Below, in pieces: positions 1 through 53,211 of a DNA stretch of 53,211 bases (position 1 is the stretch's first letter; each line of letters begins with the position of its first letter). The stretch lies in the NCBI GenBank assembly GCA_902801485.1, contig CADCIP010000021.1:1-53211 (forward strand), read 5' to 3'. The position numbers and the translations under genes were made by a program. The notes under the pieces are model-generated. The model did not search any database. It saw nothing but the letters and a program-made list of their open reading frames with translations, and was not told where the DNA came from. The DNA is from an uncultured Bacteroidales bacterium (GTDB taxonomy: Bacteria > Bacteroidota > Bacteroidia > Bacteroidales > Bacteroidaceae).

Positions 1-81
1 TTAGTATCTTTTATTATGCAGTTTTATATGTCAGATGTTGAAAAACCTGAGGACATGGAAAAAATCTATGCAGGGAAATAA
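1..81 (+). CDS. 3' end of a truncated upstream gene (26 residues visible)
   Basis: An open frame enters from the window edge in phase 1 and stops with TAA at 79-81, giving a C-terminal stretch that ends DMEKIYAGK. The tail is acidic and then lysine-rich and cannot be assigned to a family. It is followed by a 41-base AT-rich gap before the next start. It could be a chance open frame, because only 26 codons are visible. Confidence 0.35.
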   Translation, partial: LVSFIMQFYMSDVEKPEDMEKIYAGK

Positions 82-122
82 TATAAAAGGATAAATTATT
101 TTAAACAGGAATAAGTAACAAA

Positions 123-1673
123 ATGAAAAAGATAATTTACCTGATGGCGGCAGTCATCGTAGCACTGGCATTCAATGCCTGTAGCACCAACGACAATCCT
201 ATCACGCCCAGTACCCCATCCGGACGTGCAGTAATCACCCTTAACACGGCAGCCATGTATGAAGAGGTGGGCATAGCCAAGTTAATAGAGTTCAATCTGA
301 ACAAGCTTTTGTGTATTGCCGATACGGTTCTTATTTATGACCAGAACGGCCGTCTGGTGAGCAAACTCGGCACGGTGACCAAGAGCTTTGAGCCACAGAC
401 CTTCGAATTTGACGACCTGCCCAACGGCACCTATACCCTTGTCGGATGGCAGACCAGCTACCTCGATGATGGAACGACAGCCGATCAACATTTCGCGCTC
501 GCTGATGAAGAGGAACTCTCTACCGTCAAGGTGATACAATTATATTCTATCCACTCAACTGCCACGACCAATGGTTTGGCCTCTGCTACAGTCACCGTCA
601 ACGGTAATTCTTTCGAGGCTACCGTCACACCAAAATTCGTTGGAAGCATTTTCGATTTGAAGAGTGAGAAAAGCCCTCAAGAATACGGCTTCGAGGAAAT
701 CGGCCTGTATCACATGGATCAGGTGACCCAAGGCTTCTGGCTTGACCCTGCACGTTCAGAGGACGACCGTTGGATTGTGGAGGCTGCCGAGGAAGCCCCC
801 TATCCGTTCGCCTACCTATATCAAAACGAGGAGGAATACTTGCATTACACCCTCGAACATGGTGACGATATAGAACTTACCTTAATTGCATGGACGCTCG
901 CCGGTGACGATTTAGAGCTTGACGAGATTGTACCACATGGGCATCATAAGTTGCAAGATGGCAGTAACGTGGTCTATTATTTCGACGTAGAACGTATCTC
1001 CTATCAGCCACCGTTCCTTGGCCAGCCAGAGGAGCTGCCTACCTGGAAGACCGACCGCGATGCCGGCAAACTCGTCAACGACCCCTACCTCAAATGGGGT
1101 TGTAACCTTGCCGAGGTCGAGGCGCACAAGCAGGCCAAACAGTTTTGGGCTGTAGGCAACGGCCAGCTTGAATTCTGGGAAGGAAGAGGTTGGCACTATT
1201 GGTATTACGTTGCCACCTACTTTACCGAACAGTATATTTTCGAGACTGAGGATGGTCAGAACCTGATCGACGTGATGTGTGTTTGTCACGACCCTAACGT
1301 GCCTCTCGATGTCTTCACCAAATCCCTCCAGTTACAGGGCTACACCTACTTAGGCAAGTTGCACTATCCCGATACGGAGGACTACGACGACTTGTTCCTG
1401 TCGGCTGACGGACAGACTGAGGCGTGGGTCTATGCCAATTACAATGGCGGCTGTATTATAGACTACTTTGCCTTTGATCCCGAAGACCTCGATTATATCA
1501 TTCCTGCAAACCTGGCACCAGCCAACAGAATGGTTCAAGGTATAGCTCCAAAACCGCGTCGCAGTTCACTCAACAATGTAAAGAAGCGTAACGACTCTAT
1601 GAAACCGATGAGAGCGTTGAAGGCCCATGACCGCAGCTTTCAACAAAAGATAGTAAACGGTAAACTAATATAA
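123..1673 (+). CDS. Secreted lipoprotein of unknown function (516 aa)
   Basis: The N-terminus is a lipoprotein signal: a Lys-Lys start, a hydrophobic core and a lipobox LAFNAC with the acylated Cys at residue 20, followed by Ser-Thr-Asn-Asp. It should be anchored at the outer membrane or cell surface. The body is rich in beta-forming and aromatic residues (WHYWYYVATYF near residue 360), with a region near residues 85-105 (FEFDDLPNGTYTLVGW) resembling the beta-sandwich of FimB/Mfa2-type fimbrial anchor lipoproteins; that link is a guess. The last 35 residues are basic and low in complexity, and the final VNGKLI is encoded by a TAAACGGTAAAC microrepeat that also occurs between genes near 6490. 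It is first in a tight three-gene operon, 4 bases ahead of the barrel gene. I do not recognise a catalytic motif. Confidence 0.8.
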   Translation: MKKIIYLMAAVIVALAFNACSTNDNPITPSTPSGRAVITLNTAAMYEEVGIAKLIEFNLNKLLCIADTVLIYDQNGRLVSKLGTVTKSFEPQTFEFDDLPNGTYTLVGWQTSYLDDGTTADQHFALADEEELSTVKVIQLYSIHSTATTNGLASATVTVNGNSFEATVTPKFVGSIFDLKSEKSPQEYGFEEIGLYHMDQVTQGFWLDPARSEDDRWIVEAAEEAPYPFAYLYQNEEEYLHYTLEHGDDIELTLIAWTLAGDDLELDEIVPHGHHKLQDGSNVVYYFDVERISYQPPFLGQPEELPTWKTDRDAGKLVNDPYLKWGCNLAEVEAHKQAKQFWAVGNGQLEFWEGRGWHYWYYVATYFTEQYIFETEDGQNLIDVMCVCHDPNVPLDVFTKSLQLQGYTYLGKLHYPDTEDYDDLFLSADGQTEAWVYANYNGGCIIDYFAFDPEDLDYIIPANLAPANRMVQGIAPKPRRSSLNNVKKRNDSMKPMRALKAHDRSFQQKIVNGKLI

Positions 1674-1677
1674 GATT

Positions 1678-2346
1678 ATGAAACTGAAGACAATCTTTGC
1701 AGCGGTGACGCTGGCTCTGCTGCCACAGATGCTGCAGGCACAGTGGCGCGTGGGCTTGAATGCCGGTGCTACTTACAACATGTACTCCATAGACAAGCAG
1801 TACATGACGGATTACAAGTACGATGGCGTGTGGAGCTTTACCACAGGCGTAACTGGGCAGTACAACTTTAAGGACTGGTTTGGCCTTAGGGCAGGACTGA
1901 ACGTAATGCAGCGAAACTATCGCCACACACGTTCGCAGAAGCCTGACATGCTGGACATGAAGTACAAGAACACGTATCTGATGCTTCCCGTGACGGCCAA
2001 CTTCAGCTTTGGCGGAAAAACGCTGAGGGGGTTCACCAACTTGGGTATCTACGCCGGCTACTGGATGACCAGCTACCGTAGCGGAAGGGATTTTAACTCG
2101 TTCAGTGGTATAGTGTACGAGTTCTCAGAGAAGGTGCCCTTCTACTCCGAGAGAGACCGCCGCTGGGACTTCGGCTATACAGGCAGCGTGGGTATGGAAT
2201 ACCACTTTGCCAAGCACTGGGTGGCTCAGGCCGAGGTGCTCTGCTACTACAGCGCTATCAGCACCGTTAAGAATATGGAGTATTACAAGGATTACAGGTA
2301 CAACACAACTATCGGCATCCAAGCCGGAGTATCATATAAATTCTGA
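1678..2346 (+). CDS. Outer-membrane beta-barrel protein (PorT-like family)
   Basis: It begins with a Sec signal peptide cut near LQAQ (residue 22). The rest alternates short amphipathic strands and turns (VGLNAGATYNMY, FGLRAGLNVMQRNY, LMLPVTANFSF, AGVSYKF), and it ends in phenylalanine, the usual C-terminal signal of outer-membrane barrels. Its 222 residues fit an 8-strand barrel of the OMP_b-brl_2/PorT type. Such proteins sit in the Bacteroidetes outer membrane and often have no known substrate. It lies 4 bases after the lipoprotein gene and 6 bases before the S41 peptidase gene, so the three are probably co-transcribed and act at the cell envelope. The specific role is unknown. Confidence 0.8.
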   Translation: MKLKTIFAAVTLALLPQMLQAQWRVGLNAGATYNMYSIDKQYMTDYKYDGVWSFTTGVTGQYNFKDWFGLRAGLNVMQRNYRHTRSQKPDMLDMKYKNTYLMLPVTANFSFGGKTLRGFTNLGIYAGYWMTSYRSGRDFNSFSGIVYEFSEKVPFYSERDRRWDFGYTGSVGMEYHFAKHWVAQAEVLCYYSAISTVKNMEYYKDYRYNTTIGIQAGVSYKF

Positions 2347-2352
2347 TAGGCT

Positions 2353-3879
2353 ATGAAGAAGATACTGTTTATAACAGCCGGACTTCTGCTGATGCTGACC
2401 GGCTGCCGCCAAGAGAGTGACAATGTATTGTCATACGCATTCAATGACGCAATGGCCTTTCAGAAGGCCGATACCTGCTTTGTGGGCGAGTTTGAGGTAT
2501 TCTGGAACGGCATGAACACCAACTATGCCCTGTGGGACTACGAACTGGAGAACGGACTGGACTGGGACGATGTGTACCGGAAGTATTACCCCAAGTTTGC
2601 GGAACTGGATAAGAAAGACACTGTAACGGACGAGGAGTTGAGGAATCTGCTGAATGAAATAGTGAAACCCCTGCATGATGGGCACTTGGTCATCAAGCTC
2701 AAGAACCGCCATACGGGAAACTACGTTACTGCAAGTCCCAGCTACTTGAGAGTAGAAGATGAACGGGAAGAAGAGTATAAAGCAACACAAGGTTTCTTGC
2801 CGTCCCTGAAATATTATCAAGACAAGGGAAAGGTGCTGGAAATGAGGCGTACATCGACAAATGTCATCGGGCAGACTTGTCGTATTATGTTGGCATATAT
2901 GGAGGAGCAGATTACGGGATTGGAGCAGAAGACCGACAGAACGCAAGACGAGGAGGAACGCCTTAATGCCTTCCAGAGTGCCTATAACGACCTGGTTCAG
3001 ATTTTGAAAACTGACAATCTTAACGCATACAACCCGTTTGCCCTCCGATATGAATGGCTGCACATCCCCTACTTGGAACCTATCAACCTTAATCTGTATG
3101 AACAACCGTTAGACATCACCTACGCTCTGCTGGAGGGGAACATTGCCTATCTGTCGTTCAACCATTTCCGTCTATCAGCCTACCTGGACCCTAACTATTG
3201 TAAAGATTTTTTTGGCCAGCCTACCGGATTAACAAAGCTTGCCGTAGAAAGTGTGCAGGATATATGGTACAGTTGGTTTTCGGCCATTCAGGAACTGAAA
3301 AAAGCAGGGAATTTAGGAGGTGTAATCATAGACGTCCGCAGCAATGGCGGTGGTATGCTGGATGATTACCAGTATGTGCTGGGTGCACTTCTGCCATCAG
3401 GAGGGCATCATATGGCTGACGCACGTTTCAAGCGCGGCCCGGGCAGGTTTGACTACTCTCCCATCATGCCTCAGTATATGCTTACCATGAATGCGGAACA
3501 CGAGATAGTAACGGAGCCCATTGTGGTGCTGTGCAACTGCAAATCGTTAAGTATGGCCGAAGTGACCTCTATGGGTGCCAAGGTGCTGGAGAACGGTACA
3601 CTTATAGGCACACGTACGTGGGGAGGATTCTCAGCATTGTCGGCAAGCGAAACTTATAGCAATAACTATGCCGGATGTGTGGGCATACAAAATGTAACAC
3701 CCGTATTCTGCTATATACCGCAGGAGGTGACATTCTCTCTCCTTGACGGCAAAATTGTGGAAGGCAGAGGCGTGGAACCTGACATAGTGGTGCCCATGGA
3801 CTTTGATGCCTGGAATATGGGCAACGGCCCCGACAGCCAGTTGGATCGCGCCCTGCAGTTCATCCGGACAGGAAACTGA
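2353..3879 (+). CDS. S41-family serine peptidase, lipoprotein
   Basis: A lipobox LMLTGC puts the lipidated Cys at residue 18, so the protein is anchored in the envelope. An N-terminal helical region (about 30-115, with KPLHDGHLVIKL) leads to the S41 core: a strand-turn motif VIIDVRSNGGGMLDDY near residues 325-340, as in tail-specific proteases, and NCKSLSMAEVTSMG where Ser400 is the likely nucleophile, followed by GTRTWGG. S41 enzymes cleave proteins near their C-termini or degrade peptides in the periplasm. No clear PDZ domain is seen, which matches the short Bacteroidetes members of the family. At 508 residues it is of ordinary length. It is last in the operon with the lipoprotein and the barrel protein and is followed by a strong terminator hairpin. 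Confidence 0.85.
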   Translation: MKKILFITAGLLLMLTGCRQESDNVLSYAFNDAMAFQKADTCFVGEFEVFWNGMNTNYALWDYELENGLDWDDVYRKYYPKFAELDKKDTVTDEELRNLLNEIVKPLHDGHLVIKLKNRHTGNYVTASPSYLRVEDEREEEYKATQGFLPSLKYYQDKGKVLEMRRTSTNVIGQTCRIMLAYMEEQITGLEQKTDRTQDEEERLNAFQSAYNDLVQILKTDNLNAYNPFALRYEWLHIPYLEPINLNLYEQPLDITYALLEGNIAYLSFNHFRLSAYLDPNYCKDFFGQPTGLTKLAVESVQDIWYSWFSAIQELKKAGNLGGVIIDVRSNGGGMLDDYQYVLGALLPSGGHHMADARFKRGPGRFDYSPIMPQYMLTMNAEHEIVTEPIVVLCNCKSLSMAEVTSMGAKVLENGTLIGTRTWGGFSALSASETYSNNYAGCVGIQNVTPVFCYIPQEVTFSLLDGKIVEGRGVEPDIVVPMDFDAWNMGNGPDSQLDRALQFIRTGN

Positions 3880-3941
3880 GAGATTTGCCAGTATAAGAGG
3901 CTTAAGAATTTTTTGCATTAGGATACCAAATATTAATGTTG

Positions 3942-3971
3942 GGGAGCAGAGCGTCTGGGCGTTCTGCTCCC
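3942..3971 (+). terminator. Rho-independent terminator of the envelope operon
   Basis: A 9-bp stem GGGAGCAGA/TCTGCTCCC encloses a 12-base loop and is followed by TTACTTTTC. It lies 62 bases after the S41 peptidase stop and before the next promoter. Confidence 0.8.
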
Positions 3972-4115
3972 TTACTTTTCACCTAAAATATCGCATTTTT
4001 ATGCTATGTTTTTTTGTAAGCACCTCGGAAATAAAAATAAATTTGATTTATTTTGTATTTCGCTTGGTTTAGATAAATTTCTACCGCTCAAGTATATAAA
4101 TTAATTTGTATACTC

Positions 4116-4146
4116 TTTGCTTAATCGAAATTTTGCACTATCTTTG
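4116..4146 (+). promoter_or_regulatory. Bacteroidetes-type promoter of the LRR protein gene
   Basis: A -33 box TTTG (4116-4119) and a -7 box TATCTTTG (4139-4146) are 19 bases apart, matching the Bacteroides consensus. The start codon at 4175 lies about 28 bases after the -7 box. Confidence 0.8.
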
Positions 4147-4174
4147 TATGCAAAATACTAAAATATGCAATGAT

Positions 4175-6409
4175 ATGAAGAAGATTTTACTTTCCCTTTC
4201 AGTGTTGATGCTTGCTCTGACGAACGCTCAGGCTGATGTAGCAATTAACGACAAGAACTTCCCTGATGAGAAACTGAGGGAGGCTGTTAAGGACTTTGAC
4301 TATCTCTCCGATGATGATGGCAAACTCAGCGCCGAGGAGATAGAGAATTTCAGGGAAATCCAAGTCGGGGGAGCCAAGAACTTTAAAGGTTTGGAACTCC
4401 TGCCTAATCTGGAAACCATTATTCTTGTGGGCGACGCAGAGTCGTACAGCAGCATCACTTCGTTCGATGCCAAGCCCTTCAAGAAACTGGGGCGACTTGA
4501 TTTCCATAATTATGCCGTAACCTCGCTGGACTTGACCTATTCTAACAGTTTGTGGAATATTGAGATAAACAACTGTCGTGATTTAAGCGCCATTAAAACA
4601 GCCTCAAATGGAGAACCATATGCTGTATATCTGATTAATTTGCCCAAATTGATCGATATATCGAAGTGCGAATTAAAGAACGCCAGAGGTATCGAATTCA
4701 AGAGTACGGGCATTCAGGACATCGATGTCAGCAACAACCCAACGCTTGAATGGCTCCGTATTGCCGGCAGTAACAATGAAGACGGTGAGATGGTTGTTTA
4801 TGAACTGAACTCTGTCAACATAGCAGGCTGTGACCTATTATGGGATTTGGGACTTGTGAATGTGAAGTTGCAGAGTATCCGAATCAATAATCTGGCTCGA
4901 TTCTATGACTTGTCGCTATTCCAATGCGAGACAAAAGACATAGTTGTAGAGAATATGCCTAATCTGGGTGGCTTAGAGTGCAGCGACTGTTCCATCCAGA
5001 ACCTAACCATTAAGAAATGCCCAGTATTGAACGGCGTAGGATGTGCTAACAACAACATCCATAATCTGATTATTGACGATAGTCCAAACTTGTTTGGCCT
5101 CAATGCGGAAAACAACAAGTTGATGTGGTTAGATATGAGCCATGTGCAGAACTACGAAGTTGGTGAGACAAACTATTTCAAGGTGGACAATCAGACCCCC
5201 GGCGTTGTTGCCGTAAAGCTCTCGCCAACAGAAACAGGCTTGCTGGTTCATGAGCGTTTCGATGTAAAGCGCGTTAAGAACCTGAGAGCCAAAGGTATAG
5301 GCCAGACTCCAAGGGAAACTACCGTTGATGGAATCCGTTACTTTGTATTCTATGATAACGGCCCTGATACACCTAACCTGGTGGGCTCTGACTGTGGCTA
5401 CGAGTATGAGACCAAGTGGCCTTATCCTTGGGTGGAGGAGAACTCTAAGGACAATAACCTGCCTGTAACGCTGAACGTTTACAAGTGGACCAAGCATCAG
5501 GCTTTCCTGAAGGTTTCCAAGAATCGCGTGGAAGGCGTTTACGGCCAGCCCGCTCCTGAGGCTCCCGAGATTACACGCTCGCAGGACTACGACGGTAAGA
5601 TTACTTTCTCTTCCAGCAACGAGAATGTAGTGAAGGTTGATCCCAACACAGGCGTTCTGACCGTCATCGGCGCAGGAACCGCTACCATCAATGTTAAGGG
5701 TGCAGAGACGGATTATCGTCTGGCTCCCAGCACCAGCTACACCGTATTTATCGATAAGGCAACGCCTATTATCTCGTTCCCACAGATGGAAATCAACTGT
5801 GTTTACGGCCAAGAGGTTCCTCTGAACCAGCTAACTGTTGAGTGGTACGAGGGCACCGTAACCTATTCCTCAGCCAACACCAAGAAGGCCACCGTAACAG
5901 CCGAAGGCGTAGTAACAACCCTTGGCGCAGGCGACGTAACCATCAACGGCATAGCCCCCGAGACCAACAACTTCAAACGTGCTCAGGTTAGCTACGTGCT
6001 GCACATCGACAAGGCCGTTTCTCCCGTCTTCGCCTTCGAGAAAGACCACATAGACGCCCTTCTGGGTGAGCCCGTTCCTGAGAACAAGTTGAGCAAGGGA
6101 CTGTATGACGGCAAGGTGCTGTTCACCTCTTCGGATGAGAATATTGCTGCCATCGGAACAGACGGAGAGATTATCCTGAAGGCCGCAGGCACCGTTACTA
6201 TCACGGCCAACGGCCCTGAGACGGAGAATTGCTATCAGGCCACACCAGCCAGCTACACATTGACCATCGAGGATCCGGATGGAATAAGAAACGTTAACGT
6301 TAACGATAACGATAATGAGTGGTATAACGTAAATGGTGTTCGCCTGAGCGGAAAGCCCAGCCAGAAGGGTGTCTATATAGTCAATGGGCGTAAAGTGTTG
6401 GTGAAGTAA
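4175..6409 (+). CDS. Secreted leucine-rich-repeat and Ig-like domain protein (744 aa)
   Basis: The frame opens further upstream, but the ATG at 4175 is chosen because a signal peptide (MKKILLSLSVLMLAL, cut near AQA) starts there and a good promoter lies directly upstream. After the signal comes an EF-hand-like segment (NFPDEKLREAV...SDDDGKLSAEEI), then about 270 residues of irregular leucine-rich repeats (IQDIDVSNNPTLEWLRI and similar). Three Ig-like (Big2-type) repeats of about 85 residues follow, each with a 'VYGQ...SSxNxxVxxVxxxGxxTxxGAGTxTI' pattern. It ends with a short sorting-type tail (WYNVNGVRLSG...KGVYIVNGRKVLVK). Such proteins are surface-exposed adhesins or binding proteins; no enzyme motif is seen. 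An NVNVNDNDN linker just before the tail is encoded by a GTTAAC/GATAAC microrepeat. Confidence 0.85.
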   Translation: MKKILLSLSVLMLALTNAQADVAINDKNFPDEKLREAVKDFDYLSDDDGKLSAEEIENFREIQVGGAKNFKGLELLPNLETIILVGDAESYSSITSFDAKPFKKLGRLDFHNYAVTSLDLTYSNSLWNIEINNCRDLSAIKTASNGEPYAVYLINLPKLIDISKCELKNARGIEFKSTGIQDIDVSNNPTLEWLRIAGSNNEDGEMVVYELNSVNIAGCDLLWDLGLVNVKLQSIRINNLARFYDLSLFQCETKDIVVENMPNLGGLECSDCSIQNLTIKKCPVLNGVGCANNNIHNLIIDDSPNLFGLNAENNKLMWLDMSHVQNYEVGETNYFKVDNQTPGVVAVKLSPTETGLLVHERFDVKRVKNLRAKGIGQTPRETTVDGIRYFVFYDNGPDTPNLVGSDCGYEYETKWPYPWVEENSKDNNLPVTLNVYKWTKHQAFLKVSKNRVEGVYGQPAPEAPEITRSQDYDGKITFSSSNENVVKVDPNTGVLTVIGAGTATINVKGAETDYRLAPSTSYTVFIDKATPIISFPQMEINCVYGQEVPLNQLTVEWYEGTVTYSSANTKKATVTAEGVVTTLGAGDVTINGIAPETNNFKRAQVSYVLHIDKAVSPVFAFEKDHIDALLGEPVPENKLSKGLYDGKVLFTSSDENIAAIGTDGEIILKAAGTVTITANGPETENCYQATPASYTLTIEDPDGIRNVNVNDNDNEWYNVNGVRLSGKPSQKGVYIVNGRKVLVK

Positions 6410-6507
6410 AGAATGTAGGTTAGCGAACGTAAACCAAAACGATAACGAAAAATCGGTTAGCGGTTAGCGGTTAGTGGTTAGCGTTATAAACGGTAAACGG
6501 TAAACTT
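6410..6507. repeat. GGTTAGC and CGGTAAA microrepeats in a convergent gap
   Basis: After the LRR gene stop, the gap holds CGGTTAG-type heptamers in near-perfect tandem (6454-6482) and a doubled CGGTAAA (6491-6505). The same words occur in coding ends nearby (1650-1672; 6291-6318). There is no gene here. Confidence 0.75.
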
Positions 6508-6540
6508 AAAGAGGGTGTGTCAAAATAGGCACATCCTCTT
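6508..6540. terminator. Bidirectional terminator hairpin
   Basis: AAGAGGGTGTGTC and GGCACATCCTCTT pair (with G-U pairs) around a short A-rich loop. It is flanked by A-rich sequence on the left and by CTCTTAATAT on the right, so it can serve both convergent transcripts. Confidence 0.7.
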
Positions 6541-6553
6541 AATATAAGACCTG

Positions 6554-6700
6554 CTAAAGAACGTCCTCCTCGTTGATGATTGTTGTCTCGTCGTCGAACA
6601 TATCCATGTATTCAGATGCAGCCAGCAGCTGTAACTGGGTGCGCAGGTCGTATTCCTGCGTAGTTGGGGGGAGATATTTTTGTTTCATTATTGTAGCCAT
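6554..6700 (-). CDS. Small ORF (48 aa) translationally coupled to the phosphoesterase
   Basis: The start ATG shares its A with the TAA stop of the upstream phosphoesterase gene (TAATG arrangement), the classic layout for translational coupling. The product begins MATIMKQKYLPPTTQEYDL and continues as an amphipathic leucine-rich stretch (LRTQLQLLAA) into a very acidic tail (DMFDDETTIINEEDVL). It has no signal peptide or membrane segment. The pattern resembles the many 40-60-residue Bacteroidetes peptides of the type 'MKKxYxxPxxxxxxLxxxxxLLAxS' found next to secreted proteins, whose function is unknown. The second Met (residue 5, MKQKYLPP) is an alternative start. The terminator hairpin at 6508-6540 lies just downstream, so the ORF fits exactly inside the transcript. 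Confidence 0.6.
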   Translation of the reverse strand: MATIMKQKYLPPTTQEYDLRTQLQLLAASEYMDMFDDETTIINEEDVL

Positions 6701-8553
6701 TATTTGATGATGATAAGTTTTCCGTTCTTGATATAGAGTCCGCTGCGCAGGCTGCCAGCCTTTGTTCCCTGCAAGGTATAGAAGGACTCGTTGTCAGAAG
6801 TGACGCTTTCCATTGTGTCGATGCCCGTTGCATCCTCGTCATCGAGAGATATCATACGGACTGAAGAGCCGCCATTATAAGTAAGGTATGCCTTGTGCGC
6901 TGGTATGGTAAGGGTGGAACCTGCGGGATAGAAGCCTGTCTTACTGTTCTTTGTTGCCATAACATAGCTGTTAGCAGGTGCAGCTGTTGGACTGATTGTT
7001 CCCGTCAGCAGGTTTTCAGGAAGACCTTCGACTGGTACATACGATGCTTTCAGCTCGTATGTACCGGCTTCGCCATTTACCAAGAAACCAGCAGAGGCAG
7101 GAACCTCGGTGATTGCTGTCAGTGTAGCTTTCCCCGAATTGACTCCTGTAACCTGATAGGCTGTAAGGCCTGAGGTTAAACTAACATCAAGGTCACGTCC
7201 TGTACAATAGGTTCCCCATCCATTATCGTTTATAGACAAAATATCCATCCAACGGTCATCAGTCTGATTCTCGTGATCGCTACCATAGTTACTTTTATCG
7301 TCAAGGATGCTGTAGATGGTGGCGTCGTTTATACCTCCATAGGATAATATCATATTATATTTAAGATTAGTTTTGTAACCAGTATATGTTGATACTAAGT
7401 CTTTTCTACCTTCTGATTCATTTTCTGTGCCTTCTGCATGTAAGATAAATAAATCTGCGGCAAAAGATGCCAGATTATTAATTTGAGTGGAAAATGATAA
7501 AGCCAAATTCCCGGCTTTAGCGTTCATCTTGTCTGTGGTAATTGTTTTAACCCTTTCCTTCAGCCATTCTTTACTGCCGGAAGGATTAAGGCTTAACGTA
7601 GTGAGGCTGAGCGTCTTCTTGTCTGCCGAAAGGTCGAGCATACGATAGTCGCAAGGATAGGAAATGAGTGAGCCGGTATTGATGTCGTAAATACCGTTTG
7701 TTTCATCATCATTCCAGTCGTATGCAATATCGGAAGTATGGAAGTGACCCGTGAAGATGTATTTCACACCAGCGTCGATGAGTTTGTTACGCACCGTTTC
7801 ATAATTTGCAACCGTATAGGTATCTATAAACAGATTAGCTCCTGTAATGTGTGGGAACAGGGGATGGTGCATCATAGCAATTACTTGCTTACCAGCGTCA
7901 GTTGCTGCAGAAGCCTGAGAGCATAACCAATTAAGAGTAGCCTCGCCAACAGATGCGTTATGTGAGTCGATACCTAAAATCACCAAACCGGAAACGGGTT
8001 CTGCCACATAGCTTATAGAGCCGTTAGGGTCAATAGTGCTACCAGCTCCATAGCCATAGTTTTCGTAGAAAGTCTTAAACGCTGTAGCATCAGCCATTTT
8101 CTCTTCCGCGCTTAGGGCAGTCTTCTGGTTGGTGGCTTCGTACTTATATACTGTTGTTATGCCCAGGTCATGATTGCCAGGTATGACATAAACCTTTATA
8201 TTATATGGGCTGCCAGATAACTCAGCTAAAGCATCTCTCACGTAATTATGACTCGCTATTTCACCATCTTTCGTTAGGTCGCCAGTAATGAGCAGGATGT
8301 CAGGCTTACTGGTTTTCATTTGGTCTACAAACTGATCAAAGAGGTCAGCGCTTTCTTGAAGCATCTTACGTTGACCTTTATAATATGCTTGCCATTCAGT
8401 ATTTTCCGGATCATCAAGCAGGCTCGGGGCCATTACGTGAATATCCGACACGACGGCGATGCGTGTCTGTGCAGTCGAGCGTTGGAATGACAACATGACT
8501 GCTGCCATGAGGGGCAAAAGCAAACGGAGTTTGCAGAATAATGTATGTTTCAT
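6700..8553 (-). CDS. Secreted calcineurin-like metallophosphoesterase with sorting tail
   Basis: The ATG at 8553 is preferred over one 24 bases upstream because a signal peptide (MKHTLFCKLRLLLPLMAAVML, cut near STAQ) begins there. The metallophosphoesterase core carries all expected metal ligands: DIH (D37, H39), GDLTKDG, PGNHD, MMHHPLFP and GHFHTSD. These enzymes hydrolyse phosphomono- or diesters using two metal ions; the substrate cannot be told from sequence. The core spans about residues 30-320. A beta-rich domain follows, then a short C-terminal tail (FYTLQGTKAG...SGLYIKNGKLIIIK) of the kind seen on type IX secretion cargo, so the protein is probably delivered to the surface. It is encoded just upstream of a coupled 48-residue ORF and diverges from the 1,597-residue repeat protein. 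Confidence 0.88.
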   Translation of the reverse strand: MKHTLFCKLRLLLPLMAAVMLSFQRSTAQTRIAVVSDIHVMAPSLLDDPENTEWQAYYKGQRKMLQESADLFDQFVDQMKTSKPDILLITGDLTKDGEIASHNYVRDALAELSGSPYNIKVYVIPGNHDLGITTVYKYEATNQKTALSAEEKMADATAFKTFYENYGYGAGSTIDPNGSISYVAEPVSGLVILGIDSHNASVGEATLNWLCSQASAATDAGKQVIAMMHHPLFPHITGANLFIDTYTVANYETVRNKLIDAGVKYIFTGHFHTSDIAYDWNDDETNGIYDINTGSLISYPCDYRMLDLSADKKTLSLTTLSLNPSGSKEWLKERVKTITTDKMNAKAGNLALSFSTQINNLASFAADLFILHAEGTENESEGRKDLVSTYTGYKTNLKYNMILSYGGINDATIYSILDDKSNYGSDHENQTDDRWMDILSINDNGWGTYCTGRDLDVSLTSGLTAYQVTGVNSGKATLTAITEVPASAGFLVNGEAGTYELKASYVPVEGLPENLLTGTISPTAAPANSYVMATKNSKTGFYPAGSTLTIPAHKAYLTYNGGSSVRMISLDDEDATGIDTMESVTSDNESFYTLQGTKAGSLRSGLYIKNGKLIIIK

Positions 8554-8610
8554 AATGATATTATTTGTTATTGTCATAAACGTTTCTATCTCATTTTAAT
8601 TTTTCTGCTA

Positions 8611-8618
8611 CAAATTTA
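8611..8618 (-). promoter_or_regulatory. Probable -7 box for the phosphoesterase gene
   Basis: TAAATTTG on the minus strand, 57 bases upstream of the chosen start, fits TAnnTTTG. No good -33 box was found at the usual distance. Confidence 0.45.
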
Positions 8619-8784
8619 ACGCTTATTTTTATTACACAGAAAAGAAAAAGGCTGAAAAAGTGTGTTTTCTTTGCAAATAGGAAAAAACTTTTCTTACGAA
8701 ACGACGTTTTGTGGGAAGGGAAGTTTCTCGAGCGTTATGAAATGTTCGTTCACTGCGAGGAAGAATAATTTTCTGTATTATATA

Positions 8785-8814
8785 TTGCGGATAAAAAAAT
8801 AATCCTTATCTTTG
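8785..8814 (+). promoter_or_regulatory. Bacteroidetes-type promoter of the 1,597-aa repeat protein
   Basis: TTG (8785-8787) and TATCTTTG (8807-8814) are 19 bases apart. The start codon lies 53 bases further on. Confidence 0.75.
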
Positions 8815-8867
8815 CCACAGAAAGTAATACCAAACCAATTATTAACCTGTATAAAATTTTATTTCTT

Positions 8868-11800
8868 ATGAACAGAAAACTTTTACTCATTATTCTAGGA
8901 CTGTTGCTGATTCCAATCGGAATGTTGGCGCAGTGGGAGAGCGGCACCAGCAAGACGGGATCCGTATCTTCAAAGGTACATGATGTGTGGTTCTCTATCA
9001 CGCTGCCTGAAGACGGTCAGGTGGACTTGACGTTAGAACCCCTGGGAAACATCAGCTCTGAGAATCTAACCCTCTATGCTGTGGTGGATGGCGAGAATGT
9101 TCAACGTGCTTTCGCATGGGTTGACGGTTCCAACCGCACCCTTACCTGTCCGAACCTAAAGCCCGGAACCTACAAGGTGAAGGTGAACGCCAGCCCTAAG
9201 GACAATAAGGTGAGCGGCACCTTTCGCCTGCATTACACCTTTACGGCTCCTTATTACAAGACCGATCCTACGCCTAATGACACTTGGGATGCCTGCCCAA
9301 TGCTGGAGAGCAGCGTAACAATGCATGGTCATTTGGGATATGCATACGCTCCTAATGACGGTGACGATGTGGACTGGTTCCAGATACAGGTGCCTAAGGA
9401 CGGCAAGCTTACCTTCGAGGTGGTGACCGCACCTACACTGAAGATAGGTTTTGGTACCCTGAATGTGCTCAATGCCGATGGTACTGAGGTGCAGCAGCGC
9501 AATGGTATGTGGATGGACCAGTCTGACGTAACCCTCGTATTTGAGATTCCCGATGTAGCTGCCGGTACCTACTATATTCGTCTGCCTCGTTATAGCGGCT
9601 ACGGTATCTACTATCTTACGCCTCACTTCACACCTGTGGTGGTGGATAGCGAACCTGAACTCAATGACACTTGGGATACTGCTACGCTTCTCAATGAAAG
9701 TCAGCCACAGAATGCTCACTTGGGCTACTTATACAACTCAAGTATCTATAACGACAATGTCGACTGGTACAGGATTGAGGTACCTGAGGATGGCAAGCTT
9801 ACCTTCGAGGCTTACAGTTCATCCACTCTCACTTTAGGATTCTGTACCTTGAATACGCTCAAGTCAGACGGAACCGGTGTGGCACAACGCAACGGTATGT
9901 GGTTCGATAAGCGTGAAACAAATATTGTCTTCGAGATTCCCGATGTATCTGCAGGTACCTATTACTTCTGCGTGCCTCGTTACAGTGGCTACGGAAACTA
10001 TTCTCTGACCTATTACTTTACCAGCCATGCTGCTGAGGCAGATCCCGAACCCAATAATACTTGGGATACAGCAACCGAACTGAAGGCCGGTCCTACAGTT
10101 ACTGGGCAGTTGGGTTATGACTACCAGAATACGAAGGATGTGGAAGACTGGTATGTGCTGAATGTACCTGAGGAAGGAGTTGTTACAATATCCGTCCATA
10201 CAGAACCGACCTTGAAAATCGGCTTTGGCGAAATTAAGGCGCTCAATAATGATGCTAGTGGCACGGATCGTCGCGAAGCCCGTTGGTTTGATATACCTGA
10301 TACCACACTTGTGATGACGCTACCCAATGCTGCTGCTGGCAATTACTACTTGCGTCTGCCTCATTATAGCGGCTACGGCACCTATCATCTGCGTTACAAC
10401 TTCACCCCGTGTAGTAAACAGAACGATGCAGAGCCTAACGATGATTTCACCACTGCCAGTGAGATAATACGCGGTGTGACCAATGATGCACGTATTGGCT
10501 ACGACTATAATAACTCGATGGACACAAAGGACTGGTACAGGTTTGATGTTCCCGAAGAGGGAGTAATAACGATATCCGTCCATTCAGAACCGACCCTGAA
10601 ACTGGGTTATGGTGAGATTAAGGCGCTCAGTGCTGATGGCACTGACACAAACCGTCGTGCATCCCGTTGGTTCGACATAGCCGACACCACCCTCGTCATG
10701 ACGCTACCCAATGCTGCGGCTGGCACTTACTATCTGTACTTACCTCAATATAGCGGCTATGGAGGCTACACCGTTCGCTATGACTTTACACCATGTGCTA
10801 TTGCCAACGATGTAGCTGGTAATGACACTTGGGACACTGCCACCCCAATAGAAAATGGAGAAACCATTGAGGCTCGTCTGGGTTACGACTACAACAATTC
10901 GATGGACACGAAGGACTGGTTTATGTTTGATGTTCCTGAAGAGGGCTTCATTACGTTGACTGTTCATTCAGAACCGACACTGAAAATCGGCTATGGTGAA
11001 ATTAAGGCTCTTAGTGCTGATGGCACTGACACAAACCGTCGTGCATCCCGTTGGTTCGACATAGCCGACACCACCCTTGTTCTGACGTTGCCCAATGCTG
11101 CCGCTGGTATTTACTATCTGTTAATGCCTCACTATAGCGGCTATGGCGGTTACACGTTGAAGTACGACTTCACTCCATGCGCCTACGCTAACGATGTTGC
11201 TGATAATGACACATGGGACACTGCTGTTTATATCGAGAATGGTTCTACCACCCAAGGCCGTTTAGGCTACGATTACAATAACTCGATGGATACAAAGGAT
11301 TGGTACACGTTCACAATGGAGGCCGACGGAAGTGCCACGTTTACCATCCGGTCAGAGAAGACGCTTAAACTGGGATATGCCGAGATTCTAGCACCCTACG
11401 AAACCGAGGAGGGTACAAAATTGAGTCGTCGCGCAAGCCGGTGGCTTGATTATGCAGACTCTACCCTTGTGTTTAATGCAGATAATCTTGCAGCTGGTAC
11501 GTACTATCTGTACATACCTCATTACAGCGGCTATGGCGGATACTCCATCAAGTCGAACTTCACCAAGAATCCGTACTACCGTCAGGTGATGACCAATACC
11601 GACTTTGCTTCACGCCTCCAACTGGAGGAAGGCAAGAGTGTTTACGGCACGCTGGGCTATGAGTACAATGCTGGTGCACGGTCGGAGGCTTGGTTCGACC
11701 TTGGTAACATGCACGGCAAGCAGATAGACGTGAACGTAGAGGTGGAGCAGAGCCATTCGCTTTCTATCAGTGTAGCTACATTATATATTTATAAGGGTGA

Positions 11801-13661
11801 CAACGAGGAAGGCAAGCCTATCCTTCAGAGTGTAAGGAGTGAGCGTCTAGAGCGCAGTTCCGGAACAATTTCCTATATCGACAAGAACACAGAAGACAGC
11901 CACTATATTTTCTACCTTCCCCGCTACAATGGGTATGGCGGCTACAAAGTTACGTTGGGCGACGAACACGAAGAAGGGGTTACAGACATGGCAAGCAACG
12001 ACATCAAGGTTATGACTGGCGGCCGAAACACCGTCCGCAAGGGCGTTCCCTGCGAAAACCCCATTACTGTTTCAAACCTCAGCAACATGCCTTCAGACTT
12101 TTTCTTACTGGCTGTCCTTCCTACCGAAAATGTCAACATCATTGGTTTCCGTATGCCAATAGGTGGTGGTAGAACTCAATATGTACCTGTTGACAGTGTG
12201 ACTATACCGGGCGAGAATATGTGTCTCTTCGTTGTTCCAAAACTGTTACCATGGGAGAGTTATACTTTCACCATGATCAGCGAGGGCAAGGGTGATATTG
12301 CCTATGCACCTGAAAGAGTTGTTTTCGATGCTCAACGTCGTGTTATCATCCTGGGTACTGCTGTTACAGTGGCCGCAATCGGCGCATTTGCCAAGACGGC
12401 TGCGATAGGTCTGGCTACAGGCTTTGCCATTGACTGGGTTTCGAAGAAAGCCGGTGATGCCATCTTCCCTGCTGACAGTGAGGCAGCCACCCAATATGCC
12501 AACCTTATGGGAGCAACCAAGGACCAGTTAGGCATCCGTTCCTCGTGGGACAGCCCTGCTGTTTATACAGCTAAATCGTTTGTATCGACATGCACTACAG
12601 AAGCAACAAAGAAGATTGTGCCCAAGACCGGCACTGTTCTTGACGTAGTAGGTAACACTATCACGGCTTTGCAGAATATCATTCCGAACCTGCGTCGACG
12701 TATATGGTATTGGATCTACAAGGACCTGGGTTATTTCGACAATAACAGTCTGGATGTTCTTGACGGCAAGCAGGCTATTACTGATGTCGTAGCTTCCTGG
12801 GATCCCAACGAGATGGTTGGTCCACAAGGTGTTGGTGACAAACACTATATCGGGCCGACCCAAACAGTAACCTATCGCATACTGTTCGAGAACAAAGCCG
12901 AAGCTGGTGATGCGGCATACCGCGTTCGAGTAAGTGATGAACTGGACGAGAATGTGTTCGATGTTTCAACCGTACGATTCGGTGAGACCAGCCACGATGG
13001 TGTAGGTTACAACTGGGAGATGACACGTGAAGGAAACCAACTCACATGGGACATTAAAGGCATTGAGTTGCCACCAAATGTGAATGCTCCAGAGGGTGAG
13101 GGCTTCGTTAGCTTCTCTGTTGACCTAAAGCCAAATCTGGCAAATGGAACTCAGATTAAGAACAAGGCTACAATTATCTTCGACAAGAACTATCCGATTG
13201 AAACCAATGAGTATGTAAATACCCTCGACCTGATTGCACCTACCACAACAATGTCAAGCGCTGATATCAATGCAACCGGAGATGCCTTTAGCGTACATTG
13301 CATCTCTGACGATGCAGGCTCAGGTGTGGGCAGCTATCTGTTCTTCGTATCAGAAGATGGTGGGGATTATGCTTACTACGGACAGAGTGTAACAGGTAGT
13401 ATAGACTATCCCATCACTCCCGGTACTTCTGGAAAGTCTTACAGTTTCTATGTTCTTGCAACCGACAAGGTTGGTAACGTAGAGCGCGTTATTCCACAGG
13501 TTATCTATGGTGACACAAGTGTGGATGGTATCCGTATCGTGAAAGACCCGAATCCAAGTATCAAGGTTTACACTATAGATGGTCGTTATGTTGGTGACAC
13601 CATCTCTGGACTGAAGGAGGGTATTTACGTGGTAGGAGGCAAGAAACTCTTTATCAAATAA
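8868..13661 (+). CDS. Giant secreted jelly-roll repeat protein (1,597 aa)
   Basis: A signal peptide (cut near MLAQ) is followed by a divergent N-terminal beta domain and then tandem repeats of about 128 residues starting near residues 133, 262, 392, 519, 647 and 775, with a diverged last copy near 904. Each repeat reads 'EPNDTWDTA...GxLGYDYNN...DWYxxxVPEEGxxTxxxxSEPTLKxGYGEI...AAGTYYLxxPHYSGYGGY', typical of pre-peptidase C-terminal (PPC) type jelly rolls. Residues about 1159-1190 form a striking Ala/Gly hydrophobic stretch (IILGTAVTVAAIGAFAKTAA). Next is a conserved beta domain (SWDPNEMVGPQGVG...YRILFENKAEAGDAAYRVRVSDELDENVFD) common in Bacteroidetes surface proteins, an Ig-like module, and a sorting tail (YTIDGRYVG...GIYVVGGKKLFIK). 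The role is probably binding or adhesion; no catalytic motif is seen. Repeats 5 and 6 are nearly identical in DNA over long stretches. Confidence 0.85.
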   Translation: MNRKLLLIILGLLLIPIGMLAQWESGTSKTGSVSSKVHDVWFSITLPEDGQVDLTLEPLGNISSENLTLYAVVDGENVQRAFAWVDGSNRTLTCPNLKPGTYKVKVNASPKDNKVSGTFRLHYTFTAPYYKTDPTPNDTWDACPMLESSVTMHGHLGYAYAPNDGDDVDWFQIQVPKDGKLTFEVVTAPTLKIGFGTLNVLNADGTEVQQRNGMWMDQSDVTLVFEIPDVAAGTYYIRLPRYSGYGIYYLTPHFTPVVVDSEPELNDTWDTATLLNESQPQNAHLGYLYNSSIYNDNVDWYRIEVPEDGKLTFEAYSSSTLTLGFCTLNTLKSDGTGVAQRNGMWFDKRETNIVFEIPDVSAGTYYFCVPRYSGYGNYSLTYYFTSHAAEADPEPNNTWDTATELKAGPTVTGQLGYDYQNTKDVEDWYVLNVPEEGVVTISVHTEPTLKIGFGEIKALNNDASGTDRREARWFDIPDTTLVMTLPNAAAGNYYLRLPHYSGYGTYHLRYNFTPCSKQNDAEPNDDFTTASEIIRGVTNDARIGYDYNNSMDTKDWYRFDVPEEGVITISVHSEPTLKLGYGEIKALSADGTDTNRRASRWFDIADTTLVMTLPNAAAGTYYLYLPQYSGYGGYTVRYDFTPCAIANDVAGNDTWDTATPIENGETIEARLGYDYNNSMDTKDWFMFDVPEEGFITLTVHSEPTLKIGYGEIKALSADGTDTNRRASRWFDIADTTLVLTLPNAAAGIYYLLMPHYSGYGGYTLKYDFTPCAYANDVADNDTWDTAVYIENGSTTQGRLGYDYNNSMDTKDWYTFTMEADGSATFTIRSEKTLKLGYAEILAPYETEEGTKLSRRASRWLDYADSTLVFNADNLAAGTYYLYIPHYSGYGGYSIKSNFTKNPYYRQVMTNTDFASRLQLEEGKSVYGTLGYEYNAGARSEAWFDLGNMHGKQIDVNVEVEQSHSLSISVATLYIYKGDNEEGKPILQSVRSERLERSSGTISYIDKNTEDSHYIFYLPRYNGYGGYKVTLGDEHEEGVTDMASNDIKVMTGGRNTVRKGVPCENPITVSNLSNMPSDFFLLAVLPTENVNIIGFRMPIGGGRTQYVPVDSVTIPGENMCLFVVPKLLPWESYTFTMISEGKGDIAYAPERVVFDAQRRVIILGTAVTVAAIGAFAKTAAIGLATGFAIDWVSKKAGDAIFPADSEAATQYANLMGATKDQLGIRSSWDSPAVYTAKSFVSTCTTEATKKIVPKTGTVLDVVGNTITALQNIIPNLRRRIWYWIYKDLGYFDNNSLDVLDGKQAITDVVASWDPNEMVGPQGVGDKHYIGPTQTVTYRILFENKAEAGDAAYRVRVSDELDENVFDVSTVRFGETSHDGVGYNWEMTREGNQLTWDIKGIELPPNVNAPEGEGFVSFSVDLKPNLANGTQIKNKATIIFDKNYPIETNEYVNTLDLIAPTTTMSSADINATGDAFSVHCISDDAGSGVGSYLFFVSEDGGDYAYYGQSVTGSIDYPITPGTSGKSYSFYVLATDKVGNVERVIPQVIYGDTSVDGIRIVKDPNPSIKVYTIDGRYVGDTISGLKEGIYVVGGKKLFIK

Positions 13662-13684
13662 GCATTAAACCGAAGACTTTAGTT

Positions 13685-13722
13685 AATAAGAAAAGGTGTG
13701 CCATCGCACACCTTTTCTTATT
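13685..13722. terminator. Bidirectional terminator, 16-bp perfect stem
   Basis: AATAAGAAAAGGTGTG (13685-13700) and its exact complement (13707-13722) enclose a 6-base loop. The flanking A and T runs make it usable in both directions. It overlaps the stop codon of the convergent permease gene. Confidence 0.9.
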
Positions 13723-15043
13723 TGACACTAAATCCTATAGATTCTATAGCTTGTATGATGTCTTCTTCTTTGAAGTTGCCTGTAATGTGGGCAAGACCAT
13801 CCTCTAAGGAAACAGTGACGGATTCTACGCCTTCTACTGATGCTATGACTTTTTGAGCGTTGGCGGCACAATGGTTGCAGGTCATACCCTTTATTTTATA
13901 GTTTATAGTTGAGAGTTTATAGTTGAGAGTTGAGGGGTGAGAGTTGAGAGTTGGGGATTCGCATTGGGAATTCCCCTCTTTGCAGTCATGGCAATGGCAG
14001 TGATGATGTTCACCGAATAGTTTGTGGGGACTGAGGGCATGAAGAAGTAAGAGTATCATTAGAATGGTGCAGAGAATGCTGAACCATCCAGGCTGATGTG
14101 CGCAGCATTCTTGCATGTTAGCCAAGGGTGCTGTGAACCATTCTGAGGGCAACAGATAGTCGATACCTAAAGCAAAGACAATGGCACCGACTATGATGGA
14201 CAACAAATAAATAGCCAATGTCTTCCTTCCCAACACCTTATTTATTATAAGGATGCTGGCTACATTGCTGGCTGGACCCGCCATCAGTAGCACAAGGGCT
14301 GCGCCAGGGGTAAGACCCTTCATCATCAAAGCCAAAGCAATGGGAATACTGCCCGTAGCACACAAATACATGGGGATGCTGAACAGTAAGACAAAGAGAA
14401 TACTGTAGAGGGTATTGCCCTGGAAGGCAGTGAACCAGGAATCGGGTACGGCAGCTGTGATGATACCGGCAACGAGAAGACCGATTATCAGCCATTTGCC
14501 AATGTCTTCCATCATCTCTACAAAGGCATAATGGAAAGCCCCCTCCCAGCTCCCCCTTTGGGGGAGTGCTTTATCCTTTTCTTCTTGGTGGTGTGGCTTT
14601 GAGGCACTCCCCAAAAGGGGGAGAGTGGAGGGGGCCTCTATTTTGTTTGTGAGCGTTCCTCCCAGTATGGCAGTCAGTAAAGCTGCAATGGGACGAATGA
14701 TAGCAAAGGGTAGGCCCATCAAACTGTAGGTGGCAATGATACTGTCCACTCCCGTCTGAGGCGTGGCTATCAGAAAGGATACTGTGGCTCCCTTACTTGT
14801 TCCTTCGCGTCTTAAACCCATAGCAGTGGGGATGACACCGCAAGAACAGAGGGGTAGGGGAACACCAAAGAGGGCGGCCAGGAAGACCGACCTGAAGTTA
14901 TTCTTTCCCAAATGATTGGTGTACAGTGTTCTGGGCAGAAACTCATGCATGAGACCCGCTAAAAAGAAACCCAGCAGTAGGTAGGGTGACATCTCGTTGG
15001 TAAGCACCCAAACTTCTTTCAAAATGTCTAATAGTACGTTCAT
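13718..15043 (-). CDS. Metal efflux permease (SO_0444 / PF03773 type) fused to an HMA domain
   Basis: The first 340 residues form a permease with about 8-9 membrane segments and duplicated halves. Motifs include PLPLCSCGVIP in the first half and AGPASNVAS in the second, as in the SO_0444 Cu/Zn efflux and ArsP-type permeases. A His/Cys-rich cytoplasmic stretch (EHHHCHCHDC, near 345-355) and a C-terminal HMA domain (GMTCNHCAA, a CxxC metal site) point to transport of soft metals such as copper or zinc. Two features are odd. The loop joining the halves (residues about 136-169) is encoded by a pair of inverted GC-rich palindromes, and the linker before the HMA domain (about 363-383, TLNYKLSTINYK) by GAGAGTT-type tandem repeats. 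Both look like in-frame repeat insertions. The frame stays open, so the gene is probably functional. Confidence 0.88.
   Translation of the reverse strand: MNVLLDILKEVWVLTNEMSPYLLLGFFLAGLMHEFLPRTLYTNHLGKNNFRSVFLAALFGVPLPLCSCGVIPTAMGLRREGTSKGATVSFLIATPQTGVDSIIATYSLMGLPFAIIRPIAALLTAILGGTLTNKIEAPSTLPLLGSASKPHHQEEKDKALPQRGSWEGAFHYAFVEMMEDIGKWLIIGLLVAGIITAAVPDSWFTAFQGNTLYSILFVLLFSIPMYLCATGSIPIALALMMKGLTPGAALVLLMAGPASNVASILIINKVLGRKTLAIYLLSIIVGAIVFALGIDYLLPSEWFTAPLANMQECCAHQPGWFSILCTILMILLLLHALSPHKLFGEHHHCHCHDCKEGNSQCESPTLNSHPSTLNYKLSTINYKIKGMTCNHCAANAQKVIASVEGVESVTVSLEDGLAHITGNFKEEDIIQAIESIGFSVK
13895..13956 (-). repeat. GAGAGTT/TTATAGTT tandem microrepeat inside the permease gene
   Basis: TTTATAGTT and GAGAGTTGA words recur in tandem. 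They encode the low-complexity linker between the His-rich stretch and the HMA domain. Similar short repeats sit in non-coding gaps elsewhere in the window. Confidence 0.75.
14538..14638. repeat. Pair of inverted REP-like GC-rich palindromes inside the permease gene
   Basis: Copy 1 (14538-14570) has the palindrome CTCCCCCTTTGGGGGAG (14550-14566) preceded by GCCCCCTCCC. Copy 2 (14602-14638) is the same element reversed, with CTCCCCAAAAGGGGGAG (14607-14623) followed by GGAGGGGGCC. A related copy lies between genes at 46009-46036. The insert length keeps the reading frame. Confidence 0.8.
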
Positions 15044-15071
15044 AATATCATGTTATTTTTCTTTCTGTGTG

Positions 15072-15079
15072 CAAAAGTA
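15072..15079 (-). promoter_or_regulatory. Probable -7 box for the permease gene
   Basis: TACTTTTG on the minus strand, 28 bases upstream of the permease start. No convincing -33 box at 19-20 bases. Confidence 0.4.
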
Positions 15080-15110
15080 CGCAGTTATGGTTGCAAATGA
15101 GTTGCAAAAG

Positions 15111-15141
15111 TTGGGTCAGAAAGAAAAATTATGTATTTTTG
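15111..15141 (+). promoter_or_regulatory. Promoter of mtnN
   Basis: TTG (15111-15113) and TATTTTTG (15134-15141) are 20 bases apart. The start codon is 17 bases after the -7 box. Confidence 0.6.
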
Positions 15142-15158
15142 TAAAAAAAATATAGAGA

Positions 15159-15848
15159 ATGGGAAAAAAAATAGGTGTGCTCACAGCTATGAGCGTGGAG
15201 TTTAAGCAGATTGCCTCTATTCTGACAGATACGAAGTTGGAAAAAATTGGGCCGCAGGAGTTCCTGACTGGTAAGTTGGATGATAAGACCATTGTATTGC
15301 TGCAATGCGGTATTGGGAAAGTTAATGCTGCTACGGGTGTGACGAATTTGATTATCAACTTTAAACCCGATAGTGTGGTTAGCACAGGTGTGGCTGGAGG
15401 CATAGATACTTGCTTAAGAATAATGGATGTGGTAGTTAGTAAACAAACCTGTTATCATGATGTGTCGTGCGGTGATAATGTTGATCCAGGTCAAGTTCAA
15501 GGCTTGCCTCGTTTCTTCGAGAGTGATAAAGCGATGGCCGAGACTGCTATCTCGCTGTCTTCTGATGTTCGCATCGTTCCTGGCCTGATATGCACGGGCG
15601 ACCAATTTATTACCAACCGCAATCAGTTGAATGTCATAAAGGCAACATACCCCGATGGACTGGCAGTTGACATGGAGTCGGCGGCAATAGCTCAGGTCTG
15701 CCATCTTTATGATGTTCCTTTTGTCAGTTTTCGCATCATCAGTGATACACCGGGAGCTGAGGAACACTTTGAAGAGTACCTGAACTTCTGGCAGACGATG
15801 GCTGATAAAAGCTTCGCTGTTACGCGGCTTTTTCTAAATAGTTTATAG
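15159..15848 (+). CDS. mtnN: 5'-methylthioadenosine/S-adenosylhomocysteine nucleosidase
   Basis: This enzyme cleaves adenine from methylthioadenosine and S-adenosylhomocysteine in the cytosol, clearing methylation by-products and feeding methionine salvage. The frame shows the phosphorylase fold of the family: GVLTAMSVEF at the N-terminus (catalytic Glu near residue 13), CGIGKVNAATG, VSTGVAGGID, VDMESAAIAQVC (ribose-binding Met-Glu) and ISDTPG with the catalytic Asp near residue 198. Its length of 229 residues is normal. It has its own promoter, diverges from the metal permease and is followed by the tRNA-Ser promoter. A role on futalosine-like substrates cannot be excluded, but no menaquinone genes are nearby. 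Confidence 0.88.
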   Translation: MGKKIGVLTAMSVEFKQIASILTDTKLEKIGPQEFLTGKLDDKTIVLLQCGIGKVNAATGVTNLIINFKPDSVVSTGVAGGIDTCLRIMDVVVSKQTCYHDVSCGDNVDPGQVQGLPRFFESDKAMAETAISLSSDVRIVPGLICTGDQFITNRNQLNVIKATYPDGLAVDMESAAIAQVCHLYDVPFVSFRIISDTPGAEEHFEEYLNFWQTMADKSFAVTRLFLNSL

Positions 15849-15865
15849 ATTTTTGCCTTTTTTTC

Positions 15866-15896
15866 TTTGTCATTTGCTGCAAAAGCAGTAATTTTG
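15866..15896 (+). promoter_or_regulatory. Promoter of tRNA-Ser
   Basis: TTTG (15866-15869) and TAATTTTG (15889-15896) are 19 bases apart, 17 bases ahead of the mature tRNA 5' end. It may also drive the queuosine genes by read-through. Confidence 0.75.
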
Positions 15897-15913
15897 CAGT
15901 CGCATTATAAAAC

Positions 15914-16000
15914 GGAGAGATGCCAGAGTGGTCGAATGGACCGCACTCGAAATGCGGCGTACTCTTACGGGTACCCAGGGTTCGAATCCCTGTCTCTCCG
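15914..16000 (+). tRNA. tRNA-Ser (anticodon CGA)
   Basis: The 87-base gene has a 7-bp acceptor stem (GGAGAGA with TCTCTCC) and discriminator G. It has an anticodon arm with CGA in the loop (CTCGAAA), a long variable arm (ACTCTTACGGGT) typical of class II tRNAs, and a T arm GGGTTCGAATCCC. The CCA end is not encoded. It reads the UCG codon. Confidence 0.95.
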
Positions 16001-16013
16001 CTTTCGATTTATA

Positions 16014-16038
16014 AAAAGAGTGCTTGCTAACCTCTTTT
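16014..16038 (+). terminator. Weak hairpin between tRNA-Ser and the queuosine genes
   Basis: AAAAGAG and CTCTTTT pair around an 11-base loop. The stem is short and AT-rich, so termination would be partial at best. Confidence 0.3.
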
Positions 16039-16054
16039 AAAACAAAACAAGAAC

Positions 16055-16744
16055 ATGGCACAAGTGAAAACTGTATCAGCATCCTTCATGTACATGGGGA
16101 TACTGTTTTGTACTTGCCTTATTGCAAGTAATTTATTGGAATCAAAGATTTTACAATTCGGAAGTTTCACTATGACAGCTGGTGTACTATGCTTTCCTAT
16201 CTCTTACATTCTGAACGATTGTATTGCAGAGGTGTGGGGCTATCGCAAAGCTAGATTTGTTATATGGATGGCTTTCTTAATGAATTTTTTGGTGGTTACT
16301 CTGGGCCAGTTAGCTGTGATGTTGCCTGCTGCAGATTATTGGGCTGAGCACGAACAACATTTTAATTTTGTCTTCGGGCTTACACCTAGAATTACTGTGG
16401 CTTCATTTACAGCATTCCTGCTTGGTAGTTTGATGAATGCCTATGTGATGAGTAAGATGAAGAAAACTAGCGAAGGAAGGCATTTTTCTAAACGTGCTGT
16501 AATGAGCACTCTTTGGGGCGAGGGTGTTGACAGTCTGATATTTTTCCCCTTTGCTTTCGGTGGTCTGATTCCTGTTCCAGAGTTAATCAAACTGATGATT
16601 CTGCAGATTATTACTAAGACCATGTACGAGATAATAGCATTGCCCCTGACCATTAGGGTTGTGAGATGGGTAAAGCGTCGTGAGAATACAGATGTGTACG
16701 ACCTCGACGAAACGTATAATCCAATAAACATATTCCAGTTATGA
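16055..16744 (+). CDS. Queuosine precursor transporter (YhhQ/QPTR family)
   Basis: The 229-residue protein is almost entirely hydrophobic, with about six membrane helices and the family motif [39 protein letters not shown] split over the first two. It continues with the [18 protein letters not shown] segment in the second half. QPTR (DUF165/VUT) proteins sit in the inner membrane and import queuosine precursors such as preQ0, preQ1 or queuine. Its stop overlaps the start of queC (ATGA), and queF follows, so transporter and synthesis enzymes form one unit. It begins 55 bases after the tRNA-Ser gene, with no separate promoter seen. Confidence 0.9.
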
Positions 16745-17400
16745 TGGGTGAATCTGCGTTGGTTGTTTTTTCCGGTGGTCAGGACAGTACTACCTGTTTG
16801 TATTGGGCTAAACGGAATTTCAAACGTGTTGTGTCCCTAAGTTTTATTTATGGTCAGAAGCATGTGAAGGAGGTGGAATTGGCCAAGGAATTGGCCAGGG
16901 AAGCCTGTGTGGAATGGGATAGCATGGACGTGAGTTTTATCTCTAATTTGAGTATAGGATGTAGTCTGACAGATACATCGTTGCAGATAGAGGAGGAAAA
17001 ACCCGCTGATGGTGTCCCGTCAACATTCGTTCCTGGTAGAAACATGTTCTTCCTCTCTATAGCTGCGGTTTATGCCCGTAATATTGGAATATATGATCTG
17101 GTGACAGGTGTGAGCCAGACTGATTTCAGTGGCTATCCGGATTGCAGGGACAGTTTCATTAAGAGTCTGAATGTAACCCTCAATTTAGCTATGGACGAGC
17201 AGTTTAGAGTTCATACTCCCCTAATGTGGTTAGACAAAGCACAGACGTGGCAGATGGCTGATGAGATGGGAGTGATGGATATAATAAGGTATAAAACTTT
17301 AACTTGTTACAATGGCGTTCAAGGCGACGGATGTGGGCATTGTCCTGCTTGTCTTTTAAGGAGAAAAGGTTTAGAGAAATATGAGCAACAGAGAAAATGA
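16741..17400 (+). CDS. queC: 7-cyano-7-deazaguanine synthase
   Basis: QueC turns 7-carboxy-7-deazaguanine into preQ0 using ATP and ammonia, in the cytosolic pathway to queuosine. The PP-loop SGGQDST lies at residues 11-17, and the zinc-binding cysteines are visible near the C-terminus (C189, C198, C201, C204 in [16 protein letters not shown]). The typical [11 protein letters not shown] segment is also present. At 219 residues the length is normal. Its start overlaps the transporter stop by 4 bases, and its 3' end overlaps queF by 20 bases, indicating coupled translation. A start one codon later (second ATG) is possible. queD and queE are not in the window. Confidence 0.95.
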
Positions 17401-17842
17401 GGGTCTGGCGGCATTAGGTCGCAAGACAGAGTACAAGAGCGACTATGCTCCGGAGGTGTTAGAGGCTTTCCAGAATAAGCATCCCGAGAACGATTATTGG
17501 GTAAGATTTAACTGCCCGGAGTTCACCAGCCTTTGTCCTATTACAGGACAACCTGATTTTGCCGAGATACGCATCAGCTATCTGCCTGACCAGAAAATGG
17601 TAGAGAGTAAGAGCCTGAAGCTATATCTCTTCAGTTTCCGCAATCATGGTGACTTCCATGAGGATTGCGTAAACATAATTATGAAGGACCTTATTAGACT
17701 GATGGACCCAAAATACATAGAGGTAACAGGAATTTTTACGCCTAGAGGCGGCATAAGCATTTACCCGTATGCTAACTACGGACGTCCTGGAACAAAATAT
17801 GAAGAGATGGCAGCGTTTCGTCTGCTCCATCATGACCTTTAG
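17381..17842 (+). CDS. queF: NADPH-dependent preQ0 reductase
   Basis: QueF reduces the nitrile of preQ0 to the aminomethyl group of preQ1, the base that is inserted into tRNA. The unimodular form is seen here: the catalytic Cys52 in [14 protein letters not shown] with Asp59, then the [22 protein letters not shown] substrate and NADPH region, and the C-terminal [18 protein letters not shown]. Its 153 residues match the short class. It overlaps queC by 20 bases. Its stop codon overlaps the stop of dnaX on the other strand by 4 bases, leaving no room for an ordinary terminator. Confidence 0.95.
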
Positions 17843-19590
17843 TCAAACTCCAATTGCAATTCTTTTATCAGATTGGTAAGCGAGGGATTCCTCTTTTCCA
17901 TATCCTGAAGTTGTTCTTGTTTGCTGATACTGTGCAGCACAAGTTCCTGTTCAGCCAGATGGAAAGAAAAACTTAATTCGCTGTTTTTAAGAAGCGGACG
18001 AAGGAAGTTCTCCATATCAGCCCTTAATTCATTCAGTTCGTTGATAATCTGGGGACTATTGACGCTGACTTCAGCAGTAGAGGGGCCTGTGATGACAGGT
18101 TGGAGTAGTCGCATACGTTGAGCTATAGCCATCTGTTCACGGGGAAGGTTATTTACGTATGCAAACCAACCTTCTTTTAGTGATTTTTCCTCAAGTGGCA
18201 ATTTTAGGCCAATTTCATCAACGGATTTGGGTTGAGCATTTATTTCCGTAGGATTTGCGGCTTTTCCGCCAAAGTGCTTAAAGCTTACTTTACGCAAGAT
18301 AACCTTAGGTTCATTCAAGTTTGCGTTGGGAGTTGCAGTAGTCTTTGTTTCGTCTTTCTGTCGCAAAGGGACTGTTGTTGAATCGGGCTTTGACGCAACA
18401 ACAGGTGAACCGGCTGAAGTCTGGGACTTTCTAGCCTGCTCTGTGAAAATGGGTTTTAGTATCTTTGCAGGGCGGCGCCCCGCGCCAGGTACGTCATCTT
18501 CTGTTAACTGAGTAGCTTGAATAAGGCAAATCTCTATCTGTAAGCGTTTGTTTCTACTGGTTCTGTAAGATTGATCGCAGTCGTTACATAGCTTGATGGC
18601 CTGATATAGGAACTTGGCCTTACATTTCTTAGCCTGCTCCTGATACTTAGCACGCATTTTGTCACTCATTTCCAATAAGGGGAGTGTTACGGCATCCTGA
18701 CTAACCAGCAGATTGCGCAGATGGGTGGCAAGTCCGTTTACGAAATTTCCTCCGTCAAAACCTTTGTTAAGCACATCGTTCAAGAGTAACAGGCTAGACT
18801 GGACATTACCTGCCAAGAAGTAATCTACCAATTGGAAGTAGTATTCGCTGCTTAATACATTCAGGTTTTTTGCAACCTGCTCGTATGTAATGTTGCCCCC
18901 TGTAAAGCTAACCATCTGGTCAAATATGCTTAATGCATCACGCATTCCACCATCGGCTTTTTCTGCTATGAGTCCTAATGCTTCTGGTTCAGCAGTATAT
19001 CCTTCTTTCTGAGCAACATACATTAGATGGTCAACGGTCAACTGGGTTGTCATTCGTTGGAAGTCATAAACCTGACAACGACTTAGAATCGTGGGCAGAA
19101 TCTTATGCTTCTCTGTGGTCGCAAGAATAAAGATAACATACGATGGCGGTTCTTCCAATGTCTTCAGAAACGCATTGAAGGCAGAGGCGCTAAGCATGTG
19201 AACCTCATCGATAATAAACACCTTGTACTTACCTATCTGTGGCGGAATCTGCACCTGTTTTGTCAGTTCGCGGATATCTTCAACAGAATTATTGCTGGCA
19301 GCATCTAGCTCATGAATGTTCATGGAGCGCTGCTGGTCAAAAGCCATGCAGCTTTCACACTGGCCACAGGCATCACCTCCTTCTTTTGGTGAAAGACAGT
19401 TGATGGCTTTAGCAAAGATACGGGCACATGTGGTTTTACCAACACCTCTTGGGCCGCAGAACAAGTAGGCATGTGCCAGCTTACCTGAAGCAATAGCATT
19501 CTTTAGTGTTGCGGTAAGTGCACGCTGACCGACCACCGCATCAAAGTTCAGCGGTCTGTATTTTCGTGCAGAAACAATGTATTCTTCCAT
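17839..19590 (-). CDS. dnaX: DNA polymerase III subunits gamma/tau
   Basis: This is the clamp-loader ATPase of the replisome. The ATG at 19590 is chosen because [16 protein letters not shown] matches the family start; a TTG 24 bases upstream lies inside a -7 box. The Walker A motif is GPRGVGKTT (residues 46-54), and zinc-binding cysteines are at 65, 75, 78 and 81. Walker B is IIDEVHML (about 117-124), and [23 protein letters not shown] is the sensor and arginine-finger region. After residue 360 a proline/alanine-rich linker leads to a tau-type C-terminal domain that contacts the polymerase. The 583-residue length suits a full tau; no slippage heptamer (A runs) for gamma was identified. It converges on queF with a 4-base overlap and diverges from divIC. 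Confidence 0.95.
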
Positions 19591-19611
19591 TCTGTTTTTT
19601 GTAGTTTTGTG

Positions 19612-19619
19612 CAAAAATA
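19612..19619 (-). promoter_or_regulatory. -7 box for dnaX
   Basis: TATTTTTG on the minus strand, 21 bases upstream of the chosen start. The -33 region is poor. Confidence 0.45.
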
Positions 19620-19637
19620 AGAAAAAAAAGTGGCTTC

Positions 19638-19671
19638 TTGTTATAAGTGACCATATTTTTTTCTACCTTTG
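19638..19671 (+). promoter_or_regulatory. Promoter of the divIC gene
   Basis: TACCTTTG (19664-19671) fits the -7 consensus. A TTG (19638-19640) sits 23 bases upstream, a little far for a -33 box. Confidence 0.5.
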
Positions 19672-19694
19672 CTCAAAAATTACACTCAGACGTT

Positions 19695-20042
19695 ATGAGC
19701 CGATTAAATTCTGTGTTTCTATTCATAAGCCGTCATAAGTATATGGTGGTTATTTTTTTCATTGTGCTAATTGTCGGCTTTATCGATGATAATAGTTTTA
19801 TGCACCGTTTTGACCGTCGTAATAGAATGGGGCAGTTAAGAAGTGAAATAGAAACGTATAAGTCTCAGTATGAGGCAGCCGACCGTTGTCTGCGTGAGAT
19901 GGATTCCGACCCTAAGACGATAGAAAAATTAGCTCGCGAGAGATACTATATGAAGCGTCCGGGCGAGGATGTTTTTGTGATAAGAGATTCGGAAGAGGAG
20001 GCTTCTGATGTAACACCTTCTGATTCTTCTGTTAGATATTAG
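19695..20042 (+). CDS. Septum formation initiator (DivIC/FtsB family)
   Basis: A small bitopic cell-division protein. The ATG at 19695 is preferred over one 48 bases upstream, which overlaps the promoter. A short cytoplasmic N-terminus is followed by one membrane helix (YMVVIFFIVLIVGFI). A coiled coil comes next (RNRMGQLRSEIETYKSQYEAADRCLREMDSD), and then the family hallmark KTIEKLARERYYMKRPGEDVFVI. FtsB/DivIC proteins join FtsL/DivIB at the septum and regulate peptidoglycan synthesis. The length of 115 residues is normal, with a short acidic tail. A small membrane-protein gene follows after 8 bases. Confidence 0.88.
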   Translation: MSRLNSVFLFISRHKYMVVIFFIVLIVGFIDDNSFMHRFDRRNRMGQLRSEIETYKSQYEAADRCLREMDSDPKTIEKLARERYYMKRPGEDVFVIRDSEEEASDVTPSDSSVRY

Positions 20043-20050
20043 ATAAAGTA

Positions 20051-20428
20051 ATGATACGTGAACTTACGTTTCTGGAAAATCTCCTATTCCGCATAGGTGC
20101 TGTTTTAATGATTGCAGGCGTTGTCCTTCATGTTTTCAACGCTGTAATCTCTCTCTATGTGTATGGCGTTGGAGCCATGCTTTTCTGTTTGATGCAGCTA
20201 CGTGCTTTTTACGATGGAAACGACTTGGTTGTTACTCGTTTACGAAGGCAGCAGCTGTTTGCCTGTATGATGTTTCTGGCTACTTTAGTGTGTATGAGTA
20301 TGCAGGTATATCAGTATGGGTTTGCCCGCCGGAACGAATGGATTGTGGCATTGGCAATAGGATGTGTTTTGGAATTGTACACAGCTTGGCGACTCCCCAA
20401 TGCATTACAAAAGGCAAAAAAGTCTTAA
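20051..20428 (+). CDS. Small four-helix membrane protein of unknown function (125 aa)
   Basis: The product has four predicted membrane helices in two hairpins (IGAVLMIAGVVLHVFN, LYVYGVGAMLFCLMQL, LFACMMFLATLVCMS, WIVALAIGCVLELYTAW), joined by short charged loops, and a Lys-rich C-terminus. No family could be named; similar short proteins of unknown function accompany divIC in Bacteroidales. It starts 8 bases after the divIC stop, so it is probably made from the same transcript and may sit at the inner membrane. An initial MIREL... with no signal peptide fits direct membrane insertion. Confidence 0.75.
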   Translation: MIRELTFLENLLFRIGAVLMIAGVVLHVFNAVISLYVYGVGAMLFCLMQLRAFYDGNDLVVTRLRRQQLFACMMFLATLVCMSMQVYQYGFARRNEWIVALAIGCVLELYTAWRLPNALQKAKKS

Positions 20429-20466
20429 TAAGTACTAAAAGTTAGCCGTCGAACCTTCTTTTTGAT

Positions 20467-20474
20467 TATCTTTG
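20467..20474 (+). promoter_or_regulatory. -7 box for the DUF4369 lipoprotein operon
   Basis: TATCTTTG lies 23 bases upstream of the lipoprotein start. A matching -33 box is not clear. Confidence 0.55.
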
Positions 20475-20497
20475 TATGACAGAATGAATGTTGTGAT

Positions 20498-21196
20498 ATG
20501 AAGAAGTCGTTATACTCTTTAATCTTTGGGGTTCTTATGCTTACCTCTTGCTCGGAACAGTATCTCGTTTCCGGGACGTCCAATGTGGAAGGATTGGAAG
20601 GTAAGATGTTGTACCTTAGGGTGTTCAAGGATGATGACATGCTTGCCATAGATTCCTCACGGGTAGTTCACGGAAAGTTTAAGTTTCGTGGAATAATGGA
20701 TTCTGTGATGATGGCAAATGTTTTTCTGGATGGTAGTAGTGTAATGCCTGTTGTGCTGGAAGATGGTGATGTAAATGTTCGTATTGACGAGAACACTCAG
20801 AGTGCTACAGGAACACCCTTGAACGACAGCCTTACCAATTTCATTCAAAGAAAATCCCAGATTGATGCCCGTATGGCGGAATTACCTCATTTAGAGTTCC
20901 AGATGATTTCAAACGGAATAGACCACGAACAGGTTCTGGCAGAATTGGGTGAACAGGCTCGGGAATTGGAGATGGAGAACGACAAATTGATAACCCGTTT
21001 CATCCGTACTAATTATAATAATGTTTTGGGCCCGGGCGTGTTTATGATTATGACCTGCGGTTTCCAATATCCAATCTTAAATCCGCAAATAGAGGAAATT
21101 ATCTCTCAGGCTCCTCCTTATTTCAAGAATCACCCATACGTTAGGGAGTATATTAAAGCTGCCGAGAGTAATATGGAAAAGTTGCGTCAGTATTGA
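20498..21196 (+). CDS. DUF4369-containing lipoprotein
   Basis: A lipoprotein signal (lipobox LMLTSC, Cys18) leads to a beta-rich domain of about 85 residues (YLVSGTSNVEGLEGKMLYLRVF...IDSSRVVHGKFKFRGIMDS...VVLEDGDVNVRID). This is the DUF4369 pattern usually found in front of periplasmic thiol-disulfide oxidoreductases of Bacteroidetes. Here no thioredoxin domain follows; the C-terminal half is helical (LAELGEQARELEMENDKLI) and ends soon after. It therefore looks like the accessory domain alone, anchored in the envelope. It is first of three closely spaced genes with plsC and the MetH activation protein. Function unknown. Confidence 0.75.
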   Translation: MKKSLYSLIFGVLMLTSCSEQYLVSGTSNVEGLEGKMLYLRVFKDDDMLAIDSSRVVHGKFKFRGIMDSVMMANVFLDGSSVMPVVLEDGDVNVRIDENTQSATGTPLNDSLTNFIQRKSQIDARMAELPHLEFQMISNGIDHEQVLAELGEQARELEMENDKLITRFIRTNYNNVLGPGVFMIMTCGFQYPILNPQIEEIISQAPPYFKNHPYVREYIKAAESNMEKLRQY

Positions 21197-21207
21197 TTTG
21201 TAAAAAA

Positions 21208-21963
21208 ATGAAATATTTATATTGGCTTTACCAGTTGTTGGTTGCAGGTCCTGTTCTTTTGGTGGCTACTGTCCTATGTGCAGTGATTGTAATTATTTTC
21301 GGACCCATCTGGCCTGCATGGATAGGCTATTATCCCCCCATGGTTTGGAGTCGGCTAATGTGTTGGATGTGCCTGTTACCTGTAAAGGTAGAGGGTCGGG
21401 AACACCTGGGCAAGCACCAATCTTACATCTTTGTCAGCAATCATCAGGGAGCTTATGATATTTATTTGATTTACGGTTTTTTGGGAAGAAATTTCAGGTG
21501 GATGATGAAGAAATCCCTGCGTAAGATACCTCTGATAGGTAAGGCGTGCGAGAGAGCAGGTCATGTGATGGTGGATAAGAGTGGTCCAAAAGCCATAGGT
21601 GCTACTTGTGAGCAAGGACGAGAGGTGTTGCAAGGTGGCATTAGTCTGGTTGTTTTTCCTGAAGGCGCGCGCACTTTTACCGGTCACATGGGTAAGTTCC
21701 GTAGAGGGGCTTTCCAGATAGCCCACCAGTTACAGCTGCCTGTGGTGCCTGTCACAATCGACGGTTCTTATGATGTCTTGCCTCGCCAGAAAGGTTTCAA
21801 CTTTGTAACATGGCATCGTTTGCGGCTTGTCATTCATGAACCTATCCTTCCGAATCCCTTGGATCAGGAAGAGATCAAGGATGTTATGGAACAGAGTTAT
21901 CAGACTATCATGTCAGCTCTTCCAAAGAAGTATCAAGGCTTTGTCGAAAACCCCGACCAATGA
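21208..21963 (+). CDS. plsC: 1-acyl-sn-glycerol-3-phosphate acyltransferase
   Basis: PlsC transfers an acyl chain to lysophosphatidic acid, giving phosphatidic acid at the inner membrane. The ATG at 21208 is preferred; a TTG 15 bases upstream overlaps the previous gene. An N-terminal membrane helix (VLLVATVLCAVIVIIFGP) is followed by the catalytic NHQGAYD motif (H79, D83), a basic stretch (FRWMMKKSLRKIPLIG), the substrate motif VVFPEGARTF (FPEG 150-153) and VVPVTIDGSYDVLPR. All four acyltransferase blocks are present. The length of 251 residues is normal. The stop overlaps the start of the next gene by 4 bases (ATGA). Confidence 0.92.
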   Translation: MKYLYWLYQLLVAGPVLLVATVLCAVIVIIFGPIWPAWIGYYPPMVWSRLMCWMCLLPVKVEGREHLGKHQSYIFVSNHQGAYDIYLIYGFLGRNFRWMMKKSLRKIPLIGKACERAGHVMVDKSGPKAIGATCEQGREVLQGGISLVVFPEGARTFTGHMGKFRRGAFQIAHQLQLPVVPVTIDGSYDVLPRQKGFNFVTWHRLRLVIHEPILPNPLDQEEIKDVMEQSYQTIMSALPKKYQGFVENPDQ

Positions 21964-22832
21964 GATATATCCGACACTATCCCATTCACGAAGCAGCCAG
22001 TTACATAAACTGGCTTTATTTCTTTCATGCTTGGGGTTTCCCCTCCCGTTATAGCAGCATAGCCAGAGTTCACGGATGTGTAGCCTGTCGCCAGAATTGG
22101 TTGCAGGCTTTTCCTGAAGAGGAAAGGGAACGGGCAGAACAAGCCATGAAGCTTTTTGACGAAGCACAGCAATTGTTGCGTAAGTGGGACGAGGCTGGGT
22201 ATTACACCACCTTTAGCGTCCGCCTTTTTGAGGCTAATTCCAATGGTGAGGACATAGTTCTTCTCGAATCCGGTCAGCGGATACCCTTCCTTCGCCAGCA
22301 GAACGCCGAGGAAGGGAAACCATGTCTTTGTCTCGCGGATTTTGTTCGTCCCCTTTCCTCTTGCATACCCGACAAGATAGGTGTTTTTGCCAGTACTGTT
22401 CCCAATTCCATACCCATTGAGGGACTCGAGGAAAGCCTTGTTGCCGATCGTTTGGCTGAAGCAACGGCAGAGTTGGGCCATTTACAGACACGTCGCGAGT
22501 GGTGGGGGTATGCTCCTGACGAGCATCTTACCCTAGATGAACTTTTCGCTGAGAAATATCAGGGCAAGCGTCCTGCTGTTGGTTATCCCTCTTTGCCAGA
22601 TCAAAGTATTTGTTTCCTTCTTTCCGATTTGTTGGATTTTCCCTCTTTAGGTATCACGCTAACAGAAAACGGAGCAATGATACCGCATGCCAGTACTTGT
22701 GGCTTTGTGTTCTCGCATCCGGCGGCATGCCATTTTTCTGTGGGTAAAATAGGGGAGGATCAGCTTCAGGATTATGCCCGTCGTAGGGGTGTTGAGGCCC
22801 ATTCGCTACGCAAGTTTCTAAGAAGTATCTGA
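21960..22832 (+). CDS. Stand-alone methionine synthase (MetH) activation domain protein
   Basis: The C-terminal half carries the signature of the S-adenosylmethionine-binding reactivation domain of cobalamin-dependent methionine synthase: RPAVGYPSLPDQS (the RPxxGYPxxPDH motif), then LGITLTENGAMIPHASTCGFVFSHPAACHFSVGKIGEDQLQDYARRRG. In MetH this domain lets SAM and flavodoxin reactivate oxidised cobalamin. Here it is a separate 290-residue protein, so MetH elsewhere in the genome is probably split. The N-terminal 120 residues do not resemble other MetH modules and include a Cys pair (VHGCVACRQNW). It overlaps plsC by 4 bases and abuts the convergent glycosidase gene with no gap. Confidence 0.85.
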   Translation: MRYIRHYPIHEAASYINWLYFFHAWGFPSRYSSIARVHGCVACRQNWLQAFPEEERERAEQAMKLFDEAQQLLRKWDEAGYYTTFSVRLFEANSNGEDIVLLESGQRIPFLRQQNAEEGKPCLCLADFVRPLSSCIPDKIGVFASTVPNSIPIEGLEESLVADRLAEATAELGHLQTRREWWGYAPDEHLTLDELFAEKYQGKRPAVGYPSLPDQSICFLLSDLLDFPSLGITLTENGAMIPHASTCGFVFSHPAACHFSVGKIGEDQLQDYARRRGVEAHSLRKFLRSI

Positions 22833-24608
22833 CTATTTTATGACCTTCACTCCTTTGGGTGCCTTGACAGTTGATTTTACGGTACCGTCAGCCTGTTTCT
22901 CATGGCGAATCCAAATTTGTCCGTAGGGAGTCGGATAAGTGCCTTCAGCCCATTGCAGTTTACCCAAATGTGGGGTGATGCGTACCTTCTTACAGCCAGG
23001 TTCCAGTATTTCTACACCCAAAACATGGTTGCTGAGCCAAGCTGTAGGACCGCTTGCCCAACCATGACATAAGCTATGGCGGTAACCTACATAACAATAT
23101 CCTCCGTAATCGCCGTGAATGTCTTTTTTCCCTTTTGGTACAAATTCATCAATTCGTCCTGCATTCTTTGTCCAGTCCAGATCAAAGTCTTCCCAAAATG
23201 TGGTGGCTCCCATATCAAGCATTCCACCCCAGAATCGGCTGATGATATCCATCGCTTCTTCGTAGTGTCCGGCCATTGCCAAAGCTTCCAGCATATAGTA
23301 GCCATAGAACGTGGAAAAGCCCTTAGGACCACCTGGTAGCAGGAAGTCACGGGAAGCAGTTTCTGCATCCATTAATCCAGCAATAGCCATTAATGCTGCA
23401 GCCTGCTTCAGATGGTTGGGAGGTAACACTTTCTTTTTTAGGCGCTTCTCTATCTCATTGCATTTATGTGCTTTAGCTTCATTGCCAAGCAGGGAACAAA
23501 GCTGTGCCCCGTCCTGCAGAGCCCAGCAGAGCAGTGCCCTATAACCGGCCTCAACTCCTTCCGTGTTCGGACTGGATGGCCAATCCAGGAACCGACTGTC
23601 AGAAAGATATTCAGAACCGTCTTCGTCAACACGCGAATCAATGAGGTCGATAAGCCCAAGGATATAGTCGGCATGTTTTTTCAGGAAGTCCAGATTCCCG
23701 AAATGCCTGTACCAGTCGTACTGAATAATCAGATACCACATCGAGTAGGCGCTCATGCCATTGAACCAGTTAGGCAACGGGTATTGCTCAATGGCTAAAT
23801 CCAGACTGGCATAGAAACTTTCTTCATCCCCGAAGACGGTACTGATAGTGTTTGTCTCCGGGTGCATATCTCCCAGCCAAATCAATCGGTCGCGTTTGAT
23901 ACCGTCCCAAATGTATTCCTGCATGTTCAGGTGGACGGTGTATGCACCTGTATTCCATATTTCGTTCAGACGGTCATCTGAGCAGCGGAATGTACCCAGG
24001 TATGGGATATTGCGATAGCGGAATACAGCGGTAACTTCCTTCAGATAAAGGGAAGCCTCGTCATCCAACAGGTCTATACGTGCAAAGCGGAATCCTGAGT
24101 TGCCAATCTCAATCTGACCGTAACGTGGAACAGTAACTATCATGTCGCGGGTGGCATGGTCGTTGGTAGCTGTTCCGCCTTCTATTTCGCTGCATGTCTC
24201 AGCAACTGATTCGCCCAGTCTTACACGCATCTTGAAGTTGGCAGCAGATCCTGAGCCGACAACCAGTTTAAGTGCTCCGTGCAGTTCGCGTCCGTAGTCA
24301 AGGATTATGGAAGTGCCTCCCTCCTTTGTGCTTTGCATATAGCATGAACTGGCATTTACCAAATCGGCTTGTCCGTTATCAACGTTCAGCAGATTCTCAA
24401 GGTTGCGTGTTGTACCTTGCGACCATATTACCTTCTTTGGAGCGATATAGACTCTGCTCATCTTGTCCTGACGGAGGTTCAAAGTATCGTTACCGAAAGC
24501 CAGAGGCAGATACATTTTCTCGTCAGCAGATTGTATCTCTGCTTTCTTGTTGGCAATGACGCTCAAGCTGCACATCAGTGCCACCAACAATGTAAATAGC
24601 TTCACCAT
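22833..24608 (-). CDS. Secreted alpha-L-rhamnosidase-like glycosidase (GH78 type)
   Basis: A signal peptide (cut after VIAN) is followed by a beta-sandwich domain (about 30-195) and a long (alpha/alpha)6 catalytic barrel. The catalytic segment WDGIKRDRLIWLGDMHPE (near residues 235-252) and GATTFWEDFD (near 463-472) carry the acidic residues expected in GH78. A C-terminal beta domain ends the protein (CKKVRITPHLGKLQWAEGTYPTPYGQIWIRHEK). These enzymes remove terminal rhamnose from plant polysaccharides and glycosides; the true substrate cannot be fixed from sequence. At 591 residues it is a compact member. No SusC/SusD pair or other polysaccharide-utilisation gene is adjacent, so it is an isolated glycosidase. 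It has its own -7 box and converges on the MetH activation gene with zero gap. Confidence 0.85.
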   Translation of the reverse strand: MVKLFTLLVALMCSLSVIANKKAEIQSADEKMYLPLAFGNDTLNLRQDKMSRVYIAPKKVIWSQGTTRNLENLLNVDNGQADLVNASSCYMQSTKEGGTSIILDYGRELHGALKLVVGSGSAANFKMRVRLGESVAETCSEIEGGTATNDHATRDMIVTVPRYGQIEIGNSGFRFARIDLLDDEASLYLKEVTAVFRYRNIPYLGTFRCSDDRLNEIWNTGAYTVHLNMQEYIWDGIKRDRLIWLGDMHPETNTISTVFGDEESFYASLDLAIEQYPLPNWFNGMSAYSMWYLIIQYDWYRHFGNLDFLKKHADYILGLIDLIDSRVDEDGSEYLSDSRFLDWPSSPNTEGVEAGYRALLCWALQDGAQLCSLLGNEAKAHKCNEIEKRLKKKVLPPNHLKQAAALMAIAGLMDAETASRDFLLPGGPKGFSTFYGYYMLEALAMAGHYEEAMDIISRFWGGMLDMGATTFWEDFDLDWTKNAGRIDEFVPKGKKDIHGDYGGYCYVGYRHSLCHGWASGPTAWLSNHVLGVEILEPGCKKVRITPHLGKLQWAEGTYPTPYGQIWIRHEKQADGTVKSTVKAPKGVKVIK

Positions 24609-24634
24609 AATGCTGTTTTTTTTGTATTACGATG

Positions 24635-24642
24635 CAAAAATA
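24635..24642 (-). promoter_or_regulatory. -7 box for the GH78 gene
   Basis: TATTTTTG on the minus strand, 26 bases upstream of the start. No good -33 box. Confidence 0.45.
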
Positions 24643-24720
24643 CAGCATTATTCATTATCATACCTTGAATAATTGATATTTTAACTGCATTATTTGAACA
24701 GTAAGGGGACCTTAGAAAAC

Positions 24721-25066
24721 TTATGGTTTCTGGTTCAACAGGCTAACCGTTGTCGTAAATTCGGTAATGATTTCTACCAACCGAGGATTGTCGTTACGAA
24801 CGATGATTGTTGCATAATTGGTAACGCCATCTTCATCGACTATTGATGAAGTTACCGAGGTATAAAGAGCCTTACGGTCACCAGATAGGGTGACTGTGAG
24901 TTGATACGCGTTATATCAAGTGGCTTCATAGAACAAACGTATATTTGGCGGGTTTGCCAGTACGCTTTTCGTAGGTCACTCTCATCTTTTCTTCAAGACG
25001 TTCAACGCATTGGCGTTTTTTCTCTTTTGCAGCCTTAAAGCGAGCCAAAACTTCTTCTTTTGTCAT
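24721..25066 (-). pseudogene. Decayed gene, about 115 codons with a frameshift and a stop
   Basis: An ATG at 25066 opens a 46-codon frame (MTKEEVLARFKAAKEKKRQC...RTGKPAKYTFVL) that stops at 24926-24928. In the +1 frame, sense-like sequence continues: FYEAT, a TGA, then YNAYQLTVTLSGDRKALYTSVTSSIVDEDGVTNYATIIVRNDNPRLVEIITEFTTT, ending at TAA 24721-24723. Joined, the parts would give one small protein with a charged helical N-terminus and a beta-rich C-terminus. Two lesions (a frameshift near 24935 and the TGA a few codons on) point to decay. The parent family is not recognised. The 46-codon part could alternatively be a separate small gene. Confidence 0.5.
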
Positions 25067-25562
25067 TATTTACTTTCTTTAATTTGTCTTATCAATTGCA
25101 AAAGTTATTACAAATCGAACGAAACACAAAATATTTTTGCATATATATTTCACATCTACCTCACAACTTATACCGTGTCAAATACACAATAAAGTGGTTT
25201 TCATATTAACCTTGAAACATTAAGCATAAGTGCCATCAAACCTCATACATCCACATCTTACAACCACATTCTGTTTGCGAAGGTACAAAGAAATAATGAG
25301 CCCACCAAAGGTTAGCCCATTATGTTTTGAAATAAAGCAAAGGTCAGATAGGTCACACCAAAACATCTTCCTTCTTCCCTCTTACATCTTACATCATCTA
25401 ATTCTGGAGGAGGAATAATAGTAACTTGGAAAATAATTTTTTTTAGCTACTTTTTGCTTGGAAATAAGTTAGATAATTATCACAAATAAGCTGCAATATT
25501 GGCTTTGTCACCTTTGCGTCATTCAGATAATCTCCATGAATCATTCCCTTTATCTCCACGAC
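25067..25562. other. Non-coding AT-rich gap
   Basis: Nothing convincing is seen in these 496 bases. Short open frames on the plus strand have no plausible start context and low-complexity products. The right end contains partial copies of the TCTCCATGAATCATT-like words that precede the hairpins at 25563-25648. Confidence 0.5.
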
Positions 25563-25606
25563 TCATTGAGATAATCCTTTACCCGCAAAAGGGATTATCT
25601 CAATGA
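25563..25606. repeat. Inverted repeat with TGAGATAATCC stem
   Basis: CATTGAGATAATCCTTT and AAAGGGATTATCTCAATG pair almost perfectly around a short loop. It lies about 55 bases beyond the giant gene's 3' end and could protect or end its transcript, though no T run follows. Confidence 0.6.
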
Positions 25607-25609
25607 CTT

Positions 25610-25648
25610 GTTCCCCCTATCTGAACAACTAGTTTTGATAGGGGGAAC
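25610..25648. repeat. Inverted repeat GTTCCCCCTATC downstream of the giant gene
   Basis: GTTCCCCCTATC (25610-25621) and GATAGGGGGAAC (25637-25648) are exact complements with a 15-base loop, 12 bases after the giant gene's stop. It is probably a transcript-end hairpin, without a T run. Confidence 0.65.
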
Positions 25649-25660
25649 AATGCAAAGGTC

Positions 25661-28600
25661 TTACTTAATGAAGGTCTTACGTGGTTTCGAGTCACCTTCA
25701 CCTACCACGATGTAGATGCCACGATGTGCTTGACCTATATCCACCTTACGTCCCTGAAGATCATATATACTTGGGTGAACGTTAAGGTTAACGTTCTTCA
25801 CTCCGTCTGGAGAATCCAGCGTGAAAACGAAGGTTGCCACACCACTGTCGTACCATCCTTCTCTCACAGCCTGAGCTTTAATGACAGTCTCACCATAGAT
25901 GTTGATGGGTCCTGTATAAAGCTGTCGCGTGCCCTGTTCGTCGCAAGGACATGAACCGTCTGTAGTGTAGTAAATCTGGGCATCCTTGGTGGTTGTACTA
26001 AGCGTCACAGTCTCGCCTTCCCTTAATACTGAACCTGAACCAGGTGTTGCCAAAGGCATATCCACAAACAGATTATCTGGATCTAGCACTTCTACTATTA
26101 CCATCTCTTCTGCCATTTCGCCGTCGATGTTTAGCGCCACACTGGTTGAGCCTATTGTTTTACCCGTTAAGGTGACGGTAGCTTTACCCTCTGCATCGAG
26201 TACAACTTCTTTGTCACTCATTTCTACCAGTTCGTTTGAGGTAGTGAAGAGTCGCAGCGTCTTGCCTGCACCAGCCTCAGCAGGAACAACGCTTACCTTC
26301 AGTTCCTGACTTTCGCCAACAGCCATTTCCAGTTTCTCTTCAGCCTCAATCTTCTCAATACGCTTTTCTATGTCAAAGTGCTGCGTGTAGTCCTCCTGCA
26401 TTGTTACACCGCAGTAGCTCTTCACGCGATGGTTCACAATGAGCAGTACCTCGTCAGCATTTTGCCAGCCAGTCTCTGAGGTCAGTTTCAATTGGCTGGC
26501 GTAGGTGGTCTCTGAGCCTTTGGCAGCAGCCTCTTCGTTCAGCAGTTCTACCTTGATGTCGCTGAGCAGCGTTTCCTTGCCGTTGCGAATCACTTTCACC
26601 TTCAGCATGTCGGGTGTGAGCGTTTCTGGTTGCATATACTTGCTGAATAGCAGTTCTATGCCGTCCTGATACACGTGGGCCATCTCCACCTCGGGAGCTG
26701 TGCGCTGTACCATTGGGATATTCACTTCCAATTGTGGAGGAGGAACAGGTAACCATTCCGAGCGTGTCGGCTCGTAGCCGTCCTTCTCATAGCGTACCTG
26801 CCACATACCCATTGGCACGTCCCAGCCATATTTGCCCAGCTCGTTGGTCAGCTGTGGATTCAGCTGGTCAAACTCCTGGGCGTTCCATTGCTGTTCGATT
26901 ACCACCCAGTCGCCGTAGTTGTTCTGCAGGCTGTCCTTATAGTAGCAGGTAGCGCTCACGCCCTCCAGTCGGTTCGAGGGCACTGCCTCATAGACGTAGC
27001 CTGACGGGTCAATCAAAGGAATAACGTCCTCGGTAACGGGAATTTGCGTGTGGATACTAGAGCATTCAGGTAAGGCATTGATAGAGGCAATAATATCCTG
27101 CATGTTCTCAAGGTTTTTTTTGCTCCAATCCTGTTGAATTTTAGCTGTTAAAGCATCAACTCCCATGATTGCTGCAGTTGACAGCCATGCAGCTTTCCCT
27201 TTTCCTTCAAATGCCAAATAAGTTGATATAATACCTGCACCAGCGATACCTGCAATATTGCTTCCCCTAACCCAACGTGCTTCTGCTCTCTTCCATTCGG
27301 CTTCATCAATGACATCCATCACTCTTCTACTTAATTTGCATCCCGCCTTAATTCTTGCAATAAGATCGTCCCAATCAAATTCATCTTTCCATAAGGTATC
27401 CCAAGCATTGTACGAATTGAGGGCTGTAAAAGCAATATTAGTAACTGTAGCAGCAAGACCACCAATTACTTTAAATGCATCCTTAGTCTCTTGCTGCATG
27501 TAGTATTTGGCCCAATCGGCGTCATGTAAACTCATGTCACCTTTTAAAGCAGCCTGCTTTATTGCTTCTAATCCAACTTGTTCACCGTAATCTTCTAATC
27601 TAGGTAATCCAACATTGAATATTAAGTCAGACGCCAAATTTAAACCGTTATTCCATAAGTCTATCTTTAATGCCTCCCACGCTGCAGATTTTTCCTCGAA
27701 ACTATCCACTTTTCTTCTGAGAGATTTGCGCTCCTTAGCAGAATTGGCCGAGTCACCACTATGTGCACTATAGTCAATGGTTATTCGATCACCACCTTTG
27801 TCGTTGACAAAAACCATAACATCTTGATTATCTTCCGTAAACAGTTGTTCGGCATGCCAGTTTCCGTCACTCATATCAAATAAGAAATTTCCTGTAGTGG
27901 GAGTTCCTATCTCGTATTTAATGGAAGGAGTCCATACACCTTCTCTTATTTCGATGGGTTCGAAATAAAGGACAGAAGTATTCAACTCTTTCATCCACTG
28001 TTCCATTTTCTGATATTCTGGTGTCTGTGTAATGTCGGGTATTAATTGTTTCCATATCTCACCCCGCTCGGCTTCTGTTTTTGCATCAAGAAGGTCTTTT
28101 ATTAGTTGTTGTTCTTCTTCTGTTATTTCATGTCTTTTACCGTTCGCTAATTGGACGTAGCACTCTTTTAATTCATCAAGTAACTGTAATACATAGTCTC
28201 TGTCAGGTTCATTCTTTCCCAACTCTTCTTTTAAGTGTTTCCACAACGAATCCAAGTGAGTGGTTATTTTTTCAACTTCCGCCATCGCTGCCTTCATTTG
28301 CTTCACGAAGCGGTTGTTGTTCTCGGTGTCTTCTGGGAACTCGAAGTCATCGGCATAGTCGTAGCTCAGCGAGAAGTTCTTGGGCAGTTTTTCAAAGTCA
28401 GTCGTCTCTTCATAGTGGAAGATCTTCATGTCGGGGGTGAACTGCTCGCCATACTGCAAGTAGCGGGAGTCTATGGCCCGGTCGTCCATAAAATACAACT
28501 GGGAATGGGTTGCGATCGGGTTGCCGGGGCCAACGGCTGTGGTAGTGGGCAAGTCCATCCAATTATCGATACCCAAGTGGAAGTCCATGGTCTCGTAATT

Positions 28601-31600
28601 GTCGCTGTTGTTCCCGTAGTGTTTTGTCAGGATAATCTCTTTGTCCTTCAGCATGTCGAAGAGCTTGTCGTTGTGCAGGAAGTGGACAAAGTAGTGCAGA
28701 TGAGCCAATTTTTTCTTCGGACTAACCGAATAAGACCTGCTCGAGAGCGACCTGGATAATAGGCCCATATTGACAGCGGGATGATAATTTATACTATATC
28801 CACCTGGTAACACACCCATACTTCCACCTCCACCGCCAGATCCTGAAGTATTTGATGTAGACGTCTGATAAATGCCCAAGTCCGAAGGAACAATGGCAAC
28901 GGGGTTGTACATCACAGATTTGGTCTGTGTCAACAGGCATGATCCGTCGTTTGCAATCAGTTTGGCCTGCAGGTTGTGGTAAGAGTAATAGTAGGCATCG
29001 TGGAGTTTACAGTGCAGCGAAGCCTTGTTGTTGTTCGACCATCTATTAGCATAATTTGTTCCCGCAGAATGATAATACTCAATACCATAATCTTCCATTT
29101 CATAAACGCTCGTCAGGTCGGGTATCGTACCAATGAGTACACCATTGTCGTAGAACTCTGCCGACTGGTATTTGCCGTAGGGAATGTTCTTCAGGTTGAT
29201 GGTCACGTCTGGGGTGGGTGTCTCTTCGGGCACAAACAACTCTACGCTGTGCGCTTCGACTCTTGCTGAGCCTAAGGGCTGGCGCAGGCGTTGTCCGTTG
29301 TAATCGAACTCCACGTAGGCCGCTGCCGTCATGATGCCGTCGTTCTTGGGCATGAGGCAGAACTTCACTTCGTCGCCGTTGTGCAGGCTGTCAACCTCTG
29401 CGGTCTGCTCGCCCTTGGCATAGTCGTGGAGCAGAGTGTTGAGCACCACTGATCCGTCGACAAACTCTGCGTTGTTGTCGTAGTCCACAATGAGACGCAC
29501 GTTGCTGATGCCTTCGCGATATTCATCCTTGAAGTCGATGCTAGCACGGAACGTGGCAGCAAAGTCCTTGCGGGGATTAGCTGTGGTGCAAATAAACGAA
29601 CCCTTGCTGCCAATGTAGGAGAAGCGGCCCTCTACAAAAAGGGGCACCGATGTGAACTCAGCCACAGCGGTCTCGCCCAGGCTTACGCTGACTGCTTGCT
29701 TTACATACTCCACCTGGTCGTGCAGGCCCAGACGGTCGAAGTCGTCGAGGTTGCCGATGCCTGCAAACTGCTGGCTGTTGCTCATCATCACCACGGTGTA
29801 GTCACCTGTGGGCAGGTAGCCGAAGCTTGCCTTGCGATTTTCACATCTCTTTGTATCTACCAACTGTCCGTCAGCATCGTAGAGCATGGCTCGCACCGAC
29901 TCGTTCTTGCTGTTCTCGTAGGTGGCCTCCACGCTGCCGTTGGCCGTGATGGTGAACACCACCTTCAGGTCGCTCACGGTCATAGTCTGTGTTACATCGA
30001 CAAAACGGTCCATCATGCTATGAGCAGTGATAGCCAATACGTCTGTTGAGTCCACACTCTCAGGCAATACCAAATAAGGATACTGCAAACGGGCATCAGG
30101 AATGGCTGTGCCCTTCGTCTCGTTCGCCACACTCACGGCAATGTCCTGATAGTCACTGTAGCCGTTGGCAATCAACCCTACGGTAATGCCCTTGAAGGGT
30201 CGCAGGCGCACGGTGGGCAAATACTCCAATTCGGCAATATTGTCAATGTTGACAGTTTCAGTATAGTATCCATTATGTGATACGGTGATGGTGGCAGGTA
30301 CATCGCTGTAGAGTGTCAGGTCACTCATTCCGTAGTTGTCGGTAGCACCTGAGGAATTATGGTTGTAACGCCCATACAGGGTTTGCGTAGCTTGTACCCA
30401 GGCTCCGTTTAGATAGGCTCCTCCCTCATCGTTCACTACTAAGGCACTGAGTGTTTTCTTAGCCAATGGTAGTAGGGTAACGGTAATCTCGTTGTCATCA
30501 GCGGTGGCTGTCACTGTGTGCTCCACCCGTGCTGGCAGCTGGCAGGTGCGTGCTAAGGCTTCAGGCAGGGTGATGACAGCTGTGAGCCGACAGCCTTCGG
30601 TGAGCTGTGTCAGCGTGGTGCCGCTGCCAAGCGCATTGCCGTTGGCATCGAGCCAGTGGACTTCTACCTGTGGGGTCACGTCAATACCATTCTCCTGCAC
30701 CACGCGCAGCGTCACGTCGTAGAGCGGTTTCAGGTCGGGTAGGGTGATGTTGATGGGGCTGGTGCCCAGGTCAATGTTCTCCATCTGACTGAGCACTTCG
30801 CCTTTCTGGGTGACGAGGTAGACGTGGTAGGGACAGTCGTGAATGAGGTCGAAGACGTAGGTCATGCGATCGCTGACGATATACTTCTGGCGCACACCGC
30901 TCTTGGCGTTTACCACCTCTAAGCGCATGTTCTTGCAGCGGCCGTCGGCACAGTCGACGGGCAGCTGTACGGTGAGCGACGTGAGCTCGTCGGCCACGGG
31001 ATAGATGATGAAGTCCTTCCACTGCTCTGCTTCCTTGTAAAGGTCTATCGACGCGGAGGGCACATAGAGGAAGGCTCCTTCTGGAATGCCCTCGAACACG
31101 TTTTTGCCCAACGTGGGCGGCGTGGTGGCCAGGCAGGTGATGCGGTTCAGGCTGGGACATTCCTTGAAGGCGCTGTTTTCGATTTCCTCTAACGATGGGG
31201 GGAGCAGCACAGTGGTGAGTTCCGACCTGCTCCAGCTGTACGACTCGATGCGTTGAAGGTCGGTACGGGAGAAGTCAATCTTCTTCAATGACTGCAGGTT
31301 GTATAAGTAAAAGTCTTTGGAAAGGACCTTTCCTTTAACGATGAGGCTTGTCACCATGTTGTAGTCGAAACCTTCCTCTTTCTTTAGTTTGCTAATGGCA
31401 ACGTTAAGCATGCTTGGATGGAAGTCATCGATAATCAATTCCAGCAGTCCGTCTGTCGAAGTGTAGCAAGTGTTAGCTCCCGGATTGGTGGGCACAGTGG
31501 GGTCGTAGACGTAGCGGCGCTCCAGGGTGAGGGCGTTGTCGGGCATGATCAGCTCGTAGTTGCCCGGCTCGCCCACCTGCTTGCCGTTGAGGAACCACCC

Positions 31601-32065
31601 CAAGAACCGGTAGTCGGCGGGTGTGGCTTGGCTGAGCGTTTGCTTCTTGCCCACCTCCAAGCGGTAGGTGTCTGTCGAGACACCCGTGTTGGCGGGCAGG
31701 GTAATGACGGTGAGGGTGTGGAACACGCGTTCGTCCACATTGGGATTCTCAGGCGTCTTAGGGTCATAGGCCACGTATGCCTTCAGTTCCACGTCGTGGT
31801 TAGGCATCACATATTGGAACCCTGTCTTAGTAACATCAGCTTCGATATCCTTGCCGTCTTCCGTCCACTTCACCAGCTTATAGTCGGAGGTGAGGTTGAC
31901 ATAGACGTAGACTTTCTTGCCAGCCTCATACTGGCCGCTGCCGTTGGGTGTGGCGCCTTGTTCTTTGTTTACGCTTACCGTTAGATTATAGGTGGGACTG
32001 TCTTGAGCCCAACTGACCAAGGCTGTTAACAAGGCAATGGCCAGAAACAAAAATTTCTTTTTCAT
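25661..32065 (-). CDS. Giant secreted mosaic surface protein (2,134 aa)
   Basis: After a signal peptide (cut near SWAQ) come two InlB/Listeria-Bacteroides-type beta repeats (about 25-195, each ending in a YDPxxPxNP linker) and a BspA-like leucine-rich segment (about 205-350). Several carboxypeptidase-regulatory or Ig-like beta domains follow (350-1090). A Gly/Ser linker (SGSGGGGGSMG) is next. Then comes a helical region (about 1270-1680) with a coiled coil (KQMKAAMAEVEKITTHLDSL) and Ala/Gly-rich hydrophobic helices (VIGGLAATVTNIAF, NIAGIAGAGIISTYLAF). It continues with a conserved beta domain (IDPSGYVYEAVPSNRLEGVSATCYY...GYEPTRSEWLPVPPPQ), a Big2-like domain, a chitobiase-C-like domain (YYTTDGSCP) and a sorting tail (YDLQGRKV...FIK). 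It is second in an operon after the 842-residue LRR gene and, unlike most genes here, has a strong Shine-Dalgarno. The function is unknown; adhesion or effector delivery are guesses. Confidence 0.85.
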   Translation of the reverse strand: MKKKFLFLAIALLTALVSWAQDSPTYNLTVSVNKEQGATPNGSGQYEAGKKVYVYVNLTSDYKLVKWTEDGKDIEADVTKTGFQYVMPNHDVELKAYVAYDPKTPENPNVDERVFHTLTVITLPANTGVSTDTYRLEVGKKQTLSQATPADYRFLGWFLNGKQVGEPGNYELIMPDNALTLERRYVYDPTVPTNPGANTCYTSTDGLLELIIDDFHPSMLNVAISKLKKEEGFDYNMVTSLIVKGKVLSKDFYLYNLQSLKKIDFSRTDLQRIESYSWSRSELTTVLLPPSLEEIENSAFKECPSLNRITCLATTPPTLGKNVFEGIPEGAFLYVPSASIDLYKEAEQWKDFIIYPVADELTSLTVQLPVDCADGRCKNMRLEVVNAKSGVRQKYIVSDRMTYVFDLIHDCPYHVYLVTQKGEVLSQMENIDLGTSPINITLPDLKPLYDVTLRVVQENGIDVTPQVEVHWLDANGNALGSGTTLTQLTEGCRLTAVITLPEALARTCQLPARVEHTVTATADDNEITVTLLPLAKKTLSALVVNDEGGAYLNGAWVQATQTLYGRYNHNSSGATDNYGMSDLTLYSDVPATITVSHNGYYTETVNIDNIAELEYLPTVRLRPFKGITVGLIANGYSDYQDIAVSVANETKGTAIPDARLQYPYLVLPESVDSTDVLAITAHSMMDRFVDVTQTMTVSDLKVVFTITANGSVEATYENSKNESVRAMLYDADGQLVDTKRCENRKASFGYLPTGDYTVVMMSNSQQFAGIGNLDDFDRLGLHDQVEYVKQAVSVSLGETAVAEFTSVPLFVEGRFSYIGSKGSFICTTANPRKDFAATFRASIDFKDEYREGISNVRLIVDYDNNAEFVDGSVVLNTLLHDYAKGEQTAEVDSLHNGDEVKFCLMPKNDGIMTAAAYVEFDYNGQRLRQPLGSARVEAHSVELFVPEETPTPDVTINLKNIPYGKYQSAEFYDNGVLIGTIPDLTSVYEMEDYGIEYYHSAGTNYANRWSNNNKASLHCKLHDAYYYSYHNLQAKLIANDGSCLLTQTKSVMYNPVAIVPSDLGIYQTSTSNTSGSGGGGGSMGVLPGGYSINYHPAVNMGLLSRSLSSRSYSVSPKKKLAHLHYFVHFLHNDKLFDMLKDKEIILTKHYGNNSDNYETMDFHLGIDNWMDLPTTTAVGPGNPIATHSQLYFMDDRAIDSRYLQYGEQFTPDMKIFHYEETTDFEKLPKNFSLSYDYADDFEFPEDTENNNRFVKQMKAAMAEVEKITTHLDSLWKHLKEELGKNEPDRDYVLQLLDELKECYVQLANGKRHEITEEEQQLIKDLLDAKTEAERGEIWKQLIPDITQTPEYQKMEQWMKELNTSVLYFEPIEIREGVWTPSIKYEIGTPTTGNFLFDMSDGNWHAEQLFTEDNQDVMVFVNDKGGDRITIDYSAHSGDSANSAKERKSLRRKVDSFEEKSAAWEALKIDLWNNGLNLASDLIFNVGLPRLEDYGEQVGLEAIKQAALKGDMSLHDADWAKYYMQQETKDAFKVIGGLAATVTNIAFTALNSYNAWDTLWKDEFDWDDLIARIKAGCKLSRRVMDVIDEAEWKRAEARWVRGSNIAGIAGAGIISTYLAFEGKGKAAWLSTAAIMGVDALTAKIQQDWSKKNLENMQDIIASINALPECSSIHTQIPVTEDVIPLIDPSGYVYEAVPSNRLEGVSATCYYKDSLQNNYGDWVVIEQQWNAQEFDQLNPQLTNELGKYGWDVPMGMWQVRYEKDGYEPTRSEWLPVPPPQLEVNIPMVQRTAPEVEMAHVYQDGIELLFSKYMQPETLTPDMLKVKVIRNGKETLLSDIKVELLNEEAAAKGSETTYASQLKLTSETGWQNADEVLLIVNHRVKSYCGVTMQEDYTQHFDIEKRIEKIEAEEKLEMAVGESQELKVSVVPAEAGAGKTLRLFTTSNELVEMSDKEVVLDAEGKATVTLTGKTIGSTSVALNIDGEMAEEMVIVEVLDPDNLFVDMPLATPGSGSVLREGETVTLSTTTKDAQIYYTTDGSCPCDEQGTRQLYTGPINIYGETVIKAQAVREGWYDSGVATFVFTLDSPDGVKNVNLNVHPSIYDLQGRKVDIGQAHRGIYIVVGEGDSKPRKTFIK

Positions 32066-32072
32066 GACTTGT

Positions 32073-32079
32073 CCTCCTT
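32073..32079 (-). promoter_or_regulatory. Strong ribosome binding site AAGGAGG
   Basis: AAGGAGG on the minus strand lies 7 bases ahead of the giant gene's ATG, in a 16-base gap after the upstream stop. Such a perfect Shine-Dalgarno is unusual for Bacteroidetes and for this window. Confidence 0.7.
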
Positions 32080-32081
32080 GT

Positions 32082-34589
32082 TTATTTTACAACTTGTTTC
32101 TTTCCACCTATTATATATATACCCTTCTTAAGTGAAGAATTGTTCGTGCGGCGACCTTGTAAATCGTATATTTCGTTCCCGTTCCCGTTATCGTTTACGT
32201 TAACGTCTGTAATACCTGTTACACTTCCAAATTCGAGGGTGAAGCGGTTGTTATATGTACCAGCTTCTGCATTGAAGGTATAAGCGTTATTAGTCAGTTT
32301 TACACGATTGCCAGTGAGGTGGTCAACAAGTATGAGGTCCTCCTGCTGCCAGCTACCGCCCTTAGGAGCTGCCATACTCAGGGTATAGGTGCCTTGTGCT
32401 GACAACGTTAGGCCGAGGCGGATAATGCCATTGCCAATAGGACGTTCGTTGATACTATAACGTTCTCCGTTCTCTATGGTATAAAATTGAGGTACCTGCG
32501 TGTCAAGGCTCATGAACTTGGTGGCATCGCAGCCATCGTCATAGTCGGTGGTGGCTTGCGGGTTCAGCACGAAGCGGGTTCGGTCGGTCAGTCCTTCGCT
32601 GTCACTTAGGTTCAGGTTGAACACCGTACGCTGGGGGGCAGCCATGCGACGTGAGTCGGCTGAGGCGCGGTCTACCACTGCCAAGCTGTTCTGACGGCCT
32701 TCCAGGGGGAAGGTGATGGCGGCCTGCTTCAGCGACCGCTGCACGAAGAAGGCCTGGCTGGGTTCTAGCACATAGTCATCATCGGTGGGCCGGTAGGTCT
32801 CGTACTGACGATAGAACCTGTTCCAGACGATGAAGGGTCCGTCGTGCTGCATGAGCCGTGTGTCGTAGTAAGCGGGATAGGGGTTGCCAATGAGGTTCCA
32901 CGAGCGGTTGTGCTTGTCCTCGGCAAGGTATTCCTCAAGCTGCACCACGGCTTCGGTCTGGCGGAAGATGTCGTTCTTGTAGTTGTCGTCGATGGCGTGG
33001 AAGGTAATCTCCTCGTTCTGGTTCGAGCACTTCATGATGTAGCCCCGTCCAGCCAGCAGTGTGCCATTGTTGGGCACTCGCTGCCAGGTGTCGTCGAACT
33101 CGGTAGCGGCGCGCTTGGCTCCGTTGTATTTGTAGATCACGAAGTCGCTGCCCTTGGCCAGCTCTATTTCCGAGACGCGGGCGTTGAAGGGCAGGGAGAT
33201 GAAGTTCCAGTAGGTGTAGGAGCCAGTCTGGTAGTTTGTGAAGAAGGTCAGCGACACGCGGTCGGCGCGGATGGGGGCATTGCTGATGATGCAGCCGAAA
33301 ATCTTGTTGCTGTTGAGCCCCGTATAGCTGTCGTTGCCTTTGTAGTAGCGCAGGTCGTAGAAGGCGTGATAGTCGCTGAGCGAGAGTGTGTTGGTGCCGT
33401 TGATGGTGACGGCGGGATAGCCGTCATTGCTACCAAAGATATACGATTTTTCAAGTCGCATGGTGGGATTATAGTCGGCTGGCAGGAAGTCGGGCAGGTT
33501 CAGTTCCATGTCGGTGTAGAAGATGAGATTCGAGGGCAGCTGGGGCAGTGACTTGATGCTGTGCTTGTCCCATCCCACGCTTTGCTTGTATGCATTCAGG
33601 CTGGGCGACGGCACGTAGATTGTGGCGTTGATTTCCTGATACTGGCCGTTTTCGTCGTAACCATAGCCACCCATGCGGGAACTGCTGTCGAACTGGGGCG
33701 GGTTGATGGCGTGGCAACGCACCGTGCGCAGGCTGTTGCAGGGGTAGAATGCTTGTGAGTAGATGGTACGTGTGGTCGTGGGCAGGTCGATAGAGGTGAG
33801 ACCATGACAGTAGGCGAAGGCTGTGCGGTGCAGGTCCTGCAGCCCCTCGGGCAGGGTGATGCTTGTGATTTTGTCGCACCCGCCGAAGGCATAGTCCTTG
33901 ATGCTTTTCAGCGTGGATGGCAGCTGGACGAACGTCAAAGCCTTGCAGCCCGAGAAGGTGCTGGTGCCCAGCTCCTCAATGCCTTCGGGCACGCGGCAGC
34001 CTGTCAGTTTCTTGCACCCGCTGAAAACGCTCTCTCTCCAATTTGTCATGTGGGCAGGTATTCCTATTTGGAACAGGCTGGTGTCGTTTTCAAAAGCACC
34101 CGACCCTAACTCGTCGACCGTCTCGGGCAGGTTGATCCTCGTAATCGACCCGCAGTCCCTGAAGGCAACACTGCCAATGGTCTTGATGCCCTCGTGCATG
34201 GTGACGCTGGTGAGATTCTTGCACTCGGAGAAGAGGCCGTCGCTGACTTCCGTAAGCGTCATGGGCAGCACAACCGTCTTGAGTGCGTCACGTTTTTCCA
34301 AGCCATATCTGGGCATGGTCTCGGTGATGGCCGCGCCCATGTTAAGGGTCACAAGGCTGGTCATGCGATCGCAGATTGTAGTGAGGTCGTCGTCGTTCAG
34401 TGGACCGCTCACAGTGAAGTACTTGACATCGCTGAAGTTCTCAGTCTGAGCGAGAATGAGGTCACCCATTGTGCCTGGTGTTGTGACGTTAATGTTAAGG
34501 GTCTCTTTGTGGTCAGTAGTTTGTGCGTTTACTGATGGAGAAAACGCAAAGGCCATAACCATAACCAAAGTAAAGTTTTTGATTTTCAT
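32082..34589 (-). CDS. BspA-like leucine-rich-repeat surface protein (835 aa)
   Basis: The ATG at 34589 is preferred over one 21 bases upstream, because the signal peptide starts there (MKIKNFTLVMVMAFAFSPSVNAQ). About residues 75-310 are LRR_5 repeats of 23 residues ('LTSVTMHEGIKTIGSVAFRDCGSI', 'LTFVQLPSTLKSIKDYAFGGCDKI'), as in BspA adhesins, which bind host or matrix proteins. The repeats end with a typical YVPSPSLNAYKQSVGW. A large beta-rich region follows, with FISLPFNARVSEIELAKGSDFVIYKYNG, GRGYIMKC and LIGNPYPAYYD motifs. It ends with a sorting tail (YDLQGRRT...KKGIYIIGGKKQVVK) preceded by an NVNDNGNGN linker. It has a canonical promoter and is followed after 16 bases by the giant gene. 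Upstream lies the 34907-35222 repeat array. Confidence 0.88.
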   Translation of the reverse strand: MKIKNFTLVMVMAFAFSPSVNAQTTDHKETLNINVTTPGTMGDLILAQTENFSDVKYFTVSGPLNDDDLTTICDRMTSLVTLNMGAAITETMPRYGLEKRDALKTVVLPMTLTEVSDGLFSECKNLTSVTMHEGIKTIGSVAFRDCGSITRINLPETVDELGSGAFENDTSLFQIGIPAHMTNWRESVFSGCKKLTGCRVPEGIEELGTSTFSGCKALTFVQLPSTLKSIKDYAFGGCDKITSITLPEGLQDLHRTAFAYCHGLTSIDLPTTTRTIYSQAFYPCNSLRTVRCHAINPPQFDSSSRMGGYGYDENGQYQEINATIYVPSPSLNAYKQSVGWDKHSIKSLPQLPSNLIFYTDMELNLPDFLPADYNPTMRLEKSYIFGSNDGYPAVTINGTNTLSLSDYHAFYDLRYYKGNDSYTGLNSNKIFGCIISNAPIRADRVSLTFFTNYQTGSYTYWNFISLPFNARVSEIELAKGSDFVIYKYNGAKRAATEFDDTWQRVPNNGTLLAGRGYIMKCSNQNEEITFHAIDDNYKNDIFRQTEAVVQLEEYLAEDKHNRSWNLIGNPYPAYYDTRLMQHDGPFIVWNRFYRQYETYRPTDDDYVLEPSQAFFVQRSLKQAAITFPLEGRQNSLAVVDRASADSRRMAAPQRTVFNLNLSDSEGLTDRTRFVLNPQATTDYDDGCDATKFMSLDTQVPQFYTIENGERYSINERPIGNGIIRLGLTLSAQGTYTLSMAAPKGGSWQQEDLILVDHLTGNRVKLTNNAYTFNAEAGTYNNRFTLEFGSVTGITDVNVNDNGNGNEIYDLQGRRTNNSSLKKGIYIIGGKKQVVK

Positions 34590-34653
34590 AGTTTTATTTA
34601 ATTGTGACATTCATATTTCAATGAATAACTTGCACTCAAGGGCAACTTCTTTG

Positions 34654-34684
34654 CAAAATTAACATTTTTTTTGATACGCACAAA
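34654..34684 (-). promoter_or_regulatory. Promoter of the BspA-like/giant protein operon
   Basis: On the minus strand TTTG (34684-34681) and TAATTTTG (34661-34654) are 19 bases apart. The expected leader is about 58 bases. Confidence 0.8.
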
Positions 34685-34906
34685 GAAAACCGCTGTTTTT
34701 CTTCCGAAATGAAATAAACTTTAGGCTTTAGACGTTAGACTTTAGTCTGTTGAAAGGTTATGGATTATAGGTTATAGATAAAGAATTTAGGGAATTTGTG
34801 ATTCATTCTGACGTTTCCTGATTTAGGTTGACTGTCAATATGCCTGAACCCTAAGATTAGTTGACTCGGTTAAACATTAAAACTCATTTAAGTTGACTCT
34901 CACAAA

Positions 34907-35092
34907 AACAGGTAACACCTAACCAGAAATAGTGATGAGCCCGATAACCATGCGGGATGAAAGAGTGTTACCTGTTTGCTCAACAGGTAACTAACAGGTA
35001 ACACAACACCTAATATCATACAATTATGATGTCGAGTTTGGGTGAGTTACCTGTTAGTGAGGTGTTAGTTACCTGTTAGCCAAACAGGTAAC
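34907..35092. repeat. Seven copies of AACAGGTAAC, including two 25-bp palindromes
   Basis: Exact copies in the forward direction start at 34907, 34982, 34993 and 35083; reversed copies (GTTACCTGTT) start at 34967, 35046 and 35068. The pairs 34967/34982 and 35068/35083 each form a perfect 10-bp inverted repeat with a 5-base spacer. Parts of a larger unit (ATAACCAT ... GGGATGAAAG) also occur twice (34944 and 35107). There is no gene here. The array is about 220-430 bases upstream of the BspA-like operon promoter. Confidence 0.9.
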
Positions 35093-35138
35093 ACTGCATG
35101 AGAACCATAACCATCGGGGATGAAAGCCATAAGGGTAC

Positions 35139-35195
35139 TATTAATAGTAGCAGTTGCAAGTATTAATAGTAGCAAGATTTTCTATTAATAGTAGC
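35139..35195. repeat. Three TATTAATAGTAGC copies at exact 22-bp spacing
   Basis: Copies start at 35139, 35161 and 35183. Each is centred on the palindrome TATTAATA, and copy 1 extends to TACTATTAATAGTA. The spacing equals about two helical turns, as in iterons or operator arrays. Confidence 0.85.
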
Positions 35196-35201
35196 TTAAT
35201 A

Positions 35202-35222
35202 GGTTATCGGTTATCGGTTATA
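35202..35222. repeat. GGTTATC tandem microrepeat
   Basis: Three heptamers of the form GGTTATC/GGTTATA in a row. Related GGTTAT words occur near 34757-34778. Confidence 0.7.
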
Positions 35223-35294
35223 GAATGTGAAATAATTTGACAAATGTGGTGCCGGTTTCGCGTTCATCTGAAAGTCACTAACCATAGAAAATTT

Positions 35295-35356
35295 ACTGCC
35301 ACGTTAGGCGGTAAAAATTCTCTAACTAAGGAGAAAGTTTTTTCTAACTTGGCAGT
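35295..35356. repeat. Inverted repeat ACTGCCACGTTAG / CTAACTTGGCAGT
   Basis: The 13-base arms (35295-35307 and 35344-35356) match at 12 positions and are 36 bases apart. The structure lies 34 bases beyond the pyrC stop and may end its transcript, or mark a small excised or decayed element. Confidence 0.6.
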
Positions 35357-35390
35357 TATATGGGATAGAAAAGGGTATTTTGAAAAATAT

Positions 35391-36719
35391 TTACATGTAT
35401 GGACAGGTCGCGAATCTGGCGGGTTGACCAAAAACACTGGGGTTTACTTGCGTTCCGTTCCAAACTTGCTGGCCGTTTACATAGGTGCTTTCAACGTGCC
35501 AACGGAAGGTTCTTCCTTCTAACGGACTCCAGCCACAGCGACTTAGTATAATTTCCTTGGTAACCTGCCAAGGTGTGTCGGGACGAAGCAGAACTAAGTC
35601 GGCATGATAACCTTCACGTATGAATCCACGTTTTTCTATTCCAAAGAGACGGGCAGGATTATGGCTCATGAGTTCTACCATACGTTGGATGGTAAGCACC
35701 CCTTCGTCCACAAGGCTCAGCATGGCAGGCAGACTGAACTGTACCATAGGCATTCCGCTCATAGCACGGCAGCATCCGCCTTCCTTTTCGCTTAAGAGAT
35801 GGGGTGCGTGGTCCGTACCTACAACTGTAATTCTGCCATCTGAGAGTGCCTGACGAAGTGCCTGGCGGTCTGCTATGCTCTTGATGGCAGGGTTACATTT
35901 GATGCGTGTGCCTAAAGTGGGGTAGTCCTGATCGGAGAAGAAAAGATGGGCTACGCAGGCTTCTGCAGTTATCTGCTTGTCGTTTGGAGTGAATAAATCC
36001 AGTTCCTTTGCTGTCGTCAAATGAGCTACATGCAGGCGGGCACCTGTTTCTTTGGCAAGTCTGACAGCCAGTTCCGTGCTTTGGTAGCAGGCTTCTGCAT
36101 CGCGAATCTCAGGATGATGAATGACATCCGGGTCTTCGCCATACAGGGCTTTTGCTTCTGCCATTCGCTGGTTGATGCGATTGGTGTCCTCGCAGTGTGT
36201 CATCAGAAGGGTGGGGCAATGGCGGAAGATATTGCGGAGTGCTTCCTCCTTATCTACCAGCATGTTACCAGTGCTGCTTCCCATAAAGAGTTTGACACCA
36301 GGCACGCGATGGACATCAACATTACGGATCTCCTGCAGGTTATCGTTTGTAGCCCCCAGAAAAAATCCATAGTTGACGTGGCACTTCCGGGCAGCTATCT
36401 TATAGCGTTCTTCGAGGAGGGATAATGTGGTGGTTTGAGGAGAGACATTAGGCATATCCAGAACGGTGGTAACACCCCCTGCTGCTGCAGCACGGGTTTC
36501 TGTATCCATGTCGGCTTTGTGCGTAAGACCTGGGTCGCGCATATGTACATGGTCGTCTATGATGCCAGGAAGAAGGAATAGCTTATCTTTAGCATCCTTC
36601 TTGCCTAATGCCTGTGAAGATTTTGTTATCTTGGAGATTACACCATCTTCAACACGGACAGAGCCAAGGAAGGCTTCTCCCTCGTTTACAATAACAACAT
36701 CCTTAATCTCGAAATCCAT
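35391..36719 (-). CDS. pyrC: Dihydroorotase
   Basis: This amidohydrolase closes carbamoyl-aspartate to dihydroorotate in pyrimidine synthesis. The zinc motif DDHVHMRDPG (His57, His59) lies at the N-terminal end of the barrel. It is followed by a GGVTTVLDMPN strand, LHVAHLTTAKELDLF with a further metal His, and GTDHAPHLLSEKEGG with the catalytic Asp. VKLFMGSSTGNML holds the Lys expected to be carbamylated. The length of 442 residues fits the Bacteroidetes form. The C-terminal 20 residues (VNPSVFGQPARFATCPYM) extend past the usual end and look unconserved. Its ATG directly follows the TAA of the upstream mannosyltransferase gene, so the two are one transcription unit. Confidence 0.9.
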   Translation of the reverse strand: MDFEIKDVVIVNEGEAFLGSVRVEDGVISKITKSSQALGKKDAKDKLFLLPGIIDDHVHMRDPGLTHKADMDTETRAAAAGGVTTVLDMPNVSPQTTTLSLLEERYKIAARKCHVNYGFFLGATNDNLQEIRNVDVHRVPGVKLFMGSSTGNMLVDKEEALRNIFRHCPTLLMTHCEDTNRINQRMAEAKALYGEDPDVIHHPEIRDAEACYQSTELAVRLAKETGARLHVAHLTTAKELDLFTPNDKQITAEACVAHLFFSDQDYPTLGTRIKCNPAIKSIADRQALRQALSDGRITVVGTDHAPHLLSEKEGGCCRAMSGMPMVQFSLPAMLSLVDEGVLTIQRMVELMSHNPARLFGIEKRGFIREGYHADLVLLRPDTPWQVTKEIILSRCGWSPLEGRTFRWHVESTYVNGQQVWNGTQVNPSVFGQPARFATCPYM

Positions 36720-37463
36720 TTAAGCCTTTCTTCTTACCTTTCCCAATCTTAACTTGATTACGCCAAAAAGGGCTTCGCCAAAGATGCCGCCGCTCATCTT
36801 GCTGGTTCCTAACTCGCGGTTCACAAAGATGACGGGTACTTCCTTAACCTTGAATCCTAAGCGAAGGGCTGTATATTTCATCTCAATTTGGAAAGCATAG
36901 CCCTTGAAACGGATGTTGTCGAGGTCGATAGCCTCAAGAACTTGTCGTTTGTAGCATACAAAGCCTGCAGTAGTGTCACGGAGCGAGATTCCAAGGACTG
37001 TGCGGACATAGGCTGAAGCATAATAGCTCATCAGCACACGACCTATGGGCCAGTTGACAACATTCACACCTGTAACGTACCGGCTACCTACGGAAACATC
37101 ATATCCCTCATCGTGGCAGGCAGCATAAAGGCGGGGAAGGTCGGCGGGATTGTGACTGAAGTCTGCGTCCATCTCAATCACATAATCGTACTTTTCCTCG
37201 ATGGCCCACTGGAAACCTCTTATATAGGCTGTTCCAAGACCTAACTTGCCACTACGTTCTATTAGGTGAAGGCGGTCCTGAAATTCAGAACTCATCAGAT
37301 TCTTTACTATCTGAGCTGTTCCGTCAGGACTTCCGTCGTCGATGATGAGAACATCAAAGCCTTTTTCAAGGCTGGTAACAGCCCTGATGATGGCTTCTAT
37401 GTTTTCCTTCTCGTTATATGTGGGAATGATAACAATGCTATCGTTCTTATGTCTTGATTCCAT
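36720..37463 (-). CDS. Polyprenol monophosphomannose synthase (GT2, DPM1-like)
   Basis: A family 2 glycosyltransferase that loads mannose (or a related sugar) from its nucleotide form onto a polyprenyl phosphate at the inner membrane. The nucleotide-sugar site shows VIIPTYNEKENI, then IIDDGSPDGT (40-49) and the metal-binding MDADFSHNPADLP. The family segment TGVNVVNWPIGRVLMSYYASAYVRTVLGISLRDTTAGFVCYKR and the C-terminal KVKEVPVIFVNRELGTSKMS are also present. There is no C-terminal membrane domain, as in the soluble bacterial DPM1 type. It could supply mannosyl donors for surface glycans or protein O-glycosylation. It is directly joined to pyrC and diverges from guaA. Confidence 0.88.
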   Translation of the reverse strand: MESRHKNDSIVIIPTYNEKENIEAIIRAVTSLEKGFDVLIIDDGSPDGTAQIVKNLMSSEFQDRLHLIERSGKLGLGTAYIRGFQWAIEEKYDYVIEMDADFSHNPADLPRLYAACHDEGYDVSVGSRYVTGVNVVNWPIGRVLMSYYASAYVRTVLGISLRDTTAGFVCYKRQVLEAIDLDNIRFKGYAFQIEMKYTALRLGFKVKEVPVIFVNRELGTSKMSGGIFGEALFGVIKLRLGKVRRKA

Positions 37464-37485
37464 ACATTATTTATATTATATAGGG

Positions 37486-37493
37486 CAAAGATA
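37486..37493 (-). promoter_or_regulatory. -7 box for the mannosyltransferase-pyrC unit
   Basis: TATCTTTG on the minus strand, 22 bases upstream of the start. The nearest TTG is too far (24 bases) for a good -33 box. Confidence 0.55.
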
Positions 37494-37590
37494 CGTTTTT
37501 TTGTATTTATTGGACTACAATTAGATTAAAAAGTTTATGCTTTTGTTGAAAAAACGTGTATTTCCAATACAATGATATGAATAATCTTTG

Positions 37591-37598
37591 TAACTTTG
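37591..37598 (+). promoter_or_regulatory. -7 box for guaA
   Basis: TAACTTTG lies 32 bases ahead of the chosen guaA start. A -33 box is not clear. Confidence 0.55.
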
Positions 37599-37630
37599 CA
37601 GCCATAAAAATTAAAGTAGGTCAGCCGCTT

Positions 37631-39286
37631 ATGCAGCAACAAAAAGTTATTATTTTAGATTTTGGTTCACAGACGACCCAGCTCATAGCCAGAAGATTAC
37701 GTGAGTTGGACACATTTTGTGAAATTCTTCCTTATAATAAATTCCCCGTTGGCGACCCTGATGTAATAGGTGTTATCCTGGCAGGAAGTCCCTATAGTGT
37801 TTACGATCCGGAAGCCTTTAAGGTGGATTTAAGCCAGTTTATAGGCAAACTTCCCGTCTTGGGAATCTGCTATGGTGCCCAGTACATTGCTTATAATAAT
37901 GGCGGTAATGTAGAGCCGGCAGGTAGTAGGGAATATGGTAGGCAGAACCTGAAAACCATAGATAAGGATTGCCCGTTGTTTAAGGGATTCGACGACAACA
38001 GTCAGGTTTGGATGTCGCATGGCGATACTATCACTGCTATTCCTGCAGGTGCGCAGGTTGCAGCTAGCACCCAGCAGGTGCAGAATGCAGCTTACTACAT
38101 ACCATCGTTTAACGGTGGCAAGCCTGTGTTTGGTGTGCAGTTCCATCCTGAGGTGTTCCATAGTGTTCAGGGTACGCTCTTGCTGAAGAACTTTGTCGTG
38201 GATGTTTGTGGCGGCAGACAAGACTGGTCGGCAGCCAACTATATAGAGACAACAGTACGGGAGTTACGTCAGCAGATAGGAACAGACCGCGTAATACTTG
38301 GCTTGTCCGGTGGCGTTGACAGTAGCGTTTGTGCCGTATTGCTGAATAGGGCTATCGGTAACCAGCTGACCTGTATCTTCGTTGATCATGGTATGCTTCG
38401 AAAGAACGAATTTACAGATGTGATGCGTGATTACGAATGCTTGGGCTTGAATGTGATAGGTGTAAATGCCAGCGAAAAGTTTCTGTCGGACCTTGCAGGA
38501 GTAACGGATCCCGAGCATAAACGCAAGATAATTGGCCGCGACTTTATAGAGGTGTTTAACGAGCAGGCAAAAGCCATTATCGAGCACTCACGCCAGGGAA
38601 ATCAGGATGGTGCTGTCCGTTGGTTGGCTCAGGGTACAATTTATCCGGACCGTATCGAGAGTCTGAATATTACAGGAAAGGTTATTAAGAGTCATCATAA
38701 TGTGGGAGGATTACCCGAGGAGATGCACCTCTCTCTCTGTGAACCCTTGAAATGGCTGTTCAAAGACGAGGTTCGTAGGGTAGGGCGTGAGTTAGGTATG
38801 CCCGAGCATTTAATTACCCGTCATCCTTTCCCCGGTCCAGGTCTGGCTGTCCGCATACTTGGTGCAATAACCCCCGAAAAAGTACGTATTTTGCAGGATG
38901 CTGATGATATTTATATCCGAGGCCTCCGCGAATATAAGGTAAAGCTTAGTGGCGAAGAAGCCCGTCGTGTGTTAGCTGCCGGTGTTCCTGCAAATATGCA
39001 GAATGGTGAAATCGAAGTCAGTCTTTACGATCAGATCTGGCAGGCAGGAACCGTCTTGCTTTCCGAAGTTTGCAGTGTAGGTGTTATGGGTGATGAACGT
39101 ACTTACGAGAACCCTGTTGCTCTGCGTGCAGTAACCAGTACCGATGCAATGACTGCCGACTGGGCACATCTTCCTTATGACTTTATGGCTAAGATAAGCA
39201 ACGAGATTATAAATAAGGTAAAAGGTGTAAATAGAGTATGCTATGACATATCATCTAAACCGCCTTCGACAATCGAGTGGGAATAA
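37631..39286 (+). CDS. guaA: GMP synthase (glutamine-hydrolysing)
   Basis: GuaA converts XMP to GMP using ATP and glutamine. The ATG at 37631 ([14 protein letters not shown]) matches the family start; a longer frame upstream overlaps the promoter. The class I amidotransferase domain shows [10 protein letters not shown], the nucleophile Cys80 in GICYGAQ, and FHPEVFHS with the His and Glu of the triad. The ATP-pyrophosphatase domain has the P-loop GLSGGVDSS, and the C-terminal dimerisation domain ends in the usual [16 protein letters not shown]. At 551 residues it is slightly longer than many homologues. A terminator hairpin follows within 10 bases. It is monocistronic and divergent from the mannosyltransferase gene. 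Confidence 0.95.
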
Positions 39287-39295
39287 CAGAATACA

Positions 39296-39328
39296 GAAAG
39301 GGCCTGAGAATAAACCTCAAGCCCTTTC
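39296..39328. terminator. Terminator between guaA and rpiB
   Basis: GAAAGGGC-TGAG and CTCA-GCCCTTTC pair with one mismatch around a 7-base loop. It sits between two convergent stop codons and probably serves both. Confidence 0.75.
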
Positions 39329-39336
39329 GCGTATAG

Positions 39337-39771
39337 TTATTTACAGGGAATCTTGTCAACACGCCTTTTGTGGCGTCCTCCCTCGAAAGAGGTTGTCAGA
39401 AACTCATCCATAATAGCATCTGCTTCAGCATTGGTAATAAACCTGCCGGGCATTACCAGCACGTTGGCATCGTTATGCTGACGGATCAGATGTGCTATTT
39501 CCGGAATCCAGCAAAGTCCGGCCCTTACACCCTGATGTTTATTGAGCGTTATGCTGATACCTTCACCGCTGCCACAGACAGCAATCCCCGGGTAAACGGA
39601 ACCTGCTTCAATGGCAGAACCCAAAGCATGTCCGAAATCGGGATAGTCGCAACTTTCCTCGCTGTAGGTTCCGAAATCCTCAAACTCCAGTCCCTTGGCA
39701 GTCAGGTACTCTTTCACATGTTCCTTCAGCGGAAATCCAGCATGATCGCTGGCTAATCCTATCTTCTTCAT
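39337..39771 (-). CDS. rpiB: Ribose-5-phosphate isomerase B
   Basis: RpiB interconverts ribose 5-phosphate and ribulose 5-phosphate in the non-oxidative pentose phosphate pathway. The family features are all visible: IGLASDHAGFPLK (D9, H10), the DYPDFGHALG segment, the catalytic Cys66 in VCGSGEGISI, the anion-hole NKHQGVRAGLC, and His99 in RQHNDANVLVMPGR. At 144 residues it has the normal length. It starts 6 bases after the transketolase stop, so the two pentose-phosphate enzymes are co-transcribed and work on the same intermediates. Confidence 0.95.
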   Translation of the reverse strand: MKKIGLASDHAGFPLKEHVKEYLTAKGLEFEDFGTYSEESCDYPDFGHALGSAIEAGSVYPGIAVCGSGEGISITLNKHQGVRAGLCWIPEIAHLIRQHNDANVLVMPGRFITNAEADAIMDEFLTTSFEGGRHKRRVDKIPCK

Positions 39772-39777
39772 CGCGCG

Positions 39778-41811
39778 TTAAGCCTGAAGCATTTCCTTAA
39801 CCTGATTGTAAACATTCTCTGCCGTAAAGCCCAATTTCTCGTCTAACACCTTGTAGGGAGCCGAGAAACCAAAACTCTCCAAGCCCCAGACGCGGCTGCA
39901 TGGATCAGCACCTATCATAAATCCCTGAAGGTTCACAGGCAGACCGGCTGTAAGGCCAAATACCTTACTGCCAACGGGGACAATCTGTTGCTGGTATTCT
40001 GTTGACTGCTCGCGGAAGAGACCCTCGCTGGGGATGCTTACGATTCGTACTTTCACTCCATCCTCACGTAATAGCTTAGCACCAGCTTCCAAGGTGGAAA
40101 CTTCTGAGCCAGAGGCAAGCAGGATTACATCGAACTTCTCGTCGCTTCCTGCAACAATGTATGCGCCCTTGGTTGCTTGGTTGTAGTCGTTGCCATTGGG
40201 CAGGAACTCTATGTTCTGGCGCGAGAAGATCAAGGCTGTTGGCGTACTGGTATTCTCCATAGCCATACGCCAGCAAACGGTAGTTTCCTTGGCATCGGCG
40301 GGACGCAGTACCAGCATTGAGTTACATCCGCTATGGTTCTTCAGTTTCTCCATCAGGCGGATTTGTGCTTCCTGCTCAACGGGCTCGTGTGTAGGACCGT
40401 CTTCACCTACACGGAAGGCATCGTGTGTCCAGATGAACTTCACCGGCAGTTCCATAAGTGCAGCCATGCGAATGGCAGGCTTCATGTAGTCGCTGAATAC
40501 AAAGAATGTTCCGCAAGCGGAGATTACACCACCATGCAGGGCCATACCTATACAGCAGCACGCCATCGTCAGCTCAGCTACACCAGCCTGGAAGAAGCCG
40601 CCTGCGTAGTTGTCTTTTGTTATGGAAGTTGCTCCACCCTTCAGGAAACCGTCTGTCTTATCGGAGTTGCTCAGGTCGGCAGAAGCTACAATCATATTAG
40701 GAACTTGTTTAGCCAAGAAGTTCAGGCAGGCAGCGGAAGCGTTACGTGTAGCATCGTTGTCCTTCTGTTGAATCTCGTCCCAGTTGACAGCGGGAACCTT
40801 CTTGGCAAACCAATCGTTCAGTTGGGTAGCCATGTCTATATTCTTCTCTGCCCAGTTCTTTTCCTCATCATAACGCTTGGCAACAATATTCTCGAGTTCC
40901 TTCTTACGAGCTTCGTATATGGCCTGTACTTCGGGCAGGATTACGAATGGGTTGTCTGGATCTCCTCCAAGGTTCTTGATGGTGTTACGGAAAGCGTCAC
41001 CGCCAAGGGGTGCTCCGTGGGTGCTGCAGTTACGCTCGTAGCTGGTACCGTCACCCTTTAGGGCTCCCTTGCCCATAATAGTCTTTCCGATGATAAGGGT
41101 AGGCTTGTCTTTAACGGCTTTAGCTTTTTCTATAGCTTGACGAATCTGAGCAACGTCGTTTCCGTTAATCTCGATAACCTCCCACTGCAGGGCACGATAC
41201 TTAGCTGCGGTGTCCTCGTTCATTACAACCTCAGTTTCTGTTGACAACTGAATGTCGTTGGAATCGTAGAACATAATCAGGTTGTCCAACGCCAGATTTC
41301 CTGCTATACGTGCAGCACCCTGACTGATTTCCTCCTGGATGCCACCGTCGCTGATGTAGGCATAGATGGTTTCTTTCTCGAATGTGGGGTTACCAGTCTT
41401 GGCAGCCAGGAATTTAGCGGCAATGGCAGCACCAACAGCGTATGCATGTCCCTGTCCCAGGGGACCGGAACTGTTTTCTATTCCACGCTGATAGCATACC
41501 TCGGGATGTCCTGGGGTAGGAGAGCCCCATTGTCTCAGTTGTTGTATTTCTTCCAAAGAATATTTCCCGATGAGTGTCAGTTGGGCATATAGCATGGGAG
41601 CCATGTGTCCGGGATCAAGGAAGAAACGGTCTCGCCCAATCCAGGTTGGATTCTTGGGGTCGTACTGCAGATATTCGCTGTAAAGCACGTTGATAAAGTC
41701 GGCTCCACCCATGGCACCGCCAGGATGACCGCTTTTTGCTTTCTCTACCATAGAGGCAGCCAGGATACGTATGTTATCGGCTGCGCGGTTCATTGTTTGA
41801 ATGCTGTTCAT
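39778..41811 (-). CDS. tkt: Transketolase
   Basis: Transketolase moves two-carbon units between sugar phosphates using thiamine diphosphate. The N-terminal part shows SMVEKAKSGHPGGAMGGADF, RDRFFLDPGHMAPMLYA and GQGHAYAVGAA. The cofactor-binding motif reads AYISDGGIQEEISQG, so the first Gly of the usual GDG is Ser here; the same region is otherwise intact. The pyrimidine-binding domain has FIWTHDAFRVGEDGPTHEPVEQ, and the C-terminal domain SRVWGLESFG. The length of 677 residues is standard for a full-length enzyme. It is first in an operon with rpiB and has its own promoter, so it is not dependent on the TldD/E gene upstream. Confidence 0.95.
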   Translation of the reverse strand: MNSIQTMNRAADNIRILAASMVEKAKSGHPGGAMGGADFINVLYSEYLQYDPKNPTWIGRDRFFLDPGHMAPMLYAQLTLIGKYSLEEIQQLRQWGSPTPGHPEVCYQRGIENSSGPLGQGHAYAVGAAIAAKFLAAKTGNPTFEKETIYAYISDGGIQEEISQGAARIAGNLALDNLIMFYDSNDIQLSTETEVVMNEDTAAKYRALQWEVIEINGNDVAQIRQAIEKAKAVKDKPTLIIGKTIMGKGALKGDGTSYERNCSTHGAPLGGDAFRNTIKNLGGDPDNPFVILPEVQAIYEARKKELENIVAKRYDEEKNWAEKNIDMATQLNDWFAKKVPAVNWDEIQQKDNDATRNASAACLNFLAKQVPNMIVASADLSNSDKTDGFLKGGATSITKDNYAGGFFQAGVAELTMACCCIGMALHGGVISACGTFFVFSDYMKPAIRMAALMELPVKFIWTHDAFRVGEDGPTHEPVEQEAQIRLMEKLKNHSGCNSMLVLRPADAKETTVCWRMAMENTSTPTALIFSRQNIEFLPNGNDYNQATKGAYIVAGSDEKFDVILLASGSEVSTLEAGAKLLREDGVKVRIVSIPSEGLFREQSTEYQQQIVPVGSKVFGLTAGLPVNLQGFMIGADPCSRVWGLESFGFSAPYKVLDEKLGFTAENVYNQVKEMLQA

Positions 41812-41845
41812 ATCTAAAATCGTTTGTTTTTTGTTTTTCTCTTTG

Positions 41846-41853
41846 CAAAGATA
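41846..41853 (-). promoter_or_regulatory. -7 box for the tkt-rpiB operon
   Basis: TATCTTTG on the minus strand, 34 bases upstream of the tkt start. The -33 region is weak. Confidence 0.55.
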
Positions 41854-41897
41854 CGCTTTTTTTGTGACACGAAAGCATTATTCCGGAAAGTTTTTAT

Positions 41898-44800
41898 TCA
41901 ATGCTTCAACTCCCTGAATCTGTCACTGATGGAGGAATCATAATACTTATCCTTGAAAGTAATCTCAGCCATCGGCAAAAGGATAGCTTGAGGATGGATA
42001 ATGGATCTTTCGTAATCCACGTCATTCTCCTTAGATGCTATAATCTCACCCATCAACTCCATTCTTGAAAGCGAAGCCCAGCAATTCAGACGGAGTTCTT
42101 CCTGCTTCCCCGTCTTGGTGTTAATGCGAATCACATTACTCCCTTTTATGATATAGGCATATTCCAAGTCTTGTTTTCTGGCTAGTTTCAACAAGTTCTT
42201 CACAAGCCTTGCATGGCTCATTGTATTGTTAGATGTGATACGGATTACGCCGTTGTGGAATTTGGTGATATGAATGTTTTTGCGAAACTCATCCCAAAAT
42301 TCATCATCCAACCCAAGCCATTCGTTACCTGTCGATTTCAATGATTTTGGCGAGGGAATTCGGCCTGAGAGCTGATTTACCAGCACGCCATTTCGTATCA
42401 GTTCTATCGTGGCAGGACGTATGCCGTCGGCATCATATTTCTGGTATCTGAACAAACGACGGCCATTATACACAGAGTCGTTACCCAACTGCCATACAGA
42501 CAGGCTATTGCTGATAACTTTCTTTCCTATTTTCTTATAAGAGTCATTGTACTCACGTGAGGAGAGATCAAACCTACTGCTAATGTATTGGCTTATGTTT
42601 GGGGAATACAATTTATTTTCGTCTATCAACGCTTCCATGGCTCCATAATTCTCGAATAATACGGGTCCTATGTATTCTCTTTCCTCCGGGTGTAACAAGT
42701 TCTCCTGAGCTATTGAAAGTTTGGCAAATCTTTCCATGCTAGCTAACAGAGAATCTGTTGGCGGAATCTCCTTCATATCGTATGCCAAGATATAATAATT
42801 ATAATCGAAGGTCTTTCCCTCCGGAGTAGGGATATCAACTTCTGCATTTATTGTAATCTTCTTTCGGGGGATACGTCTGTGCAACCCGTCAGAGGTAACC
42901 CTGTAATAGTCTGTGTAGTTCAGTTTTATTATAACGTGGGGGTTAATCAGCGAAGGGTATCTCTTGAACACGGCAGACAAGGTATCGGCAAGGACTTTCA
43001 ACTTCTGTGTGTCTTCCTGCCAGTTGTCCAATGCTGAACTCTCAATAATCACATTAGCCGGTTGTTCCTGCCATTCGGGAATGCTGTCGTCTATGAATTC
43101 CTGTGCTCTCTGCTTGATTTTTGAGACAGCCTCGACAGATTCCTTAAATTGTACGTCCGTTTGATTCCACAATTCCCTGCGTATATGATTGTAGCTGATT
43201 TCGTCCGGCAATTCGAATAGTACTCCTCCATACTTGTTGCTATGTGTTGTTCCCATCTTATTACCGGCAATAACGTTTACAATACCAGTGTTTTTGATTT
43301 CTCCTGAGTTGAATTTCTTGCAGGCACCCAATGCAGATTCTATTCTGGCAGAGGCACGACGACGAAGGACGTAGTCAATGAAATATGGCTTTATGCCGTC
43401 TGAATTTTGCAGGCTATCCTGGCTGCGTTTCATCTCATCGGCCATAGCACGGAAGATAAGAGAGTCCGTCTCTATTCCGTTCAGTTCTTCCTTTCGGACA
43501 AATTCCGGATAAGGAAGAAAGGGAGGCTGTTTGCCTTTGTTCTCCTTGATACACTGGGTCTCCATCTGCGAAACATATAGCATGGGCGAAGTGCTGGAAA
43601 CGGGTATCCATCCGGACTGCGCCCCGCATCTGCCATTAAATATTTTCATCTTGCCACCTGCGGCCTTTATGTTACTGAAAGCCGATAGCGGAGTACCTAT
43701 AAAGGAAACGCCGCGTACTAAGGAATCTGGCCGGCCGTCGGCATAAACCCTATATGTCTCGATAGGTACCACGTTAAAGGACGATACTCTGTTAGTATTG
43801 TTGCTGGTGGTGGTCCATCCATTGCTGACGGTACGGATGTAGTAGCCGTATTCCTTGTTGTTCTGTTTCAGGTCTTGAACGAACATCTCGCGTAGTTGCT
43901 GCTCTGTATAAGGATGATTGGTCTCCACAATCAGGTTAGACTGGCGGGGTATTGGCTTTTCGCCGAATGCAGCGCGTCCGTGTCCGTTGCTGGGGGCATC
44001 TCCCTCCTTTTGAGGTGCTGCGTGCAGAAGGTTCTTCATGATGCCATCCTTTATACATTCCACTCTTTTGCCCTTGCAGCCATCATCATCATATAGGTAA
44101 TTTCCCCAAACTGGAATACCGTTTATATTATTAATGGTGGGGTCACAAGTAACATTCATATCTGAGGGCAATACATTTTTCCCTATCATAGGCTTGAATT
44201 CCGAGTCGTCCTTCTCCAAACGATGTCCCAGAACTTCGTGGAAGAAAACACCGCTGGCCTCCCCCGAAAAGAGAACGGGACCACTGTATGCCTCGGCCAT
44301 AGGTGCCTTGCTCAATGACGTTACTCGTATAATAAGGTCGTGCATGGCTTCGTGAAGGACATCTTCACTTGGAAGCCCAGAATCGTCAAATGCGACAAAA
44401 TCCTTTGTCAGTGAACATTCGCTACCATTCTCGTCGGTGGCAGATGCATTCAAGCCTACCCATAAAGTCTTTCTGTTCTGGGCAATGGCTGTCCCTTCTG
44501 AACTAACAATATATTCCCTTTCTGTTTTACAGTCAAAGATAGCCCTGCATACAACAGAGGCATTGCCTACCTGATTCAGGGTTACCCTGTTCAGTATGCC
44601 TTTCCACTTTTCCCTGTCGATTTCCTGAGGGAGGATGGGCCCCTCATAATATTTCTCTCCCTTCGTCTGAGTGGGTGCAGTGACCGTGTTCTTTCCGCCT
44701 TGCTTTAATAGTTTCCTGTACACAGCCATTGTTCCCATGTATTTCTTATTCAGGGTACTCCAGATAACATCCTTAATGGCATCTTCATTATTGGTCAGGG

Positions 44801-45149
44801 GTAAATCCACCACCGATGTGTGATAGCTCCTCCACTCTTCCTCCGTAAAATCACGCATACTTAATGGCTTTTCCGGTTGACTGTTCCCTATAATTATAAT
44901 AGGAGAAAGTTCGCGAGATGATTTCTCTGAAAAAGAGGCATAGCCCATATCGCTGCTGACAACAACGTCCTTTTCGTCCATAACATTCAGCGAGAGGAAA
45001 CTGACAGGAATGGAGTCCTGCGAGAGGTGGGAATAGTAATAATTGACTTCTTGCTTGAGTATGTTGAACAATACATCCTCTTTATATGACTGTGAACTTA
45101 TCGCTTGACAACAAATCCACAAGACAAAAATGCTAATGACTTTTTTCAT
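41898..45149 (-). CDS. Secreted TldD/PmbA-family protein with two fused halves (1,083 aa)
   Basis: TldD and TldE form a heterodimeric zinc protease known for processing modified peptides (microcins, CcdA). Here a signal peptide (MKKVISIFVLWICCQAIS) precedes two copies of the fold. Copy 1 (about 25-560) holds the metal motif HEVLGH (H304, E305, H309) in GPVLFSGEASGVFFHEVLGHRLE, and a family-type C-terminus (AAGGKMKIFNGRCGAQSGWIPVS). Copy 2 starts near residue 567 (FRAMADEMKRSQDSL...PYFIDYVLRRRASARIESALGA). It has the equivalent GPVLFENYGAMEALIDENKLY near 828 but lacks the HExxxH, as TldE does. So one chain probably supplies both the catalytic and the structural subunit, in the periplasm or outside. 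A 37-residue ORF and duplicated promoters lie directly upstream. The natural substrate is unknown. Confidence 0.82.
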   Translation of the reverse strand: MKKVISIFVLWICCQAISSQSYKEDVLFNILKQEVNYYYSHLSQDSIPVSFLSLNVMDEKDVVVSSDMGYASFSEKSSRELSPIIIIGNSQPEKPLSMRDFTEEEWRSYHTSVVDLPLTNNEDAIKDVIWSTLNKKYMGTMAVYRKLLKQGGKNTVTAPTQTKGEKYYEGPILPQEIDREKWKGILNRVTLNQVGNASVVCRAIFDCKTEREYIVSSEGTAIAQNRKTLWVGLNASATDENGSECSLTKDFVAFDDSGLPSEDVLHEAMHDLIIRVTSLSKAPMAEAYSGPVLFSGEASGVFFHEVLGHRLEKDDSEFKPMIGKNVLPSDMNVTCDPTINNINGIPVWGNYLYDDDGCKGKRVECIKDGIMKNLLHAAPQKEGDAPSNGHGRAAFGEKPIPRQSNLIVETNHPYTEQQLREMFVQDLKQNNKEYGYYIRTVSNGWTTTSNNTNRVSSFNVVPIETYRVYADGRPDSLVRGVSFIGTPLSAFSNIKAAGGKMKIFNGRCGAQSGWIPVSSTSPMLYVSQMETQCIKENKGKQPPFLPYPEFVRKEELNGIETDSLIFRAMADEMKRSQDSLQNSDGIKPYFIDYVLRRRASARIESALGACKKFNSGEIKNTGIVNVIAGNKMGTTHSNKYGGVLFELPDEISYNHIRRELWNQTDVQFKESVEAVSKIKQRAQEFIDDSIPEWQEQPANVIIESSALDNWQEDTQKLKVLADTLSAVFKRYPSLINPHVIIKLNYTDYYRVTSDGLHRRIPRKKITINAEVDIPTPEGKTFDYNYYILAYDMKEIPPTDSLLASMERFAKLSIAQENLLHPEEREYIGPVLFENYGAMEALIDENKLYSPNISQYISSRFDLSSREYNDSYKKIGKKVISNSLSVWQLGNDSVYNGRRLFRYQKYDADGIRPATIELIRNGVLVNQLSGRIPSPKSLKSTGNEWLGLDDEFWDEFRKNIHITKFHNGVIRITSNNTMSHARLVKNLLKLARKQDLEYAYIIKGSNVIRINTKTGKQEELRLNCWASLSRMELMGEIIASKENDVDYERSIIHPQAILLPMAEITFKDKYYDSSISDRFRELKH

Positions 45150-45155
45150 ATAATA

Positions 45156-45269
45156 TTATAATTCCTCAATTTCTCTTATTGTGAGACCTGTAGCTTCTAC
45201 TATTTGTTCGTTGGTTAACCCCATCTCTTTCTGGTTTGTTGCCGTTTCAATTGTTCTTATAAACCGCAT
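45156..45269 (-). CDS. Small ORF (37 aa) directly upstream of the TldD/E gene
   Basis: An ATG at 45269 opens a 37-codon frame whose TAA lies 6 bases before the TldD/E start. The product, with GLTNEQIVEATGLTIREIEEL at its end, matches the look of the C-terminal helix-turn-helix-like tail of Rpn/PD-(D/E)XK family transposase-related nucleases (pattern 'EATGLTxEEIxxL'). It may therefore be the remnant of such a gene. An in-frame TAG lies two codons before the ATG, preceded by a short frame MKTYNNAITLK. It sits in the leader of the TldD/E transcript and could also act as a leader peptide. Confidence 0.45.
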   Translation of the reverse strand: MRFIRTIETATNQKEMGLTNEQIVEATGLTIREIEEL

Positions 45270-45311
45270 TGTCTATTTCAGAGTAATAGCGTTATTGTAT
45301 GTTTTCATTTG

Positions 45312-45343
45312 CAAAGATACGATTAAGTGAGAGAAGAACCAAA
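45312..45343 (-). promoter_or_regulatory. Proximal promoter of the TldD/E gene
   Basis: On the minus strand TTTG (45343-45340) and TATCTTTG (45319-45312) are 20 bases apart. It is one of two copies of the same promoter module. Confidence 0.75.
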
Positions 45344-45388
45344 TTTTATTTGAGTTTTTCCGAACGAGAGTATCTTCGAGACGAGTCT

Positions 45389-45420
45389 CAAAGATACGAT
45401 TAAGTGAGAGAAGAACCAAA
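45389..45420 (-). promoter_or_regulatory. Distal, duplicated promoter of the TldD/E gene
   Basis: An exact second copy of the -33 and -7 boxes and the 20 bases between them, 77 bases upstream of the first. Both modules end in a TCCGANCG...AGTANCTTCGAG segment on the plus strand. Confidence 0.7.
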
Positions 45421-45469
45421 TAAATCGCTTTATTATTTTTCCGATCGGAAGTAACTTCGAGGCTTTCAG

Positions 45470-45830
45470 ATACAGTATACAGTATACAGTTTCTTCAGTT
45501 GACAGTTGACAGTTTTGTTTTTGAAAACAGGTTTTTGGAATCAGATATCAGATATCAGTTTCCAAAAATGAAAAATGAGGCCACAGCATTTGTTCTTATA
45601 CATTATATTATTATTATTATTATTAATTATATACTATACTATATTATTATATATAATAGTATATATTAAATAGTAAGTAATATGGATGCTTTGGTCAATC
45701 CACGTCTAAAACTCAAAAAAAGAAACTGATATCTGATATAACTGATATCTGAGTCGTTTTTGTGAAAAACAAACTGTATACTGTATACATTTCCTGAAAC
45801 AGAAACTGTCAACTGTCAACTGAAGAAACG
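45470..45830. repeat. Modular microrepeats around an AT-rich core
   Basis: The left side has tandem TATACAG (45470-45490), TTGACAG (45496-45513) and ATATCAG (45540-45558). The right side has their reverse complements: CTGATAT (45726-45752), CTGTATA (45773-45788) and CTGTCAA (45805-45823), in a shuffled order. The core at 45596-45690 is almost purely A and T. There is no convincing gene; a short minus-strand frame through the right side is low in complexity. Confidence 0.85.
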
Positions 45831-45961
45831 TGAAAAAAATGCACTGTCCTTTGTCCCAATTGTCACAAGGAACTGGAGCAAATGCTTCATGTGCATGGAA
45901 AATAGTTGACATTTCAAAAAGGCGATAATGTTCCCTGTTTTTTTCCTTAACCAAGAAAAAC

Positions 45962-46004
45962 TTGCTCCCTCACTGGGAAATTTTTGCTACCACACGTGGG
46001 AGCA
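45962..46004. repeat. Inverted repeat TTGCTCCC / GGGAGCAA
   Basis: The 8-base arms (45962-45969 and 45997-46004) are exact complements, with a partly paired interior, next to the REP-like copy. Confidence 0.5.
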
Positions 46005-46008
46005 AATG

Positions 46009-46036
46009 GCCCCTCTCCGACTCCCCAAAGGGGAGT
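46009..46036. repeat. REP-like GC-rich palindrome (intergenic copy)
   Basis: The palindrome ACTCCCCAAAGGGGAGT (46020-46036), preceded by GCCCCTCTCCG, is the same element as the pair inside the permease gene at 14538-14638. Confidence 0.75.
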
Positions 46037-46081
46037 GAACCAATAGGGTGAGAATAATCTTTACATTCCGAAGCCAGGCAT

Positions 46082-46112
46082 AAAAAAACCTTTCAGCGAT
46101 GGGGCTGAAAGG
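46082..46112 (-). terminator. Terminator of the galactose operon
   Basis: On the minus strand a 9-bp stem CCTTTCAGC/GCTGAAAGG (46089-46112) is followed by seven T. It lies 28 bases after the SGLT gene stop. Confidence 0.9.
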
Positions 46113-46139
46113 CTATGTAATGTGTTGTCTATAATCTGT

Positions 46140-47834
46140 TTACCAGAAATAGATGTAGAATGCTACGGTAATACCTAGGATGATAACGGTGTGGATAACA
46201 TCCCAGTGGTTCCAGCTGGCACGGGTGGCAGCAATCTGCTCGGGAGTAGAGGTGCCGAATACCAGCCCCTGGATTTTATTCTCGTCGGGAGCTTCGGTAA
46301 CTAGTGATACCAGAATGACAACCAGACAGCAAACAACCAACATAGCTCCGCAGAAGAACAGCCAGTTGAAATCGTAGAAAATGGCCTTGAACCAACTGTC
46401 AGCAGCATCGGTGACGTTGCTGTAATAAACCTTGGCACCCAGACGGGTCATACCAATGATGATACCTGAGAGCAATCCCCACATACCACCCTTGGCAGAT
46501 GCACGTTTCCATGTAATACCTAACAGGAAGGCTGATGCTATACCAGGAGCGAGTACTGACTGAACGTCCTGCAGGTAGTTGTAGAGCACGTTACCTACTG
46601 AACGCATGATAGGAATCCAAAGGATACCGAGAATCACAATAACCACAGTGGCTGTCTGACCGATGCGAACGAGACTCTTCTCTGATGTCTGGGGCTTCAG
46701 ACGCTTCCAGAAGTCGATGGTGAACAGCATTGCTGAGCTATTGAATAGCGAAGCTAATGATGACATGAGGGCTGCAAGGATACCACATACGACAAGACCC
46801 TTCACACCGGCAGGCAGAATCTTAGCTACCAGGGTAGGGAAGGCTGCATCGGCATTTGGCGTTCCGTCGGGAAGCAAGGGCAGGAATGTTGCACCTGCAC
46901 CCAGACTTTTCTGATGCAGTGCTAATGCAATCATGCCTGGAATCAAAAACAAGAATACAGGCAACAATTTCAGATATGCTCCGAAGATGGTACCACGACG
47001 GCTCTCCCTCTCGTTCTTACCTGACAATACACGTTGTACGATATACTGGTCTGTACACCAGTACCAGAATCCTATGACAGCAGAACCGATAAGGGCACCC
47101 AACCAGGGATACTGTGGGTCGCTGTTGGAACGCATCAGATGAATCATGGTACCAGTGGCACCCTCGTAGCTGGGTTTCATGTCACAGTAATCAAGCATCT
47201 GGTCCCAACTGCCTAAAGCCCTCAAGCCTAATACAAGGATGATTAGTGAACCCAGTAGCAGGATAGGTGTCTGGAGAACAGAAGTATAAAGAACTGACTT
47301 CATTCCTCCGAAGATGGTGTATATTGCAGTTATGAGCACAAGGCCGATGGCTGCAATCCAAAAGAAGTCGATCCCCCAAAGTTCTTCGATGCCGAACACT
47401 TGCTGGAACACAAGACCTCCGGCATATACCGTAACGGCCACTTTTGTCAGCACATAGGATATCAGTGAGATGACGCTTAGGATAGTGCGGCTCTGTGTAT
47501 TGAAACGACGTTCCAGGAACTCTGGCATGGTGTAAACCATAGAACGAGTGTAGAAAGGAACGAAGACCCAACCGAGAATCAGAATCATCCAGCCCTGAAT
47601 TTCCCAATGGGCCATTGCCATACCTGACGACGCGCCGGCACCTGCAAGACCTATGAGGTGCTCAGAACCAATATTTGAGGCAAAGATTGATGCACCAATG
47701 GCAATCCACGTTGCATCCTTTCCACCTAAGAAATAATCTGCTGAGTTGTCGTTTTTTTGACTAACAACCCAAAGTACTATGCCTATCAGCGCACAGCAGA
47801 ATACGCCAATTACAATCCAGTCTAATAATGCCAT
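46140..47834 (-). CDS. Sodium/sugar (glucose/galactose) symporter, SGLT type
   Basis: An inner-membrane solute:sodium symporter of the SSS family with about 14 helices. Visible hallmarks are NDNSADYFLGGKDATWIAIGASIFASNIGSEHLIGLAGAGA, the IQGWMILILGWVFVPFY segment, GGMKSVLYTSVLQ, and FWYWCTDQYIVQRVLSGKNERESRRG. All are close to the vSGLT pattern for galactose and glucose. The length of 564 residues is normal. It is the last gene of the galM-MFS-galK operon, 151 bases after galK, and the gap is filled with GATTAGG repeats. A perfect terminator follows. In this setting galactose is the likely substrate. Confidence 0.9.
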   Translation of the reverse strand: MALLDWIVIGVFCCALIGIVLWVVSQKNDNSADYFLGGKDATWIAIGASIFASNIGSEHLIGLAGAGASSGMAMAHWEIQGWMILILGWVFVPFYTRSMVYTMPEFLERRFNTQSRTILSVISLISYVLTKVAVTVYAGGLVFQQVFGIEELWGIDFFWIAAIGLVLITAIYTIFGGMKSVLYTSVLQTPILLLGSLIILVLGLRALGSWDQMLDYCDMKPSYEGATGTMIHLMRSNSDPQYPWLGALIGSAVIGFWYWCTDQYIVQRVLSGKNERESRRGTIFGAYLKLLPVFLFLIPGMIALALHQKSLGAGATFLPLLPDGTPNADAAFPTLVAKILPAGVKGLVVCGILAALMSSLASLFNSSAMLFTIDFWKRLKPQTSEKSLVRIGQTATVVIVILGILWIPIMRSVGNVLYNYLQDVQSVLAPGIASAFLLGITWKRASAKGGMWGLLSGIIIGMTRLGAKVYYSNVTDAADSWFKAIFYDFNWLFFCGAMLVVCCLVVILVSLVTEAPDENKIQGLVFGTSTPEQIAATRASWNHWDVIHTVIILGITVAFYIYFW

Positions 47835-47849
47835 GTTATTATATTAAAT

Positions 47850-47979
47850 AGGAATATGGATTAGAGATTAGGAATTAGGGATTAAAACGAGGATTAGGGA
47901 TTAGAGATAAGGGCCTGATTCTAATGTCCAGAAATGTAAGACAACTACCCCCTATTCTCTAATCCCTATTCCCTAAACC
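47850..47979. repeat. GATTAGG microrepeats forming an inverted pair in the galK-SGLT gap
   Basis: The left part (47850-47912) has GGATTAG/GGGATTAG words in tandem. The right part (47948-47979) has the reverse complement CTAATCCCTATTCCCTAA. The two can fold into a long imperfect hairpin inside the galactose operon transcript. Confidence 0.75.
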
Positions 47980-47985
47980 TGTTTG

Positions 47986-49146
47986 TTAGCACAGTTTACG
48001 AGCACCATCGCCAATGACAACGTCGATGACGACAGGCTTTTTGCCATACTTAGCCTGGAACTTCTCTACAACAACCTTCTTGAAGTTGGGAGCCAGCTCG
48101 TTGGCAACCAGGTTGATGGTGCAACCGCCGAAGCCGCCACCCATGATACGTGAACCGGTAACGCCTTCTTCCTTGGCAATCTCGTTCAGATAGTCGAGCT
48201 CTTCGCAGCTGACTTCGTACTCCTGAGACAGACCATAGTGGGTGTCGTACATCATCTGGCCGACCTTCTCGTAGTCGTCAGCCTCGAGTGCCTCACATAC
48301 GGCAAGTACTCGAACAACTTCTCCAATGACGTAGCGGGCGCGCTTGTATTCTGCACCAGTGATTTCGTCCTTCACCTCGTCGAGCATCTCCATCGTAGCA
48401 TCACGCAGGCTCTTAACATCAGGATGTCTCTTGCTGATTACTTCTGCCACATGCTCACATTGCAGACGACGTTCGTTGTAGGGAGAACCCTTCAGCTCGT
48501 GCTTCACGCAACTGTTGACGAGTACTAGCTGATAGCCTTTTGGATGCCAGGGGAAGTATTCAATCTCACCGCTGCGGCAGTCCATACGCATAAGGTTGCC
48601 TGCTTTACCGAGACAGCTGATAGCCTGGTCCATAATACCACAGTTTACACCGATATACTTGTGCTCTGTACGCTGACCGACACGTGCGAGTTCCATGCGA
48701 TCGATCTTGTTGTCACCGAAGAGGTCGTTCAGAGCGAAAGCGTATGTGCTCTCGAGTGCAGCACTTGAACTCATACCTGCACCAAGGGGTACATCGCCGG
48801 CAAAGGCTGTGTTGAAACCCTCAACAGGAACGCCTAAAGCCATCATCTCGCGACATACGCCGTAGATATATCGTGCCCATGTTGCACTGGGACCCTTCTC
48901 ATCGTCGATAGAGAATTGTACGCGGTCCTTGAGGTCGATACTGTAAGCATCCACTACACGGGTGCCGTTGGGCTTAATCTCGGCAATCATTCCCTGCTCA
49001 ACAGCTCCTGGGAATACGTAGCCGTTGTTATAGTCGGTGTGCTCGCCGATGAGGTTAATACGGCCGGGAGCAGCATATACTGAACCTGTTGTACCATCGA
49101 AGTGCTTGATAAAGCGACTGCGAACGTCATCAATTGTTAGTTTCAT
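47986..49146 (-). CDS. galK: Galactokinase
   Basis: GalK phosphorylates alpha-D-galactose to galactose 1-phosphate with ATP, the first step of the Leloir pathway. The GHMP-kinase signatures are clear: the galactokinase motif GRINLIGEHTDYNNGYVFP (28-46), the ATP-binding VPLGAGMSSSAALE (119-132), the catalytic-base region VNCGIMDQAIS, and the C-terminal GSRIMGGGFGGCTINLV. The length of 386 residues is normal. It is third in the operon, 42 bases after the MFS transporter gene, and is followed by the SGLT gene. The upstream galM and the two transporters support galactose as substrate. Confidence 0.96.
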   Translation of the reverse strand: MKLTIDDVRSRFIKHFDGTTGSVYAAPGRINLIGEHTDYNNGYVFPGAVEQGMIAEIKPNGTRVVDAYSIDLKDRVQFSIDDEKGPSATWARYIYGVCREMMALGVPVEGFNTAFAGDVPLGAGMSSSAALESTYAFALNDLFGDNKIDRMELARVGQRTEHKYIGVNCGIMDQAISCLGKAGNLMRMDCRSGEIEYFPWHPKGYQLVLVNSCVKHELKGSPYNERRLQCEHVAEVISKRHPDVKSLRDATMEMLDEVKDEITGAEYKRARYVIGEVVRVLAVCEALEADDYEKVGQMMYDTHYGLSQEYEVSCEELDYLNEIAKEEGVTGSRIMGGGFGGCTINLVANELAPNFKKVVVEKFQAKYGKKPVVIDVVIGDGARKLC

Positions 49147-49188
49147 AATTAATTCGTTTAATAGGTTAAGTGTTTAACAGTTTAAGTA

Positions 49189-50472
49189 TTAATCTACGGG
49201 GATATCCTTGTTTACGTTCTTTGAGCCGATAAGGCTGAAGAAAAGGATATAAGCTACCATGGCAACTACGAGCCAGTAGCTGGTGATAGTGTCGCTGGCC
49301 TTTGCAATGACGTCCTGCAACCAAGGCATCAGACCACCGCCCACAACCATCATCATGAATACGCCGGAAGCAGCCTCGGTGTATTTGCCCAGTCCTTCGA
49401 CAGCGAGGTTGAAGATACCACCCCACATGACAGATGTGCAGAGACCACAGGCAGCCAGGAAGAATACCTTAACGGGAACTTCGTGACCCTTGAAGGCTAC
49501 AGTCGTACTCTCGGGCAGGAAGATGGCTGCCAATAGCAGGCAGAGAGCAACAGTAGAAACGAAGGTCATCTGTGCCCTGGTGCTTACCTTACCGCTGATG
49601 AATGTGGAACTGAAACGACCGATGAGCATCATGAACCAATAGCTGGCAGCCAATGTGCCACCTATGGCAGCAGAGCCTTCGAAGCCCATATTTGTGACAT
49701 AGAAGTTCAGGTGCATGGGAATACCTATTTCGATACCTACGTAGAAGAAGATAGCGATAACACCAAGAACAAGATGACGGAAGCGCAGAGCTCCCTTTAT
49801 AGAATCCATCAAAGAACCGCTGTCGCCGAAGTTGGGCTCGGGAATGGTAACGAAGTAGATAATGCAGAAAGAGATGGCGAATACAGCCATACCGATGAAC
49901 AGCAGAGGAGATACATCGCTCATACTGGTGTTTTCAGTTACGGTACCTACGAGTACGCCGGCGAGTAACGGAGTCAGCGTAGCGGTCAGAGAGTTCAGTG
50001 TACCGCCTACCTGAATAAGCTGGTTACCCTTGTTGCCACCGCCGCCCAGCATGTTCAGCATGGGGTTTACTACTGTGTTCAGCATACATACGCAGAAACC
50101 GCAAACGAGGGCACCGAGTAAGTAAATGTAGAGGTTCAGAGCAACCTGTGTTTCACCGATTGTGTTGACATAAATGTCATTACCATAGATGCTGGAGAAG
50201 TACTGCAACGCGAGACCAATGATGCCGACTACGAGAGCTGCAAGGGCGGTCTTCTTGTAACCAATCTTCTTTAAAAGCAGACCTGAGGGGATACCCATGA
50301 ACAGGTATGCCGTGAAGTTCATCAGGTTACCCCAAGAAGCGGCAAAGTCGTACTTAAAGCCCCAAATGTTGCCAAAGGGTGCTCCCATGTTGGTTACGAA
50401 ACTGATCATCGCGAAGATGAAACACATCGTGATAATAGCAACAATGTTGCTATTCGATTTTGTTTGAGTCAT
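49189..50472 (-). CDS. Glucose/galactose MFS transporter (FucP family)
   Basis: A 12-helix major facilitator of the fucose/glucose/galactose:H+ symporter family in the inner membrane. Typical segments are the N-terminal FIFAMISFVTNMGAPFGNIWG, MNFTAYLFMGIPSGLLLKKIGYKKT, and NTVVNPMLNMLGGGGNKGNQLIQVGGTLNSLTATLTPLLAGVL. The C-terminal half contains GSAAIGGTLAASYWFMMLIGRF and SVMWGGIFNLAVEGLGKYTEAASGVFMMMVVGG. The length of 427 residues is normal. It lies between galM and galK, so galactose or glucose is the likely cargo. It is a second import route beside the sodium symporter at the operon's end. Confidence 0.9.
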   Translation of the reverse strand: MTQTKSNSNIVAIITMCFIFAMISFVTNMGAPFGNIWGFKYDFAASWGNLMNFTAYLFMGIPSGLLLKKIGYKKTALAALVVGIIGLALQYFSSIYGNDIYVNTIGETQVALNLYIYLLGALVCGFCVCMLNTVVNPMLNMLGGGGNKGNQLIQVGGTLNSLTATLTPLLAGVLVGTVTENTSMSDVSPLLFIGMAVFAISFCIIYFVTIPEPNFGDSGSLMDSIKGALRFRHLVLGVIAIFFYVGIEIGIPMHLNFYVTNMGFEGSAAIGGTLAASYWFMMLIGRFSSTFISGKVSTRAQMTFVSTVALCLLLAAIFLPESTTVAFKGHEVPVKVFFLAACGLCTSVMWGGIFNLAVEGLGKYTEAASGVFMMMVVGGGLMPWLQDVIAKASDTITSYWLVVAMVAYILFFSLIGSKNVNKDIPVD

Positions 50473-50528
50473 AATAGTTTAGAATTATAAATGAATAAAT
50501 ATATTTCTTTATTTTGAGCGGGAGCGGA

Positions 50529-51611
50529 TTACTCCTCTACGCTGAATTTATAAACAGTCTTCTGCTTGTAAACTTCTCCTGGAAGCAGGATGCAGCTGGG
50601 GAAATAAGCACGGTTGGGACTGTCGGGGAAATGCTGTGCCTCGAAACATAGGGCACTGTATTTGCCATACACAGTTCCATGAGTGCCCACAAGACCACTG
50701 TGCCAGTTGCTGCTATAGAACTGTACACCGGGTTCTGTGGTCCACATTTCCAGGCAACGGCCGCTGTTAGGCTCGACGCACTTCACTGCGTATGAAAGTT
50801 CGCCCGGTTCCCGCTTGTTCAGCACGTAGCAGTGGTCGTAGCCGGTTCCATTGACAATCTGCTGACAGCTGGTGTCGCCAATGCGCTCTCCTACAGTATG
50901 TGGAGTACGGAAATCGAAAGGCGTTCCTTCCACCTTGAGGATTTCGCCCGTTGGAATGCTGGTCTCGTCGATGGGAATAAAGAAGTCTGCGTTGATGGTA
51001 AGGATATTGTTCAACGCATCGGGAGTGGGGTTGGCAATACCTGCCAGAGAGAAGAATCCGTGGCTTGTCATATTAACTACGGTCTTCTTATTTGTTGTGC
51101 CGCGATAGTCGATGATAAGTTCATCGTCTTCGGTAAGGCTATACTTGACAGCCATTTTCAGTTCCCCGGGGAATCCTTCTTCGTAATAAGCGGAGATATA
51201 GCGGAGAACCAGTTCGCTGTCGTTTATCTGTTCTGCATCCCAAACGCGTGCATGAAATCCTGTAGGGCCTCCGTGCAGGTGGTTGGGACCATTATTAACT
51301 GCAAGGTTGTAGTCCTTTCCGTTCATAACGAACTTACCCTTGCAGATACGATTGCCATATCGGCCGATGAGAGTACTGAGGAAAGGTTCCGGGCTGTTGA
51401 TAACGCCCTCGATACTGTCATGTCCTTGTATAATATTGGCCATCTTGCCTTCCTTGTCAGGAACCATGATGGCCACTAAAGCACCACCGTAGTTGGTTAT
51501 GCTTACTTCTATTCCATTGCTGTTGGTCAGTGTGTACAGGTCTGTCTGCTTACCCTGAACAACAGCTTGGAAACTGTCTCTTTTTAATCCGGAAATTAGT
51601 TCTTTGTCCAT
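50529..51611 (-). CDS. galM: Aldose 1-epimerase (galactose mutarotase)
   Basis: GalM interconverts the alpha and beta anomers of galactose so that galactokinase gets the alpha form. The family pattern is present: ITNYGGALVAIMVPDKEG, RYGNRICKGKF, NGPNHLHGG with the first catalytic His, NMTSHGFFSLAG with the second (usually NxTNHxYFNL), GYDHCYVL, and the catalytic Glu in LCFEAQHFPDSPN. The length of 360 residues is usual, and no signal peptide is seen, so it acts in the cytosol. It is first in the operon and has a canonical promoter 35 bases upstream. Confidence 0.95.
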   Translation of the reverse strand: MDKELISGLKRDSFQAVVQGKQTDLYTLTNSNGIEVSITNYGGALVAIMVPDKEGKMANIIQGHDSIEGVINSPEPFLSTLIGRYGNRICKGKFVMNGKDYNLAVNNGPNHLHGGPTGFHARVWDAEQINDSELVLRYISAYYEEGFPGELKMAVKYSLTEDDELIIDYRGTTNKKTVVNMTSHGFFSLAGIANPTPDALNNILTINADFFIPIDETSIPTGEILKVEGTPFDFRTPHTVGERIGDTSCQQIVNGTGYDHCYVLNKREPGELSYAVKCVEPNSGRCLEMWTTEPGVQFYSSNWHSGLVGTHGTVYGKYSALCFEAQHFPDSPNRAYFPSCILLPGEVYKQKTVYKFSVEE

Positions 51612-51645
51612 TGGTAATGAAAAGTATTTTGGTTAAATATATCTG

Positions 51646-51676
51646 CAAACTTACAAATAATTTATCAAAAAACAAA
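51646..51676 (-). promoter_or_regulatory. Promoter of the galactose operon
   Basis: On the minus strand TTTG (51676-51673) and TAAGTTTG (51653-51646) are 19 bases apart. No operator could be recognised. Confidence 0.8.
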
Positions 51677-51718
51677 ACCAATGAACGAAAATTAAATCAC
51701 ATTAACGATGAATAAACA

Positions 51719-53020
51719 TCAAAGTATGTTATTTAACATATCAGCGACTATAAAAGTACTGCCTCCAACGAAGATTATGTCGTTTTTACATGCATTTTGC
51801 TTAGCTGCACTATAAGCTAATCCGACATTTGTGTAGCAGCTGCCGTGCAAATTATGTTTTCCGGCTATCCGGGAAAACTCTTCGACAGGCATGGCCCTTT
51901 GTACAGAAGCCTGTGTGAAATAATAGATGGCGTCTTTTGGCAATATGGAAAGGACTGTATTAACATCCTTGTCGTTTACCATACCTATTATAATATGTAG
52001 TCTGTTGTGCGGTGTTTCCTGCAGCTGTCTGGTAATGTATTGCATACCTCCAACATTGTGACCGGTATCGCATATAGTCAGGGGTTGCTTGCAGATGGTC
52101 TGCCATCTGCCCATTAAGCCTGTATGCTGGCAGACGTGGCTCATTCCATCTTCTACGGATACTTTGCTTATGCCATAACCTATCTTGTTCAACTCGTTTA
52201 CGGCAGCCAGTATGGTGCGCGTGTTTTTTTCCTGACAGTAGCCGCTTAATTCTCCATGCAATTCTCCGTATGTTTGGGTTTGGTATGTATATCCGTGGGT
52301 GGGGGAGAAGTTGAAGTCTATCAATTCACCTTCTTCTTCTGCAAAGATAAGTTCTGTTCCGACTTCCTGTGCTTTTCTCTCGAATACAGTTCTGACATCT
52401 TTATCTCCTGCCTCGCCGATAATGGCTGGAACGTTGTGCTTTATTATCCCGGCCTTCTCGGATGCGATTTTTGGAAGTGTGTCACCAAGGAACTGGACAT
52501 GATCGAAGCTAATGTTAGTGATGATGGAGAGTTCGGGCTGTATGATGTTGGTGCAATCGAGTTTTCCGCCTAATCCCACTTCGATTATAGCTACATCAAC
52601 TTTCTTTTCTGCAAAATACAGGAATGCCAGCGCAGTTGCTAACTCGAAGAAAGAGAAGCCCCCTTCTGTTTCCACTCCGAGGAGGGAGGTTTTCAGTTCT
52701 TCTACGAAGTCAATGACCCTCTGCTTAGGAATCATCTCTCCGTTCACACGAATCCTCTCCCGGAAATCTACAAGGTGGGGGCTTGTATAAAGACCGACTC
52801 TGTAGCCTTGCGACTGCAGGATTGCAGCCAAAGTGTGGCTGGTACTTCCTTTTCCGTTGGTTCCTCCTACGTGGACGGTCCGATAGTTCTGGTGGGGGTG
52901 GTTAAAGTGCTCGTCAAGAAGGTGAGTGTTACTCAATCCTTCTTTATATGCACCCGCCCCGATATTCTGAAATAGCGGGGCGGCATTAAACAGGTATGTT
53001 GTTGCTTCCTGGTATGTCAT
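51719..53020 (-). CDS. folC: Folylpolyglutamate/dihydrofolate synthase
   Basis: FolC adds glutamate to dihydropteroate and to folates in the cytosol, using ATP. The Mur-ligase P-loop HVGGTNGKGSTSHTLA (GTNGKGS at 53-59) and the folate motif LYTSPHLVDFRERIRVNG are present. IIEVGLGGKLDCTNII, ITNISFDHVQFLGDTLPKIASEKAGIIK and the C-terminal ICDTGHNVGGMQYI also fit. The length of 433 residues is normal. Its ATG overlaps the TGA stop of the upstream dnaJ gene by 4 bases, so the two are translated from one message. No terminator was seen in the 107 bases before the galM start. Confidence 0.94.
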   Translation of the reverse strand: MTYQEATTYLFNAAPLFQNIGAGAYKEGLSNTHLLDEHFNHPHQNYRTVHVGGTNGKGSTSHTLAAILQSQGYRVGLYTSPHLVDFRERIRVNGEMIPKQRVIDFVEELKTSLLGVETEGGFSFFELATALAFLYFAEKKVDVAIIEVGLGGKLDCTNIIQPELSIITNISFDHVQFLGDTLPKIASEKAGIIKHNVPAIIGEAGDKDVRTVFERKAQEVGTELIFAEEEGELIDFNFSPTHGYTYQTQTYGELHGELSGYCQEKNTRTILAAVNELNKIGYGISKVSVEDGMSHVCQHTGLMGRWQTICKQPLTICDTGHNVGGMQYITRQLQETPHNRLHIIIGMVNDKDVNTVLSILPKDAIYYFTQASVQRAMPVEEFSRIAGKHNLHGSCYTNVGLAYSAAKQNACKNDIIFVGGSTFIVADMLNNIL

Positions 53021-53211
53021 TCAAACATTTTTTTAAATTTTCTGAAGAAGCTCTCCTTCTCGTCGGCTTTGGGTTTCATGTTTTCGCTTCCGGTCATCTT
53101 CTCGAACATCTCACGCTCCTCCTTACTTAAATTGCGAGGAACATAAACGCCGATATTAACAATCAAGTCTCCGGTACCATAGCCGTAACCTGAAACGGCA
53201 GGAAGACCTTT
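53017..53211 (-). CDS. dnaJ: Chaperone DnaJ, C-terminal end (truncated by the window)
   Basis: The last 64 codons of a gene that enters from the right edge. The reading KGLPAVSGYGYGTGDLIVNIGVYVPRNLSKEEREMFEKM, followed by a linker and ESFFRKFKKMFE, matches the end of the second substrate-binding domain and the dimerisation tail of bacterial DnaJ, the Hsp40 partner of DnaK. The J domain and zinc fingers lie outside the window. The TGA overlaps the folC ATG. Confidence 0.85.
   Translation of the reverse strand, partial: KGLPAVSGYGYGTGDLIVNIGVYVPRNLSKEEREMFEKMTGSENMKPKADEKESFFRKFKKMFE

Follow-up and report, generated by a model that had tools for sequence, protein, structure and literature searches.

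Palindromes dispersed between genes are familiar from REP/BIME sequences, which go with RAYT transposases. The C-terminus of the SaPI Rep protein binds iterons, according to the available text of PMC7581432, and PICI origins are described in the accessible part of PMC6092414 as an AT-rich region flanked by two iteron sets. VirE-family (PF05272) domains were predicted to be mobile-element helicases (excerpts of PMC5862659). In the literature searched, DUF3874 was not named in any paper found, and VapE genes between iterons with gene-less copies were undescribed in the retrieved parts of the matches listed.

The DNA analyzed here, called the window, is a stretch of 53,211 nucleotides from an uncultured Bacteroidales bacterium (contig CADCIP010000021.1), and its source draft genome (G000) comprises 3.6 Mb in 85 contigs. 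An array of short repeated words in the window is, on balance, probably a gene-less (MITE-like), origin-like member of a family of VapE-DUF3874 helicase-iteron elements. It is close to certain that the array belongs with the repeats flanking VapE genes, and VapE is predicted, as a likely outcome, to bind it. The AACAGGTAAC words are probably helicase docking sites and not a switch for the surface-protein genes. The features of the window are the following.

32082..34610, strand −: BspA-type leucine-rich-repeat protein, 842 aa (PF13306), ATG about 300 bp from the array
34907..35092, no strand: iteron array, seven exact AACAGGTAAC; recurs at C5, C9, C13, C14, C18, C41, and C42
34907..34916, strand +: outer left iteron; copy-to-copy resemblance ends just beyond it (by eye)
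34940..34956, no strand: stem-like CCCGATAACCATGCGGG separating the inner left iterons from the outer one (in some copies CCGATGGTTATCGG)
34967..35002, no strand: inner left iteron set, R-5-R'-1-R'
35003..35045, no strand: array centre, the position of the VapE gene in complete elements
35046..35092, no strand: inner right iteron set, R-1-degenerate R (35057-35066)-1-R-5-R'
35105..35119, no strand: right copy of the stem-like motif, CCATAACCATCGGGG
35136..35195, no strand: B repeats, TATTAATAGTAGC, period 22 bp
35285..35398, strand +: T module, conserved noncoding (nhmmer E 5.2e-27; itself one of six seeds)
35391..36719, strand −: pyrC-like amidohydrolase, 442 aa (PF01979)
45464..45829, no strand: second iteron array, CAGTATACAG, CAGTTGACAG, and CAGATATCAG runs round an 80% A+T centre
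45953..46006, strand −: T module adjoining the second array (nhmmer E 2.2e-8)

Exact AACAGGTAAC words were found at 34907, 34967, 34982, 34993, 35046, 35068, and 35083 in the strand order +-++--+, and two perfect 10-bp inverted repeats with 5-base spacers are made from them. An earlier sequence-only reading had reported the same seven words and both palindromes, and all were located where it had placed them. Its statement that the words exceed chance also held: with up to one mismatch, 12 matches were counted in the window against a mean of 3.4 and a maximum of 7 in 100 shuffles. The longer duplicated unit that it described was recovered (34935-34963 and 35098-35126, 83%). An eighth exact word in the window (26744) is isolated. 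That reading had missed a degenerate site (GTGAGGTGTT, 35057-35066), the conserved module at 35285-35398, and the fact that the array as a whole occurs again elsewhere. By eye, the degenerate site fills out a run of inner words with an 11-bp period, i.e., about one helical turn. When Rfam covariance models were run on the window and three loci, the arrays had no match, and the only match in the four sources searched was a tRNA at 15914-16000.

Exact AACAGGTAAC occurs 51 times in the draft genome, against nine occurrences of the reversed control word. Eight arrays of 2-7 words hold 39 of the 51 (C5 4, C9 6, C13 4, C14 3, C18 6, C21 7, C41 2, C42 7), and the other 12 are one word in a decayed array (C1), two at a VapE-type gene (C77), and nine isolated words, equal to the reversed-control total. 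The best six other copies in a DNA search with the array had 79-85% identity, and weaker ones followed lower down. Among 84,980 species genomes, the exact palindrome was found in ten stretches, eight in RGIG3417 (goat reticulum) and two in RUG13701, and also, probably by chance, in one cyanobacterial draft. A stricter three-word search of 41 genomes, the source included, matched no genome besides the source. The arrays are short, gene-less, and multi-copy with conserved inverted parts, as is typical of MITEs. The three functions offered by the sequence-only reading (operator, phase-variation or recombination site, non-autonomous repeat element) were supported in part, the repeat element being the best fit, and its suggestion that a whole site had been duplicated was right in spirit.

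A cooperative operator of the BspA-like surface-protein operon would agree with the location of the array, which precedes the 842-aa gene by about 300 bp. The genome-wide word count speaks against this proposal, since 2-7 exact copies lie in seven other arrays beside different neighbour genes, and two of these arrays (C5 and C14) adjoin a VapE helicase gene. As the array is not confined to the operon, the operator reading is unsupported and is considered very improbable.

Eleven arrays were aligned, six from G000 and five from RGIG3417, with C5, C14, C1, RUG13701, and several RGIG3417 arrays left out. Word columns were 98% conserved and other columns 83% (p 3e-12), and 61 of 70 word columns were invariant compared with 41 of 116 others. 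The 5-bp and 1-bp gaps separating exact words were kept in nine of the 11 arrays; the exceptions were C41, with too few exact words, and L220, with one base lost. The right outer end varies among copies, some of which run into GGTATATGTT- or GTGAGGTGTT-like words, and the copies therefore look chimeric. The loop of the left stem (34940-34956 and its equivalents) is ATAACCAT/ACAACCAT in 8/11 arrays and ATGGTTAT in 3/11, as if flipped. A site for phase variation or site-specific recombination, one of the options of the sequence-only reading, would suit the perfect palindromes, the strong single-strand fold of the array (z -6.7), and the two loop forms. It is hardly credible, given that no inverted alternate state was visible in the single draft and that no recombinase was noted among the neighbouring ORFs listed, some of which were scanned.

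In G000, a helicase gene with VapE (PF05272) and DUF3874 (PF12990) domains has the C14 array before its start and the C5 array after its stop, C14 and C5 being separate contigs that each cut the gene at the contig end. The array may share its ends with an autonomous partner, A words standing at a VapE start (C14) and a VapE stop (C5) on different contigs. In Pfam, the C5 and C31 fragments were above the PF05272 cut-off, and for PF12990 C5 was above and C31 below. Four close VapE 3' ends were found in this genome and are followed by different word families (C5 GTTACCTGTT, C31 GGTTGACGGGAG, C44 GGGTTAGGTGTT, C47 GGTATATGTT); two further matches are distant (C13, C77). For the first three word families, matching 5' ends were found at C14, C29, and C57, with C45 and C48 resembling C57; no 5' end with the fourth (C47) family was found in G000. 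Several iteron types thus coexist within one genome. The gene ends stop at contig ends, as expected for a repeated gene in a short-read draft, and because every ~400-aa VapE copy in G000 is contig-cut, no complete A-type element is visible in one piece. At C77 (L069:3167-4581), a different VapE-type gene of 444 aa carries AACAGGTAAC at its 3' end and inverted AACAGGTAAC about 100 bp further, each word joined to ACAGATGTAACAGAT-like repeats.

Complete elements were found in relatives. Proteins matching at E 1e-30 occurred in 31 of 101 genomes (own included, longer ~700-aa relatives counted too), and 30 loci with a gene start were inspected. The four full-length proteins checked were above the cut-off for both PF05272 and PF12990. 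In several complete ~400-aa relatives from the genus, the gene is enclosed by inverted iterons whose sequence varies among copies, e.g., three AACACCTAAC words upstream and four downstream at L129, and two ACATATACCT words on either side at L128; the gene is likewise between inverted words at L130, L132, and L137. Complete VapE elements also carry a motif similar to the stem-like CCCGATAACCATGCGGG. A word family can recur across species, one being common to C47, L128, L131, and L208. In 29 loci (L153 and loci with short flanks were dropped beforehand), the upstream-downstream flank match averaged 10.0 for own pairs and 1.6 for other pairs (permutation p 5e-5; 1e-4 on logs), with the own partner as the best match in eight loci and not the best in 21, and the L147 match uninspected. 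Direct-orientation sharing was raised also (4.4 vs 1.6). Arrays were one-sided at L142 and L150 (upstream, nine copies) and at L134 and L136 (downstream, three), and by flank word count some of the loci with a gene start had no array on either side.

Neighbour genes were compared at 32 loci, where an HU-like family (by eye) was present in seven and every other family in at most three. At seven complete loci, all 24 ORFs of at least 100 aa within the fetched stretch were scanned with Pfam (E 1e-5), and 18 were matched and six unmatched. They included RecA, peptidase U32, dehydroquinate synthase, HipA, DNA methylase, Rnf-Nqr subunits, and glycosyl hydrolases. No transposase or integrase was found among the 24, nor an integrase with an att site or phage-linked genes, six of these ORFs matching no family. 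The VapE gene therefore stands alone amid varied chromosomal genes. No transposase domain was found in the VapE protein, and none recurs beside VapE.

The covariation of iterons with the protein was analyzed on ten chosen 3' ends with the word family labelled by eye, other labelled 3' ends being omitted. C-terminal identity was 75% in same-iteron pairs (n = 7) and 58% in other pairs (n = 38), whereas identity of the helicase core was 76% and 81%, respectively. Label permutation gave p 2e-4 for the match between C-terminus and iteron (10 proteins, by-eye labels). In these ten proteins, the core does not track the iteron type and the C-terminal domain does; shared ancestry inside a word family adds to the match and is not separated from it. 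C5, C31, and L208 have an identical core in the compared stretch (short for L208), three C-terminal domains, and three word families. From these sequences, it looks as if the binding domain and its sites were exchanged together.

These data bear on the possibility that the array is a MITE moved in trans by an unrelated transposase or recombinase, with the words as its sites and VapE as a passenger or regulator. Its MITE-like anatomy and numerous gene-less copies are what such an element would display, and the T and B modules beside several array types could be its true end. We regard it as unlikely, however, because the neighbours scanned at the seven complete VapE loci gave no match to a transposase or integrase, just the HU-like family exceeds three of 32 loci, and the words covary with the VapE C-terminus.

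The T modules were searched with an nhmmer model that was built on six copies, including four G000 ones. The module at 35285..35398 ends close to GAAAAATATTTACA and overlaps the pyrC 3' end. At 35391-35398, where pyrC and the end of the T module overlap, the last codons and the stop of the gene are unlike those of G061, G063, and RGIG3417, which gives the impression that the gene end was replaced. Seven of the eight arrays, C5 being the exception, have a B match no further than about 1 kb away. At the start of contig C17 (L073:29-408), B repeats shortly precede a 74-aa protein, HU-like by eye, for which Pfam and NCBIfam gave no match. The second array in the window consists of three nested word families and lies upstream of a PmbA/TldD-domain gene.

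Twenty T modules were found in G000 sequence chosen around arrays and T/B matches, which is part of the genome. Arrays were scored by how often a single 9-mer occurs within 450 bp, counting both strands, a rough score in that the top word at C41, C57, and C11 is not the iteron. A score of at least 3 was obtained for 17/20 T modules and 44/300 random windows of the same loci, and at least 4 for 11/20 and 7/300, respectively, in a module set that is biased because several places were fetched for their arrays. Among the eight modules fetched on a T/B match alone (two each at C1 and C3, and one each at C11, C12, C18, and C60), three scored at least 5, two scored 3, and three scored 2, two of the last being at contig ends. 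T modules adjoin arrays of differing word families (AACAGGTAAC, ACTGTATAC, AACTGTCAA, AACTGAATA, and others).

Relatives were also searched for sites without the array. The pyrC protein is 84% identical in G061 and 80% in G063, and the DNA of the pyrC region is 90% identical in RGIG3417. The sequence-only reading had looked to close relatives for the array upstream of the same operon. On the pyrC side, no array was matched in 12 same-genus relatives (G061, G063, and ten more) or in RGIG3417 (the RUG13701 region was left out), and the surface-protein gene is unmatched there too, so this outcome bears on the operator in part. An RGIG3417 array (L079) was not present in the roughly 1.5 kb that follow the matching gene in G000, RUG13701, G061, and G063, and the counterpart neighbours differ in all three genomes annotated by ORF. 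Both the pyrC array and an array of one RGIG3417 locus coincide with synteny breaks. No clean empty site was seen at the C18 locus, the L128 element, pyrC, or L079, where the relatives examined were rearranged and the junctions unreadable, and inspection of five copies by eye showed no target-site duplication, although their ends are not fixed and clean empty sites are lacking. What is established is dispersal of the arrays, not insertion. Homologous small genes lie beside arrays in two species (L064:7398-7910 at C13, and L079:3083-3583), the C13 gene being just over the PF18451 (CdiA_C) cut-off; as this neighbour is common to both, the C13 and L079 arrays may be orthologous.

The favoured reading of the window array as a gene-less, origin-like member of the helicase-iteron family can be put as a mechanism. 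A complete member would be one ~400-aa VapE-DUF3874 gene with a set of short iterons on each side, the two sets being inverted. The array iterons would be bound in trans by the DUF3874 domain of sister copies, hexamers loading on both inverted sets would open the DNA, and the array would be a present or former origin, as in SaPI/PICI islands. Iterons that cause plasmid incompatibility are a precedent for another role, namely initiator titration, in which gene-less arrays absorb VapE and restrain or exclude sister elements. The gene-less copies are rich in words, and both words and spacing are conserved, as titration would have it; still, nothing points to a benefit, and this improbable role would be compatible with the favoured origin-like reading. 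A broader and rather doubtful proposal is that the family represents a transposase-free class of mobile element, in which the spreading unit in chromosomes would be a single initiator helicase plus its own iterons, probably carried by over-replication and recombination. It would produce gene-less satellites and diversify as the C-terminal binding domain is swapped together with the iterons. If copying needs the helicase alone, this would be a new route of DNA spread. Under the favoured reading, the uncharacterised domain DUF3874 acquires a testable function in sequence recognition, and an intergenic repeat family of rumen Bacteroidales is explained. The reading also supplies natural combinations of a binding domain with its site, seemingly swapped together in evolution.

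Wider relatives of the helicase were compared in databases. In PHROGs, the matches were to DNA helicase and primase families, the best at E 4e-48, and PADLOC gave nothing beyond two matches at E 0.02. Viral contigs had no match to the exact palindrome; a search there for one VapE protein confirmed none of ten candidates, and an alignment search found four relatives with 34-36% identity. DUF3874 was found in 5/198 genomes of the order at E 1e-5 (own included), which is no estimate of its spread, as the Pfam model misses members. Of the four DUF3874 places outside G000, one (L280, a 701-aa gene) is closely followed by nine ATCTGCAAC words arranged in opposed sets, and no array was seen at the other three. 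Among Bacteroides, Parabacteroides, and viral copies (L270, L271, and L272 left out), arrays were seen at L268 and, downstream, at L284 (four words; L267 is alike in sequence by eye), and none was seen at L269, L286, or L287.

Compared with known systems, the array resembles REP/BIME in having palindromes dispersed between genes, but it is longer, ordered, and linked to a helicase gene. Like the BrickBuilt MITE of Porphyromonas gingivalis, it is a gene-less multi-copy intergenic repeat of Bacteroidales, whereas the BrickBuilt units are 23-nt tandem repeats without spacers, and its abstract mentions no helicase partner (PMC4596501). Proteins annotated as BT4734/BF3469 family are VapE-like and lie amid varied genes, but they are ~690 aa long with an additional N-terminal half; a Bacteroides finegoldii copy of this type is flanked by eight CTGACAATA words, five before the gene and three after it. 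The SaPI/PICI replication module is also similar. An alignment of 28 of the 30 proteins (L133 and L153 left out) retained the Walker and arginine motifs by eye, and its profile convincingly matched a single solved structure, 7pds (E 1.1e-19; next match E 0.21), which is entered as 'Similar to D. nodosus vapE' and which we take to be the staphylococcal island (SaPI) initiator, or Rep. Unlike those islands, the seven complete loci showed neither an integrase nor packaging or other island genes, sites lie on either side of the gene in some of the closest relatives, and gene-less copies are numerous per chromosome. As for an AT-rich region, the window array centre (35003..35045) has 65% A+T, the same as the intergenic region around it (65%), and the second array centre 80%. 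The systems share a VapE-type helicase homologous to 7pds and two opposed iteron sets beside its gene, and here the C-terminal domain tracks the iteron type.
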